Below are positions 1-45,382 of a stretch of 45,382 nucleotides of DNA, one piece after another. A program made the translations under genes and the position numbers. Within the stretch, counting starts at the first letter, position 1, and each line of letters begins with the position of its first letter. The DNA is from a virus. The stretch spans positions 1 through 45,382 of IMG/VR virus record IMGVR_UViG_3300042691_006622. One strand, written 5' to 3'. The notes under the pieces were generated by a model that ran no database searches, was not told the origin of the DNA, and saw nothing but the letters and a program-made list of their open reading frames with translations.

Positions 1-52
1 CGCATTTGGCGCTATCCCTTTGGAAATTTGTGGCAAAATACTCAGACCTTCT
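1..52. repeat. 52-bp terminal direct repeat, left copy
   Basis: Bases 1-52 are identical to 45331-45382. A 52-bp exact overlap at contig ends is what an assembler leaves when a circular or terminally redundant molecule is closed, so the unit length is about 45,330 bp. From memory, cyanopodovirus direct terminal repeats are usually longer (about 200 bp), so this is probably not the physical end repeat. Confidence 0.9.
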
Positions 53-170
53 CAGAGGCCTCTCTGAGCTCTTTTAAGGCCCTTCTAATGCTATCGGCCA
101 GGGTGACATTCCCCTTAGCTTCCACAGCCCTTAGAGCCTCTTCTAGGGCCCTCTCACGAGGACTTGTCAT
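42..170 (-). CDS. 42-aa charged protein of unknown function
   Basis: A short reading frame (MTSPRERALE... to ...REASEKV) that I do not recognise. It is predicted to be all-helical and very rich in Arg, Glu, Ala and Leu, with no membrane segment. Its ATG overlaps the end of the 96-aa gene upstream by 17 nt, the same compact packing as its neighbours, which is the main reason to accept it. It is the last gene before the contig junction. It contains one copy of the CCCTAGAAG-n3-CTCTAAGGG element also found in the 58-aa gene. Confidence 0.5.
   Translation of the reverse strand: MTSPRERALEEALRAVEAKGNVTLADSIRRALKELREASEKV
128..148 (-). repeat. 21-bp element CCCTAGAAG-n3-CTCTAAGGG, copy 1
   Basis: On the minus strand two 9-base half-sites, CCCTAGAAG and CTCTAAGGG, are separated by three bases. 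The same two half-sites with the same spacing occur at 457-477. Each copy lies inside a tiny gene, so shared codon use is an alternative explanation. Confidence 0.6.
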
Positions 171-444
171 TGTTCAGTGCAAAACGGGCAGTCATCCTCA
201 TCTCATCGAAGAAATCACTGCCGCTCTCTGAGTACACACCCTCAGTCAACGGAGGCTCCTTCACTTCAGCCTGTTCAAAGGCACGAATGGCCTCATCAAC
301 AGCAGCGGTGGTCTTGTAATCAATGACCTTGTCCTGCAACCAGACCAACAACCCATAGACGAGGAAATCAAGGGGCTTCACCAGATAGGGCTGTAAGCCC
401 TTGTAAGCGTCTTTAAACTCATTTAGGACCAACCTATCCAACAT
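154..444 (-). CDS. 96-aa hypothetical protein
   Basis: Unrecognised. The N-terminal half (residues about 8-42) is rich in Leu, Val, Tyr and Trp (PLDFLVYGLLVWLQDK), which could be an amphipathic or weak membrane helix. The C-terminal half is acidic and soluble. The ATG lies inside the end of the 58-aa gene (11-nt overlap) and the stop lies inside the start of the 42-aa gene, so the gene is part of a tightly packed run downstream of thyX. No catalytic motif is visible. Confidence 0.7.
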   Translation of the reverse strand: MLDRLVLNEFKDAYKGLQPYLVKPLDFLVYGLLVWLQDKVIDYKTTAAVDEAIRAFEQAEVKEPPLTEGVYSESGSDFFDEMRMTARFALNNDKSS

Positions 445-610
445 CAGCTTTAAACCCCCTTAGAGACGCTTCTAGGGGCCACTGATGAAGATCCTCCCCC
501 TCCCACTGATCAGCAGTAGAAGAAGATCGACCTTCAATGGCTTGACGACACTCGTTGGCAAGTTGTTGAAGGTCAATGGCTTTGTATTGGGTATTTGCGT
601 TGAAGCTCAT
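434..610 (-). CDS. 58-aa hypothetical protein
   Basis: Reading frame MSFNANTQYK... to ...FKADVG. It begins at an ATG that shares two bases with the stop of a possible 41-aa frame (TGATG) and overlaps the following 96-aa gene by 11 nt. The protein is soluble, with a helical N-terminal half (AIDLQQLANECRQAIEG) and a Trp/Glu-rich middle. Function unknown. The coupling arrangement and the filled gap between thyX and the 96-aa gene support it. It carries the second copy of the 21-bp element. Confidence 0.6.
   Translation of the reverse strand: MSFNANTQYKAIDLQQLANECRQAIEGRSSSTADQWEGEDLHQWPLEASLRGFKADVG
457..477 (-). repeat. 21-bp element CCCTAGAAG-n3-CTCTAAGGG, copy 2
   Basis: Same half-sites and spacing as at 128-148, inside the 58-aa gene. 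A related, less perfect sequence lies on the plus strand near 4167-4190, in the untranslated leader of the lysozyme gene. Confidence 0.6.
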
Positions 611-735
611 CAGTATTTGACAACAACAACCGAACTGGTCTTGGCGTCAAAGCTGCGGTCTTTGGCTTGACGATCTGTGAGTCGACCAGAGAAGGTCTTA
701 CGGGTAGCGAGGGACGCTTTAGGGAAGAGGGCCAT
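610..735 (-). CDS. possible 41-aa basic protein
   Basis: A frame MALFPKASLA... to ...SVVVVKY that starts inside the last 17 nt of thyX (other frame) and whose TGA overlaps the next ATG as TGATG. It fills the only gap between thyX and the 58-aa gene and is Lys/Arg/Ser-rich. There is no recognisable domain and no clear Shine-Dalgarno sequence, so this could be chance; the coupling geometry is the only argument for it. Confidence 0.35.
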   Translation of the reverse strand: MALFPKASLATRKTFSGRLTDRQAKDRSFDAKTSSVVVVKY

Positions 736-1372
736 TGATACAACCGAAATAAGCTTGAAAGACAGTGGGCAGTGCCTTACGGAGTGTCTCCTTGCACTGG
801 AGGGCGATGATCTGGTGTTCACGCTGGGTGCCATTAGCAGATCGCAGATCGATGTAATGCAGCCAGGAGCGGACACTGCCAGCCATGTAGAGGCGGGTGG
901 GAGTGGCTAGGGGAAGTACATCCCGAGCACACTCCTTAGCGATCCCAGCAGACACCATCTCCCGGTAGATGTCTTCTGTCTCAGCAAAGAGGCGGGAGAT
1001 ACGACGGGTAAACCCCATCACCACAGCACTATCGAGATCATCGATGCTGTTCTGACGGTTCTTGGTGTCTTGACGGCGGAGCTGAGGGGCTCTAGCAAAG
1101 TCAAGGCTGGAGACATCGGCATACCGCTGAGAGAACTCTTGGAAGGAGAAGCTCCGATGTCGGAGGATCTGAGCAGCGATAGAGCGGGTGGTGTTAATCT
1201 CCATCACCACATGAGCCATCTCGAAGGGAGACCAGTGCTGGTGGGTGATGAGGTAACGAATCAGTCTCTCACTATCAGGGTTATCCTGATTCTGAGGGTT
1301 AGAGACCCTGGCACAGTAAGCAATCAGCTCTTCTGCTTTAGGAGTGACTGAGATCAGAGAAACATCAGACAT
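719..1372 (-). CDS. thyX: flavin-dependent thymidylate synthase ThyX
   Basis: 217 aa, normal length for ThyX. The signature RHR-x7-S is present at R71, H72, R73 and S81, followed by R83. The C-terminal arginine and tyrosine-rich substrate-binding part is also ThyX-like (RSWLHYIDLR). The enzyme methylates dUMP to dTMP with methylenetetrahydrofolate as carbon donor and FAD/NADPH as reductant, supplying thymidylate for phage DNA synthesis in the cytoplasm. It sits apart from the other nucleotide genes (nrdAB, MazG), downstream of the terminase and behind its own AT-rich leader, so it probably has a separate promoter. Many cyanophages carry thyX. Confidence 0.96.
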   Translation of the reverse strand: MSDVSLISVTPKAEELIAYCARVSNPQNQDNPDSERLIRYLITHQHWSPFEMAHVVMEINTTRSIAAQILRHRSFSFQEFSQRYADVSSLDFARAPQLRRQDTKNRQNSIDDLDSAVVMGFTRRISRLFAETEDIYREMVSAGIAKECARDVLPLATPTRLYMAGSVRSWLHYIDLRSANGTQREHQIIALQCKETLRKALPTVFQAYFGCINGPLP

Positions 1373-1500
1373 GGAGAGTGGGTATACGGCTATATATAAT
1401 ATGGAGGATGATATTCTGTCTTACAAAGTAAACGGCTATATTCTCCCATATATAATATATTCTACTTATTAGTGCTGTCTTGTTTTGTGTGTGTTCTCTT
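1373..1500 (-). promoter_or_regulatory. AT-rich leader with probable promoter(s) for thyX
   Basis: Between the terminase and thyX the sequence becomes strongly AT-rich, unlike the rest of the genome. On the minus strand it holds two related blocks with TATTATATAT / ATATTATATATA cores, each followed by TAGCCGT. These resemble duplicated -10 regions read by a host-type RNA polymerase. No convincing -35 box can be fixed by eye. Confidence 0.45.
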
Positions 1501-1502
1501 CA

Positions 1503-1528
1503 CCCTCCCCCCTATAGTCCCCCCTCCC
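1503..1528 (-). other. G-rich element, potential G-quadruplex (inverted partner of 45299-45323)
   Basis: On the minus strand the G-runs are 3, 6, 6 and 3 with spacers of one base, ACTATA, and one base, satisfying the usual four-run G-quadruplex pattern. ACTATAGGG also resembles the core of a T7-class phage promoter. A near-copy in architecture (3-6-6-3 with a central TATA) occurs on the plus strand at the other end of the contig. Confidence 0.6.
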
Positions 1529-1540
1529 ATGAGGGGGACT
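1516..1540. other. GC-rich hairpin overlapping the G-rich element
   Basis: AGTCCCCC...GGGGGACT forms a stem of about 10 bp with one bulged C and loop CCAT. It is mutually exclusive with the G-run structure on the minus strand. It lacks a clear U-tract on either strand, so it is not an obvious terminator. Confidence 0.45.
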
Positions 1541-1560
1541 GTGTTCTATGAGGGGGAGGA

Positions 1561-1585
1561 AAGGGCCCCGTCTTTCAGGGCCCTT
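1561..1585 (-). terminator. hairpin downstream of terminase, probable terminator
   Basis: AAGGGCCC / GGGCCCTT forms a perfect 8-bp stem with a 9-base loop about 60 nt past the stop of the large terminase gene. The following tract on the minus strand (TTTCC) is short, so intrinsic termination may be partial. The position, at the end of the late operon, matches a late terminator. Confidence 0.5.
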
Positions 1586-1645
1586 ATCACCGCAAAATCC
1601 ACACTGAGGAGCACCACTTCCTCAGCGTAAGCGGACACCTAGGCG

Positions 1646-3379
1646 CTAACGAGAGGGAGAAGTCCAGTCATAGACTGGTTTATTGCCACGTATTGCCTGT
1701 TTAAAGCTGAGGCCCAATACAAGGCAATCTGTGGCCTGTTGTGGCGCCTCCAGGAAGGCTTCTTGCATGGCGGTCCATTCCTCGTGTCTGCGTAGGGCCT
1801 GGGCCTGGTAGGCAGACTGTGCAAGGGCATCGATGAAGTACTGAACGCCTTGGGAGAGAGCGTCAATGCGGTCATCGTGTTTAACGGCTCCCTTCTCCCG
1901 GCACATGCGGGACATCTGGTACATGAGCATGTACTCCAGACGCTTTTCAGGGGGAGCGTCTTCGTTGGACTTGTAGTCGTACTCGAAGACCTTGGGGTCA
2001 ATGATGAGCTTGTGTTGGTTCATCACCGGCTCCAGGGTGTCGATGATGCGCTCTTCCTTGCGGACGGTGGCTCTGACCTCTTCGATGTCGAGGAGAGCCT
2101 GGGCTTGAATGGCGTGTCGCTTGAGGAGCTCGGCGACCATGCCATCACCGAAGTTGGATTCGACTAGGAGTTTGGTTGCGTTGTAACGCTTAGCAAGACG
2201 AACAATGTCAGAAAGAGTATCGTCAGAGTACCCATCTTTATAGGCTTTTAGGGAACGGAGGAAAATGTATCCATTAGCTTGGCTAACGACACAGGCCACA
2301 GTTTCATCACTGCCTCGTCCTGACGGGTCAATCGATACAATCGTTTCATCGTAAGGAACGATTCCCTCGTCAATGAACATGGGTCCATAGAAGCGATCTC
2401 CAGGTAGGCCCACAGCAGACAGTTCTTTAAGGCAATAGCGTGGATCAGAGGACCAAGCATATCGTTCAGCGCATTCAGGACCGAGGGGAGTAACGATCAG
2501 ATCAGCGAACTTCAGAGGGAACTTCTCAGCGTCCGTCATGCTGGTATCAAGCATGAACTGGAGCATGAAGTTGGAGCGCCCCATGGCGGCTTCCCGCTCT
2601 AGGAGATCGGAGTCGGTGAAGCGATCATCTGTTGGCTCCCAGGGTTGGGCGCCAGCTTCGATATCTTCCAGCAGCTGAGGCGCTAGAAGGCCTTCATAGC
2701 GGCCATGGTCCCTGGGATACCTAGCGGGCCAAACAAAGGGCTTGTAGGACCTCTCAGCAAGCTTTCTGTAGACGGTGAAGGTGGACTGTGGAGTCCCCAG
2801 GAACATGATCCGACTGGTCTCATCAGGAGTGAGAATCGACTCGGCTTCTGTGACCAGCTGCAGCAGCTTCTCGCGCTGCATGTCAGTGGCTGAGTTGAGG
2901 GGGACCTCCACGTCATCAAAAATCATCAAATGGGCACGGGAACCAGTCATCTGACCGGTGATACCCACACTTTTCACAGAGGGTGCCTGGTGGGGCTTTG
3001 CCGGCCCTACGTCGAAGGAGATCCGCGACCACCTCTGGTCGTCTGATTTCGGCCCCAGATGGGAAAGCCAAGAAATATCGAGAATGAGCTTCTGACAGAA
3101 GATCGAGAAGTTGTCGGCTCGTTCCTTCGAGGCCGAGATCACCATCACCTTCCGATCCGGGTCGTTGTAGAGGGTCCATAGGACAAAGGCAGCGGTAATC
3201 CAGCTTTTGCCAACACCACGAAAGGCGGATATCTGCAGACGCTTCGGCCCGTGCTGTAAGTAGTCCGCAATGGACAGCTGAGCCCTTGTTGGTTTGGGGA
3301 GACCAAGCTCCCGCCAGATCAATGTCAGGAAGACCTTGAAGTCTTCTCTGATGCGGCGATCAAGTTCTTGAACATTCAT
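1646..3379 (-). CDS. terminase large subunit (T7 gp19-like DNA maturase B)
   Basis: 577 aa, close to T7 gp19. The ATPase part has the Walker A-like FRGVGKSW near residue 55 and Walker B LMIFDDVE near residue 135. The C-terminal nuclease part has the acidic residues SIDPSGRGSDET, LLVESNFGDG and KHDDRIDAL, typical of the RNase H-fold terminase nuclease. It drives ATP-dependent packaging of concatemeric DNA into the procapsid with the small subunit and portal, and cuts at the genome ends. I chose the ATG at 3379 because it overlaps the lysozyme stop as ATGA; longer in-frame extension to 3478 would run through the lysozyme gene. Confidence 0.96.
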   Translation of the reverse strand: MNVQELDRRIREDFKVFLTLIWRELGLPKPTRAQLSIADYLQHGPKRLQISAFRGVGKSWITAAFVLWTLYNDPDRKVMVISASKERADNFSIFCQKLILDISWLSHLGPKSDDQRWSRISFDVGPAKPHQAPSVKSVGITGQMTGSRAHLMIFDDVEVPLNSATDMQREKLLQLVTEAESILTPDETSRIMFLGTPQSTFTVYRKLAERSYKPFVWPARYPRDHGRYEGLLAPQLLEDIEAGAQPWEPTDDRFTDSDLLEREAAMGRSNFMLQFMLDTSMTDAEKFPLKFADLIVTPLGPECAERYAWSSDPRYCLKELSAVGLPGDRFYGPMFIDEGIVPYDETIVSIDPSGRGSDETVACVVSQANGYIFLRSLKAYKDGYSDDTLSDIVRLAKRYNATKLLVESNFGDGMVAELLKRHAIQAQALLDIEEVRATVRKEERIIDTLEPVMNQHKLIIDPKVFEYDYKSNEDAPPEKRLEYMLMYQMSRMCREKGAVKHDDRIDALSQGVQYFIDALAQSAYQAQALRRHEEWTAMQEAFLEAPQQATDCLVLGLSFKQAIRGNKPVYDWTSPSR

Positions 3380-4146
3380 GCGAACGGTACCTTGGCTCCA
3401 GTCGGGAGGATCCGCTCCCAGATCGGGGAAGGTCGGAAGGTGGGACTGCCTGTCGGCTGGGTCATTCCAGGATTCCAACCAGGGGAGGGCAACGGGGTGT
3501 AAGGCCCTTGAGGCCCCATAGGCATGGCTTCACTTTTGAGGAATGGAATCTGGAAGAGGTTCTTTTTTTCCGGTACAGGCGGTGGGGGAGTAGGAGGTGT
3601 CGAGAACAGCTTGTAGACCTGATTGGCAGCGTCTTGGCGTTTCTCAATGTGAGGGACGGATGGCCTGAAATAACCAGTGCCCGTGGCGGCAGAGCCGGTG
3701 AAGTACTGAGCAAAGAACCCCGGAGAGCCTTTGGACGGGGAGTTCTCAAACACACGGGTCCACCCGCTAAGGCTGGCCCCAGGCTTCAGGTCGTGCTTAC
3801 CGACGTATTCCTGAACGAAGTACTTCAGCTGCCACTGGATGGAGTTGGGATCTTGTCCAGCCCGCAAGGCAGCAGCACGCGCCTTGTCGTAGGCAATGCG
3901 TCGCTCGCCTGTGTACTGGGAGAGACCCCGTCCAAGGCCAGCTCCCTTTTCAATGACATCAAGGCCTTTAAGGTTTGGTCTGCCGGTCTCGACGATCCAA
4001 GAGCCAATAAGGCCTGCTGCCTGTTGAGGTGTGAATTTAGGAAGCCTGCCACCACTCTCTTTAGAAGCTTGGCCGCTAGTCAGGTAATTCCAAGCGGTTT
4101 CAAGTTCTGCCGATCTAGTGACAGCAAAGTAGTTACGAGGTGCCAT
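3376..4146 (-). CDS. phage tail lysozyme-like protein with proline-rich C-terminus
   Basis: 256 aa from the ATG at 4146, which directly follows a leader; an upstream in-frame Met would extend it by 29 aa. Residues about 30-175 look like the phage tail lysozyme family: helical AAGLIGSWIVETG with a candidate catalytic Glu, then KGAGLGRGLSQYTGERR and KYFVQEYVG. The last 80 residues are Pro/Gly-rich low complexity (TPPTPPPPVPEKK). It probably cleaves peptidoglycan, either as the endolysin or as a virion-associated enzyme. It is coupled by ATGA to the large terminase. A second protein with the same type of domain is the C-terminus of the gp15-like core protein. Confidence 0.75.
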   Translation of the reverse strand: MAPRNYFAVTRSAELETAWNYLTSGQASKESGGRLPKFTPQQAAGLIGSWIVETGRPNLKGLDVIEKGAGLGRGLSQYTGERRIAYDKARAAALRAGQDPNSIQWQLKYFVQEYVGKHDLKPGASLSGWTRVFENSPSKGSPGFFAQYFTGSAATGTGYFRPSVPHIEKRQDAANQVYKLFSTPPTPPPPVPEKKNLFQIPFLKSEAMPMGPQGPYTPLPSPGWNPGMTQPTGSPTFRPSPIWERILPTGAKVPFA

Positions 4147-4272
4147 GGGGTAGCTATAAAAAGAACCCCCTAGAAGCCCCTTGGAGAGGCCTCTAGAGGG
4201 CAGAAAGATGGGAGACACCAAAGAGGCAATCAACAGGCCTTGTAGGGCCTTATAGATGCCTCTGACGGTTAA
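4147..4272 (-). other. untranslated leader of the lysozyme-terminase pair
   Basis: 126 nt without a gene. It contains palindromic CTCTAGAGGCCTCT-like sequence and a T-rich stretch (TTCTTTTTATAGC) just before the lysozyme ATG. Its position fits a promoter or processing site for the packaging genes, but no motif is decisive. Confidence 0.35.
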
Positions 4273-4503
4273 CTACGCCTTGACCGAAGTGGCCAGACCA
4301 ATCGAGCTAGAGGTCACAGCATTGCCACGGGCAACACAGGAGCTCAGAATGTCCAGGGCATCGTCCACACGGTTAGCCGTGGTCAGGGCAGCCAGAGCAG
4401 CAACAGCAGTTGCATCAAGCTTGGTTTTGGCGTCGGACTCAGCTTTGCAGGTAGAAAGGGCCGAAGCGGGTTTAACAGTGGCAGTAAAAACTTGAGCAGT
4501 CAT
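4273..4503 (-). CDS. 76-aa Ala/Thr-rich hypothetical protein
   Basis: Unrecognised. It is low in aromatic residues and rich in Ala, Thr, Ser and Val, with two Cys (C19 and C56), predicted mostly helical, with no membrane helix long enough to be convincing. It starts at the ATG immediately downstream of the HNH gene (2-nt gap), so it is co-transcribed with the packaging and lysis block. Composition resembles small structural or decoration proteins, but that is a guess. Confidence 0.6.
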   Translation of the reverse strand: MTAQVFTATVKPASALSTCKAESDAKTKLDATAVAALAALTTANRVDDALDILSSCVARGNAVTSSSIGLATSVKA

Positions 4504-4505
4504 TG

Positions 4506-4772
4506 TTAAGCAGTTTGGTAGTACAGAAATTCTTGGACCGTCATAGATCCTTTGGCCTGGTTACAAGAACGACAGGCGGTTACACAATTAGTGGCAGATG
4601 TCTCACCCCCCTTGCTGCGGGGGCGGACATGATCAATCGTCAAATTGGCGGTAGAACCGCAATAAACGCAGCGATTGTTGTCCCGAAGTTTGATCTCATC
4701 TCTCCACATCCGCTTTGCATCAGAGCTGCGAAACGTGAGGAGGTCATGCATGAGGCTTCGGGGAGTGTCCAT
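4506..4772 (-). CDS. HNH endonuclease
   Basis: 88 aa. It has the compact HNH fold signature: CxxC at C35/C38, the catalytic DH pair at D47/H48, Asn at N62, and the second CxxC at C67/C70 followed by N71, which together form the zinc site and beta-beta-alpha-metal nuclease. Free-standing HNH enzymes beside terminase genes are common and are needed for packaging-linked cleavage in some phages, but can also be homing enzymes. It lies between the small basic protein and the 76-aa protein, with the large terminase two genes further on. Confidence 0.88.
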   Translation of the reverse strand: MDTPRSLMHDLLTFRSSDAKRMWRDEIKLRDNNRCVYCGSTANLTIDHVRPRSKGGETSATNCVTACRSCNQAKGSMTVQEFLYYQTA

Positions 4773-4782
4773 CGGTGGCTCA

Positions 4783-5031
4783 TTACTTCAGGGTTGATTT
4801 ACCGTTCTTTCCATTGCGAGAGCGGTTCTTAGAAGGGGACTCCAACACAAGGCGTCCGCTCTTCGTATGGCTCAAATCTTTGCCACCCTTTCCGGCAATT
4901 CCACGGCGGCGACGTTCCGTCCAGCGTTCTTCAGACTTCTGCTTAACGCCGGGCTTCTTATTGTATTTACGCTGGTAAGCGTTCTTCTTAGCCCTTAGCT
5001 TTGGGTTCTTCTTGTAAGGGTTGTAAGCCAT
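4783..5031 (-). CDS. 82-aa highly basic conserved phage protein
   Basis: Over a third of the residues are Lys or Arg. The C-terminal pattern GKGGKDLSH-x-KSGRLVLES-x-SKNRSRNGKNGKS resembles a small basic protein I recall from many phages, whose alignments carry a D-x-x-H followed by S-x-N-R; some are annotated as HNH-like. Here only one Asp-His pair is visible and no zinc cysteines, so DNA binding is more likely than nuclease activity. Its ATG overlaps the stop of the small terminase gene (TAATG), suggesting a packaging or structural role. Confidence 0.6.
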   Translation of the reverse strand: MAYNPYKKNPKLRAKKNAYQRKYNKKPGVKQKSEERWTERRRRGIAGKGGKDLSHTKSGRLVLESPSKNRSRNGKNGKSTLK

Positions 5032-5261
5032 TAGATGTGCTCCTGAACTTCCTCGAAAGTCAGCTCAGGAATCAGACCAGCCAGGCTGGCCAAAGGCGAA
5101 CCTTCAACAGCAACACCAGTCACATCATTGGCCTTGAGCCAATCACAGGCAGCTCGGAGATCAGCCGTAGAGGCCTCTCCGGTCTTAATCCTGGTGATCA
5201 GTTCCTTCGTCAAAAGAGCATGAAGCTCATCAAAGGCTTCCTCACCTGCTCGCTTAGTCAT
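5031..5261 (-). CDS. terminase small subunit (T7 gp18-like DNA maturase A)
   Basis: 76 aa, close to the 80-90 aa of T7-group small terminases. The central sequence ADLRAACDWLKANDVTG is the conserved helix-turn of the family, and the acidic C-terminus (PELTFEEVQEHI) is typical. It binds the packaging region of concatemeric DNA and recruits the large subunit. It lies in the lysis-packaging block as in T7 (gene 18 near 17.5 and 19), separated from the large subunit here by four genes. Confidence 0.8.
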   Translation of the reverse strand: MTKRAGEEAFDELHALLTKELITRIKTGEASTADLRAACDWLKANDVTGVAVEGSPLASLAGLIPELTFEEVQEHI

Positions 5262-5269
5262 GTTGACTC

Positions 5270-5503
5270 CTAGTTATGCTTGAATACGATTTGATCAAGC
5301 TTGTTCTCAATGCGAACCATGTGGTCTTCCATCTTGGCCAACGCATGGGATAGCTCTTCCTTTGGCACGTAGCGTTCAGCCATACGAAGCTCCATACGAT
5401 CCATGCGTTTGTCGACTTCCATGATTCGATTGTTTAATCGTGTGTTGATGGCAAAGAGGCCTGTGAGTCCCGCAACAGCGGCTGAGATAACAGCTTCAAT
5501 CAT
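5270..5503 (-). CDS. membrane-anchored coiled-coil protein, holin/spanin-like candidate
   Basis: 77 aa. Residues 1-19 (MIEAVISAAVAGLTGLFAI) form one hydrophobic segment at the extreme N-terminus. The rest is a continuous charged heptad-like helix (NRIMEVDKRMDRMELRMAER, then MEDHMVRIENKLDQI). This N-anchored architecture is seen in class III-like holins and i-spanins and in small cyanophage proteins of unknown role. Between the C39-like peptidase and the small terminase it occupies the slot where T7 has its holin (17.5). Function inferred from topology and position only. Confidence 0.6.
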   Translation of the reverse strand: MIEAVISAAVAGLTGLFAINTRLNNRIMEVDKRMDRMELRMAERYVPKEELSHALAKMEDHMVRIENKLDQIVFKHN

Positions 5504-5508
5504 TTGGG

Positions 5509-6054
5509 TTACTTGGGCCTAAAAGTCATGAACCACCCGGTTCCATTCCCTTCAACAGCCCAACGCCGCATCCAGTTTGTCCAGGTATAACGGACCTCAC
5601 ATCCACCAGATCCACGGGTGACATAGCCACCAGCAACATTGTTCATCTCCCCATAGGGGTCGTGAAAGATGCCATTGATGCCATCATCACCAATCAAAAG
5701 CATCCAATGACCACCCCCTCTAGGAGCAGACACGGGACCCTTATGAAGAACACCAGTAGCTACTGGATAGCCTTGCTTTAACTCTGACAACAGAGCTGTA
5801 CGAGTTCCGTTTTGATAGAAACTGGCATGGATACCGTAGTCGCTGCAGGCTTTAATGTGAGACGTATATTGGGTTGTATCCCCGTATTTTAGAACTGTCT
5901 TTAAATAGCTATCGTCAGCATTACTGCCCTTAAGCGCATCCGGCCTGAGATACTTGATGGCCATAGCACACGTTGAGCTAAAGCACATCCGATCTCCATG
6001 CTCAGTGGCACTGTCGGTCTGTAAGTAATACTGCTTGACTGGAAGCAGTATCAT
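5509..6054 (-). CDS. C39-like cysteine peptidase
   Basis: 181 aa with the papain-like C39 family layout: nucleophile candidate C24 in MCFSSTCAMAI, catalytic His H116 in RGGGHWMLLIGDD, and Asp D132 in FHDPYGE. There is no signal peptide and no transmembrane segment. Peptidases of this fold cleave peptides or peptidoglycan cross-bridges. In the lysis block, next to a membrane protein on each side, it is a good candidate for the phage endolysin or a component of it; a virion-maturation protease is the alternative. Confidence 0.75.
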   Translation of the reverse strand: MILLPVKQYYLQTDSATEHGDRMCFSSTCAMAIKYLRPDALKGSNADDSYLKTVLKYGDTTQYTSHIKACSDYGIHASFYQNGTRTALLSELKQGYPVATGVLHKGPVSAPRGGGHWMLLIGDDGINGIFHDPYGEMNNVAGGYVTRGSGGCEVRYTWTNWMRRWAVEGNGTGWFMTFRPK

Positions 6055-6058
6055 TGAC

Positions 6059-6259
6059 TCAGCCTTTAAGAATGTCCTTCAGTTTTTGCAGTTTGTCGTC
6101 TTCCTTGCGGACCACCTTGAGGTAAGCCACCAAGGACAGGACGATTTGAACAATGCTGTTATCTTTGAGCTTGCTAACGCCAATAACTTCAGAGCCCAAA
6201 AACAGGGCAAAGAAAACGAGGGTCTCATAAGAGACCTTCAAACCAAGAAAGGTAAGCAT
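6059..6259 (-). CDS. 66-aa small membrane protein
   Basis: The hydrophobic region is residues 11-30 (YETLVFFALFLGSEVIGVSK), followed by a second moderately hydrophobic helix (SIVQIVLSLVAYLKVV) and a charged tail (RKEDDKLQKLKDILKG). One or two membrane passes and a basic C-terminus fit a small holin or pinholin-like protein, but I do not recognise the family with certainty; similar short proteins occur in other cyanophages. It ends 4 nt before the C39-like peptidase gene, so the two are probably co-translated. Confidence 0.6.
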   Translation of the reverse strand: MLTFLGLKVSYETLVFFALFLGSEVIGVSKLKDNSIVQIVLSLVAYLKVVRKEDDKLQKLKDILKG

Positions 6260-6302
6260 GATTAGTGAGAGATATGGTTAAAAGCGCACCGATCTAATTC
6301 AG

Positions 6303-6503
6303 CTAATCTTGGCAAGACCTCTCGATAAGATAGGCAAGAAGATTGCTTAGGCTTCGACCTTCTTGGTCGGAACGCTTAATAAGTTTTTGATGCAGCGCCC
6401 AGTTCATCGTGATAGTTACACGCTGAGAGCTGCGGTGAAAGTGAGGCACAAGGTCTGCAGAGCTTGCCTCGAATGGCTGTTGCCGGTTGAATCGGTCCAT
6501 CAT
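6303..6503 (-). CDS. ribbon-helix-helix (CopG/Arc-like) DNA-binding protein
   Basis: 66 aa. From residue about 28 the pattern RVTITMNWALHQKLIKRSDQ then EGRSLSNLLAYLIERS matches a ribbon-helix-helix domain: a short beta strand with alternating polar residues, helix A, a G-R-S-x-S-N turn and helix B. Such dimers bind operators in the major groove. Two tandem ATGs (6503 and 6500) are possible starts. A 38-bp element shared with the leader of the second integrase lies 17 nt upstream, so autoregulation together with control of that integrase is a reasonable hypothesis. Confidence 0.75.
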   Translation of the reverse strand: MMDRFNRQQPFEASSADLVPHFHRSSQRVTITMNWALHQKLIKRSDQEGRSLSNLLAYLIERSCQD

Positions 6504-6587
6504 CCTGTGTAAGCAGGGTGGTCACGGGGTCGGCTGTTGACGCAGCGCGGCCCCACCAATGTGCTAGCACAGAACAGGGGTAAATAG
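6504..6587 (-). promoter_or_regulatory. leader of the RHH gene
   Basis: 84 nt without a gene between the 101-aa protein and the RHH gene. It is dominated by the 38-bp element at 6520-6557, flanked by an imperfect GTGCTAGCAC palindrome (6561-6570). Confidence 0.5.
6520..6557 (-). repeat. 38-bp shared leader element, RHH copy
   Basis: On the minus strand it begins GGTGGGG, contains GCGCTGCG and CAACAGCC, and ends CCCGTGACC, 17 nt before the RHH start. It matches the element at 7830-7867 at 30 of 38 ungapped positions by eye. Both copies lie the same way and at similar distance upstream of a start codon, as expected for promoters or operators. Confidence 0.65.
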
Positions 6588-6893
6588 CTACCAGGGCACC
6601 CCAGCAGCCTTAGTCGGCTGCCGCTGCTCATCAAGCTGGGCCTGAAGAGCAGCTTCAATCTCAGCGACTTTTTCACCAGTCAGTTGGTGCTGCAGCCAAG
6701 AAACAACCAGCTCTTCTGTCAAGTCCGAAAAAGGAATCAGTTCCCCCTCAGGTCGCTCAAGACCAATAGAGCCATAGGCACCAGCAGAATAGGTGTCGTC
6801 CTTAGCATCCACAGTGTAGTGGACAGTGTACACATAACCATCAGCAGTTTCCCGCTCAAGGTTGGCGACTTTCCAGGTAAAAGTGGTGGACAT
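6588..6893 (-). CDS. 101-aa conserved phage protein (DUF7936-like)
   Basis: The N-terminus FTWKVANLERETADGYVYTV and the C-terminus VAEIEAALQAQLDEQ...PTKAAGVPW match a small soluble protein that I recall from many marine phages and cyanophages, with a beta-rich N-terminal half and a helical C-terminus ending in a conserved GxPW. Its function is unknown to me; in other phages it often lies near tail or lysis genes. It sits between the second integrase and the RHH gene and starts shortly after the integrase stop (22-nt gap). Confidence 0.75.
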   Translation of the reverse strand: MSTTFTWKVANLERETADGYVYTVHYTVDAKDDTYSAGAYGSIGLERPEGELIPFSDLTEELVVSWLQHQLTGEKVAEIEAALQAQLDEQRQPTKAAGVPW

Positions 6894-6915
6894 AAGTAAG
6901 GTGTGTGGTTAGAGA

Positions 6916-7809
6916 TTAAATGACGGGTACTTCGTACTCAGTTGTTGTTCCTGCATAATGTTTCCAGATCACTTCACTGGTATTACCAGCCCATTGAGCA
7001 GCCTGGGAGACAGGAATGCCAGCCTCTAACCAACGACTGATGGCAACGTGTCGGAGGTCGTAGGGGCGGTATCGTTTCTCGATGAAACCAGCACTATGCA
7101 ACTCATGCATACGCTGGGAGAAGAACGACTGGAAGGCAAGCCGATTCCAGGGGAAGATGTATTCAGTATCCCTAGGAAGATCAGCAAGGATATCAACTGA
7201 GCGTGTGTTCAGCGGAACCCAACGCTGTTTATTTGTTTTAGTACTGTCCTTATGACCATGCGTCAAGGTGTAATTACTGTGTACCAAGAGACGGTTATCT
7301 TTAATATCCGACCACTTAGCAGCACGAACTTCACCAGTCCGCATGGCCGTTTGCAGCATAAATTCAGCAAACAAAGACCAGTCAACTGACCGATAAGTCA
7401 GCTTTGCACTCAATGCAGTTAATACAAGTGGGATCTCGTGACGTGGAATTACGGTAATGTCGCAGCTCTTTTGAGGAGCCTTAGGCATCCTGAAGTTGGC
7501 TACGGGGTTACCTTGAAGTAATCCAATGTCATCGGAGGAAGCCCACTTGTACATACTGCGGACGTACATGCAAACCCGCCGTGCAGACAAGACTGGCTTC
7601 TGCTGGAGCAGCCAGATAAGAACCTGTCGACCCTGCTTCAGATCCTGAACAGGGCAGCGGTTTAACCACTTGGTTACCTGGCGGTAATCAGAGGTCAGGC
7701 TCGTCGGACAAAGCGAGATGCTGCGCTCCTGGAGAAACATGTCCCACACTCTTGAAACAGTGTGAACATCAACGGGCGCAACGGTTTGTGAGCAATAAGC
7801 TTGAGGCAT
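6916..7809 (-). CDS. int: divergent tyrosine recombinase (second integrase)
   Basis: 297 aa from the ATG at 7809; a GTG at 7866 would add 19 residues but would swallow the shared leader element. The core domain has the first catalytic Arg in MRTGEVRAAKW, a beta-hairpin Lys region (HKDSTKTNKQRWVPLN), box II YDLRH, and the nucleophile Tyr in KHYAG. The usual HxLR His is Tyr (RPYDLRH), and the LGH histidine is replaced by Asn (WAGNTSEVIWKHYAG); I recall the GN form from cyanobacterial integrases, so activity is still likely. The N-terminal core-binding domain spans about 15-100. It shows little resemblance to the integrase at 38448. A site-specific integration or element-specific function is likely. 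Confidence 0.88.
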   Translation of the reverse strand: MPQAYCSQTVAPVDVHTVSRVWDMFLQERSISLCPTSLTSDYRQVTKWLNRCPVQDLKQGRQVLIWLLQQKPVLSARRVCMYVRSMYKWASSDDIGLLQGNPVANFRMPKAPQKSCDITVIPRHEIPLVLTALSAKLTYRSVDWSLFAEFMLQTAMRTGEVRAAKWSDIKDNRLLVHSNYTLTHGHKDSTKTNKQRWVPLNTRSVDILADLPRDTEYIFPWNRLAFQSFFSQRMHELHSAGFIEKRYRPYDLRHVAISRWLEAGIPVSQAAQWAGNTSEVIWKHYAGTTTEYEVPVI

Positions 7810-7829
7810 CGGTCCATTAGTGGTGGATC

Positions 7830-7867
7830 GGTCACGGGTCAGGCAGTTGGCGCTGCGCTGGCCCACC
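7830..7867 (-). repeat. 38-bp shared leader element, integrase copy
   Basis: On the minus strand it begins GGTGGGCC, contains GCGCAGCG and CAACTGCC, and ends CCCGTGACC, 20 nt before the ATG at 7809. See 6520-6557 for the partner. The conserved right half (CCCGTGACC) is the best candidate for a recognition core. Confidence 0.65.
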
Positions 7868-7903
7868 CAAACTTATAACACACTGAGGCGAGCAGTGCGT
7901 TGC

Positions 7904-8020
7904 CTACTCGTTATCGGGTAGCCGCTTTAAGGTTTGGCGGATCTCCTCCTTGCGCCTTTCGATGCGTTCCCGACGCTCAGGACTGAAATCCTTAGTAAGT
8001 TCCGAGAAGGAACGGGTCAT
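7904..8020 (-). CDS. 38-aa charged protein, antitoxin-N-terminus-like
   Basis: MTRSFSELTK...LKRLPDNE. The pattern R-S-F-x-E-L-x-x-x-x-S-P-E-R-R-x-R-I-E is what one sees at the N-terminus of many XRE-family antitoxin-like proteins, but the helix-turn-helix that should follow is missing, so this may be a remnant or a stand-alone helix. It starts 7 nt after the upstream 51-aa gene stop. No partner toxin is visible nearby. Confidence 0.5.
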   Translation of the reverse strand: MTRSFSELTKDFSPERRERIERRKEEIRQTLKRLPDNE

Positions 8021-8027
8021 GAGGTGA

Positions 8028-8183
8028 TTACTCGGTAAATTTAGTGAAGATCTTTGCACGAATATCACTGCAGATTTCCTCTTGACGACTTTCAGATAAA
8101 CCGCAGGCGATCTTAGGGTCGTAAGGAGAGAAGTTGTGAAGGGCTAACCAGATGACCCTGATTTCATCCCTGGTGAGATCCAT
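8028..8183 (-). CDS. 51-aa hypothetical protein
   Basis: MDLTRDEIRV... to ...FTKFTE. A small soluble helical protein with two Cys, 19 nt downstream of the tail fibre stop. Not recognised. The clean reading frame with ATG, and the tandem spacing to the 38-aa gene, support it. Confidence 0.55.
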   Translation of the reverse strand: MDLTRDEIRVIWLALHNFSPYDPKIACGLSESRQEEICSDIRAKIFTKFTE

Positions 8184-8202
8184 AGGTGTCTAGAGAGTAG
8201 GA

Positions 8203-11200
8203 CTACGAGGCTTGGAGTTGAGCCTTGACTTCGGCCATCTCCGTCTCCAGTTGCTCGATTCGCTCCATCGCTTCCTGCAGCGCCTTCACTGCCTTCATGT
8301 AAAGAACCGAATACTGCACCGCTTTGGTGTTAGTACCGAGATCGTTTCCTTCAGCATCGCGGTCGGGGCTTTCGTAGACCAAGCCAGGAGAGATGGGCTC
8401 CACCTCCTGTGCAACAAGACCGATCTGGCGGTGAGTTTGGCCTTCCTTCAGATTGTAGTTGCGAACTCGCAGAGCTTTGATGTCAGCCCATTGAGAACCA
8501 GCATCCACAATGTTTTCTTTTAACTTAATGTCTGATAGTGCCGTGTAGGAATTGTTTGTATTTTGAACGTTGCCATTTGAGAAAACTTTGTATGAAGTTG
8601 TTCCTGTTGATATGCCGGTAGAGGAGTGTTGTCCAATAAATATCTCTTGAGTGGTGCCCGCTGCAGCAGAAATACTACAGGCGTACCCAGCGGATGTTGA
8701 ATATTGATAGGTAAGACCGTTATTCGTAATCCTCATCCTCTCCGTCGGGCTGCTCGCTCCATCGGCGGTAGTGGAGAACGTTAATCTCCCTGGGTAGTCA
8801 TTAGTTCCAGTTACGCCGTCTGTTTCAGCTTTGATTACAGCAAATAAATTGGAATTGCTTGCTTGATCAGTAAATCTAATTTCACCAAGGGTTCCATTGG
8901 CTGCAAAGCCGGAGTTTGCATTACCGTTGTATGCAATTTGGAACTGCGTAACAGGGCTTGAGTTTGATGCGCCTTGAACAATTAAACGTGCAACTGAGCC
9001 AGACCCATCAGACGTGCCAACTAAAAGGCGGCCAGAGGTGTCGATTCGTGCTCGTTCAGTGTTATTGGTTTGGAAATTAAGCGAGTGATTTGTTTGCGTG
9101 CCAATCCATCCGCCACTGGATGCAGCAAGCATCTCCATGTTTACGGAATTGGTTGTGTCTGCGGCTCTTATGTAAGCCGTTCCTGCAGTCGCTACTTCAA
9201 GCTGTCTATTAGGGCTAGTAGTGCCAATCCCTACGCGCTGTGACGTGTCGATTGTGATAGCTCGTGCGTTGTTAGAGCCCAGTAATAACGATCTACCTGA
9301 TCCAGCGCTAATTGCGAAATCAGTTCCAAGTGCCCAGTTAAAGGCGCCAACGGATAACCACCCAGCTTCGTTTGCTCCTGCAGCGGTTCGGAAATTTAAA
9401 GTTCCATCTAAGTTTGAGCCACCTGTACGAATGGCTCCATTTACATCTAGTAAATACCCGGGGCTACTAGTCCCCAGACCTACCCGTCCACTGGAGTCGA
9501 TAACAAGGCTGTTTGCCGATGCGCTGGGGTTGACGCTAACTGCAGGAGATGTGCCAGCAGTTCCTCCGCCTTTGATTTCAAATGTGCCATCCGCACGAAT
9601 TCTTAATCGCTCGGCAATAGAACCGCTACCAGAAGAATTATAAAATATTCCGAGTCCACTGCCATCCAAATACCAAGCAGAGGACCCAGACGTGGCGTCA
9701 AACTTTGCATTTGAGCCAGTGGAACTCAAATAATGGTTTGATCCAGTGAGAAGATACGTGCCGCCGCCATCAAAATAAGCAGAAATAGCAGCATCTTTAT
9801 CGTTGCTTGGGTGCTGAATCCGAAGACGAGGTGTATTTGAATTAGCGCCAAGGATGCTTAATTTGCCATCTGGTGCAGCACCGACTCCAACATTTCCACT
9901 TGAATCAATAAACAATGCGCCAGTGCCATTAGTTGAGATGGCTACGTTGTTTGCCGAAGGCAGATAAACCCCGTTGCTGGGGGCGGTGCTGCTGCTGGGG
10001 ATAAAGCTGGCGGCGGTGCTGGTGCCAGTGGTCGTGGTGTTCTGGCTGCCAAAGTCCGGGCTGATCTTGGTGCCAGCAATGGCGGCAGAGGCGTTGATGT
10101 CGGCGTTGACCAGGGTGCCGTCAGCAACCATGGCCGATGTCACCGTGCCGGTGTCGCCAACAGTGACGACGTTGTTGCCGCCCTTGGTCAGTGCACCAGC
10201 AACGGACACGCTGCCCGAGCTGTCAATCGTCAGCCGTGCGGTGCCGCCTGTGATCAGAGCCAGCTCATCGACACCTGGACGGCCAATACCAGTGTTGGGA
10301 TCGCCGTCGAAGGCGTAGCCAGGCGTTGCGGCAGAAGTGCTGTCATCAGCCTTGATCTGCCCAGTAAGCGTCCCGCCGGTCAGCTTCAAGTAGCGGGAGT
10401 CGGAGTTATTGGCGTAGTAGTTCAGCCAGTTCCAGGTGGTGCCAGCGGTCGTGTAGCGCAGTCGCACCGACAGGCCTGAGTCGCCTACAAAACCAGCAGG
10501 CATCCCGGCCAGCGGGGTGAAGCTCTCCAAGCCAGTGGAGTCCTGGATCTCAATATAAGTGTCGTTAGCAGGGCTAGCCGGAATTGCTGCTACGTTAGCC
10601 TTGAGCTGATAGTTAATACTGTTCGAAACAGCAGCAATAGCTTGATCCGCTTTTGAGTTAGCGGTGTTTGCTGTAACCACCGCAGAGTTAGCTGTGGTTG
10701 TAGCAGAGTTGGCAGTCGAAACTGCGCTATTAGCTGAGTTTACAGCGTTAGTAGCATTACTGCTAGCCGTGTTGGCAGTACTTACAGCCGAAGATGCGTT
10801 GGAAGAAGCTGTATTGGCGGTAGAAACAGCAGATGCTGCCTGCGAAGAAGCGTTGTTTGCGGTAGTGGTGGCCGCATTAGCCGTGCTGAGGGCAGTGTTG
10901 GCCGTGGTGACAGCCGTAGTGGCGTTCGATGATGCAGTATTGGCAGTAGAAACGGCAGAAGCTGCAGTCGCAGAAGCAGCATTAGCTGTGTTTACAGCCG
11001 TTGTTGCATTGGCAGAGGCTGTATTAGCAGTACTTACGGCTGAAGATGCATTAGACGAGGCAGTGTTCGCCGTAGAGACTGCAGCCGCTGAGTTTGTAAG
11101 TGCTGTATTAGCAGTTGTAGTTGCCGAAGATGCCGTATTACGGGACTCTTGGGTAACGTACAGGTTCTGAGTAAAGTTGTTATTCAGATCCTGACTACGA

Positions 11201-11445
11201 ATGGACGAGCCAGGGTAGAAAGTAGAAGAGAGAGACGCATCAGCAGTCTCCCTATAAATACGGATCTTCGTGCCATTAGACGGTGCCGAATTAAATTGCA
11301 CCGTAGTAGCATTGGCCAGCGAGTATGCAGTTGTAATCACCCCATCAAGAGAGACCTTGATGTCGGTGGTAGCAAGATATGGAAAAGTAAAAGAGTAGAG
11401 AACGGTGGAGCCGTTCCCTACATAGTTATTCTCAGTAAGCGCCAT
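8203..11445 (-). CDS. tail fibre with T7 gp17 N-terminal domain and S74 self-cleaving chaperone
   Basis: 1080 aa. Residues 1-105 match the T7 gp17 virion-attachment domain (NNYVGNG, YSFTFPYLATTDIKVSLDG, FYPGSSIRSQDLNNNF). Residues about 105-270 are a low-complexity repeat of NTASSNASSAVSTA-type units, probably a trimeric coiled-coil shaft. The middle has many GNVGVG / SGRVGLG / GIGTTSP motifs common in host-recognition fibres. The last 110 residues are an intramolecular chaperone (peptidase S74): SDIKLKENI with the Ser-Lys pair, then IGLVAQEVE and a C-terminal coiled coil. It should trimerise and autocleave. It is the main host-range determinant. Confidence 0.95.
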   Translation of the reverse strand: MALTENNYVGNGSTVLYSFTFPYLATTDIKVSLDGVITTAYSLANATTVQFNSAPSNGTKIRIYRETADASLSSTFYPGSSIRSQDLNNNFTQNLYVTQESRNTASSATTTANTALTNSAAAVSTANTASSNASSAVSTANTASANATTAVNTANAASATAASAVSTANTASSNATTAVTTANTALSTANAATTTANNASSQAASAVSTANTASSNASSAVSTANTASSNATNAVNSANSAVSTANSATTTANSAVVTANTANSKADQAIAAVSNSINYQLKANVAAIPASPANDTYIEIQDSTGLESFTPLAGMPAGFVGDSGLSVRLRYTTAGTTWNWLNYYANNSDSRYLKLTGGTLTGQIKADDSTSAATPGYAFDGDPNTGIGRPGVDELALITGGTARLTIDSSGSVSVAGALTKGGNNVVTVGDTGTVTSAMVADGTLVNADINASAAIAGTKISPDFGSQNTTTTGTSTAASFIPSSSTAPSNGVYLPSANNVAISTNGTGALFIDSSGNVGVGAAPDGKLSILGANSNTPRLRIQHPSNDKDAAISAYFDGGGTYLLTGSNHYLSSTGSNAKFDATSGSSAWYLDGSGLGIFYNSSGSGSIAERLRIRADGTFEIKGGGTAGTSPAVSVNPSASANSLVIDSSGRVGLGTSSPGYLLDVNGAIRTGGSNLDGTLNFRTAAGANEAGWLSVGAFNWALGTDFAISAGSGRSLLLGSNNARAITIDTSQRVGIGTTSPNRQLEVATAGTAYIRAADTTNSVNMEMLAASSGGWIGTQTNHSLNFQTNNTERARIDTSGRLLVGTSDGSGSVARLIVQGASNSSPVTQFQIAYNGNANSGFAANGTLGEIRFTDQASNSNLFAVIKAETDGVTGTNDYPGRLTFSTTADGASSPTERMRITNNGLTYQYSTSAGYACSISAAAGTTQEIFIGQHSSTGISTGTTSYKVFSNGNVQNTNNSYTALSDIKLKENIVDAGSQWADIKALRVRNYNLKEGQTHRQIGLVAQEVEPISPGLVYESPDRDAEGNDLGTNTKAVQYSVLYMKAVKALQEAMERIEQLETEMAEVKAQLQAS
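8630..10700 (-). other. receptor-binding region of the tail fibre
   Basis: Within the fibre gene this part is richest in short imperfect Gly/Ser repeats and shows a local base composition lower in G+C than the flanks, as often found where host-recognition modules are exchanged. Boundaries are approximate. Confidence 0.35.
10620..11130 (-). repeat. degenerate 21-nt-type repeats encoding the fibre shaft
   Basis: Tandem degenerate units encode A-V-S-T-A-N-T-A-S-S-N-A-like heptads. The repeats also keep several other frames open on both strands, which explains spurious reading frames here. Confidence 0.8.
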
Positions 11446-11447
11446 TG

Positions 11448-14400
11448 CTATTTAGGCATGTTTACGATTCGATCTAAGTCGATGGTGCTTGAGTCGACCT
11501 GCGGCCTGCGTTGTGAATCCCGAAGGATTTGGTTCTCACGGATTTCCCCTTGCAGCTCAGGGAACTCTCGCTTCACTTGCTCAACAGCAGCATCACGATG
11601 ACGCTCAATGATGCGAACAATCTCGCTGTAGAAGGGCTCATTCTCTTTAACAACACGATCCCCTGCAGCAAGACGGGCCCTAAAGTCCTTAACTGCAGTG
11701 GAGAACGACGGCTGTTTAATCCACTGTTCAAGCTCTTTATGGAGAGTGCTATTCCCCATAATCTGTTGCATGCGGGAACGCTGTTCCCTGTCAAGCTTGA
11801 CCTTGGATACCGTCTTCGAGATCACCGTATTGTCAAACTCAATATCTTCTAACGCATCGCGCACGATGTCTTTCTTCCTAGTACGGATGGCAATGGGGTT
11901 AATGGCATTGAATCCAGCATTGGGGTTAGGCACCAAGCTTCCATCGAGCCAGTCGTACATAGGAGCTCCGACCTTGGCCAAACCACCACTTGCACGGAAC
12001 AGAGAGCGGTCCAAGACCTCGTTGTATTCCTGCATGTAGGGGGTCAGCATGTTTGCAAACGTCGAGCGAACACCAGCCAAGGGAATGAAGTTATTGATAG
12101 TGTCTACAGGAACCTGCTTCAAGGTCTCAATACCTTGCCAACCAGGGGTAAGGATGCGACCAAGAGGCACAACACCCTGCATGTAGCTCTTATTGGTAAA
12201 GTTTGCAGCAACTGCATAAGTCAGATAGCCAGCCAAATAGCCTGCACGGTCCTCAGAGAGTCGACCACGCTGGGTCATGTCATAGAGGTCAGCCACAGAG
12301 CTCAGCAGCCAGCCAAAAGGCTCGATACGGCTGTAATCAATCCATTTATCACCAACTCGGATAGACCGAGCCGGGTGCTGCTTCAGCCAAAGCTTGCGCT
12401 CTTCGGGATCCGGTGGACCATTACCAGTGATCATGCCGTTGTGAGCAGATAGAGCCGCTCCAAGCACCAAGACGGTGCCCCATGCCTGCCTACCACGCAT
12501 CACAGCCTTGGCATATTCATCCTCACCGGCCATAACAGCCTTATATTCATCCAAGTACTTGCCAAGAACAGGAACATGAGTCCCTGCATAGACCAGGATG
12601 TTATGACCTGTCTTCACAAATGGGAAGAAGATCTTCATCACAGGTACTGAGTTAACAAAGTTCCCGAATGACTTAGCCATACCCTCCAGTTCTGCCTGGA
12701 AGGTCACATCCTTAGCGACATCGAGAAGCTCATCATCGAGGATGCGTCCAGTATCAGGGTCAAAGGTACGGTCGTAGCTTGCCTTGTAAAGGCGCTCGAA
12801 GACCTCCTTAACAGGATCATCAGTTCCAGCAGACTCTTCGATAGCCTTCATCATGGTCCTGGAGTTGTACTCCATACGAGAGACCATGGTCTTGAAGAAC
12901 TCGTCACCACCCGTCAACAACTTGCTAGGCCAGTTGAACAGCGGGAAGTTAGCGATGTTGTTCATCATATCGATGAGGCCAACACCTGCCTTGAAGCCCA
13001 TGTCATCTGAGATCTCAGCGGACTTGCGAAGGATCTGAAGCTGCAGATCAGCCTGAGTAGCCTCGATAAAGCCCTTATCACCCTCATTGACAGCCCCATC
13101 CTTCATGGAGCGCCAAGCAATATCAAAGGCGTCCTGGATGGTCTGAGAGAAGTTGTAGAACGATGCTGCAGCAGCTTTCTTAGCGGAGGCATTGCCACCA
13201 GTTGCAGCAGCGATAGGCCGATAGATGGTGTTGACCATGCCACTCACGATGTTGGTGAGTTGGGTCTTGGGGCCAGCAAGCAGGGAGTTGTAGAAGATCG
13301 ACAGACCTTTGCCGACAATGAGCTTGTCCATCCACTTACCAAGGCTTGCCATCTTGGACACGTCGCCTTCAGCAAGCACTAGGGCGTTCAGCAGCCGGTA
13401 GCCGGCCTGACGTGCTTCAGGGTCAGCCTCAGCCATGCGACGAACAATGCCATCGAGCTGTTGGTCAACATTCCTGATCTCACGGGCAAGCTGTTCAGGA
13501 GTCAGAGTCCTGACGGGCATGGAGATCGATCCGCCCAGCAGAGGGATGGGGATCTGGTAAGCCCTCAGCATGTTGCCGTAGACGTTGGCGCTGACCTTGT
13601 GGACACGCATCAGGGCCTTGAGATTGTCTGCAAGACGGCTAAATGCAGGAATTGCATCGACGTTGTTGTCGATCATCGTCATCAGCGGTCCGGCAGTCTC
13701 ATACATCTGGTTAGCCAGCTCCTGCATCAGACCACGAACCTGGACAATGCCAGCACGGGACAGGAGAACATCGTTGCCGACTTGCTGAGTAAGTAGCTGC
13801 GACATGTCAACATCAAAGTTCTCACCAAGAGCATCTTGCATGCCACGCCAGGCATCCATGACGATCTCCTCTTCACTCATACGGGAGATATCAGAGAGAT
13901 CCTCCAGGTCAATCGGGTTCTGCTGCACCATGCGGCGCAGAAGATTACCTGCTCCATCAGAGGTAGCAGCAGCAATCTGACGAATCTGAGCCTGGGTCAC
14001 AGTCCGACGCGAAGCGCGACGACCATTCAGAAGGCTCTGGGTGTTCAGCTGATCAGCAAGGGCCTCAGTGGGCGTAACAAGCCTCGGCTCAACAGGAACG
14101 CCATACGTGGAAGCAAGGTGCTGTCCACGAGTATTCATCAGGTTGTCCGCACCGAAGGTGGGAATTTCGCGTAGATCAGCAAGGTTGGTAATGCGAGGTT
14201 GGTCGTAAAGCCGACCCAACCCAGAGGCCTCAACAGCATCCTCAATGAGACGAACAGGCTGAATGTAGTAAGAACCGTCTTTAAAACCAACCTCAAGAGC
14301 CGTATCAGAACGAGAGAGGATATCCGAATTACGGGCTACAAAATGGTCAATACCCTCAGGAGAAATATCAGTCAGTCGGATCCCATCAATGGCTACAGCA

Positions 14401-16952
14401 AAGCCACGCTGGACAAACTGATTGGTGAGGGGATCAATAAAGAACCTATCATCCGGCCTGCCTTCCAGGAGATTAAAGAGCTCTTGGAAATTGGTGTCAA
14501 GCTGAGAGACATCCCTAGTCCCCGGTGTAAACAGCTCGGGTGTAACAGCAGCAACGTCATCCCAGGTTACGGGAATACCCATGCTTGAGCGACGGATAAG
14601 CCTGGTAAGTCCAGTGCTACGAGCAGCCGTATTATTGGCAGCAAGCGAGAGGAACTGACGAGCTAGTACAAAAGGATTTTGCTGACTAATGACCTGTTGG
14701 TAGATCTCATCAACATTGGAGATATTATCGATCTCATCAAGTTGCACCATGAGAGGCTCAAGAAACTTCCCACTGCCCGTGGGAGTGTCACGAACCACTG
14801 CGTACTGACGAAGGTATCCAAGTCGGTCTGGAACGGCAGGACTAAATCCAGCCCTACGGTAAAGAGTTTCTCTACGACGAAAAGTAGGATCTTGTCCACG
14901 GCGACGAAGCTGGGCAGGACTAGCGCCCCGACCATAGCTATTGGAAGCTGGAGTATTGACAAGGACAGTTCCAGGCTCAAGCTCGTCACGAGCAATGCGA
15001 TTAAACCAAGTAACGACGCTCTTACCATGTTGACCAACTCCTTCTTCACCAGAAACGCCAAACTCAACATCGAGAACTTTAACGTTATTAAGAGGGGGGC
15101 TATCAGAGGGAAGCCTCTCAGGGACAAATGTAAACTTGAGCTTGGTGCCGTTAGGAAGTTGTTTAATTCTTGTCGCACGGCCTTCACGCTGAATCTGAGC
15201 TGCAACTCCAAGCTCAAAGAAACCAGGACGATTAGCACCTTGCCGGTCATACCAAATCAGTTGCTGAGGTGCTGGGAGCCGGCGAACCTCTTCAACACGG
15301 GTAATATCGTTTAGATCGAGATCTGGGACATCACGCGCAAGGCTGCGTTGATATGCAAGACCTTCAGCTATAGTCGTGAAATATGTTGAACGAGGAAGAT
15401 CTGCGTTCGGATCTAAGACAAAGTGACTGACTCTGGGCCCATACTGAGAAAACTCAGCTTGATCTGCATATGACTGCAAACCCCTAGATGAAACATCAGC
15501 CCAATCAGCGGAGGACGTTGCAACTTCACGATAGCCAAGTTCCTCAAGGCTATAAATGACATCGGGAATGCCTGGATATTTCCTAAACATACTGAAGCTG
15601 GTGACGCCTTCGCGAGACATCTGCTCAGCAAAAGACTGCCACTCGTCTGGTGATGCGCGTAAATCAATGTGGATTCCATGCATTTCCCCATTCGAATCCA
15701 GCATCCCAGAGATATAGTCTGTCTGTAAGGGACGACCTGTTTCCAAGACTTCTTGAGGAACCTGAAGAGTCCGCCATGCGCCATCAGGTTGGACTTCAGT
15801 AGTAAGACGAACTGCATCTAAGTAATCGGATGCAGAAGCCTGAGCCGACTGGGCATTAGGAAGAGTGTCCCTGAGGCCTTGAATAGTTTCGGAAATAGCA
15901 GCGACATCGGCCTCCTCTGGAGTGGCCTTAGCAGCAATAGCAGCTTCACGAGCAACCCGACCTTTAAAGATCGGCTCCAAAACATCAGCAGCCATGCTTA
16001 ATGGCAGGCCAATCAAACCTGCTTCAACAAGCCCTTTAGCCGCAAGAGTGACGCCTGAATCATTGGAATCTACAGCTAAAGGCGTAGCCCATTGAGGGAG
16101 GCCAGCATCACGTAGGGTATTGGACAATCCACCCTCACCACGCAACGCAATGGCAAGTTCAGCAGGTGAAGATCGAAGTGCTTGATAAGCACCTGACTTA
16201 AGCAAAATACCGGAAGTAGTGAGTAGTCCTGGCGAACTCTTAAGTAAAGCCGGGATACCTTTTAAGGAACCAAAGCCACCAGTACCTGCTGCAAGCGCCG
16301 CAAATTCAAGGAGATCTTGAGCAATTTTGCCAGGTGTGCTTTGAGCACCTACTTCACTACGAGCAAGGTCCCACCGTGCCCACTCGTATTTGTTAGAGAA
16401 GACATTCTCCTTGTCAGGAATACCCGTAAGGTGTGCAAATGGGTTGATAGCCTTGCCAACATCAGCGGCAAATTCAAGCGTATTAAGTGTGCTTTCAGCG
16501 GCTCCAGTCGCAGCACCAGCAATGACACGACCGGTCTCTACAACAGGCGAAAGAACTGCTTTTGCTGGCCCAGGAAGGTCATTGATAGTCTTTTGCTGAC
16601 CCAGCTGCTTGGCCATGCTCTCAGTACGCTTAGCGCGATCCCGAGCGACCTGATCAGGGGTTCGTTTGTTTCCTTGAAAGAGATTATCAATGGTATCCTC
16701 AAGTGGAATACCAATGGTTTGCTCTACCCATTTAGCTCCAGATTGAAGCATGTCAGAGCCGCCTCTGGCCTGCTGACGGGCTTGAACGGGTGGGACTTGA
16801 GTATTCTTGGTTTTAGGTTGCTGACTTGGCTGCTCAGTTGCAACCAAAGCTTCGTTGTCCTTAATTAACGCATTCTCAAGATCAGACCCAGAAACATCTG
16901 TTGGCTGCTGAGGTTTATTAGCGTCAAATAACTGATCAATGTAATCGGGCAT
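11448..16952 (-). CDS. internal virion protein, T7 gp16-like (ejectosome)
   Basis: 1834 aa, larger than T7 gp16 (1318 aa). The first 110 residues are Gln/Pro-rich and disordered. The middle contains an unrecognised globular segment (about 360-740) with VEFGVSGEEGVGQHGKS and NTPASNSYGRGASP. The C-terminal half has the helix-rich pattern of gp16 proteins (LLAGPKTQLTNIVSGMVN and MKIFFPFVKTGHNILVYAG). T7 gp16 carries a lytic transglycosylase at its N-terminus; I see none here, and instead a lysozyme domain ends the neighbouring gp15-like protein. The role is to be ejected and form the trans-envelope channel for DNA entry. Confidence 0.88.
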   Translation of the reverse strand: MPDYIDQLFDANKPQQPTDVSGSDLENALIKDNEALVATEQPSQQPKTKNTQVPPVQARQQARGGSDMLQSGAKWVEQTIGIPLEDTIDNLFQGNKRTPDQVARDRAKRTESMAKQLGQQKTINDLPGPAKAVLSPVVETGRVIAGAATGAAESTLNTLEFAADVGKAINPFAHLTGIPDKENVFSNKYEWARWDLARSEVGAQSTPGKIAQDLLEFAALAAGTGGFGSLKGIPALLKSSPGLLTTSGILLKSGAYQALRSSPAELAIALRGEGGLSNTLRDAGLPQWATPLAVDSNDSGVTLAAKGLVEAGLIGLPLSMAADVLEPIFKGRVAREAAIAAKATPEEADVAAISETIQGLRDTLPNAQSAQASASDYLDAVRLTTEVQPDGAWRTLQVPQEVLETGRPLQTDYISGMLDSNGEMHGIHIDLRASPDEWQSFAEQMSREGVTSFSMFRKYPGIPDVIYSLEELGYREVATSSADWADVSSRGLQSYADQAEFSQYGPRVSHFVLDPNADLPRSTYFTTIAEGLAYQRSLARDVPDLDLNDITRVEEVRRLPAPQQLIWYDRQGANRPGFFELGVAAQIQREGRATRIKQLPNGTKLKFTFVPERLPSDSPPLNNVKVLDVEFGVSGEEGVGQHGKSVVTWFNRIARDELEPGTVLVNTPASNSYGRGASPAQLRRRGQDPTFRRRETLYRRAGFSPAVPDRLGYLRQYAVVRDTPTGSGKFLEPLMVQLDEIDNISNVDEIYQQVISQQNPFVLARQFLSLAANNTAARSTGLTRLIRRSSMGIPVTWDDVAAVTPELFTPGTRDVSQLDTNFQELFNLLEGRPDDRFFIDPLTNQFVQRGFAVAIDGIRLTDISPEGIDHFVARNSDILSRSDTALEVGFKDGSYYIQPVRLIEDAVEASGLGRLYDQPRITNLADLREIPTFGADNLMNTRGQHLASTYGVPVEPRLVTPTEALADQLNTQSLLNGRRASRRTVTQAQIRQIAAATSDGAGNLLRRMVQQNPIDLEDLSDISRMSEEEIVMDAWRGMQDALGENFDVDMSQLLTQQVGNDVLLSRAGIVQVRGLMQELANQMYETAGPLMTMIDNNVDAIPAFSRLADNLKALMRVHKVSANVYGNMLRAYQIPIPLLGGSISMPVRTLTPEQLAREIRNVDQQLDGIVRRMAEADPEARQAGYRLLNALVLAEGDVSKMASLGKWMDKLIVGKGLSIFYNSLLAGPKTQLTNIVSGMVNTIYRPIAAATGGNASAKKAAAASFYNFSQTIQDAFDIAWRSMKDGAVNEGDKGFIEATQADLQLQILRKSAEISDDMGFKAGVGLIDMMNNIANFPLFNWPSKLLTGGDEFFKTMVSRMEYNSRTMMKAIEESAGTDDPVKEVFERLYKASYDRTFDPDTGRILDDELLDVAKDVTFQAELEGMAKSFGNFVNSVPVMKIFFPFVKTGHNILVYAGTHVPVLGKYLDEYKAVMAGEDEYAKAVMRGRQAWGTVLVLGAALSAHNGMITGNGPPDPEERKLWLKQHPARSIRVGDKWIDYSRIEPFGWLLSSVADLYDMTQRGRLSEDRAGYLAGYLTYAVAANFTNKSYMQGVVPLGRILTPGWQGIETLKQVPVDTINNFIPLAGVRSTFANMLTPYMQEYNEVLDRSLFRASGGLAKVGAPMYDWLDGSLVPNPNAGFNAINPIAIRTRKKDIVRDALEDIEFDNTVISKTVSKVKLDREQRSRMQQIMGNSTLHKELEQWIKQPSFSTAVKDFRARLAAGDRVVKENEPFYSEIVRIIERHRDAAVEQVKREFPELQGEIRENQILRDSQRRPQVDSSTIDLDRIVNMPK

Positions 16953-16968
16953 TTCTCAAAAGAAAGAT

Positions 16969-16988
16969 CCCGAAGTCGCAACCTCGGG
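16969..16988 (-). terminator. hairpin between gp15-like and gp16-like genes
   Basis: CCCGAGGT-TGCG-ACTTCGGG is an 8-bp stem (one G-U) with a tetraloop, followed on the minus strand by ATCTTTCTTTT. This is a plausible partial intrinsic terminator or RNA-processing hairpin that could lower gp16 expression relative to upstream virion genes. Confidence 0.6.
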
Positions 16989-16992
16989 GTGG

Positions 16993-19533
16993 TTAGATAC
17001 GTCCGTATTTTTCGAGACTTTTTGCATATGCATACCGAGCACCCTCATGGCCGTAACCCCAGTAGTGATAGGAGGCTCGCCTCAAATCGTTCTCTGTGGA
17101 ATTAGGGTTCATAAAGACTCGGTAAGCAGCTTTGTAGGACCGCTTCATTTCCATCACCATGTATTGAAGCTGTTCAATCTCAGTGATGGATTTGATGTTT
17201 CTACCGAAGTAGCGTTCAAGGTTTCTAATGCGTCCTTGGTTCCAAGAGATCAGACCACCATTGCGGCCAGATCCATCGCCCATAGGGCTATACCATTCAC
17301 GACGACCGGTAAAGCCGCTTTCCTGTTGGATGTTGCCAGCAAGATAAGCAGCAGACTTCTTGGGAAAGCCAACAGCACGTAGGAGGCGCATACCGTGGGT
17401 GGCATCACGTACATCGCCATCAGCACCAGGCATCATGGACTGACCGTCTGGAGATTCCTTGAGAGCAGCAATTCCAGGTAGGCCATAGGCCTTTAGCTGT
17501 TGATCAACAAAAGCTTGAGAGCTGAGCCCAAACTTCTTGGCAATCAAACGGGTGTTGTTCGAGGCATCACGTCCAGCAAGTACTGCACGTACATCGGACT
17601 TGAGAGCTTCATAGCTAATGAAGCGATCTCGACCTACCTTTACTTGTCCTAGTGGGATCGAAATCTTAGGCCCAAAGAGCTTTTCAGCAGGCAAAGAAGA
17701 GAAGTCGTAGTAGCCACCACGATTGGCCTTAATCAGGTTCCTGGTGGGGTTCAAGTCACCAGAAAAGTGCCAGCCTTCCTTGGGGTCGGGTTTAAGCTGA
17801 TACTGAGGCTGTTTAATCAGCACAGCAGACTTTTCCTCGACAAGCTTTGACAAAGCTCCCTTATCCTTGGCAAGGTTAGGATTGACAGCAATCTCCATCA
17901 TCACCGACTGCTTCAACTCATCCATGAAGAGTTGATGACGTGAGATGAGTTGGAGTTTAAGGTCTTGGGTGAGGGCTGTAGAAGGGGCATTGCCTTGCAT
18001 AGCAGCCTTGTAGCCGGCGCTAAGGCTATTAAGGAACTTACCGACCTCTTTGTCAGCTTCGGCTGCAGGACCATTCTTGGTATAACGCTTGTATTCTTCA
18101 GGAGAGATCACACCCTGCTTCATCATCGAATCAAGCTGAGCCTGATCAATGGTTCCACCTCTAGAGCGGATATCCTCTAGCTCAAGAGCTTTGGTGGGGT
18201 CATAATTGAAGCCCTTCTCTAGCAGGCTTTGTGCTTCCTTGATGGCGGCATCAGTGCCGATAGCAAACAAAGATTCAATGGCCTTACGACGAGCTCCAGG
18301 GGCTGTAGGGTTCTCCATATAATCACGGACAACCTCACCCACCTGGACCTTATCCTCAGCCTCCTTCAGGTTGTAGTCCTGAATCCTTTGTTGACGGAGT
18401 TGACGACGATACTTGTCAAAGACATCGTCATACTCCTTCCCAAGACGGGTTCCTTTGTTGCCTGGTACTTTCTCAACAACAGCCAACTGCTCAATAAAGG
18501 CAGAGTTGCCCTGGTCAACTGCGTTTTGCAGCATGTCCTCAAGAGCAGCACGGTTACCACCACGGGGGTTGTCGTTATAGCCAACGTTCCCTTGAAGGTA
18601 GCGAGCTGATCCTTTGTCCCAGATCTCTTGAGCACTTACACCTTGGTCAGTGCCATGAGCATCAACAAGGGTAGAGACAAATGCCTTAGCGTCATTCAGG
18701 TTCTCATCCTTCTCGAACTTGATGGTCTGAGTGACCTGTTGAAGGATAAAGTTCTGCCCTGTACCAGCCATCGACCGGGCCAGGCGAAGCTTATCAGCAT
18801 GGGAAGCCCCATACATCCCGGTCTGTCGGAAAAACAGACGGTTGGCTTCAAGCAGATAAGCCTGAGTCTCTGCAGGTGTCTTGGGAAGCTTGTCTGCAGG
18901 AGTGGCATTCCGAAACTCAGTAAGGAAAGCCGGGTAAGCAGCAATAGCCGCAAAGGTATTGTTTTCAGCGCCTTTCAGCGACTGATAGACGGTGGTTTGC
19001 TGAAGAGCATGGGCAACGCCCTGATTCTCTAAGCCACCGGCCTTAGCAAGCTCAGTAGCAACCTCAGTGGTCCCCTTAGAATCAGCTTTGATAGCAGCTT
19101 GCTTCTCAGCTTCGTGCTGTTGCTGTTCAGGAGTAGGCTGAATGTCGGGATCCAAGCCAAGTCCAACACCTTCAAGTTCAAGAACTTCGGCTTTATAGGT
19201 TGCTGCAGCCTCGTTAACAGTCCCATAGGTCTTTGCTGCGAGCCCTGAGAGCTGCATCAAAGAGTTCATGGTCTGAGTAGTACTCGTAGATTGCGAACTC
19301 TGGAGGGTAATGTTCCTGCTCCGATTCGCACTCTCAGCCTGGACATACATCTGATCCAGCTCGTACTGACGCTGTGCGCCACGAGCTAACATCTGAATAT
19401 CTTGTAGCTTTTGACGTGTCCTTTCTTGGATCTGATTGGACGGGTCGTATGCAGCTACAGGGTTAAACTCACGAGATCTGGCATGACTCTCGAAGAGATC
19501 GCCATAGTTTTGTTGTTCGTAGATCCTAGCCAT
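16993..19533 (-). CDS. internal core protein, T7 gp15-like, with C-terminal tail-lysozyme domain
   Basis: 846 aa (T7 gp15 is 747). The long helical Gln/Ala/Lys-rich body is typical of gp15. The final 140 residues or so (GMRLLRAVGFPKKSAAYLAG, then NIQQESGF, GRNGGLISWNQGR, and HYWGYGHEGARYAYAKSLEKYG) resemble the phage tail lysozyme fold, with candidate catalytic Glu in QQESGF. The protein would sit in the internal core, be ejected with gp14 and gp16, and could open the peptidoglycan locally. The stop of the gp14-like gene overlaps its ATG. Confidence 0.85.
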   Translation of the reverse strand: MARIYEQQNYGDLFESHARSREFNPVAAYDPSNQIQERTRQKLQDIQMLARGAQRQYELDQMYVQAESANRSRNITLQSSQSTSTTQTMNSLMQLSGLAAKTYGTVNEAAATYKAEVLELEGVGLGLDPDIQPTPEQQQHEAEKQAAIKADSKGTTEVATELAKAGGLENQGVAHALQQTTVYQSLKGAENNTFAAIAAYPAFLTEFRNATPADKLPKTPAETQAYLLEANRLFFRQTGMYGASHADKLRLARSMAGTGQNFILQQVTQTIKFEKDENLNDAKAFVSTLVDAHGTDQGVSAQEIWDKGSARYLQGNVGYNDNPRGGNRAALEDMLQNAVDQGNSAFIEQLAVVEKVPGNKGTRLGKEYDDVFDKYRRQLRQQRIQDYNLKEAEDKVQVGEVVRDYMENPTAPGARRKAIESLFAIGTDAAIKEAQSLLEKGFNYDPTKALELEDIRSRGGTIDQAQLDSMMKQGVISPEEYKRYTKNGPAAEADKEVGKFLNSLSAGYKAAMQGNAPSTALTQDLKLQLISRHQLFMDELKQSVMMEIAVNPNLAKDKGALSKLVEEKSAVLIKQPQYQLKPDPKEGWHFSGDLNPTRNLIKANRGGYYDFSSLPAEKLFGPKISIPLGQVKVGRDRFISYEALKSDVRAVLAGRDASNNTRLIAKKFGLSSQAFVDQQLKAYGLPGIAALKESPDGQSMMPGADGDVRDATHGMRLLRAVGFPKKSAAYLAGNIQQESGFTGRREWYSPMGDGSGRNGGLISWNQGRIRNLERYFGRNIKSITEIEQLQYMVMEMKRSYKAAYRVFMNPNSTENDLRRASYHYWGYGHEGARYAYAKSLEKYGRI

Positions 19534-20255
19534 TACGCTGCCCAGTTATAAGAGGGAATGCCAAGACCAAGGTTCTGGCCAATACCAGTTGCATAGGGTG
19601 CAAACTGTGGAGCCTGGATAGGTGCAGAGACGCGAGAGAGAGCCTGGTTGTTAGCAGATTCGCTTTGGTTCTGTGCAGCGGCCATGCCAATGGTCATAGA
19701 GTCACCAGCACTACGGATGCTTGCGTTCTGCTCTGCCATAGCACGACCAGCTGCCCGCTCTGAGTCCATAGCTAGAAGACCAACGGATTTACCAACGGCA
19801 CCGGAACTCAGGACCTTGCCCATGGAACCAATCTGTTTGGCGTAAATATCAACGGACTTAAACGCTGCCTTTTGCTTGGCCTCAAGCATCTTCTGCTGCT
19901 CGGACACGTAGACCTTGTTGGCAGCTTCGTTGTTGTTGTAAATGTTGCGCTGGTACGCAAGCATTGAAGCCTGCTGAGCCTGGACATCACCAATGTGTTT
20001 GGTGACTTGCTGCTGCTTATCAAAATAGGCCTGACGTTGCTGGTTCTGGAAAGCAATGTTTTGCTGTTGGTAATTAACGTCAGCCTGATATTGATTCATT
20101 GCAGTCTGATACTGCATTTGTTGCTGCTGTTGGTAGATGCCTGCAGCTGTACTAGCAGCAGAAATAACAGTACCAACGATGGCAGCACCAAGAGAAGCAG
20201 CGGTACCAGAGGCAGCAGTAGCACCAGCTGCAATACCGATTGCTGCTAAGCACAT
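19533..20255 (-). CDS. internal core protein, T7 gp14-like
   Basis: 240 aa (T7 gp14 is 196). The N-terminus (AAIGIAAGATAASGTAASLG) is Ala/Gly-rich and hydrophobic and could insert in the outer membrane, as gp14 does. It is followed by a long Gln-rich helix (IYQQQQQMQYQTAMNQYQAD). Order 13-14-15-16 is exactly that of T7. Its start overlaps the gp13-like gene by 10 nt. Confidence 0.82.
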   Translation of the reverse strand: MCLAAIGIAAGATAASGTAASLGAAIVGTVISAASTAAGIYQQQQQMQYQTAMNQYQADVNYQQQNIAFQNQQRQAYFDKQQQVTKHIGDVQAQQASMLAYQRNIYNNNEAANKVYVSEQQKMLEAKQKAAFKSVDIYAKQIGSMGKVLSSGAVGKSVGLLAMDSERAAGRAMAEQNASIRSAGDSMTIGMAAAQNQSESANNQALSRVSAPIQAPQFAPYATGIGQNLGLGIPSYNWAA

Positions 20256-20704
20256 AGTTTGACTATCTCCAAGTATGGAAGAAAATATGGTCTAGTATTG
20301 ACTACTCTCAGAGCTTTAAAGCCGAGCATCCTTAGTAGCTTGTGGTGATAGTGGTTCCTTGCGTCTGCCAGGTTCCATAGAAGCTTGTAGTTCTGTTCGT
20401 GCTCTGAGAGCCACCTACGAGCCCCTCTGACAAAGGTCTGGGGTTTGTTATGTATGACAGGCGTACATAGGAGCCAAACGATGCCACAGGCGTTATTAGA
20501 GGGGTCTGGCGAGATGCCACCAACCCCTGCAATAGATCCATCTTCATCAAAGAAGGCTACGGACTCCCGACTGGTCTGAACGCAAGCAGGGAGGATTAAA
20601 GGTGAATGACCAAGACCTTCGATCTCACGCCTGTCTTCTTCTCGTAGGTTTAAACCAACTTGCAATGCATCGGCAAAGGTGGCTTTGCGGTAAAAAGCAT
20701 TCAT
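20246..20704 (-). CDS. gp13-like internal virion protein with acetyltransferase fold
   Basis: 152 aa, near the 138 aa of T7 gp13. The sequence has the GNAT-like strand and helix order: FYRKATFADALQVGLNLREE, then AFFDEDGSIAGVGGIS, and a C-terminal NHYHHKLLRMLGFKALRV. In this family the fold is retained but the enzymatic role is unproven; T7 gp13 is needed for assembly of the internal core. The gene begins at an ATG that overlaps the tail tube B stop. Confidence 0.78.
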   Translation of the reverse strand: MNAFYRKATFADALQVGLNLREEDRREIEGLGHSPLILPACVQTSRESVAFFDEDGSIAGVGGISPDPSNNACGIVWLLCTPVIHNKPQTFVRGARRWLSEHEQNYKLLWNLADARNHYHHKLLRMLGFKALRVVNTRPYFLPYLEIVKLCA

Positions 20705-23436
20705 TAACGAAGAGCAGCAATACCACGCTTGTTGTAATGACCCTGCCAGCCATAGCTGGTCAAAGCGGCAGGCACAGGATCATCTGCATAGACAGAGACC
20801 AATGCATCCTTGCCTTGGCAGTAGATCGGACATTGCTGAGTAAAGACCTCTGCGATGGGAACTGAGTTAGCCCCATAAAGGTCTGCACGGGCAACGTCAA
20901 TATCAAAGGTAAAGTCGTCGTAACCAGATCGCTTAACGACAAGCTGATAACGACCTGAATAGTAAAGATCTAAGTACAACGTCTCGACGATTGGGTTATC
21001 GATACGGTCAGCTCGGTTCTGCTGAGTAACATAAAACGCAGGCAGGTCTAGTCGCAGTCGATACTCCAGGCCAATGGCAAAGTTGACGGCAGTCAATGCT
21101 TTATCAACGAGGATGTACTTGCCAGTAGCATCGGTGTTAATTGAAAGACGCAAGAATGTACCGGCCTCTACCCCGCTAGAAGCCATGAAAACAGGCTGGT
21201 AGCCAGTGACATAAGCACCTGCTGGGAAATAGACCTTGTCCTGGCTAGCACCACTGACGATGGTTGCGTCAGCCTTGTAGACAAGGTTGTCCAGCCTAGG
21301 AACAAACTTTGAGAAAGCTGTCTGAACAGGAGCAGTATCTGGATCATCAATCAGCTCCATGCTGGTTAGGCAATGGTTAGTCCCGTCGTATTGGACGAGG
21401 TAGTTGGTGTCGTTATTGCAGCCAAACAGAACCACGTTCGCAGGGAACTGCCACTTACCCCAACCCGCAATCTGACGCTCGTTACCGTTATTGTAGAACT
21501 TAAAGTTATACACATTCTTTGAGCCATCACCAAACAGCACCAAGCTATTGTTGGGGCTATTGGCTGACCAGGACAAGCCAGGGGGGATGTACTCAGGGAT
21601 GATCCTGGTGTTCTCTGCCACCTGAGGACGGTTGTCGACAGAGTCAACAGCCATCTCAAACACTTTGGAATAGGTGTCGGCTTCTGTTGCAAACATCACA
21701 CTCACACCAGTGTTGATGGGGAGGGCGTTGCTGCGATAGTTGTAGTTAGCAATCTCTGTCAGCTTGACGGTGCTTGGTCCGAAAGCTACTTCAGTAGTGG
21801 AGATCAGGAACTGAGCATTCTCAGCAAACAAAAGCAGACCCTTAGAGGTGCCAATGGCATGTCTAAGGATGGCAGGCTGAGTCGAGGCAGCAGTCAGGTC
21901 AATAGGATCAGCATCACTAACAGTCAATGCAGACTGGACAAAGAAGTTGAAGTAATCGCCAGGCTGACTCATAATTACAGCATCTTCGCTGAGGAACCCA
22001 AGTCGGTTCGCATAGAAGAACATGCTGGAGATTGAGTTCCCAACAAAGCTGGGCTCAGGGTTGGTCTTTTCATCACCAACCTCTCGTCCAGCCCATCCAC
22101 CAAAGGCACTGCTGGAATCAAGTGGTTGAAGTTCAAAATTACCGTTAGCCAGTCGTACCAATGCGTGAGGCATGGTCGAGGGGTTTAGGTTTGTGGTGAT
22201 GTTGGGGGCAACAGTTTCCTCCCATGAACCCAAACCAGGAACACCTTCAACGTCAGGCGTAAACTTAACGTAGTAGTCGTCAGAGTCAGTGTTATCCGTG
22301 TTCTTTACCAGAACAGTAAAATCAGGAAAGCACTGCTCAGGCAGTAAAGCAAAATCATTAGCAGTATTTTTGATGCCGACCATGGCATTGTTCGTGATAC
22401 CGCCACGAACAGAGAGGTTGAAGCGACGTGTATCGGTACGCTTAATCCTCAGAACATTGCCGACATAGGAAGCAGAATAACCAGTGATGGCATTAATGGC
22501 ATTCTGAAGGTTAGTCACAATGGTGGTGACTGTCAGAGTGCCAGAGGTGGCATCACTAGGTGTTGTGTAGGTTGCTGTGCCATCACTTGCGTAGGTGTAG
22601 ACGAAGGTCTCTTCTGACACCCGCACGGTAAAGGTCTTGCCAGCCTGGGTTACCTGGACCTCATCTCCAACACGCCAACCAACACCACCGTTCTTCAGGA
22701 TGACGCTAACGGTGTAGCGGGATCTGTAAGCATTGGCTGCTGTATCGAGGTAAGCAGCACATTGATTGACGATCCTGAATTGGAGGCCAGTCTTAGCGCC
22801 AGAGGTAACCGAATGGTCCTGGGCAGAGTTCTGCGTACAAACACCACCATCAGCAACCTCGTAGGAGCCTGGGGTGACTTCCAGCTTTGAAGCCGAATAG
22901 ACCTTTACAGGAGAGCCACCAGCGCCATCCTTGGACAGGTCAACGCTATAAGTAGTGTTGTAAGCAACGGAGTTGATGATCACCAAAGCCTCTTCCGGCT
23001 TGGCGGTGGTATCAACCTCGTTCATCGTGATCGCACGTTCCTTGTTTGCGATCAGGGTGTAGTCTGCCAGTGGGAGATAGGTAAGGCTATCTGGGTCTGT
23101 AAAAGACAGGTATGCATCAGCACCTGGCTTTAGCGTGACAGTCTTTTCTACTCCAGTGATTGCATCCCACACACGAACAACCAGACTGGGGTTGCGGTAG
23201 ATGCAGACGATGTACTTCTCTGTGACATCGCGGAATACTGGGAACCACTTGGCCGTGGCTGGGATATTTGACGCCAGCTTGGCAATGAACTCAGTGGCAG
23301 GTCTTTTCTTACAACCAAATGTCGGATCAAGAAAAGCATTGACAGCTTCTCTTACTTGACCCGGAAGTTTGATGGGATCTGGTTGCTGACTTACACCACC
23401 AAGCAAATTGGGGATTGATTGAGAAACTGCTGCCAT
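20704..23436 (-). CDS. tail tubular protein B (T7 gp12-like nozzle)
   Basis: 910 aa (T7 gp12 is 794). The N-terminus SIPNLLGGVSQQPDPIKLPG is diagnostic: 'GGVSQQP' is nearly invariant in T7-group nozzle proteins. Other family features are FGCKKRPATEF and ANRLGFLSEDAVIMSQPGDY. It forms the hexameric nozzle through which DNA leaves and which contacts fibres and tube A. The ATG lies 2 nt past the tail tube A stop. Confidence 0.96.
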   Translation of the reverse strand: MAAVSQSIPNLLGGVSQQPDPIKLPGQVREAVNAFLDPTFGCKKRPATEFIAKLASNIPATAKWFPVFRDVTEKYIVCIYRNPSLVVRVWDAITGVEKTVTLKPGADAYLSFTDPDSLTYLPLADYTLIANKERAITMNEVDTTAKPEEALVIINSVAYNTTYSVDLSKDGAGGSPVKVYSASKLEVTPGSYEVADGGVCTQNSAQDHSVTSGAKTGLQFRIVNQCAAYLDTAANAYRSRYTVSVILKNGGVGWRVGDEVQVTQAGKTFTVRVSEETFVYTYASDGTATYTTPSDATSGTLTVTTIVTNLQNAINAITGYSASYVGNVLRIKRTDTRRFNLSVRGGITNNAMVGIKNTANDFALLPEQCFPDFTVLVKNTDNTDSDDYYVKFTPDVEGVPGLGSWEETVAPNITTNLNPSTMPHALVRLANGNFELQPLDSSSAFGGWAGREVGDEKTNPEPSFVGNSISSMFFYANRLGFLSEDAVIMSQPGDYFNFFVQSALTVSDADPIDLTAASTQPAILRHAIGTSKGLLLFAENAQFLISTTEVAFGPSTVKLTEIANYNYRSNALPINTGVSVMFATEADTYSKVFEMAVDSVDNRPQVAENTRIIPEYIPPGLSWSANSPNNSLVLFGDGSKNVYNFKFYNNGNERQIAGWGKWQFPANVVLFGCNNDTNYLVQYDGTNHCLTSMELIDDPDTAPVQTAFSKFVPRLDNLVYKADATIVSGASQDKVYFPAGAYVTGYQPVFMASSGVEAGTFLRLSINTDATGKYILVDKALTAVNFAIGLEYRLRLDLPAFYVTQQNRADRIDNPIVETLYLDLYYSGRYQLVVKRSGYDDFTFDIDVARADLYGANSVPIAEVFTQQCPIYCQGKDALVSVYADDPVPAALTSYGWQGHYNKRGIAALR

Positions 23437-23438
23437 TG

Positions 23439-24044
23439 TTAGATGTTTCTACGAGGACGAGTTACTACGTCATATGGGCGGAAGTGAATTACACTGGTAT
23501 CACCAGCAACATCGCTAAAGATGTTGTAGTCAGCTTGACGAGTTTCATACTCAAGACAAGCAGCTCTGGCAATACTCTCTTCACGCTCCGAGTATTTGAC
23601 AACTTCGGTGGAGCCAACAGCACGACCAGCAAACAGGTTCGCTGCCCGAATTGCAGCATATTGCTTAAAGACTTCAGGAAGATCGACAAAGTCAAACGTC
23701 CAAACCACATCAAGGAAAAGAGTGGTAGTAAACGTATACGTGTGATTCTTCTTGTCGTAAAGCTTGCCACTACGGATGACAATGTCACGCTCATCCCAAG
23801 GCACAAGGTCAAGGGCCAAAAGATTCGAGGGAACTACGATTTGACCGTTGACATCAGGCACGAAGGGATAGTCCTGTTCGGTATTGAAATGCCACTGCTC
23901 AGTCTGCAAAGCATTTGTCACCTCATCCAGAATGCTTTCAGCCAACTTGATAGCAGGGTTGCTAGCATCGATATTGGTGACAGGTGACTGACCGACGTTC
24001 GAGAGAATGATGTTAATAGCTGCTAACTTAGTAAGCTTTGCCAT
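23439..24044 (-). CDS. tail tubular protein A (T7 gp11-like adaptor/gatekeeper)
   Basis: 201 aa, near T7 gp11 (196 aa). The N-terminus LAAINIILSNVGQSPVTNID and the motifs ALQTEQWHFNTEQDYPF and VDLPEVFKQYAAIRAANLFAGR are typical. It forms the dodecameric adaptor between portal and nozzle. It is the first gene after the capsid terminator, so it depends on read-through or another promoter. Confidence 0.95.
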   Translation of the reverse strand: MAKLTKLAAINIILSNVGQSPVTNIDASNPAIKLAESILDEVTNALQTEQWHFNTEQDYPFVPDVNGQIVVPSNLLALDLVPWDERDIVIRSGKLYDKKNHTYTFTTTLFLDVVWTFDFVDLPEVFKQYAAIRAANLFAGRAVGSTEVVKYSEREESIARAACLEYETRQADYNIFSDVAGDTSVIHFRPYDVVTRPRRNI

Positions 24045-24064
24045 TTATTTCTAGGGAATGGTAT

Positions 24065-24093
24065 GCCCCGAGGGACCCGAAGGTCCCAGGGGC
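24065..24093 (-). terminator. terminator after the major capsid gene
   Basis: On the minus strand GCCCCT-GGGACC-TTCG-GGTCCC-TCGGGGC folds into a two-part stem of 6 plus about 5 bp with an ultrastable TTCG tetraloop, 6 nt past the capsid stop. T7 has its main terminator (T-phi) at precisely this place, after gene 10. There is no long U-tract, as expected for a partially leaky phage terminator. Confidence 0.8.
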
Positions 24094-24098
24094 CGTTA

Positions 24099-25088
24099 TC
24101 AGGCCTTGGCTTGGATCGAGCCAGCCACGGAGGTACGCAGGGAAGCACAACCCATGGCGAGCTTGCCGACGATCAGGTCGCCCTGATACATCACGCCGAA
24201 GTCACCAGAGGTGGTTTCCACGCTAGGAGCCACAGCTTCCACGGTACCGGCGGCTTCACGATGGAAGACCAGGCCAGCACAGGTGGTGTTGGTGTGGGCA
24301 TAGGTGTTGTTTTCGCCGGTCACGGCAGCGCCACCAGCCGCCATGAAAGGCAGGTTGTTGGACTTGTACAGGCGGATGCCGGCAATGCTGTAGAGGCCTT
24401 TGCCGCTGTTCATGTCGCCTTGGGTGTTGCCGATCTCACGGTTGAGGATGTTGGTATCCACCGAGGAGATCAGGCTGTAGTACTGACGGGGGCTCAGCAC
24501 GGCCACACGGCCTTCCTGAGGAGCATTGCGCTCATCCAGGACGGCAGCAGCCTCGAAGAAGCCATCCACCAGGGCTTGGGCGTTGAACTGGTTGTTAGCA
24601 CCAATCTTCACCTCAAAGCCACCAGACTCACCAGTCACGACGGCAGCTTCACGGGAAGCGTTGTCGAGCACACGAGCGATGCGCTGGTCATAGAATTTGG
24701 CCATGGCCTCACCGATCTGCTTCGAGATCTCGGCACGCTGGCTGTACTGAGACAGAACCTCATCGAGCGAGTAGACGAACTGGCTGGACACCAGCAGATC
24801 GTCCATCACGATGGTCTTCTCGTTCGCCTTCAGAGCGGTATCCCCGAGGATGGGCGTACCAGGGGTGTGGTAGCCAGCGCCGAGAGTACCGGTCAGCAGG
24901 AACTGCTTGCTCTTACCACCACGCAGGGTGTAGCTGCGGATCAGACCTTTGAAGATGCTGGCAGCGTTAAAAGCAGTGAACACCTCGCCGCTGAACAGAG
25001 TCAGGGCGGTGGCGTACTTGTTTGCAAAAGTATTAGATTGGTTACCGTTTACGGCATTAGGCCGAGTCAGGTTAGAAATGTTAGCCAT
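24099..25088 (-). CDS. major capsid protein (T7 gp10-like)
   Basis: 329 aa, close to T7 gp10A (345 aa), HK97-fold. Family features: NKYATALTLFSGEVFTAFN near the N-terminus, KSKQFLLTGTLGAGYHTPGT, SSQFVYSLDEVLSQYSQR, and EGRVAVLSPRQYY in the P domain. It assembles about 415 copies around the scaffold and internal core. Upstream is a 283-nt gene-free leader with two tandem repeats, unusual for this compact genome and fitting strong independent expression. Confidence 0.97.
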   Translation of the reverse strand: MANISNLTRPNAVNGNQSNTFANKYATALTLFSGEVFTAFNAASIFKGLIRSYTLRGGKSKQFLLTGTLGAGYHTPGTPILGDTALKANEKTIVMDDLLVSSQFVYSLDEVLSQYSQRAEISKQIGEAMAKFYDQRIARVLDNASREAAVVTGESGGFEVKIGANNQFNAQALVDGFFEAAAVLDERNAPQEGRVAVLSPRQYYSLISSVDTNILNREIGNTQGDMNSGKGLYSIAGIRLYKSNNLPFMAAGGAAVTGENNTYAHTNTTCAGLVFHREAAGTVEAVAPSVETTSGDFGVMYQGDLIVGKLAMGCASLRTSVAGSIQAKA

Positions 25089-25181
25089 TTGAAAGAACTA
25101 GGAGAAAGTGTGTTTGTTCGGTCAGCCGATCAAATCCTTTTCAGATGAAAGTTGTCCTCCGCAGAGGGCTCTCTCCTACTC

Positions 25182-25196
25182 TTAGATTGTATCTAA
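25182..25196. promoter_or_regulatory. perfect palindrome with -10-like hexamer
   Basis: TTAGAT-tgt-ATCTAA; the minus strand reads TTAGATACAATCTAA, which contains TACAAT. It could be an operator or a host-type -10 element. No correctly spaced -35 was found. Confidence 0.4.
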
Positions 25197-25223
25197 AGAC
25201 CTAGATCTTTCCTTGCAAGGATT

Positions 25224-25248
25224 GCCGTTTTAAGCCACGGACACGGGC
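25224..25248 (-). repeat. capsid-leader tandem element, proximal copy
   Basis: On the minus strand GCCCGTGTCCGTGGCTTA then AACGGC. It is nearly identical to 25340-25365, with one indel and a few substitutions. Two like-oriented copies in the capsid leader fit phage RNA polymerase promoters. Confidence 0.6.
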
Positions 25249-25339
25249 AACAGGAATGGGGTCCGACTATGAGGTGCCCCACTCCCCTTCCTTCCTGCCC
25301 ATGGACAACCCTGGACCAACCAGGAGCATGGACAATTTC

Positions 25340-25365
25340 GCCGTTACTAAGCCACGGGCGCGGGC
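25340..25365 (-). repeat. capsid-leader tandem element, distal copy
   Basis: On the minus strand GCCCGCGCCCGTGGCTTA then GTAACGGC. It is located just after the scaffold stop. The shared core is CCGTGGCTTA-n-AACGGC. Confidence 0.6.
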
Positions 25366-25371
25366 TCTAGA

Positions 25372-26205
25372 TCAGAGGAGATCCTTACTAATAGACAGCC
25401 GCTCCTCTACGTCAGCCCGGAAAGCGGGATCAGAAGAGTAGAGGGGGTTGGCGATATCCCGAGCCAGCTCAGCAGTACTGCGGTAAGGCTTGATGCCAGT
25501 GTTGGAAGAAGCCCTACCACTGACCATCTGCCCCTCAAAGCCTTCGGCTGCCTTAAAGCGATCTTTCAGGGCATTGACGGCAAATTTAATTGCCGAAGCA
25601 TTCCCGGAGTCGGTGATGCTGTTGAAGGCATCAACCTCAGAAGCATCAAGGTTCTCAGCCGCCCACTGCACCATCTCCTGATAGCCCTCAGGGCCACCAG
25701 CGATGGCCATGATCTCATTGGCTTCAGCTTGAGCGAGCTGCTGGGCTTGCTGGTAGCGGCCAGCATTCTGGGTGTAGAAGGCCTCATACTCACGAATGAA
25801 CTTCTCAGGATCAGACTTGAGCTGCTCAGCCAAGCTCTTAACAGTGTCTTCGCTAAGACCTTTACCTTGAGCATATTCATCAGCAGCTTTGGTCAACGTT
25901 TCAAACTGCTGCGGAGAGACCTCTTCCTGCCCCTCTGAGGGGCCTACATCACCCTCCTCCTGGTCTCCTTGGCCAAGCTTCTTTTGAAGCTCCTCGTAGG
26001 CCTTCAGAAGCTCTTCCTGGGATTTAAACTTACCGCCAATGAGCTCGGCGGACTGGTTCTCAGACTCAACTTGGTCATACAGGCGAGCACGATCCTCATC
26101 CTGCATCTGTTGAATCTTCTCTCCCTGGGCAAGAGCTTCTGCTTCGGCTGCTTGCTGCTGAGCAGTTGGTGCGTCCGGTTGGGTGTCGAAAGTTACGGTG
26201 GCCAT
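25372..26205 (-). CDS. capsid scaffolding protein (T7 gp9-like)
   Basis: 277 aa (T7 gp9 is 307). Strongly acidic, Glu/Gln/Ala-rich and helical, with the conserved segment LIGGKFKSQEELLKAYEELQKKLG near residue 55 that marks T7-group assembly proteins, and a conserved C-terminal helix. It directs capsid shell assembly and leaves during maturation. It precedes the capsid gene as in T7. Confidence 0.93.
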   Translation of the reverse strand: MATVTFDTQPDAPTAQQQAAEAEALAQGEKIQQMQDEDRARLYDQVESENQSAELIGGKFKSQEELLKAYEELQKKLGQGDQEEGDVGPSEGQEEVSPQQFETLTKAADEYAQGKGLSEDTVKSLAEQLKSDPEKFIREYEAFYTQNAGRYQQAQQLAQAEANEIMAIAGGPEGYQEMVQWAAENLDASEVDAFNSITDSGNASAIKFAVNALKDRFKAAEGFEGQMVSGRASSNTGIKPYRSTAELARDIANPLYSSDPAFRADVEERLSISKDLL

Positions 26206-26450
26206 TAGTAGGTTTGGGTGGTTACGTTACCGAAAGAGGGGCGAATCTTGGGCTTCTGGCTGTAGGTTCCAGCATCACCAGACGGCTTGATGGTCGGTTT
26301 GATGCTGTAGTCAATGTCCTTATCCAGACTGGATTCGACTTCGGTTGGCACCCAAGCTTCACCAGTGTCGACGCCACCTTTGTAAGTGCCGTCAGACTGC
26401 CGGGCTCGACTCCGGTTGGGTTGGTTGGATTTGCTGTTGTTCGTTGGCAT
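26205..26450 (-). CDS. 81-aa hydrophilic protein between portal and scaffold
   Basis: Ser/Lys/Thr/Pro-rich with almost no hydrophobic core, so probably disordered. The N-terminus is basic (NNSKSNQPNRSRARQ) and the C-terminus ends TQTY. The ATG at 26450 lies inside the portal gene (59-nt overlap, other frame) and the stop overlaps the scaffold ATG. Small proteins in this slot occur in other cyanopodoviruses; function unknown, perhaps a minor structural protein. Confidence 0.6.
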   Translation of the reverse strand: MPTNNSKSNQPNRSRARQSDGTYKGGVDTGEAWVPTEVESSLDKDIDYSIKPTIKPSGDAGTYSQKPKIRPSFGNVTTQTY

Positions 26451-28032
26451 ACTGTTCAACTAATTTTTCACCAATAGGAGACTTGGCAAGCTGACCCATC
26501 TGATTCATCAGGCTGGCTTGCATCATGTTCTGCTTCTGATCATTCGTCTCTTTCTCCATCGTGGCAGGATCCTTGATGAGATTGAGAACATCGATACCGC
26601 TAGCAGCAGCAAGTCTCTTGAGGAATTCGGTTGGGTTGATGAATTGGGCAAGAGCTTCAGGACCCATGCCTTGAGCCACAGTCTGCATAAACTCCATCAA
26701 TGCAAGACGTTCCTGACCACGACCAATGCCGTTAAGGCCAGCAACCACAGTCGGCATCACCAGTCCCTTGGGGAGAGGTGGTACAGCCTTCTGACGCTGG
26801 AGGATATGAAGCTTACGGCTCAGATAAGGACCAAGCAGCTCCGTTGTAAGGTTCCCATAAATTCCACCCAGCTGCTCATTGAGCTCCTGTTGGATAGCAG
26901 AGATTTCGGTCGCAGTTGTGCGCTCTGACTGACGAGGATTCAGGATCAGGAAAGCATCTGACAAGCGAGTCGTCAGATCACGAATCATCTCCTGAACAGT
27001 TCTGAAGTCGGCAGTCTTACCAACCTGAATCACACCCACATCATCAGGTCGACCCTGAATGATTGCACCGTTGCTTGCACGGGCAAGGGATTGTGGCTTG
27101 GTAGAGGCAGAGGGGGAGACGGTGAAGATCACCTTGGCAGCAGCGGCGCTGCCCTCCACCAGAGCCCGCATGAGGTTCTCAAGTGAGGTGAGGTCTCCAA
27201 GGAACTCCTCGACACGGCCACGACCAAACGGTTCACCATCAACAACATTGAACCTAAGACCAAGCCAAGGGGCAATGTTCTTAGGGGCAGAACTTTCAGA
27301 ACCAGGAATTACCTTCCCATCGACTTCTTGGAACCACTTCCACTGCCCATCCTGGAGCTTGGCCCAGGTGTAGACATCAGCCTCCTCCCAGTTGTTAGAG
27401 CTCTTTCCAGAACCAACACCGTAACGAGGGCCATCAGCCCCAGGGGCATTGCTGTCCTGGTCTTGAGTGTCTGGGAGATGCTTCTGGAATTCAGGTGGTA
27501 GCAGGGTCCGATGAACAGACTCAATGGTCAATACTTCAATAAGATTACCGTCGCCATCTCGGTTGACGACATATCGATCCAGTGGATAGACCTTAAGGGC
27601 TTTCTTCCCGACAAAGATAAGTACATTGCCAGTGACGACCAGATGCTTCATGGCTTGATGGAGCATCACCCGATCAGAAGATTCCGCAATCTGTTGATGG
27701 ATAATTCTCTCTAGCTTGGAGAGAGAAAGATCGATCTCACTGCGAACTTCTGGGGTGAGCTCTGGAAGCTGCATGAGTTCAGCATCAGAGATCTGCAGCT
27801 TAAAGAAGCTGGTATTGACTGGGAAGAGTGACAGCATCAACTTGGATGCCAGCACATTTACGCCCTTTGCACCAACACTCTGCCAAGGAATAGGGAGCGA
27901 ACCCCCCTTGGCCTGACCGCTTTCAACGATCAGGTAGGGGAGCGTGAGACGCGCACACTCCCTGGCAGAGTCAAGGTATTGCTGCCTATCCGCTGACAAT
28001 GTTTGGTAGCGAGATAAGGCTGAATCTTTCAT
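26392..28032 (-). CDS. portal protein (T7 gp8-like head-tail connector)
   Basis: 546 aa (T7 gp8 is 536). Typical features: QYLDSARECARLTLPYLI, NVLASKLMLSLFPVNTSFFKL, PLDRYVVNRDGDGNLIEV and GRGRVEEFLGDLTSLENL. The Gln/Pro-rich C-terminus is also usual. It forms the dodecameric ring through which DNA is packaged and ejected. It directly follows the gp7.3-like protein. Confidence 0.97.
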   Translation of the reverse strand: MKDSALSRYQTLSADRQQYLDSARECARLTLPYLIVESGQAKGGSLPIPWQSVGAKGVNVLASKLMLSLFPVNTSFFKLQISDAELMQLPELTPEVRSEIDLSLSKLERIIHQQIAESSDRVMLHQAMKHLVVTGNVLIFVGKKALKVYPLDRYVVNRDGDGNLIEVLTIESVHRTLLPPEFQKHLPDTQDQDSNAPGADGPRYGVGSGKSSNNWEEADVYTWAKLQDGQWKWFQEVDGKVIPGSESSAPKNIAPWLGLRFNVVDGEPFGRGRVEEFLGDLTSLENLMRALVEGSAAAAKVIFTVSPSASTKPQSLARASNGAIIQGRPDDVGVIQVGKTADFRTVQEMIRDLTTRLSDAFLILNPRQSERTTATEISAIQQELNEQLGGIYGNLTTELLGPYLSRKLHILQRQKAVPPLPKGLVMPTVVAGLNGIGRGQERLALMEFMQTVAQGMGPEALAQFINPTEFLKRLAAASGIDVLNLIKDPATMEKETNDQKQNMMQASLMNQMGQLAKSPIGEKLVEQYANEQQQIQPTQPESSPAV

Positions 28033-28033
28033 T

Positions 28034-28321
28034 TTAGGAAGGGATATTCAGATTACCTTTGGCATCGGTCGTGTTGACCGGACTCTTGGCAAGGGCAATC
28101 TTCAGGGGGGAAGTACCACCACTTGCTTGCTGAAGCTGACCACGCTTAGAGGTGCGCTTCTGCATCTTGGCGTTCTCCATCGAGCTAGCACTCACAGCAG
28201 CAGGAGCGGGCAGCGGAGCTGCAGGCTCAGGCATCGGAGGTGGAGTCGGAGGAGACGGCGGCATTTCCGGCGCCGGCGGGGGAGCCGGGATGGACGGCAT
28301 GGAGGGAGCACCACCACACAT
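28034..28321 (-). CDS. proline-rich small protein, T7 gp7.3-like by position
   Basis: 95 aa from the ATG at 28321. The first half is a Pro/Ala run (PAPPPAPEMPPSPPTPP), followed by a basic section (KMQKRTSKRGQLQQ) and a C-terminus TSPLKIAL...GNLNIPS. The combination of a Pro-rich or basic front and a short LxI...GxNIP tail just upstream of the portal is like T7 gp7.3 and similar small tail-assembly/host-range proteins. The homology assignment rests mainly on position. Confidence 0.6.
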   Translation of the reverse strand: MCGGAPSMPSIPAPPPAPEMPPSPPTPPPMPEPAAPLPAPAAVSASSMENAKMQKRTSKRGQLQQASGGTSPLKIALAKSPVNTTDAKGNLNIPS

Positions 28322-28325
28322 AGCT

Positions 28326-28511
28326 TTAATCCTCGATAATTGATTTGATAAACTCAACAACTGATCGCTGTCCTGATCGATACATAATCAGGTTCATCGG
28401 GTTGTCAGGGTGCGGGTTGATTGGTGGAAAATAGTCTTCGAGTTTCTCCAGCAGTTTCTCCAGATTGGAGTCACCTTCGAATACGTCGGAGACCTCTAGC
28501 TGGTCAGCCAT
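28326..28511 (-). CDS. 61-aa acidic hypothetical protein
   Basis: Starts at the ATG at 28511, 8 nt inside the nrdB end. Acidic N-terminus (MADQLEVSDVFEGDSNLEKL), then a conserved-looking PPINPHPDNPMNLIMYRSGQRSVVEF. I do not know the family; small proteins ending in R-S-G-x-R-S-V-V-E occur next to nrdB in cyanophages as far as I remember. Confidence 0.65.
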   Translation of the reverse strand: MADQLEVSDVFEGDSNLEKLLEKLEDYFPPINPHPDNPMNLIMYRSGQRSVVEFIKSIIED

Positions 28512-29223
28512 AAGCGGGTAGGTCGTTGTTAGACGCCTCAAAGAAGGCCGGGAATCTGGCTCTCTGGGTTTCGACCAGACCAGATGCCTTACCTTTGGAA
28601 TAAAGAGAGTCGGACTGCATTAACCAGAAGTCCTTATCGAGCCACTTGTTCTCGGACTGACCCAAACCATCCATCACCCAATGCACAGTGGCCTTGCGGA
28701 GCTTGTTCAGGTTTGGGGTGCTCTTCAGCCCGAGGTCGTGAGCAACCATGCCGTGGATTGCCACATGAGTCTGCTCATCACGACTGATGTCAGCAGCAAG
28801 AGTCCTCAGGCCCATGTCTCCGTTGAACCGGAAGAACGGAAGCAGTACAAAGAACACGCTCCGCTCCAGGATCGAGGCTTTGAGGATCGGATGCTCAGGC
28901 GCCTCTAGCCAAGCCTTGCGGATGGCTTGAGCCTCACGCTCTGCCTTGGGGTCAGTGCCGTGAGCAGTTACCACATAAGACAGGCCCAGGTCATGCTTGT
29001 CCTCATCCTGTTGGTTGGACAGGAGAGCTTCCATCACACCAGGCTTATCGGGCAGCTCCTTCTCCAATCCCTGCTGCAGAAACTCCTTCACTGGGAGCTC
29101 TAGGGTTCTGAGAGCCAGAGCCCTAAACAAAGATTCCTCTGAGCCTTCAACAAAAGACCCCCGCTCAACTTGAACAGGGGTCCATTTACGCTTTCGAGCG
29201 ATCACATCAAAATAGCTAGACAT
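28504..29223 (-). CDS. nrdB: class I ribonucleotide reductase beta subunit, lacking the usual radical Tyr
   Basis: 239 aa from the ATG that overlaps the nrdA stop (TAATG), shorter than the usual 320-375 aa. Ferritin-like metal ligands are E74-x-x-H77 (in DEDKH), E120 (ILERS) and E150-x-x-H153 (DEQTH), with E42 a likely first ligand. In E. coli NrdB the radical Tyr is four residues after the first-helix His; here that position (81) is Leu, with Tyr only at 83. This suggests a class Ic-like metal-only or otherwise unusual cofactor. I recall that cyanopodovirus RNRs were re-annotated as an atypical class I group. It generates the radical for NrdA. Confidence 0.85.
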   Translation of the reverse strand: MSSYFDVIARKRKWTPVQVERGSFVEGSEESLFRALALRTLELPVKEFLQQGLEKELPDKPGVMEALLSNQQDEDKHDLGLSYVVTAHGTDPKAEREAQAIRKAWLEAPEHPILKASILERSVFFVLLPFFRFNGDMGLRTLAADISRDEQTHVAIHGMVAHDLGLKSTPNLNKLRKATVHWVMDGLGQSENKWLDKDFWLMQSDSLYSKGKASGLVETQRARFPAFFEASNNDLPAYG

Positions 29224-30608
29224 TACTCTGCACAAGAAACACAAAAGGCATCATCAGATTCAAAAGAGAAGATGTCCTTATAATCATCATCAAGAATGGC
29301 CGTGGCATCATCCTTGCGAAGAGTATCAGGCATCACTTGCAAAGCGTAATAAAGAGAGGTCTGGGGAGACTTAAGCCAGTCCTCAATAAATGCCTCGTCA
29401 TAGGTCACAACATCTGACCAGCTATTAAAGCTGTAGCCATGCAGCAACCCTGTACGATCCAGCATGTACATCAGTCCGTCTGCAACAGACTTGTAGGCAT
29501 CCCAACCCACTTCCTCAGCGATCTCTACAGGGCCATAGTCGACGGACATCACACCAAGGGTTCCAGAGTCCCGATCAACATGCCGGGCAATGGGAGGGGC
29601 AATCTCAGGGGTGGTGACGTAGCCGTCAAGATCGGTGTAGCGGTAACTGCAGGAAGCAGTAGGAGCAATGCAGAAAGCCCGTTCCATGTTGTTGGCACGA
29701 GCCACCTGGGCTGCAGCTTCAATGGCTTGCTTAAACTCCAGGGCCAAAAGCGAGGCCTTGGTAGCAGCATGTCCGATGTTGCTGTTGACTAGGTGGAGGG
29801 CCTCTCCGAACTCTTTGTAGGTGACCCCATAGCGGCGGAGGAGGTTGGCAAGTCCAAGCATTCCGAGACCCACTTGGCGGTCTGTTTCTGGACTGAGATA
29901 CTCGCCGCTAGCGTCGACATTTGTTCGACCATGTAACGCGCACAGCTCGGACATTCCGTGGACAAAAGCACGTTGTATGTCATCGATGTTGCAGGCCCCG
30001 AGGTTAACGTGCTGCAGGAGACAAGTTCCCCGTGACAGCAGAAAAACTTCGAGGCACACGTTTGCTCGAATGCGATTTCCATTTCTGTCTACCTTGGTTT
30101 TTGCAAGCCAGATATCTCCGCTCTTAATCGCTTGAATAAGCGCATCCTTAACTTCCTGAGAAGCAGCATCCCACCAAAATCGATTGATGTTGACGCAACG
30201 CTTTACCCAGGGCAGCTCAGCGCGGCTTACTGTGATGAACTCAAGGATGTCTTCATGGCACAAATCGAGATGCAACACACACGCACCGTTGCGGAATGTG
30301 CCGCCCCTACGCAACACTTCATTGAGCATTGAGTAGATCCTGCCAAAGCTGACTGGGCCTGAAGCAATCAGCTTGTCCTTGCCTTTTTGAGTCTCTGTTC
30401 CCTTTGGTCGAAGCTTCGAGAGATGAACAGCCACACCAGCTCCATAGCGGAGTGCGTGGGAAACAAAGCGCCAGGATGCTTCAATTCCATTGGGGCCTTC
30501 CATCTCATCTTCCACCACAAAGATGGTACAACTAACGGGGAGGCGACTTTCTGGGTTGTCAATCCAGGACTGGACTCTGCCCGTTCGGGCGATCTTTGAA
30601 GTGGACAT
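29223..30608 (-). CDS. nrdA: ribonucleotide reductase alpha subunit (compact class I)
   Basis: 461 aa, much shorter than the roughly 760 aa of cellular NrdA; no ATP-cone domain at the N-terminus. Catalytic residues are present: C27 (PVSC), N183-x-C185-x-E187 (NVCLE), C206 in LGACN, the tyrosine pair in SLYYALQ, and a C-terminal C456-x-x-C459 that would reload electrons from thioredoxin or glutaredoxin. It reduces ribonucleotides to deoxyribonucleotides in the cytoplasm. Without the ATP-cone, allosteric activity inhibition by dATP should be absent, which suits massive phage DNA synthesis. Confidence 0.9.
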   Translation of the reverse strand: MSTSKIARTGRVQSWIDNPESRLPVSCTIFVVEDEMEGPNGIEASWRFVSHALRYGAGVAVHLSKLRPKGTETQKGKDKLIASGPVSFGRIYSMLNEVLRRGGTFRNGACVLHLDLCHEDILEFITVSRAELPWVKRCVNINRFWWDAASQEVKDALIQAIKSGDIWLAKTKVDRNGNRIRANVCLEVFLLSRGTCLLQHVNLGACNIDDIQRAFVHGMSELCALHGRTNVDASGEYLSPETDRQVGLGMLGLANLLRRYGVTYKEFGEALHLVNSNIGHAATKASLLALEFKQAIEAAAQVARANNMERAFCIAPTASCSYRYTDLDGYVTTPEIAPPIARHVDRDSGTLGVMSVDYGPVEIAEEVGWDAYKSVADGLMYMLDRTGLLHGYSFNSWSDVVTYDEAFIEDWLKSPQTSLYYALQVMPDTLRKDDATAILDDDYKDIFSFESDDAFCVSCAE

Positions 30609-30611
30609 TAC

Positions 30612-30998
30612 TTAAATCAGGTCGGTGAGGTAAGGAGGTTCATAGTTAGGGCCTTTGAGGACCTTGCCGTCCTCGCGCTTTAAAGGCTTTCCATCGACAA
30701 GCTTGGACATGTTGCTCCGATGTACTCTTGCCAAAGCCTCGTCGAGCTCCCAGCCGGCAGCAGCCGCAAACTGGAAGCAAACGTACACAAGGTCCGCAAG
30801 CTCTTTAAGGGCAGCCTCTCTAGCCCTAAAATTCGAAAGGTCATTGAGACAATCGTCGTATGCGTGGAAGAACTCGTGAGTTTCTTCTGCAATGAGATCA
30901 GATTGAACATCAAGTATTGATGGAGAGAAACAGGCAGTCGGTTGGTCCATAGCCACCCTGAATTGGAGGGCTTGGCCAAGCAGATCGGGTGCGCTCAT
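30612..30998 (-). CDS. MazG-like nucleotide pyrophosphohydrolase
   Basis: 128 aa. The magnesium-binding motif of the all-alpha NTP pyrophosphatases is visible: E38-E39-x-x-E42 in AEETHEFF and E66-x-x-D69 in KELADLVY. The C-terminal RSNMSKLVDGKPLKREDGKV and GPNYEPP are typical of the phage subgroup. It hydrolyses (d)NTPs to monophosphates, either to feed the deoxynucleotide pool or to alter alarmone levels; the substrate cannot be read from sequence. It lies directly upstream of nrdA and is coupled to the preceding gene by ATGA. Confidence 0.88.
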   Translation of the reverse strand: MSAPDLLGQALQFRVAMDQPTACFSPSILDVQSDLIAEETHEFFHAYDDCLNDLSNFRAREAALKELADLVYVCFQFAAAAGWELDEALARVHRSNMSKLVDGKPLKREDGKVLKGPNYEPPYLTDLI

Positions 30999-31240
30999 TG
31001 GATAGCCTCCAGCTCGGCGGCGATGACGAGGAGTTCACAGCGAATGTCGTCTCGTGTCCAAGCATCAGGATCGCTGCCTTTTAAGTCGTCATACGGGACC
31101 ACTTCATCCGCAGCAGCTCGCAGGGCGGCGGCTACACCAGACCTAAAGCGTTGGTGAGTGGCATCAGACCACGCATTAGTTGCGGAAGCATTAGCGGCAT
31201 CCAGGACTGCCTGCGCGGCGGGGGAGAGGTCAGTCATCAT
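30995..31240 (-). CDS. 81-aa hypothetical protein
   Basis: Ala-rich, helical, acidic C-terminal half (WTRDDIRCELLVIAAELEAIQ). Unrecognised. It overlaps both neighbours by 4 nt (ATGA at each end), so it is certainly translated as part of the DUF3310-MazG chain if they are. Confidence 0.7.
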   Translation of the reverse strand: MMTDLSPAAQAVLDAANASATNAWSDATHQRFRSGVAAALRAAADEVVPYDDLKGSDPDAWTRDDIRCELLVIAAELEAIQ

Positions 31241-31452
31241 CGATTGCGGGATTTAGAAACAAGCTGGATCTTCTTCTCTAGGTATGCCTTTGCCTTGAGA
31301 AGATCATCGATCTCTTCCTCGTGTGGCTTGAAGCCTGCACGAGACAGGTACTTCACAACATTGCCAGCGAAATAGTCGAGCTGTTGATCAGCGATGAAAT
31401 CCCAGACTTCAATGACGCCACGGGCGTAATGGTCTGGAGAGTATTTACTCAT
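31237..31452 (-). CDS. DUF3310 protein
   Basis: 71 aa. The signature DHYARGVIEVWDFI...LDYFAGNVVKYLSRAG...EEEIDDLLKAKAYLEKKI is the DUF3310 domain, found alone in many phages and, as far as I recall, also in T7 gp1.7, a nucleotide kinase. Here only the small domain is present, so kinase activity is not implied. Location between an exonuclease and a MazG-like enzyme supports a nucleotide-metabolism link. Confidence 0.9.
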   Translation of the reverse strand: MSKYSPDHYARGVIEVWDFIADQQLDYFAGNVVKYLSRAGFKPHEEEIDDLLKAKAYLEKKIQLVSKSRNR

Positions 31453-31559
31453 GGGTAACGAGACCAGGGTGGTGGGTTATGCGGTTCGAGCTCGTCCTCG
31501 ATCTTTTGAAGGAAAGATGCCATCCAAGGCTTCCAGACTTCTGGTTGCCTTGAGTACAT
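31449..31559 (-). CDS. 36-aa small protein
   Basis: MYSRQPEVWKPWMASFLQKI then EDELEPHNPPPWSRYP. Three Trp and two Pro clusters are unlike random sequence. It starts 4 nt after the NblA-like stop and its TGA overlaps the DUF3310 ATG as ATGA, so translational coupling on both sides supports it. No known function. Confidence 0.6.
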   Translation of the reverse strand: MYSRQPEVWKPWMASFLQKIEDELEPHNPPPWSRYP

Positions 31560-31563
31560 CTTT

Positions 31564-31788
31564 TTAGATAGAAGTGTCCCCCTTATCAGGAGTAGCTCTT
31601 GCAGTGTCAATCTCATTCCAGTGCTTCACTAGATTGGTGATTGTGTTGGAGAACATAAAGTTCTGACGTTGAAGTGAGAGGCACAAGCTCGCCAGATCAG
31701 CCTTAGATGCATTCTCCGAAGCATCAGCTAATTTGCGGAGTTGGAACTGCTGCTCAACAGTCAGCTCTAGGACTGGGTAAGGAATCAT
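31564..31788 (-). CDS. nblA: NblA-like phycobilisome degradation protein
   Basis: 74 aa from the ATG overlapping the exonuclease stop (ATGA). NblA hallmark near the N-terminus: residues 7-18, LELTVEQQFQLR, equivalent to the E-L-T/S-x-E-Q-x-F-x-x-R of cyanobacterial NblA. A second helix (ADLASLCLSLQRQNFMFSNT) and an end like NLVKHW follow. NblA binds phycobiliproteins and the Clp protease and triggers disassembly of the light-harvesting antenna. A phage copy would release amino acids and cut photosynthetic light capture. I recall experimentally tested nblA genes in marine T7-like cyanophages. Confidence 0.78.
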   Translation of the reverse strand: MIPYPVLELTVEQQFQLRKLADASENASKADLASLCLSLQRQNFMFSNTITNLVKHWNEIDTARATPDKGDTSI

Positions 31789-32510
31789 GGTGTGTAAAGG
31801 ATGGGCTTCTGTGACTTCGAGTCCCAATCATTTGCCTGAAGGATTCGTGCAAGACGTAGATTCCTAAGTGCATCTTCTTCTGTCTGCTGAGCCTGCTTAT
31901 AGGCTTTGACAACAGCTGGCCAATAGTCTTCATCCTTTACGGATTGAAGAATGGCATGTGCCTTCTTAGGACCAACACCAGGACACCCGGCAAAGCCATC
32001 GGTCTGGTCGCCTGTGAGGCACTGTTCAAACAGTTTCCTTCGAGCCGCTTCGGGGCTCTGGGTAAACTCCTGTTTGAGGTTGAAGATGCGACAGGGAATC
32101 TGTTCTAGATCCTTATCGGGACTGACTAAAACAAAGTCTGTAAGAAGCCCATTGGTGGCCATAATTCCGCAGACATCATCTGCTTCCAGGCCAGGCTTCA
32201 TAATCGAGTTGAAAGATTCAAGGCCCCAGTTCTTCAGGCGAAGATAGCCACAAGGTTTACGCTTGGTGCGATTGCCCTTGTAGGTGGGCTCGATCTGCTT
32301 TCGGAAGTTCTCTCGATCAGTAAACGTCAACAGCAGCTTGTCGGTGTCGAACCGTTCTTGCAACTTGTTGAGTTCGCCATTGACGATCTTCTTTGCTTCG
32401 GTGAAATTACCGACGATGACCGTCAACTCCTCGTTGTAATCACATTCCTCTTCAACGGCAGAAGCCGCTCGATAGAAGAAGTAATCAGCATCGATTAGAA
32501 GCGTTGTCAC
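31785..32510 (-). CDS. 5'-3' exonuclease (T7 gp6-like)
   Basis: 241 aa, GTG start inside the end of the endonuclease VII gene (26-nt overlap). The FEN-like fold shows the acidic metal sites LLIDADYFFYR, FTDRENFRK, GLEADDVCGI and LVSPDKDLEQ, and the helix-hairpin-helix TDGFAGCPGVGPKKAH. It removes RNA primers and degrades host DNA in T7 replication. It comes after the polymerase, as gene 6 does in T7. Confidence 0.95.
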   Translation of the reverse strand: MTTLLIDADYFFYRAASAVEEECDYNEELTVIVGNFTEAKKIVNGELNKLQERFDTDKLLLTFTDRENFRKQIEPTYKGNRTKRKPCGYLRLKNWGLESFNSIMKPGLEADDVCGIMATNGLLTDFVLVSPDKDLEQIPCRIFNLKQEFTQSPEAARRKLFEQCLTGDQTDGFAGCPGVGPKKAHAILQSVKDEDYWPAVVKAYKQAQQTEEDALRNLRLARILQANDWDSKSQKPILYTP

Positions 32511-32919
32511 TTGGTTTAGTGCTATTGAGTAGATACAGCAAAGCCTTCGAGAGGATCACGGGATCGTCATGCAGGAGGCCGACTCCTGAATTGCAGGATT
32601 TGCATATGTAGCCACGGAACGACTCTTCGTTGTGGCAGTGATCGAGCACCCAGTTCTGAGTATGTACCCCACATATGGGGCAATCACCAGGCGGCGGCAC
32701 TGGATATCGTGTTTTTAGGTTGGTTCGGATGTGGTGCTGCATCCGGTGGCAGGCCTTGCACCTGTTGCGCGTAGCTCGATGGCGGCCATCGGCTTTGACG
32801 AACTCATGCTCGGGCTTCCACTGCCCACAGTGCTTGCACTGCTTAGTGGCAGTCTGCCCAGGACCGTCCGATCTTGTATTCGGAATCCAGTCTGCACCTA
32901 AAAGAGAGAGTTGACTCAA
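32485..32919 (-). CDS. recombination endonuclease VII-type nuclease with extra zinc ribbon
   Basis: 144 aa if it starts at the TTG at 32919, inside the polymerase gene (77-nt overlap); the true start may be further in. C-terminal half: CPICG, LDHCH and YICKSCN (C80, C83, D93-H94, H96, C106, C109, N110), the His-Me/endonuclease VII signature with Asp-His and Asn of the active site. N-terminal C28-C31 and C54-C57 form a second Cys4 site. Endonuclease VII resolves branched DNA; small members can also be homing endonucleases. A separate endonuclease I is present at 36847, so the phage has two candidate resolvases. Confidence 0.85.
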   Translation of the reverse strand: MSQLSLLGADWIPNTRSDGPGQTATKQCKHCGQWKPEHEFVKADGRHRATRNRCKACHRMQHHIRTNLKTRYPVPPPGDCPICGVHTQNWVLDHCHNEESFRGYICKSCNSGVGLLHDDPVILSKALLYLLNSTKPSDNASNRC

Positions 32920-34606
32920 CGTCTTTCATAGCAGCTGTAATAAGAAACGCAGCTTGCTCTGCCTGCTCAGGAGCAACAGAGATCTGCATCTCGTCATGCA
33001 CAAAGGCCAGTGGCCAATAGCAGATACCTGCTTCCTTGAGTAGTTCGTTGGCACGAATCACCCAGTTCTTGCAGATGATGGCTCCAGCTGATTGCAACAG
33101 GTAATTCAAAGCAGCATGCTTCTTACCCTGCAGTCGAATAGGGCGACCATCGAGAGCCGTGAGCACATCAGATTCAGCCCGTTGGGAGACTGCTTCAGAG
33201 AGCTGAGCAAAGCCCGTAAGGCCAGTCATGACGCGCTGGCGAATCTCCTTGCCTTTGACAACCGCCTTGTCTTTACTGGCTCCAGCCGTGAGGCCTAGCT
33301 TGAGGTTTCCCCCACCGTAGATCAAACAGTAAGTGCAGGATTTGCCTGTCTTCCTATCGGTTCCGTAGATTTCAGCTAGGGCCGTGTGGATGTCTCCGTC
33401 GACCACTTCCTCACCAAACTGTGGATTCCAGCGATGGAGGTAATGGGCAAGGCAACGAAGCTCCAGGCCAGAAGCATCAGCGCCAACTTGCAGGCGATCA
33501 GTCCCTGCATAGAAGAGTTCGCGGTAGTCATGCTCTGATGGAACTTGGGCAAGGTTGGGATGCATGTGGGCCATGCGGCCCGTGTTGGTGTTCAGGATGC
33601 AGCTGTGATGGATGCGTCCATCTGATGCAACCTTCTTCAACCAGGCGTTTTGCCCTTCGTTGATCTGGCCCAGATGCTTTTGCAGCGTCAAGATCCGAGC
33701 AAACTTCTTGGATTCGAGCGTGTCGAGTTCCAGCAGAATGTTTTCGTCGATCTTGGCTAGGCCAGTCTCCGTCCGCTCAATAGGCTCCCAACCCCGAAAG
33801 GTTTGGAAGGCCCAGGCGATGTGTTGACGGCTGGTGGGATTGAACTCCCGGAGACGGGTAAGGGGAGATCCTTTGACGTAGCCCCGGCTGCTGTTGTTAA
33901 CTGCAGGTGTGAACGTTCCACCATCCACATAATGGAAGGTGTCTCGCATCTCATCAGAGAGTTGCTCCAATTCACTTTGCAGTTTCCACGTCAACATCTC
34001 GGCTTTCTTGATGTCGAATGGAAAGCCTTCCCGCTCCTGCCAAGACATCAGCCGAGCGATTTGGTGTTCAGTCTCGATGCAGCGTGCGTATTGCTCCAAC
34101 TTAGGTTGAAACAACTTACACAATGCCACTGAGACTTCCACGTCCTTGGCGCAATACTCCAGCATTTCTGGGGTATAGGTTGACCAATCCCCCTTGAGCT
34201 GCTTGCCGTACTCACTCTTGAGAACCCCGAGGCGGTAGCCCCAAGCTTCCAAGCTGTGACGGCCATACAGCTGACCAGGCATGTTGGCTGGTTTCTTGCG
34301 AAGATCCCGGTTCAACATGTCCATGAAGAACAGGCGAGAGAGGATCAACGTGTCGTACACCTTCCCCTGAGGCTCAAAGAAGGGGAAGACTTCCTTGATG
34401 GCCTCAAAGTCATAGCCGATGATGTTGTGGCCCCACAGTTCATCAGCCTCGACCAGGATGTTGATCCCAGTCGTCACTGATTCGTGGTTGCCACTGTCGT
34501 CGTAGCGGTTGACCTCACCTGTATCGAGGTCTTGCGTAACCACACAATGCACAACTGACAGCCCCCGCAGCAGGCCATCAGTCTCCACATCAAATGCCAG
34601 TCTCAT
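32843..34606 (-). CDS. family A DNA polymerase (T7 gp5-like)
   Basis: 587 aa from the ATG overlapping the thioredoxin stop (ATGA); T7 gp5 is 704 aa. Exonuclease motifs: D6/E8 in AFDVETDG, GHNIIGYDFEA and YCAKDVEVS. Polymerase motif A DASGLELR (D377), motif B RKTGKSCTYCLIYGGG with Tyr426 at the place equivalent to E. coli Phe762 and T7 Tyr526, motif C FVHDEMQI (H537-D538). The C-terminus IGRSWADCH mirrors T7's. Relative to T7 as I remember it, the loop before EFNPTSRQHI, where T7 has its 76-aa thioredoxin-binding insertion, is much shorter. Confidence 0.96.
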   Translation of the reverse strand: MRLAFDVETDGLLRGLSVVHCVVTQDLDTGEVNRYDDSGNHESVTTGINILVEADELWGHNIIGYDFEAIKEVFPFFEPQGKVYDTLILSRLFFMDMLNRDLRKKPANMPGQLYGRHSLEAWGYRLGVLKSEYGKQLKGDWSTYTPEMLEYCAKDVEVSVALCKLFQPKLEQYARCIETEHQIARLMSWQEREGFPFDIKKAEMLTWKLQSELEQLSDEMRDTFHYVDGGTFTPAVNNSSRGYVKGSPLTRLREFNPTSRQHIAWAFQTFRGWEPIERTETGLAKIDENILLELDTLESKKFARILTLQKHLGQINEGQNAWLKKVASDGRIHHSCILNTNTGRMAHMHPNLAQVPSEHDYRELFYAGTDRLQVGADASGLELRCLAHYLHRWNPQFGEEVVDGDIHTALAEIYGTDRKTGKSCTYCLIYGGGNLKLGLTAGASKDKAVVKGKEIRQRVMTGLTGFAQLSEAVSQRAESDVLTALDGRPIRLQGKKHAALNYLLQSAGAIICKNWVIRANELLKEAGICYWPLAFVHDEMQISVAPEQAEQAAFLITAAMKDVESTLSFRCRLDSEYKIGRSWADCH

Positions 34607-34899
34607 TGGTTGGCAATGACATCGAGGGCTTGGTTCCACCAGTCTTTGGTGAGGAAGGAACTCCCCACCTTCCGGGAGAGTTCATGGCTCTCTTTGTCCA
34701 TGATCAAAACCGTGGGGTACATCTTCAATTCGTAGGCAGCCACCAAAGCGGGGGCGTTTTCCTTTTGAATGACGGACACGTATTGGCCGTATTCAGGATT
34801 GAGCTCCAGAACCTGATCCAAGGCTTCAGTAGCCTTTTCGCAGGGACCGCAGCCGTCCTTTTTGAAGAAGACCAGACGGGATGGTTTAGAAGTCGTCAT
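34603..34899 (-). CDS. thioredoxin-like protein, candidate polymerase partner
   Basis: 98 aa, normal thioredoxin size, starting FFKKDGCGPC with the redox pair C17-C20 (CGPC), and the cis-Pro motif MYPTVLIMD near residue 62. In T7 the host thioredoxin is the processivity factor of gp5; here the phage encodes its own, between primase-helicase and polymerase genes and overlapping the latter by 4 nt. It could also reduce the NrdA C-terminal cysteines. It overlaps the primase-helicase end by 14 nt. Confidence 0.9.
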   Translation of the reverse strand: MTTSKPSRLVFFKKDGCGPCEKATEALDQVLELNPEYGQYVSVIQKENAPALVAAYELKMYPTVLIMDKESHELSRKVGSSFLTKDWWNQALDVIANQ

Positions 34900-36481
34900 A
34901 GCCAGTGGGTGTTGCGGTTAGGGCTTGGGTGGATTCAGTCAGACGACCTGTCTTGAGGTCGTACACCAACGTTCCAGCTGGACCGGTTTGTCCGTTGAAC
35001 CTGTTCTTGAGCACCTTCATCTCACTGAAGCAATCGCCTGAGGAGATGTTGCGTAGGACGCAGACGACGATGTCGGATAGTTGCGCGATGGAGTGGGAGC
35101 CCCTGAGGTGTCCCAATGACACATCAGCTCCGTCTTCATGCGCTTTGTCGTTGGCGGTGCGCCGGAGATGACTAATCAACACCATGCCGATCCTTGTCTC
35201 TTCAACAAAAGATCGCAGCTTGGTCATCGTCAAATCCAGCATCCGACGCTCATCGTTTGATGCATTACCGGAGAGCAGAATCGAGAGGTGATCCAAGATG
35301 ATCCATTGCACTCCCTTGGCTTTCACCATGAAGCGAATGTCATTCAAAATCACATCAGGATCTACGCTGCCGAACCCGTCCCGTAGAAAAACGCGACCAG
35401 ATCCAACAGAATGATCAAAAGCACTGCGGAGATCAGATGGCTCGATTTCATTGGATAAATGAAGTGGTTTGTTGGCTTTAACAGTCATCAAACGCAGGGC
35501 GGTGCGCTGGATGGATTCTTCAAGGGCGATGTAGCCCACACTGAAACCTTGATCGACCAATGACATGGCGATCTCACCGCATAGGGTGCTCTTCCCCGCG
35601 CCAGAACCGGCGGTGATTGTCACCAGTTCGCCCAGCCTCAACCCCGATGTGAGTTGGTTTAACCCTGCAAAGGGGTAGTCAGCATCTTTGCCATGCAAAG
35701 GAGCACTGACCAGCTCGAACAGGTCCTTGCCATCAATGATGGCTTGGGGCATGTAGGGCTTGCGGTTGAAGTAGGCCTGCCGAATGGCATCACCGCCACC
35801 GCCCACCAGGGCCTCGGAGGCATCCTTGTAGGGACCAAGGGTGGCAATGAACACGCGATCCGCTGGGAACAGCGCCGCACATTCACTGGTGGCCTTTTGC
35901 CCGGCTTCATCCTGGTCAAGCATGAGCACGAGCTCGTCGAAGTTCAGCAGCCAGGGCAGCTGATGCTTCAGATCTTTGGCGGCTCCATGGGCCCCGTTGG
36001 GAACGGAGACCACCGGCCAGTTGGGCCTGGCCTGCCAGACGCTGAGTGCGTCGAGCTCGCCTTCGGTGATGACCAGGGTCTTGCCGGAGCCGAACAGTTG
36101 TTGACCGAACAGCTGGTGGTCAGGATTGCTGCCCACCCACTTGAAGGTCTTGTCGCGCCCACGCTCCTTGTAGCCGATCAGGCACTTGTTGCTGTCGTAG
36201 TAGGGAAAGCGAACGGCCTGGCCTGGATCGATGCGGACATTGAATTGCCGGCAGGTCTCCTCGCTCAGGCGTCGGTTTTTAATCGGCCCAAATTCACCGT
36301 CGTAATTCACGAGACGTTGCGGCTTGTTAGCAGAAAGGATCTGCCCATCCCCGCGCTGGTAGTAGCCACAGGCAAAGCAGTAGGCACCGCCGTCGCTGTA
36401 GCGGGCTAACGCATCGGAGGATGGACAGTTGGGACAGGGCTCATGCCGAACGAATTCCGCCCCCTCAGAGGAGGAAGTCAT
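34886..36481 (-). CDS. primase-helicase (T7 gp4-like)
   Basis: 531 aa (T7 gp4A is 566). Zinc-binding domain C16-C19-C35-C38, with the same spacing as T7. TOPRIM domain has the conserved Glu in VITEGELDAL and DQDEAGQKA. DnaB-like helicase domain has Walker A GSGAGKST, the Walker B aspartate in ILDHLSI, and VLISHLRR. The acidic C-terminus (ATPTGYDDF) fits polymerase interaction. It unwinds the fork and primes lagging-strand synthesis. It overlaps the 47-aa gene upstream by 17 nt. Confidence 0.96.
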   Translation of the reverse strand: MTSSSEGAEFVRHEPCPNCPSSDALARYSDGGAYCFACGYYQRGDGQILSANKPQRLVNYDGEFGPIKNRRLSEETCRQFNVRIDPGQAVRFPYYDSNKCLIGYKERGRDKTFKWVGSNPDHQLFGQQLFGSGKTLVITEGELDALSVWQARPNWPVVSVPNGAHGAAKDLKHQLPWLLNFDELVLMLDQDEAGQKATSECAALFPADRVFIATLGPYKDASEALVGGGGDAIRQAYFNRKPYMPQAIIDGKDLFELVSAPLHGKDADYPFAGLNQLTSGLRLGELVTITAGSGAGKSTLCGEIAMSLVDQGFSVGYIALEESIQRTALRLMTVKANKPLHLSNEIEPSDLRSAFDHSVGSGRVFLRDGFGSVDPDVILNDIRFMVKAKGVQWIILDHLSILLSGNASNDERRMLDLTMTKLRSFVEETRIGMVLISHLRRTANDKAHEDGADVSLGHLRGSHSIAQLSDIVVCVLRNISSGDCFSEMKVLKNRFNGQTGPAGTLVYDLKTGRLTESTQALTATPTGYDDF

Positions 36482-36608
36482 CGGCGATCTCGATGTAGTC
36501 GCGCATCACGTCGATGATGTGAGCGAAGGGATAGCCCTCGTGCTCAAACTGTTCGACCAACGCATCGATGCGCGTGAACAGCAGATCCTTGGTGGTGTCT
36601 TCGTTCAT
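36465..36608 (-). CDS. 47-aa acidic protein
   Basis: MNEDTTKDLLFTRIDALVEQ...IADDFLL. Helical, strongly acidic. Its ATG shares a base with the stop of the 80-aa gene and its end overlaps the primase-helicase start by 17 nt, consistent with coupled translation. No known function. Confidence 0.6.
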   Translation of the reverse strand: MNEDTTKDLLFTRIDALVEQFEHEGYPFAHIIDVMRDYIEIADDFLL

Positions 36609-36850
36609 CACTGCAGCTCCTTGGCCAGGGCGTTGAGTTCAACCGCAAAGGCCTCGTATTGGCAGGCCGCCTTGTCGTGGAAGTCCAGCCAGCTCTTGAG
36701 GGCATCGAGCAGGCCCGCCAGCACATTGGCGCGGCTGCTGTCGCCTTCGCCGATGTCCGCCAGCAGGTCGCTGAAGTGCTCGCTGTAGTACTCAACGCTG
36801 CCGTATGCAGGCCCGTTGGTACGGACGTAGGGGGTGGTCGTGACGGTCAT
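36608..36850 (-). CDS. 80-aa hypothetical protein
   Basis: Starts at the ATG overlapping the endonuclease I stop (ATGA). The N-terminus TVTTTPYVRTNGPAYGSVEY is followed by an acidic helical region with a conserved-looking GEGDSSRANVLAGLLDALKS. It lies where small unknown genes occur between genes 3 and 4 in other cyanopodoviruses. Not enzymatic by inspection. Confidence 0.7.
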   Translation of the reverse strand: MTVTTTPYVRTNGPAYGSVEYYSEHFSDLLADIGEGDSSRANVLAGLLDALKSWLDFHDKAACQYEAFAVELNALAKELQ

Positions 36851-37197
36851 TGCAACCAGTTGGGTGGAATGTGGGGAAAAATGCACCAGGGAAACCCGTG
36901 CCTGTCGCACCAGTCGCCGTAGGTGGATTTGCTTGTTTTTGTTAAAGTGTTATTACGCTGGAATATGAAACGTATATCTAAGTGCGGATGTTGAGCCTTG
37001 ACAGCCAACATCTTCCTCCGATCTGAGGGCTTAAAGAATCCCTTGCATTCGAGAATGATGTCGTTCTTGAGGAAGAAATCGGGCGTGTATTTCGACTCAG
37101 TTACATACGCGAACTTCTGCGCCTCATAGAGATAAGGCACATTGACTTGATCAAAGTATTTAGAAACACGCTCCTCCAGACCGGAGCGGAGCTGCAT
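36847..37197 (-). CDS. endonuclease I, Holliday-junction resolvase (T7 gp3-like)
   Basis: 116 aa, slightly shorter than T7 gp3 (149). Active-site residues keep T7 spacing: E8/E9 in SGLEER, then D40 (YTPDF), E50 and K52 (LECKG), corresponding to D55, E65 and K67 of T7. The rest matches (SDRRKMLAVKAQHP and DWCDRHGFPWC). It resolves branched DNA before packaging and breaks host DNA. Its ATG overlaps the SSB stop as TGATG. Confidence 0.94.
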   Translation of the reverse strand: MQLRSGLEERVSKYFDQVNVPYLYEAQKFAYVTESKYTPDFFLKNDIILECKGFFKPSDRRKMLAVKAQHPHLDIRFIFQRNNTLTKTSKSTYGDWCDRHGFPWCIFPHIPPNWLQ

Positions 37198-37775
37198 CAG
37201 AAGTCGTAGTCGCTGCTATCGGATTGGGTGGTGGACTGGGCTTCACGCACCTGAGGGGCTGAAGCTTTGTAGCCATCGATGGCCGGAGCCGAGGCGAACA
37301 GGGCCGCCACATCGGAGCCCTCCAAGCTGCCGGAATCGACCACGTCGCTGGTGTTGAGCTCGATCACCTGAACCCCCAAGACCACCAACTTGGTGCCGAG
37401 GGAGGGTTTGGTGTAGGGGCTCTGCTGCAGGATCACCCGCACCTTGCTGCCCTTGCGGATCGCCCGCAGCACGTCCTTCTCCAGAACGGTGCCCTCGGTG
37501 TCGACAAAGACCACCGCCGGACGGTTGGTCTCACCGAGGTAGGAGTACTTGACCAGACCCTCCTCATCCCACTTGGGGTTGTTGATGTTGACCCGCGAGG
37601 GGTTGGGGATCTTGGACTTGGCCCACTCCAGCAGCTCCTTGCGGTCCTGTTCCACTTGGGCCAGGGTGTCGCTGGGGATCTGGAACGAGAAGGTGCAGTT
37701 GTTCCATTGCCCGCCGGGCTCATCGACCTTGATGAAACCGGTGAGGGTGGTGTTGAAGATGTAGCGGTTTGCCAT
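37197..37775 (-). CDS. single-stranded DNA-binding protein (T7 gp2.5-like)
   Basis: 192 aa (T7 gp2.5 is 232). OB-fold segment with FNTTLTGFIKVDEPGGQWNN and VLEKDVLRAIRKGSKVRVIL, and a C-terminal tail rich in Ser and Asp ending SDYDF, the acidic tail that docks on polymerase and helicase. It coats ssDNA and coordinates replication. It lies immediately upstream of endonuclease I, as in T7 (2.5 before 3). Confidence 0.9.
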   Translation of the reverse strand: MANRYIFNTTLTGFIKVDEPGGQWNNCTFSFQIPSDTLAQVEQDRKELLEWAKSKIPNPSRVNINNPKWDEEGLVKYSYLGETNRPAVVFVDTEGTVLEKDVLRAIRKGSKVRVILQQSPYTKPSLGTKLVVLGVQVIELNTSDVVDSGSLEGSDVAALFASAPAIDGYKASAPQVREAQSTTQSDSSDYDF

Positions 37776-37793
37776 GGGTGAAGGGGTGGTGGA

Positions 37794-37940
37794 TTAACGG
37801 CCTTGGCCGCGATAGGCCTTGTGTCCCCGCTTGGGGAGGGAATGACGCCCACTGCCTTGGTGCGTGGTTTTGGGGGGACCGGGGGTCCACAGCACCTTTG
37901 GGATGGACTTGGTCTTAGTGGTTGTCGTCTTCTTCTTCAT
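37794..37940 (-). CDS. 48-aa very basic protein with GPPKTTHQG...YRGQG motif
   Basis: MKKKTTTTKTKSIPKVLWTP then GPPKTTHQGSGRHSLPKRGH and KAYRGQGR. I recall small basic proteins with the same GPPKKT..G and YRGQG motifs from many cyanophages, so it is real though functionally unknown. It probably binds nucleic acid. It overlaps the end of the 50-aa gene by 26 nt in another frame; longer upstream extension is unlikely because it would run fully through that gene. Confidence 0.65.
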   Translation of the reverse strand: MKKKTTTTKTKSIPKVLWTPGPPKTTHQGSGRHSLPKRGHKAYRGQGR

Positions 37941-38067
37941 GGAATGGCGACTTGAAACGGGTGGGATTGGGGTACTTGGAGGGCAGGTTGTTGAGCTTTT
38001 CCTCCAGCTCTTCGATGGCTTGAAGCAAGTCTTTGCTGCTGCAAAAACCAGCGGCAAGATTCTTCAT
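37915..38067 (-). CDS. 50-aa acidic protein
   Basis: MKNLAAGFCS...FHEEEDDNH. Leading hydrophobic stretch is too short for a signal. The helical central part (KDLLQAIEELEEKLNNLPSK) could form a small coiled coil. Its ATG overlaps the TGA of the gene before it (ATGA). Function unknown. Confidence 0.55.
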   Translation of the reverse strand: MKNLAAGFCSSKDLLQAIEELEEKLNNLPSKYPNPTRFKSPFHEEEDDNH

Positions 38068-38216
38068 AGGTCGAAGATTCGGTGCTGTTCGAGCCAGGCT
38101 TCGTACTCCTCATCGGGCAGCTCCGTTGACAACGGATCGCCAAATGCGAGGAAGTGGCTATAGCTCTCTGGGTCGAGCTCCTCGATCTGCTCCTGCGTTA
38201 GATCCGGGGGGTACAT
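38064..38216 (-). CDS. 50-aa acidic protein, first gene after the integration module
   Basis: MYPPDLTQEQIEELDPESYS...QHRIFDL. Soluble and Glu-rich. It starts 33 nt downstream of the terminator at 38249-38272 and is preceded by CACTAAACC. It is the first of three overlapping short genes that lead into SSB, and thus probably the beginning of the middle operon. Confidence 0.6.
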   Translation of the reverse strand: MYPPDLTQEQIEELDPESYSHFLAFGDPLSTELPDEEYEAWLEQHRIFDL

Positions 38217-38248
38217 CTTTGGTTTAGTGAGAGTGATGAAAACCCAAT

Positions 38249-38272
38249 GAAAAAGGGGCTTCTCAGCCCCTT
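38249..38272 (-). terminator. intrinsic terminator behind attP/int
   Basis: AAGGGGCT-GAGA-AGCCCCTT followed by TTT on the minus strand: an 8-bp perfect stem, a GNRA-like loop, and a short U-tract. It separates the MarR-int-attP module from the replication genes. Confidence 0.85.
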
Positions 38273-38311
38273 CTCGCTCTTGGATTTGACTAGTGGGATC
38301 AGCTCTCTCTG

Positions 38312-38352
38312 GAACCTGAAACTAGCGCGTCTACCAATTCCGCCACATCCGC
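38312..38352 (-). other. attP: candidate attP: 41-bp identity block to the 5' part of a bacterial tRNA-Leu gene
   Basis: The minus strand reads GCGGATGTGGCGGAATTGG then TAGACGCGCTAGTTTCAGG and TTC: the acceptor, D-arm and anticodon loop (CAG) of a tRNA-Leu. The 3' half of a tRNA is absent (no variable arm fold, no T-loop GTTCGAATC), so this is not a functional tRNA. It lies 95 nt beyond the integrase stop. I recall the same arrangement in Prochlorococcus podovirus P-SSP7 (about 42 bp of host tRNA-Leu downstream of int). Confidence 0.88.
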
Positions 38353-38401
38353 ATTGGGATCTCGGGCAGGCCCGAGCGGCTCATGGACAGTAGCAGAGCG
38401 G

Positions 38402-38418
38402 CAAAACGGCCCGTTTTG
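38402..38418. other. perfect inverted repeat between int and attP
   Basis: CAAAACGG-c-CCGTTTTG, a 17-base near-perfect palindrome 30 nt past the integrase stop. On either strand it could end transcription of int (short T-run inside the stem) or be an accessory protein site of the attachment region. A second small hairpin (CTCGGG-cagg-CCCGAG) lies at 38361-38376. Confidence 0.6.
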
Positions 38419-38447
38419 ACGGACCGTTAGTCGCGCTAGAAGGGGGC

Positions 38448-39290
38448 TCAGAGGGATCTAATCGCGCTGCGACAGGCCCGATCTGTGGGCTTCACATAAT
38501 TCAATGAAGTCTCCACGTCGGCATGGCCCATCAGTTCCATGATCGTGCGCGGGGAGGAGTTCTCCCCCAGCCAGGTCCCGAAGGAGTGGCGCAGGGAGTG
38601 CCAGACGTAGTCCTCCCCAAATCCACAGAAGTTACGAACCTTTACGAACGCTCGGAAGAGCTGATCTTTGTTAGTCCAGTCGTCTCGAAACAAGTACGTC
38701 TGTCCTAATCGGTTCTGCAAGACCCCGTGGATCTTTTCGTGGATGTCAATGGCTCGCACGTTGCGGCCTTTGGTCTCGCGCCCAGGTTTGCCCCCGACCC
38801 ACAGCACGTTGGCCGAAAAGTCGAGGTCTTCTGATTTGAGCTTGAGCAGCTCCCCTTGGCGCACCCCGGTGTAGGCGCTGACGATCAGGGCATCGGCCAG
38901 GTCTTGACGGTCGAAGACATCGACCGAGACAAACACCATCCGAGCCACCTCCTCTTTTGAGAAGTAGGTCATCCGGCATTGGCCCTCCTTGAGGCGGACC
39001 ACCCTTGGCCAAGTGACATTGTGTTCTTCAGCCTCCCGAGTCCAGTTGATCGCCGTTGATCCCACCGAGATAATCCGGTTGATCGTTGCGTTCGACAGGT
39101 GTTGCCCCTGAAGGTCCGAGATGAACTCATGCCACCACCCGACCTTTGCCATTCTGGCGAGTGGAAGTGAGCGGCCAGCGTATTTGGTGATGTGGCCGGC
39201 ATTGATGGAGTTCGTCTTGGCCGAAGCCAGACGTTTCCACTTGGTTCTCCAGGTGTAGTCGAAGGCTTGGCCCCAGGTGTAGGTGCTCAT
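38448..39290 (-). CDS. int: tyrosine-family integrase with complete catalytic set
   Basis: 280 aa. Catalytic motifs: Arg in AYTGVRQGELLKL, Lys region GGKPGRETKGRN, box II HSLRHSFGTWL (His, Arg), LMGHADVETSLNY (His, and the nucleophile Tyr). The N-terminal 90 residues are the SAM-like core-binding domain. It should recombine the adjacent tRNA-Leu fragment with the host gene. Its ATG overlaps the MarR-like stop as ATGA, so both are made together. The gene lies just after RNA polymerase, as in other integrase-bearing cyanopodoviruses. Confidence 0.95.
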   Translation of the reverse strand: MSTYTWGQAFDYTWRTKWKRLASAKTNSINAGHITKYAGRSLPLARMAKVGWWHEFISDLQGQHLSNATINRIISVGSTAINWTREAEEHNVTWPRVVRLKEGQCRMTYFSKEEVARMVFVSVDVFDRQDLADALIVSAYTGVRQGELLKLKSEDLDFSANVLWVGGKPGRETKGRNVRAIDIHEKIHGVLQNRLGQTYLFRDDWTNKDQLFRAFVKVRNFCGFGEDYVWHSLRHSFGTWLGENSSPRTIMELMGHADVETSLNYVKPTDRACRSAIRSL

Positions 39291-39760
39291 GTGTCGTCTC
39301 CAGCGGTGATGAAGTCACGAGCTGAGGCCTCAAATGAAGCAATGCTCATGGACATGTGCTGTTCGATGAGGTTGGCAAACTGTTGCCCCTTAGGCGTGAG
39401 GAACAATCTCCATTTTTTGTAGTCAGCTGCATCACGCTCACGCCGAACAAGTTTGAGACCTTGCCGGTGTTCAAGACGGTGATGACTGCCGAGCCAGCTG
39501 ATGTTTCGACTGACTGCCGAAGCAGACAATTTGGTGAAAGCCACCACTTCCTCTTGCAGGCAGCCGTCATGGCTGGCCACATAGAAGAAGCAACTGGCCA
39601 GCTGGAGGGGGAATTCCTTCTCGCCCGTTGAGCGGAGGATTTCCATGATCAGGTAGCAGCGGTAACAGGCCTCTGAGGTCAGCTTCAAGGGCTCGTCTGG
39701 GGCTGGTACCCGGAGCATAGCCGCAGCTTTGAAGGGGGGAGGCTTACAAGCTAAAACCAT
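39287..39760 (-). CDS. MarR-like winged-helix regulator
   Basis: 157 aa from the ATG at 39760. The winged-helix core is about residues 45-125: QLASCFFYVASHDGCLQEEV, then FTKLSASAVSRNISWLGSHH as recognition helix and the wing GLKLVRRERDAADYKKWRLF, then LTPKGQQFANLIEQHMS. 'D-x-R ... LT-x-K-G' is the MarR wing end. It probably dimerises and controls the int module or early promoters; ligand unknown. Coupling to int by ATGA suggests a role in the lysogeny decision. Confidence 0.78.
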   Translation of the reverse strand: MVLACKPPPFKAAAMLRVPAPDEPLKLTSEACYRCYLIMEILRSTGEKEFPLQLASCFFYVASHDGCLQEEVVAFTKLSASAVSRNISWLGSHHRLEHRQGLKLVRRERDAADYKKWRLFLTPKGQQFANLIEQHMSMSIASFEASARDFITAGDDT

Positions 39761-39794
39761 GATTAACCTGAGACACAACCTAAGACTAGTTGGT

Positions 39795-39965
39795 TTAGTG
39801 GGATCGCGTCAAGGGTGGGGAACCCCCAAAGTCGACCTCCCACGCCCAACACTCTTCTAGGTAGTCCCCGACCTTGGCCAGGGCTAGAGCTTTTTCGCGT
39901 TGGTCATGCTGCACATAGCTGTGGATCCGCTCCACCAGCGTCATGTTTTCGCTCTCTTTGAACAT
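39795..39965 (-). CDS. 56-aa hypothetical protein
   Basis: MFKESENMTLVERIHSYVQH...GSPPLTRSH. A helical soluble protein with an amphipathic central helix (QREKALALAKVGDYLEECWA). A second in-frame ATG (residue 8) is possible. It lies between RNA polymerase and the MarR-like gene, filling a gap of about 230 nt. Not recognised. Confidence 0.55.
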   Translation of the reverse strand: MFKESENMTLVERIHSYVQHDQREKALALAKVGDYLEECWAWEVDFGGSPPLTRSH

Positions 39966-39995
39966 GATGCGGCTTGTTAGGTTGGCTAAGTGTGA

Positions 39996-42386
39996 TCAAC
40001 AGAAGAAATAAATGCTGTTCCTGCATTTCTCTAGCTCAAGATCACCGATGATCATGCCCTCGGGTATTTCCGCTTGCATGATTTGGGCAAGATTGAGCAG
40101 GGGCTTGGTTTCGTACATCTTGACGAACTCATCTCGAATCACCGTTGACATGTAGTCCATATCAGTGGCGGTGGTTAAGATCGAATCGTGGATCAACATG
40201 AACGGCTGGTCATAACCAGCAAAGCTGTTGTGAAGCAGGGCAGCATCGGCGCTGTGGATGAAGTTAGGAGCAGTGGCATGGCAGTGCTTACTGATGTCAG
40301 TAGCCCCGTAACCAGAGCCCACACTGCTAGAAACAACATCCCCTAAGAGTTGAGTACGAACCTTCACGATGTTCAGTTTCCGCTTGTCTTGACGGACAGG
40401 AAAACCAGACGGTGAGATCCAGATCAACTCCTCATTGCCTTGGAGAATGAACTCCTTAACGCTGGCCTTAATCCACTCCATCACTGCAATGGGACCAGGG
40501 ATCACCGCCACCAAAGCGAGCAGCATCGTCTTGGTGAAGATCGACAGCTCCTCAGCTGTGGGCTTGCGGTTGCGCCCGGTCTCCCGCTCGTGATCGAGGA
40601 TCGCCTTGCGGATGTAGCCCCGGTTGGAGTGGGGGGTAGCTGCGTAGCAAACGGTCATCGTGACCCTCTTGGTCAAGGGTCGTCCTACCTCTTGGGCCCA
40701 TTGCGCCAGATCGGGGTGGTCCCCTTCCAGCAGTTCAATGGTCTTGTTCAACACAGCGCGATAAGCATCGGCTGGTGCTGGTGTGGGTGAGACGTTGACC
40801 ATGGCCCCGGACTTGGCATCCAACGTCATCGCAGCAAGATGCTGCAATCCGCTGCATGTTGCATCAGTGGCAACGGGCAAATTGGTGACGCGCTTGGTGC
40901 CAGTGATCACGCAGGCGTGATACTCAGCGCAAGCAGCCAATCCACACCACGGGCTATCGAACCCTTCCAGCTCAGCCAGGTGGCTCTCTGGTTCGGTGGC
41001 GATGGCCGTGATCAGATCGTGGTGAGCCTGGGTCCAGGCCACCCGCTCATCAAGGCTGAGCTTGTCCTTGCCCGCCGTGTTGGCCAGGTGGACAGCCAGC
41101 CAGAACTTGGTGCGCTCGGTCACCGGCCTGTCCTTGGCAAACAGGTAGAGGCTCTTCTCCATGTCCGTCCCCTGCGGAGACATCCATGTCACCAGTGGGT
41201 AGACACGTCCCCGGTAGTCAAACGACCAGGGGATGTACAACACCGGCTCGGTGCTGAACCGATCAGCTACCGCCAACGTCTCAAGGGTGCGGAAACGTCT
41301 ACCCGTGAGGGAGGCGTTCCGGTTTTCTTGATCGGCTCGCAGCTTGCGCCACTCGAAGATCTTCTCTTTGTCCTCGGTGTCGGGCTTGGGAATCGGAGGC
41401 TCATTGCTCTGCAGAACAAAGGTTCCGAGCGTCCTCTCCATCCGTTCGAGATGCTTCATCATCCCGTGCGTTACGGGGTTGACCTTGTACGCCACGTTCT
41501 GCAGCGTGTTGAGCATGTCGAGCGGGGTATTCCCCAGCGTAAGTGGACACCTTTGACCACGCACCAGTGAAAAGCAGGTGCGGAGTTCGTTGGTCAGATA
41601 CCCACCCCTCTGATCCTGTGACCAGGGGGCAGGCTCACACACCATTGGCCAAGCAAGTGGTGCTTGCAGTTCGGCCAGATGCATGATCACACCTCGCAGG
41701 TCCTTCAGCTCAGGGCTCATCACCACGAGACGCAGGGCATTCTTCTTGCCTTTCAAGTTGCTGACCTTGAAGTCAAACCACTTCACCGTGGTGGCGATGC
41801 AGTCCAACAGGAATGCTCCGATCTGGTGGCGTTTGGGTTGAGACCATTGGTCCCACTTGAAACCACGTCGATTCATCAGCACCTTGGCCACCGTTTCCTT
41901 CTGTTGGGTACCGGTGGTGGGCAGGAAGTACTTGTTGCGGATCGCCGCAAACTCCTTGGGTGCGGTCTTCTCATACCAACGGAACCGGGCCTCGGCTTCG
42001 ATGGCCTTGCCAATGGACACACACACGTTGGTGTACACGTTCTTGTGAGAGCCGTGTTCGTCCTTACCCCGAGCAATCAAGTCGAGGGCTTTCTTGGCAG
42101 CAATGGCCGCCATCACCTCAGGCTCGATGCAATGCATCACCTCATACAGGTGGGCTCCACCCATGTAGGCCTTGCCTTTGGTCAGGCGGTCTTGCTTCTC
42201 CTGGATCCGCTCGGCGATGGCAGTCACCTGCTGGTTGACCAGCTTGCGACCCCATACCGTGCCTGATCCGTACTCGCGGTCTTCATCGCGGGCCGTCCGA
42301 TGACGCAGCCGTTCAGCCCCCTGCTTGGCAGCAAGGGCTTCGAGCTCCCATTGACGCGCCCACGAACTCAGGTGTTCGGGACTCAT
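39996..42386 (-). CDS. single-subunit RNA polymerase (T7 gp1-like)
   Basis: 796 aa (T7: 883). Catalytic motifs: VATDATCSGLQHL (Asp equivalent of T7 D537), RPLTKRVTMTVCYAATPHS (K631 and Y639 equivalents in T7), and LIHDSILTTATDM (D812 equivalent). The C-terminus ends YFFC rather than T7's FAFA, still aromatic. It transcribes the phage's middle and late genes from its own promoters. The specificity-loop residues cannot be aligned by eye well enough to predict the promoter. It is the first large gene, preceded by the early arm and followed by the integration module. Confidence 0.97.
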   Translation of the reverse strand: MSPEHLSSWARQWELEALAAKQGAERLRHRTARDEDREYGSGTVWGRKLVNQQVTAIAERIQEKQDRLTKGKAYMGGAHLYEVMHCIEPEVMAAIAAKKALDLIARGKDEHGSHKNVYTNVCVSIGKAIEAEARFRWYEKTAPKEFAAIRNKYFLPTTGTQQKETVAKVLMNRRGFKWDQWSQPKRHQIGAFLLDCIATTVKWFDFKVSNLKGKKNALRLVVMSPELKDLRGVIMHLAELQAPLAWPMVCEPAPWSQDQRGGYLTNELRTCFSLVRGQRCPLTLGNTPLDMLNTLQNVAYKVNPVTHGMMKHLERMERTLGTFVLQSNEPPIPKPDTEDKEKIFEWRKLRADQENRNASLTGRRFRTLETLAVADRFSTEPVLYIPWSFDYRGRVYPLVTWMSPQGTDMEKSLYLFAKDRPVTERTKFWLAVHLANTAGKDKLSLDERVAWTQAHHDLITAIATEPESHLAELEGFDSPWCGLAACAEYHACVITGTKRVTNLPVATDATCSGLQHLAAMTLDAKSGAMVNVSPTPAPADAYRAVLNKTIELLEGDHPDLAQWAQEVGRPLTKRVTMTVCYAATPHSNRGYIRKAILDHERETGRNRKPTAEELSIFTKTMLLALVAVIPGPIAVMEWIKASVKEFILQGNEELIWISPSGFPVRQDKRKLNIVKVRTQLLGDVVSSSVGSGYGATDISKHCHATAPNFIHSADAALLHNSFAGYDQPFMLIHDSILTTATDMDYMSTVIRDEFVKMYETKPLLNLAQIMQAEIPEGMIIGDLELEKCRNSIYFFC

Positions 42387-42404
42387 TGTGTTTAGTGGGA
42401 GCGG

Positions 42405-42638
42405 TTACCAGTCAAAATCAGTCGATTCCTTCAGCACCCATACGATGCAGTCAGGATTGTCGTGAATGGCCTGAACCATCTCCATGGCTTGGAGCTTGGC
42501 GTGCATTTTGTTATATGCATAGCAGCAAAACTCGTAGCCATCACTATTCCGATCTAAGTATCGGACTGTGTATGGATGTAAAGTATCCATGTGCAGCTCG
42601 GAGGCGGGCAGGTCGGGTAAGCGGATTGCGGTGTTCAT
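42405..42638 (-). CDS. 77-aa hypothetical protein
   Basis: Starts at 42638 because a strong Shine-Dalgarno (GGAGG) lies 6 nt upstream, one of the few in the genome; an earlier Met would lie before it. The sequence contains YTVRYLDRNSDGYEFCCYAY, then KMHAKLQAMEMVQAIHDNPD and the tail ESTDFDW, the pattern of a small alpha-beta protein. Function unknown; early gene immediately before RNA polymerase. Confidence 0.75.
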   Translation of the reverse strand: MNTAIRLPDLPASELHMDTLHPYTVRYLDRNSDGYEFCCYAYNKMHAKLQAMEMVQAIHDNPDCIVWVLKESTDFDW

Positions 42639-42664
42639 GGTTAGTCCTCCAACTTTATGGTAGG

Positions 42665-42868
42665 TCAAAGACGGCTGCAGTACAACTGTACTAGATCTTC
42701 ACATGGGAGGTCTAGCAGGCCGTAAAACAGGGATTCCCAGTGCTCTGGGGATTCAGCGTCGAGTTGAGCCAGCTCTGTTGCCATTGCTACCGGGCTGAGC
42801 TCAGGTTCTTCCTGCCAAGAAGCAGGCCACAGCCACCCGTGGGCTGGGCTGATATGCACATCCTGCAT
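42665..42868 (-). CDS. 67-aa acidic hypothetical protein
   Basis: The ATG at 42868 lies 2 nt after the stop of the upstream gene, better than an upstream alternative inside that gene. The sequence is Trp-rich at the front (AHGWLWPASWQEEPEL) and acidic throughout. Small acidic early proteins of T7-like phages often inhibit host enzymes, but nothing specific is visible here. Confidence 0.6.
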   Translation of the reverse strand: MQDVHISPAHGWLWPASWQEEPELSPVAMATELAQLDAESPEHWESLFYGLLDLPCEDLVQLYCSRL

Positions 42869-42870
42869 AG

Positions 42871-43080
42871 TCAGTACTGAACCCCCTGACCGTTGAAGTC
42901 CTGAAGGCACTGCTTGAAAACAGCTGCAGCCTGTTTCCGGGTGAGCACACCATCACCCACCGATTCCACCAGTCTTGGTGCAATGGCGAGGCAGATAGCA
43001 GGCATCCCTGCTTTAGGTGGCTCTGGGATTGATGCCGGGGCTGCAGCATGGAGTGTGGCTGCGGTGAGAATTGCAAGCAT
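42871..43080 (-). CDS. 69-aa putative secreted or periplasmic protein
   Basis: From the ATG at 43080, the N-terminus MLAILTAATLHAAAPASIPE resembles a short signal peptide with an A-x-A cleavage site near residue 14. The mature part has two Cys (PAICLAIAPR and FKQCLQDF) that could form a disulfide. An upstream in-frame Met would spoil the signal. Function unknown; early region. Confidence 0.6.
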   Translation of the reverse strand: MLAILTAATLHAAAPASIPEPPKAGMPAICLAIAPRLVESVGDGVLTRKQAAAVFKQCLQDFNGQGVQY

Positions 43081-43135
43081 GGCTGGCGGTTGAGGCTTGT
43101 TAGAGAGGGCCCGGTGCTGGCCCAAAGAAATGGCC

Positions 43136-43246
43136 CTAGCTGATCGCTAAGGCCAAGACGCACGAGCTGAATGTGGCGATGGTGAGAAGGCCCAGGATCT
43201 GAGACTGCTGCCGCATGGCCCAGGCCTTAAACAGAGGATCATCCAT
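43136..43246 (-). CDS. 36-aa single-pass membrane microprotein
   Basis: MDDPLFKAWAMRQQSQILGL then LTIATFSSCVLALAIS. One hydrophobic helix at the C-terminus, cytoplasmic N-terminus likely. The ATG is 8 nt inside the end of the preceding 68-aa gene. Supported by overlap and hydrophobic profile only. Confidence 0.5.
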   Translation of the reverse strand: MDDPLFKAWAMRQQSQILGLLTIATFSSCVLALAIS

Positions 43247-43445
43247 ACATAGCCAGCAGCTCTGGAAACAAAGCGGCCTTGGCATCTGCAACGGTGGGGA
43301 ACCCTGCCGATACTGTTTGCCCGTTGATCACGTACCAGTAGCTGGTATCGGTATCACTGAGGATCTGGGCCACCACTTGATTGTCGTGGAAGATCTGTTC
43401 GTGATACATCCCCGAATGATGGGGAATGCGGTTGCTGCTATACAT
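43239..43445 (-). CDS. 68-aa hypothetical protein
   Basis: Small soluble alpha-beta protein: YHEQIFHDNQVVAQILSDTD, then TSYWYVINGQTVSAGFPTVA and DAKAALFPELLAMYG. The V-I-N-G-x-x-V-S-A-G-F-x-T-x-x-x-A pattern resembles small modules with a beta-hairpin and a helix seen in many phage and plasmid proteins; function unknown. It starts 2 nt after the 64-aa gene stop. Confidence 0.65.
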   Translation of the reverse strand: MYSSNRIPHHSGMYHEQIFHDNQVVAQILSDTDTSYWYVINGQTVSAGFPTVADAKAALFPELLAMYG

Positions 43446-43447
43446 GA

Positions 43448-43642
43448 TTAACCTAGATCAAACAGTGTGGCAAATAGATCATCCAAGCAATCATCAATCT
43501 GCTTTTTAGCGGCCTCGCTGATTGATGGATCCTCTGCCATCCGCTCCAGACGGTCGGCAAATTTGAATGCTTCCTTGGGGGATTCAAAGTTGATCTCCGC
43601 CCAGTCCAGATCCTCTGCTCTGATCTCGTGTGTGGTGCTCAT
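43448..43642 (-). CDS. 64-aa acidic hypothetical protein
   Basis: Glu/Asp-rich and helical (EINFESPKEAFKFADRLERM and SEAAKKQIDDCLDDLFATLF). It overlaps the upstream membrane protein gene by ATGA. No recognised family. Confidence 0.65.
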   Translation of the reverse strand: MSTTHEIRAEDLDWAEINFESPKEAFKFADRLERMAEDPSISEAAKKQIDDCLDDLFATLFDLG

Positions 43643-43794
43643 TGTTTGGCGGTGTGGGTGAGGGTTGGCGTGGGTGTGCCCGAGTAGCTGTAGGGATTGG
43701 CCGAGAGTTCGCCCAACCCCAGGATCACCAGCGCACAGGTGAGGCCAGTGGCCACAAAAAAGCTGATGATCCCGTCCATTTGCACTTGGTCCAT
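43639..43794 (-). CDS. 51-aa single-pass membrane protein
   Basis: MDQVQMDGIISFFVATGLTC then ALVILGLGELSANPYSYSGT. One strong transmembrane helix (residues 10-30) and a Pro/Thr-rich outer tail. The ATG is preceded by CCCACTAGACCC, a motif shared with other starts here. Coupled to the 64-aa gene by ATGA. Candidate early membrane modulator; function unknown. Confidence 0.6.
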   Translation of the reverse strand: MDQVQMDGIISFFVATGLTCALVILGLGELSANPYSYSGTPTPTLTHTAKQ

Positions 43795-43811
43795 GGGTCT
43801 AGTGGGATTGA

Positions 43812-44531
43812 TTAAGCAATAAAAGCAACCTTGCCGGCCTTAGCTCCGTGGGCGTTGATCACCACGTGACGGCGATCCCCGTCACACAGGGTGCACAGGG
43901 CACAGGTTGTCTTCTGGCCCGCTTCGATGCTGGCCTGACAGTGCACAGTGCCTGCAGGCGCTTCGATGTGTGCTGGCTTGACAAGGAAGGTCTTCCACCC
44001 ATGAGCGGAAGCGTCCAAGAAATCAGCGAACCCATCGCACGATGCTTGGGCAATGCCCTTCAGGTGCTGCGCCCAAGGCTGCCGCCACTGATGGGTGTAG
44101 GCAGTGTGCTTAGCGCAGTGCTGAAGGATGTTGGCCCAGATCTCAGCCGGCACCATCGCCGGATCACCGGCTGAGCCGAACCGAACCGTGGCCCCATCAA
44201 ACAGTTCCCAGCTGTAACCGATAGGCAGATAGCCACCGCGCTTGTAGCAGTTCCACACTGAGAGCGGGGCCTGATACCAGCGCACATAGCACGTGCCATT
44301 GTTGTAGCCAGCGTGTGGGCAGTCACCACACACGCTCCGTCCCCGTCCATCCTTAAAAGCATGGTGGGGTGGGCAGTCAGCTCTCAGGATCCATACCTGA
44401 AGCATCCGGCCCGTCTTGCTGTTGCCGCTGGCCTCAGTCAGGCCCGTGACAATGCAGACAATCGGGGCGCCATCGATAGGGCTGTTGCCCTGCCATAGAA
44501 CACGCCCATTCCAATTGATGCCGTTGGTCAT
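43812..44531 (-). CDS. 239-aa cysteine-rich conserved phage protein
   Basis: Key features: TGLTEASGNSKTGRMLQVWI, RSVCGDCPHAGYNNGTCYVR, WYQAPLSVWNCYKRGGY, VRFGSAGDPAMVPAEIW, YTHQWRQPWAQHLK, and a C-terminal CALCTLCDGDRRHVVINAHG. I recognise the pattern (C-x-x-C-P, N-x-x-K-R-G, R-x-G-x-x-G-D-P-A-x-V-P, T-x-Y-T-H-Q) from unannotated proteins in diverse phages, but no function is known to me. Several Cys pairs indicate one or two metal sites. It follows a 319-nt gene-free region and could be an early nucleic-acid-binding protein. Confidence 0.85.
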   Translation of the reverse strand: MTNGINWNGRVLWQGNSPIDGAPIVCIVTGLTEASGNSKTGRMLQVWILRADCPPHHAFKDGRGRSVCGDCPHAGYNNGTCYVRWYQAPLSVWNCYKRGGYLPIGYSWELFDGATVRFGSAGDPAMVPAEIWANILQHCAKHTAYTHQWRQPWAQHLKGIAQASCDGFADFLDASAHGWKTFLVKPAHIEAPAGTVHCQASIEAGQKTTCALCTLCDGDRRHVVINAHGAKAGKVAFIA

Positions 44532-44547
44532 TGCCTTGGTTGGCGGT

Positions 44548-44564
44548 GCAAGCGGTTCGCTTGC
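44548..44564. other. perfect 7-bp hairpin in the leader of the cysteine-rich protein
   Basis: GCAAGCG-gtt-CGCTTGC, 16 nt before the ATG at 44531. It has no U-tract, so translation control or an operator is more likely than termination. Confidence 0.5.
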
Positions 44565-44578
44565 GTGCCCTTAGTCTG

Positions 44579-44594
44579 CCCTCACTTGCCTTAG
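44579..44594 (-). repeat. 16-bp direct repeat, copy 1 (CTAAGGCAAGTGAGGG)
   Basis: Read on the minus strand. Identical to 44766-44781, 187 nt apart, same orientation. Both lie upstream of the cysteine-rich gene. Confidence 0.7.
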
Positions 44595-44765
44595 TGGCAG
44601 TGATAATGACACAATTTGTAACAGTCCAGCATTTCACGCAGCCGATCTCTGGGACTTCGGCGAGGTGGTCACATATCCGCTGGCCACAGGACGATCATGT
44701 ATTTAGGCCTTAAGGGCTGGCCCGCTTGTCGCCGGGCCTCGCAGCACCAGCGCCGCAATGATGCC

Positions 44766-44781
44766 CCCTCACTTGCCTTAG
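44766..44781 (-). repeat. 16-bp direct repeat, copy 2 (CTAAGGCAAGTGAGGG)
   Basis: See copy 1. Two identical blocks in a gene-free early region fit repeated promoters or protein-binding sites. Confidence 0.7.
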
Positions 44782-44850
44782 CGCAAGCAGCAACGGATAC
44801 ATTCCCGATTGTCTTTAGGTTTGGATGATAGGAACTGTTCGGGCTGGTTC

Positions 44851-45090
44851 TTAATCCTCACTATCCTCATCAGTTTGTATCATTGACATTTCAGCACGTA
44901 GCTCAGGGTCAATAATCCACTCCTCCTCGATTGCCCAGATGTTTAATACATTCATGCGGGCTTCTTCGTCTTCGTCGCAGTTAACACCCTCGGGAACTTT
45001 ATCAGCTAGGTATTGCAAACGTTGCCACGTTTCAGCGAGGGTTTTATGTATCAGCTGCTGCTGAATCTTGGTCTTCTGGGATTGTCTCAT
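44851..45090 (-). CDS. 79-aa acidic hypothetical protein, first early gene
   Basis: I chose the ATG at 45090 (MRQSQKTKIQQQLIHKTLAE...). An in-frame GTG at 45261 would add 57 residues with a hydrophobic stretch (AEIAVLACILLNI) but would run into the probable early promoter region. Basic-helical start, then very acidic end (MSMIQTDEDSED). Not recognised; a DNA-mimic or host-enzyme inhibitor is possible but only by analogy to T7 early proteins. Confidence 0.55.
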   Translation of the reverse strand: MRQSQKTKIQQQLIHKTLAETWQRLQYLADKVPEGVNCDEDEEARMNVLNIWAIEEEWIIDPELRAEMSMIQTDEDSED

Positions 45091-45330
45091 TGTTGGGCGA
45101 CAGATGTTGAGAAGAATGCAGGCCAACACTGCGATCTCAGCGATGGGTACGTTTGTACCATGCCAAGGCGTGTCAGGCCTGCTGAATTGGCCCCCTCCCA
45201 GCGCATTAGATACCGGATCTAATGAGATGCCAGGCAGAGCTTGCGATTCCAGCGGCCACACCTAATCAGTAGCGATGGGGGGCCTGCTTTTTATCGAAGG
45301 GTGGGGGGTATAGGGGGGCAGGGCTCGCGA
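45091..45330. promoter_or_regulatory. gene-free genome-junction region
   Basis: About 240 nt (plus the first 41 nt of the contig after circularisation) without a convincing gene. It contains a G6 run (45277-45282), the G-rich element at 45299-45323, and a palindromic TCGCGA (45325-45330). It lies between the last gene of the ThyX block and the first early gene, where a T7-like genome has its ends and early promoters. Confidence 0.5.
45299..45323 (+). other. G-rich element, potential G-quadruplex (inverted partner of 1503-1528)
   Basis: On the plus strand the G-runs 3, 6, 6, 3 are spaced by T, TATA and CA. The minus-strand element at 1503-1528 has runs 3, 6, 6, 3 with ACTATA in the middle. 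With the contig circularised the two lie about 1.5 kb apart, pointing in opposite directions around the ThyX block. Confidence 0.6.
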
Positions 45331-45382
45331 CGCATTTGGCGCTATCCCTTTGGAAATTTGTGGCAAAATACTCAGACCTTCT
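45331..45382. repeat. 52-bp terminal direct repeat, right copy
   Basis: Identical to 1-52; see the left copy. Confidence 0.9.

Follow-up and report, generated by a model that had tools for sequence, protein, structure and literature searches.

The window, the complete 45,382-nucleotide stretch of viral DNA analyzed here (IMG/VR record IMGVR_UViG_3300042691_006622), has a 52-bp sequence repeated directly at its two ends (1-52 = 45331-45382) and carries genes for two tyrosine integrases, a T7-like RNA polymerase and a T7-type terminase. This gene set, the terminal repeat and a resemblance to Synechococcus phage records make a T7-like cyanopodovirus its most likely identity. Two similar blocks lie on its minus strand, one in the leader of a ribbon-helix-helix (RHH) gene and the other in that of an integrase gene.

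6520-6557, minus strand: RHH block, GGTGGGGCCGCGCTGCGTCAACAGCCGACCCCGTGACC
7830-7867, minus strand: integrase block, GGTGGGCCAGCGCAGCGCCAACTGCCTGACCCGTGACC

The initial annotation described an ungapped match at 30 of 38 positions with both blocks in the same orientation, and this is reproduced. The distances of 17 and 20 nt that it gave to the start codons (RHH ATG 6501-6503; integrase ATG 7807-7809) are correct, and we agree that the intervening gene (101 aa, DUF7936) contains no copy. These blocks are the only non-coding pair in the window that match at this level; the offsets with better scores trace to the terminal repeat and to repeated coding sequence at ~10.8 kb. When the window was shuffled six times with dinucleotides preserved, no offset gave at least 30 matches in 38. 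When the genome-wide search that had been proposed was performed with a covariance model, exactly two copies were found in the window, at 56.3 and 54.0 bits, with the next match at 13.8. The match is real, chance being excluded by the shuffles and the covariance model scores.

Each block forms a hairpin (P1) interrupted by a single bulged base, and the differences between the copies mostly preserve base pairing; the initial annotation noted neither. A second hairpin (P2) lies between P1 and the start codon. The two leaders contain the following features, those on the plus strand belonging to a predicted antisense RNA.

7872-7877 (TG 7879-7880), minus strand: sense extended -10 box TGtTATAAG for the integrase mRNA, from the sequence and the class PWM
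7836-7864, plus strand: P1 of the integrase copy, predicted antisense RNA hairpin GGGTCAGGCAG-TTGGCG-CTGC-G-CTGGCCC with a bulged G, from covariation and folding
7808-7832, plus strand: P2 of the integrase copy, predicted 11-bp antisense hairpin over the start codon and ribosome-binding region
7796-7801, plus strand: antisense -10 box TAAGCT, within integrase codons 3-5
6916-7809, minus strand: tyrosine integrase, 297 aa, putatively regulated gene (PF00589, 52.9 bits)
6561-6566, minus strand: sense extended -10 box TGcTAGCAC for the RHH mRNA, from the sequence
6526-6554, plus strand: P1 of the RHH copy, predicted antisense hairpin GGGGTCGGCTG-TTGACG-CAGC-G-CGGCCCC
6500-6521, plus strand: P2 of the RHH copy, predicted 9-bp antisense hairpin over the start codon
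6498-6503, plus strand: weak candidate antisense -10 box CATCAT of the RHH copy (alternative TTGAAT, 6487-6492)
6303-6503, minus strand: RHH protein, 66 aa, putatively regulated gene (PF07878, 29.1 bits; phrog_582 Arc-like repressor)

The antisense RNA of the integrase copy would start near 7808. The antisense -10 box of the RHH copy is weaker than in most other leaders. Elsewhere in the window, the other integrase (38448-39778) overlaps a MarR-like regulator gene and lacks the element, as does a small HNH-type ORF (4506-4772, 88 aa, by inspection). Seven imperfect copies of a repeat in a 42-bp register occupy 10724-11143, inside a 1080-aa ORF near the tail genes.

Distribution of the leader element

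The element lies 5' of the integrase in 39 of 71 viral contigs with integrase relatives (one of the 39 being weak), and of seven contigs that encode an RHH relative, five have it 5' of that gene. Conservation before orthologues while the flanks diverge had been put forward as a check; comparing the integrase leader of the window with 26 orthologue leaders, P1 is 88% identical and the upstream flank 26%, which equals random. The hairpin-core pattern CAGCGNNGCGNCAACNNCCTG matched at least 120 stretches, many of them having matching flanking stems and a start codon ~21-32 nt downstream. The leader is present in more than 100 virus contigs, including the isolates S-CBP1 and S-CBP3, with one to four copies per record. 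Absent elsewhere in the window and conserved before orthologues, the element thus appears to be the real conserved regulatory feature that was initially proposed.

The genes downstream fall into unrelated groups, named by inspection of their sequences except where Pfam is cited. There are 33 distinct integrases, HNH endonucleases (17 + 15 and singles), small MTQEDY proteins (11 + 5 + 3), ten RHH genes and one gene with a GIY-YIG-like end. A reading of the element as an att site for integrases only was dropped in the face of this diversity. The cultured phages S-CBP1 and S-CBP3 have one copy each, 5' of an RHH ORF of ~63 aa that is unannotated in GenBank (KC310802, about 45647-45885, and KC310803, about 8188-8426, both minus strand; loci L203 and L204). 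Four copies of the module with differing loops and stems lie on the minus strand of an 18,982-bp virus contig (L225; near 1401, 4210, 8242 and 18053), several of them immediately 5' of HNH-type endonuclease ORFs. Unrelated small proteins (for example in L144, L112, L161 and L164) share an MTQEDY-like N-terminus together with the leader. At such loci it is as if leader and first codons moved as one unit.

A strict pattern search of 84,980 prokaryote species genomes gave 13 matches, none of them cyanobacterial, and the element is therefore largely viral. Only one of the 13 is leader-like, in a Gemmataceae MAG (L210:7042-7070), where a perfect P1 lies in a leader-like context before a 148-aa ORF and a sense -10 box is not evident. 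The element did not score convincingly at HNH homologues from phages of Xanthomonas, Klebsiella, Vibrio and E. coli, nor in eight further cyanophage records. Neither the window nor ten element loci matched Rfam at gathering and E-value thresholds, and we did not find the element described in the papers covered, which are part of the literature.

The folded strand and the flanking promoter boxes

P1 comprises a 7-bp outer stem with CAG/CTG beside the bulge, one bulged C, a 4-bp inner stem and a loop that is usually CGNCAA. In the gene-strand alignment 92.9% of cells are paired, with two-sided changes in 90 cells compared with 21.7 in shuffles. Both sides have changed in seven of the 11 pairs, and the covariation score was reached by none of 500 shuffles. 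The searches seeded with P1 imposed its core; they left free the outer stem, the inner pairs that vary, P2 and the -10 boxes. Since the loop varies (CGNCAA, CTGCAA, TTGCAC, TTGCAG, CTTNCAA and others), the most constant part is the CAG-bulge-G/C-CTG core. The YUNR loop motif, tried as an explanation of the P1 loop, fits only part of the loops. In one lineage the antisense loop TTGNCG resembles a -35 box whose promoter would point still further outward; at L235:5972-6001 (minus strand) the loop TTGTCG together with TATAGT would form an outward-facing sigma-70-like promoter. The loop variants break the -35-like TTGNCG. Pairings between loop and linker and between GGT and ACC exhibited no covariation by eye.

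The exceptions to Watson-Crick pairing indicate which strand is folded. In 54 leaders with coding starts less than 67% identical, the outer stem read on the gene strand has 337 Watson-Crick cells, 34 A.C, six other and one G.U, and the inner stem is Watson-Crick in all 213 cells. G.U should be the favored exception in an mRNA, so the common A.C and near-absent G.U disfavor pairing in the mRNA. On the antisense strand the A.C cells become G.U, and pairing rises from 92.9 to 98.2%. Loci fetched once this idea existed provided 16 distinct leaders, with nine A.C and no G.U.

P2 was judged by folding, as a MAFFT alignment of whole antisense RNAs misplaced its 5' arm. A stem of at least 4 bp is found in 73% of 59 distinct linkers, compared with 15% of shuffles. 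The P2 region is steadier on the antisense strand in all 53 leaders, with means of -9.9 and -4.2 kcal/mol on antisense and gene strands. The corresponding mean z values are -2.16 and -0.22, against -0.15 and 0.04 for 300 control ORFs, and 131 of 490 antisense P2 pairs are G.U. For the window's own leaders, the folding energies of antisense RNA and mRNA leader are -31.3 and -19.4 kcal/mol for the integrase and -32.3 and -21.0 kcal/mol for RHH. The evidence says that the selected pairing is on the strand opposite the gene, and the antisense-specific folding of P1 and P2 points to a structured antisense RNA overlapping the ribosome-binding region.

We find -10 boxes on both strands, scored by E. 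coli-like frequencies, with start codons picked by ORF length. Of 53 leaders, 81% have a sense -10 box (PWM >2.5) immediately before P1, compared with 17% in an upstream control window, and in 18 of the 53 it is extended (TGn). On the opposite strand, 87% of 53 distinct genes have a -10 box within ORF nt 4-14, compared with 18% of 1236 control ORFs, and there is no enrichment at nt 25-35. In a window set from P1 it is present in 94% of leaders and 39% of controls, mostly 28-36 nt beyond P1. Its distance from P1 is 32.7 ± 3.0 nt (control spread 7.5). The longer the distance from P1 to the ATG, the lower the position of the box in the ORF (r = -0.71), which thus tracks P1 better than the start codon. 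Ten out of ten new leaders fetched once the idea existed contain the antisense box. No -35 consensus emerged across the leaders on the antisense strand, and a strict sigma-70 scan found no promoter in the window region.

The antisense box is also seen in codon choice. With tyrosine at codon 5 or 6, its invariant T is the third codon position. Third-base A occurs at the invariant position in 29 of 30 genes (9.6 expected), across eight amino acids (E, Q, K, A, R, G, P and S), and in a second register in 16 of 16 (5.7 expected); one control codon per register (codon 7; codon 3) is likewise A-rich, and the nominal P values are too small, the sequences being related. The -10 enrichment, the fixed distance to P1 and the synonymous constraint together argue for an opposite-strand promoter aimed at the target leader. 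In ten of 54 leaders antisense P1 is followed by a U-run (at least five T in eight); in picocyanobacterial-type phages, including that of the window, it is followed by ACC with no U-run.

Alternative explanations of the element

The initial annotation suggested either two phage promoters or a private regulon, with the RHH protein controlling itself and the integrase. The first idea survives in that a promoter-like -10 box lies directly upstream of each copy. Promoters for a phage RNA polymerase do not fit, however, as a T7-like enzyme was found in three of 22 carriers and not in the other 19 (several records may be fragments), and each record has no more than four copies. The regulon is not private, the same module preceding HNH endonucleases, MTQEDY proteins and integrases in many contigs. 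RHH genes are indeed among the element-bearing classes, S-CBP1 and S-CBP3 included, but RHH_5 exceeds the cut-off in only four of 19 element-bearing records (five when one weak hit is counted). Moreover the stems are arbitrary and covary freely, indicating intrastrand pairing and not a fixed operator sequence. We therefore regard an RHH operator as highly improbable.

Could the hairpins function in the mRNA, P1 as a 5'-terminal stem-loop that is bound by a protein or protects against RNase E, and P2 by hiding the Shine-Dalgarno sequence? P1 does lie at the inferred 5' end of the mRNA, its bulged C, CAG/CTG and loop are conserved, and most leaders can form 4-bp P2 stems on the gene strand. Yet the A.C and G.U counts run the wrong way for that strand, on which the P2 region is barely steadier than shuffled sequence, and the antisense -10 box and synonymous constraint would be left unexplained; we consider this unlikely. 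The strand polarity would equally fit G.T pairs in a single-stranded hairpin of template DNA, recognized, for instance, by a hairpin-dependent RNA polymerase or a recombinase in the manner of attC, REP or N4 promoters. With DNA parameters the template form is the steadier in 48 of 50 distinct P1 sequences, and integrases are frequent downstream. Against this, the element is fixed 21-32 nt 5' of start codons with an antisense -10 box at a fixed distance, occurs as single copies rather than paired ends, often precedes genes other than integrases, and occurs, among the 22 carriers, mostly in ones that show no T7-like polymerase. A DNA hairpin is thus quite improbable.

A predicted antisense RNA and comparable systems

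In our view each block is probably part of a convergent-promoter module, in which an mRNA starting at P1 would be opposed by an antisense RNA of ~56 nt that should repress translation of the gene. The parts are defined by sequence statistics: the gene-strand extended -10 box, P1, P2 and the opposite-strand -10 box in the first codons. Each block would be the 5' half of this compact module. The gene-strand promoter would generate an mRNA beginning at P1, and the opposite promoter an antisense RNA running from about the start codon to the end of P1 and containing P2 and P1. In some lineages P1 and the U-run would act as its intrinsic terminator. Fully complementary to the mRNA leader, the antisense RNA would pair with it and hide the ribosome-binding region. 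Integrase, HNH endonuclease and similar accessory proteins would thereby be kept scarce, with an effect that grows with the number of phage genome copies. The differing P1 and P2 sequences within one genome would restrict each antisense RNA to its own target. In the window the predicted cognate duplexes (-129 to -136 kcal/mol) are far stronger than the non-cognate (-62 to -72 kcal/mol), so the differences between the blocks would keep the structure and reduce cross-talk.

More tentatively, and at slightly less than even odds, this may be a portable antisense-RNA brake. Promoter, P1, P2 and a counter-promoter within the initial codons would form a single module that has spread among unrelated phage genes, each copy having stems re-tuned for specificity, and that serves as a copy-number-sensing limiter of DNA-cutting and accessory genes. 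Its scope would be integrases, HNH endonucleases, RHH regulators and small proteins. If so, many cyanophages would control integration and gene-homing enzymes through antisense RNAs overlapping the start codon. Such a regulatory layer escapes genome annotation and would constrain the opening codons of the proteins. This would offer a testable account of the scarcity of integrases and selfish endonucleases in phages of abundant aquatic cyanobacteria, and S-CBP1 and S-CBP3 with their host Synechococcus CB0101 permit testing of the antisense model.

CopG is an RHH protein. The 48-nt antisense RNAII of pMV158 represses translation and acts beside the repressor CopG, and its hairpin, with an 8-bp stem, 1-nt bulge and 6-nt loop, doubles as a terminator (PMC4485353). 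This hairpin closely resembles P1. RNAII combines one hairpin with an unpaired 5' tail, whereas the 5' part of the phage element is hairpin P2; and unlike in pMV158 there is no replication gene, and an RHH gene is usually absent. In the RNA-OUT - RNA-IN system of IS10/Tn10, convergent promoters give a 69-nt antisense RNA against the transposase initiation region, which blocks ribosome binding more strongly as copy number rises (PMC5006887). The phage module is similar in its predicted convergent promoters and in a predicted antisense RNA that would pair where translation of a DNA-transaction enzyme begins. RNA-OUT serves a single transposase and its overlap is just 35 nt, whereas here the predicted overlap is ~56 nt with two hairpins, the module is common to unrelated genes, and repression is predicted. 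It is from RNA-OUT (PMC5006887) and RNAII (PMC4485353) that we infer repression of translation.

SymR/symE, a type I toxin-antitoxin system, likewise directs a cis-encoded antisense RNA against a potentially harmful protein (PMC1891008), but is a single bacterial locus under LexA control, with no known sequence relation to the phage element. In cyanophage S-PM2 the antisense RNA CfrI is linked to psbA and located between it and a homing endonuclease gene (Millard 2010, as described in PMC12197685). It too adjoins a homing endonuclease gene, but it is not a start-codon leader module common to many genes. The cyanophage cis-regulatory RNAs wcaG, manA and glnA, conserved structured RNAs that PMC12197685 also names, are other families. 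Our best reading is that the element is a variant of the cis-encoded antisense RNA type represented by RNA-OUT and RNAII, and that this explanation of the blocks is new.
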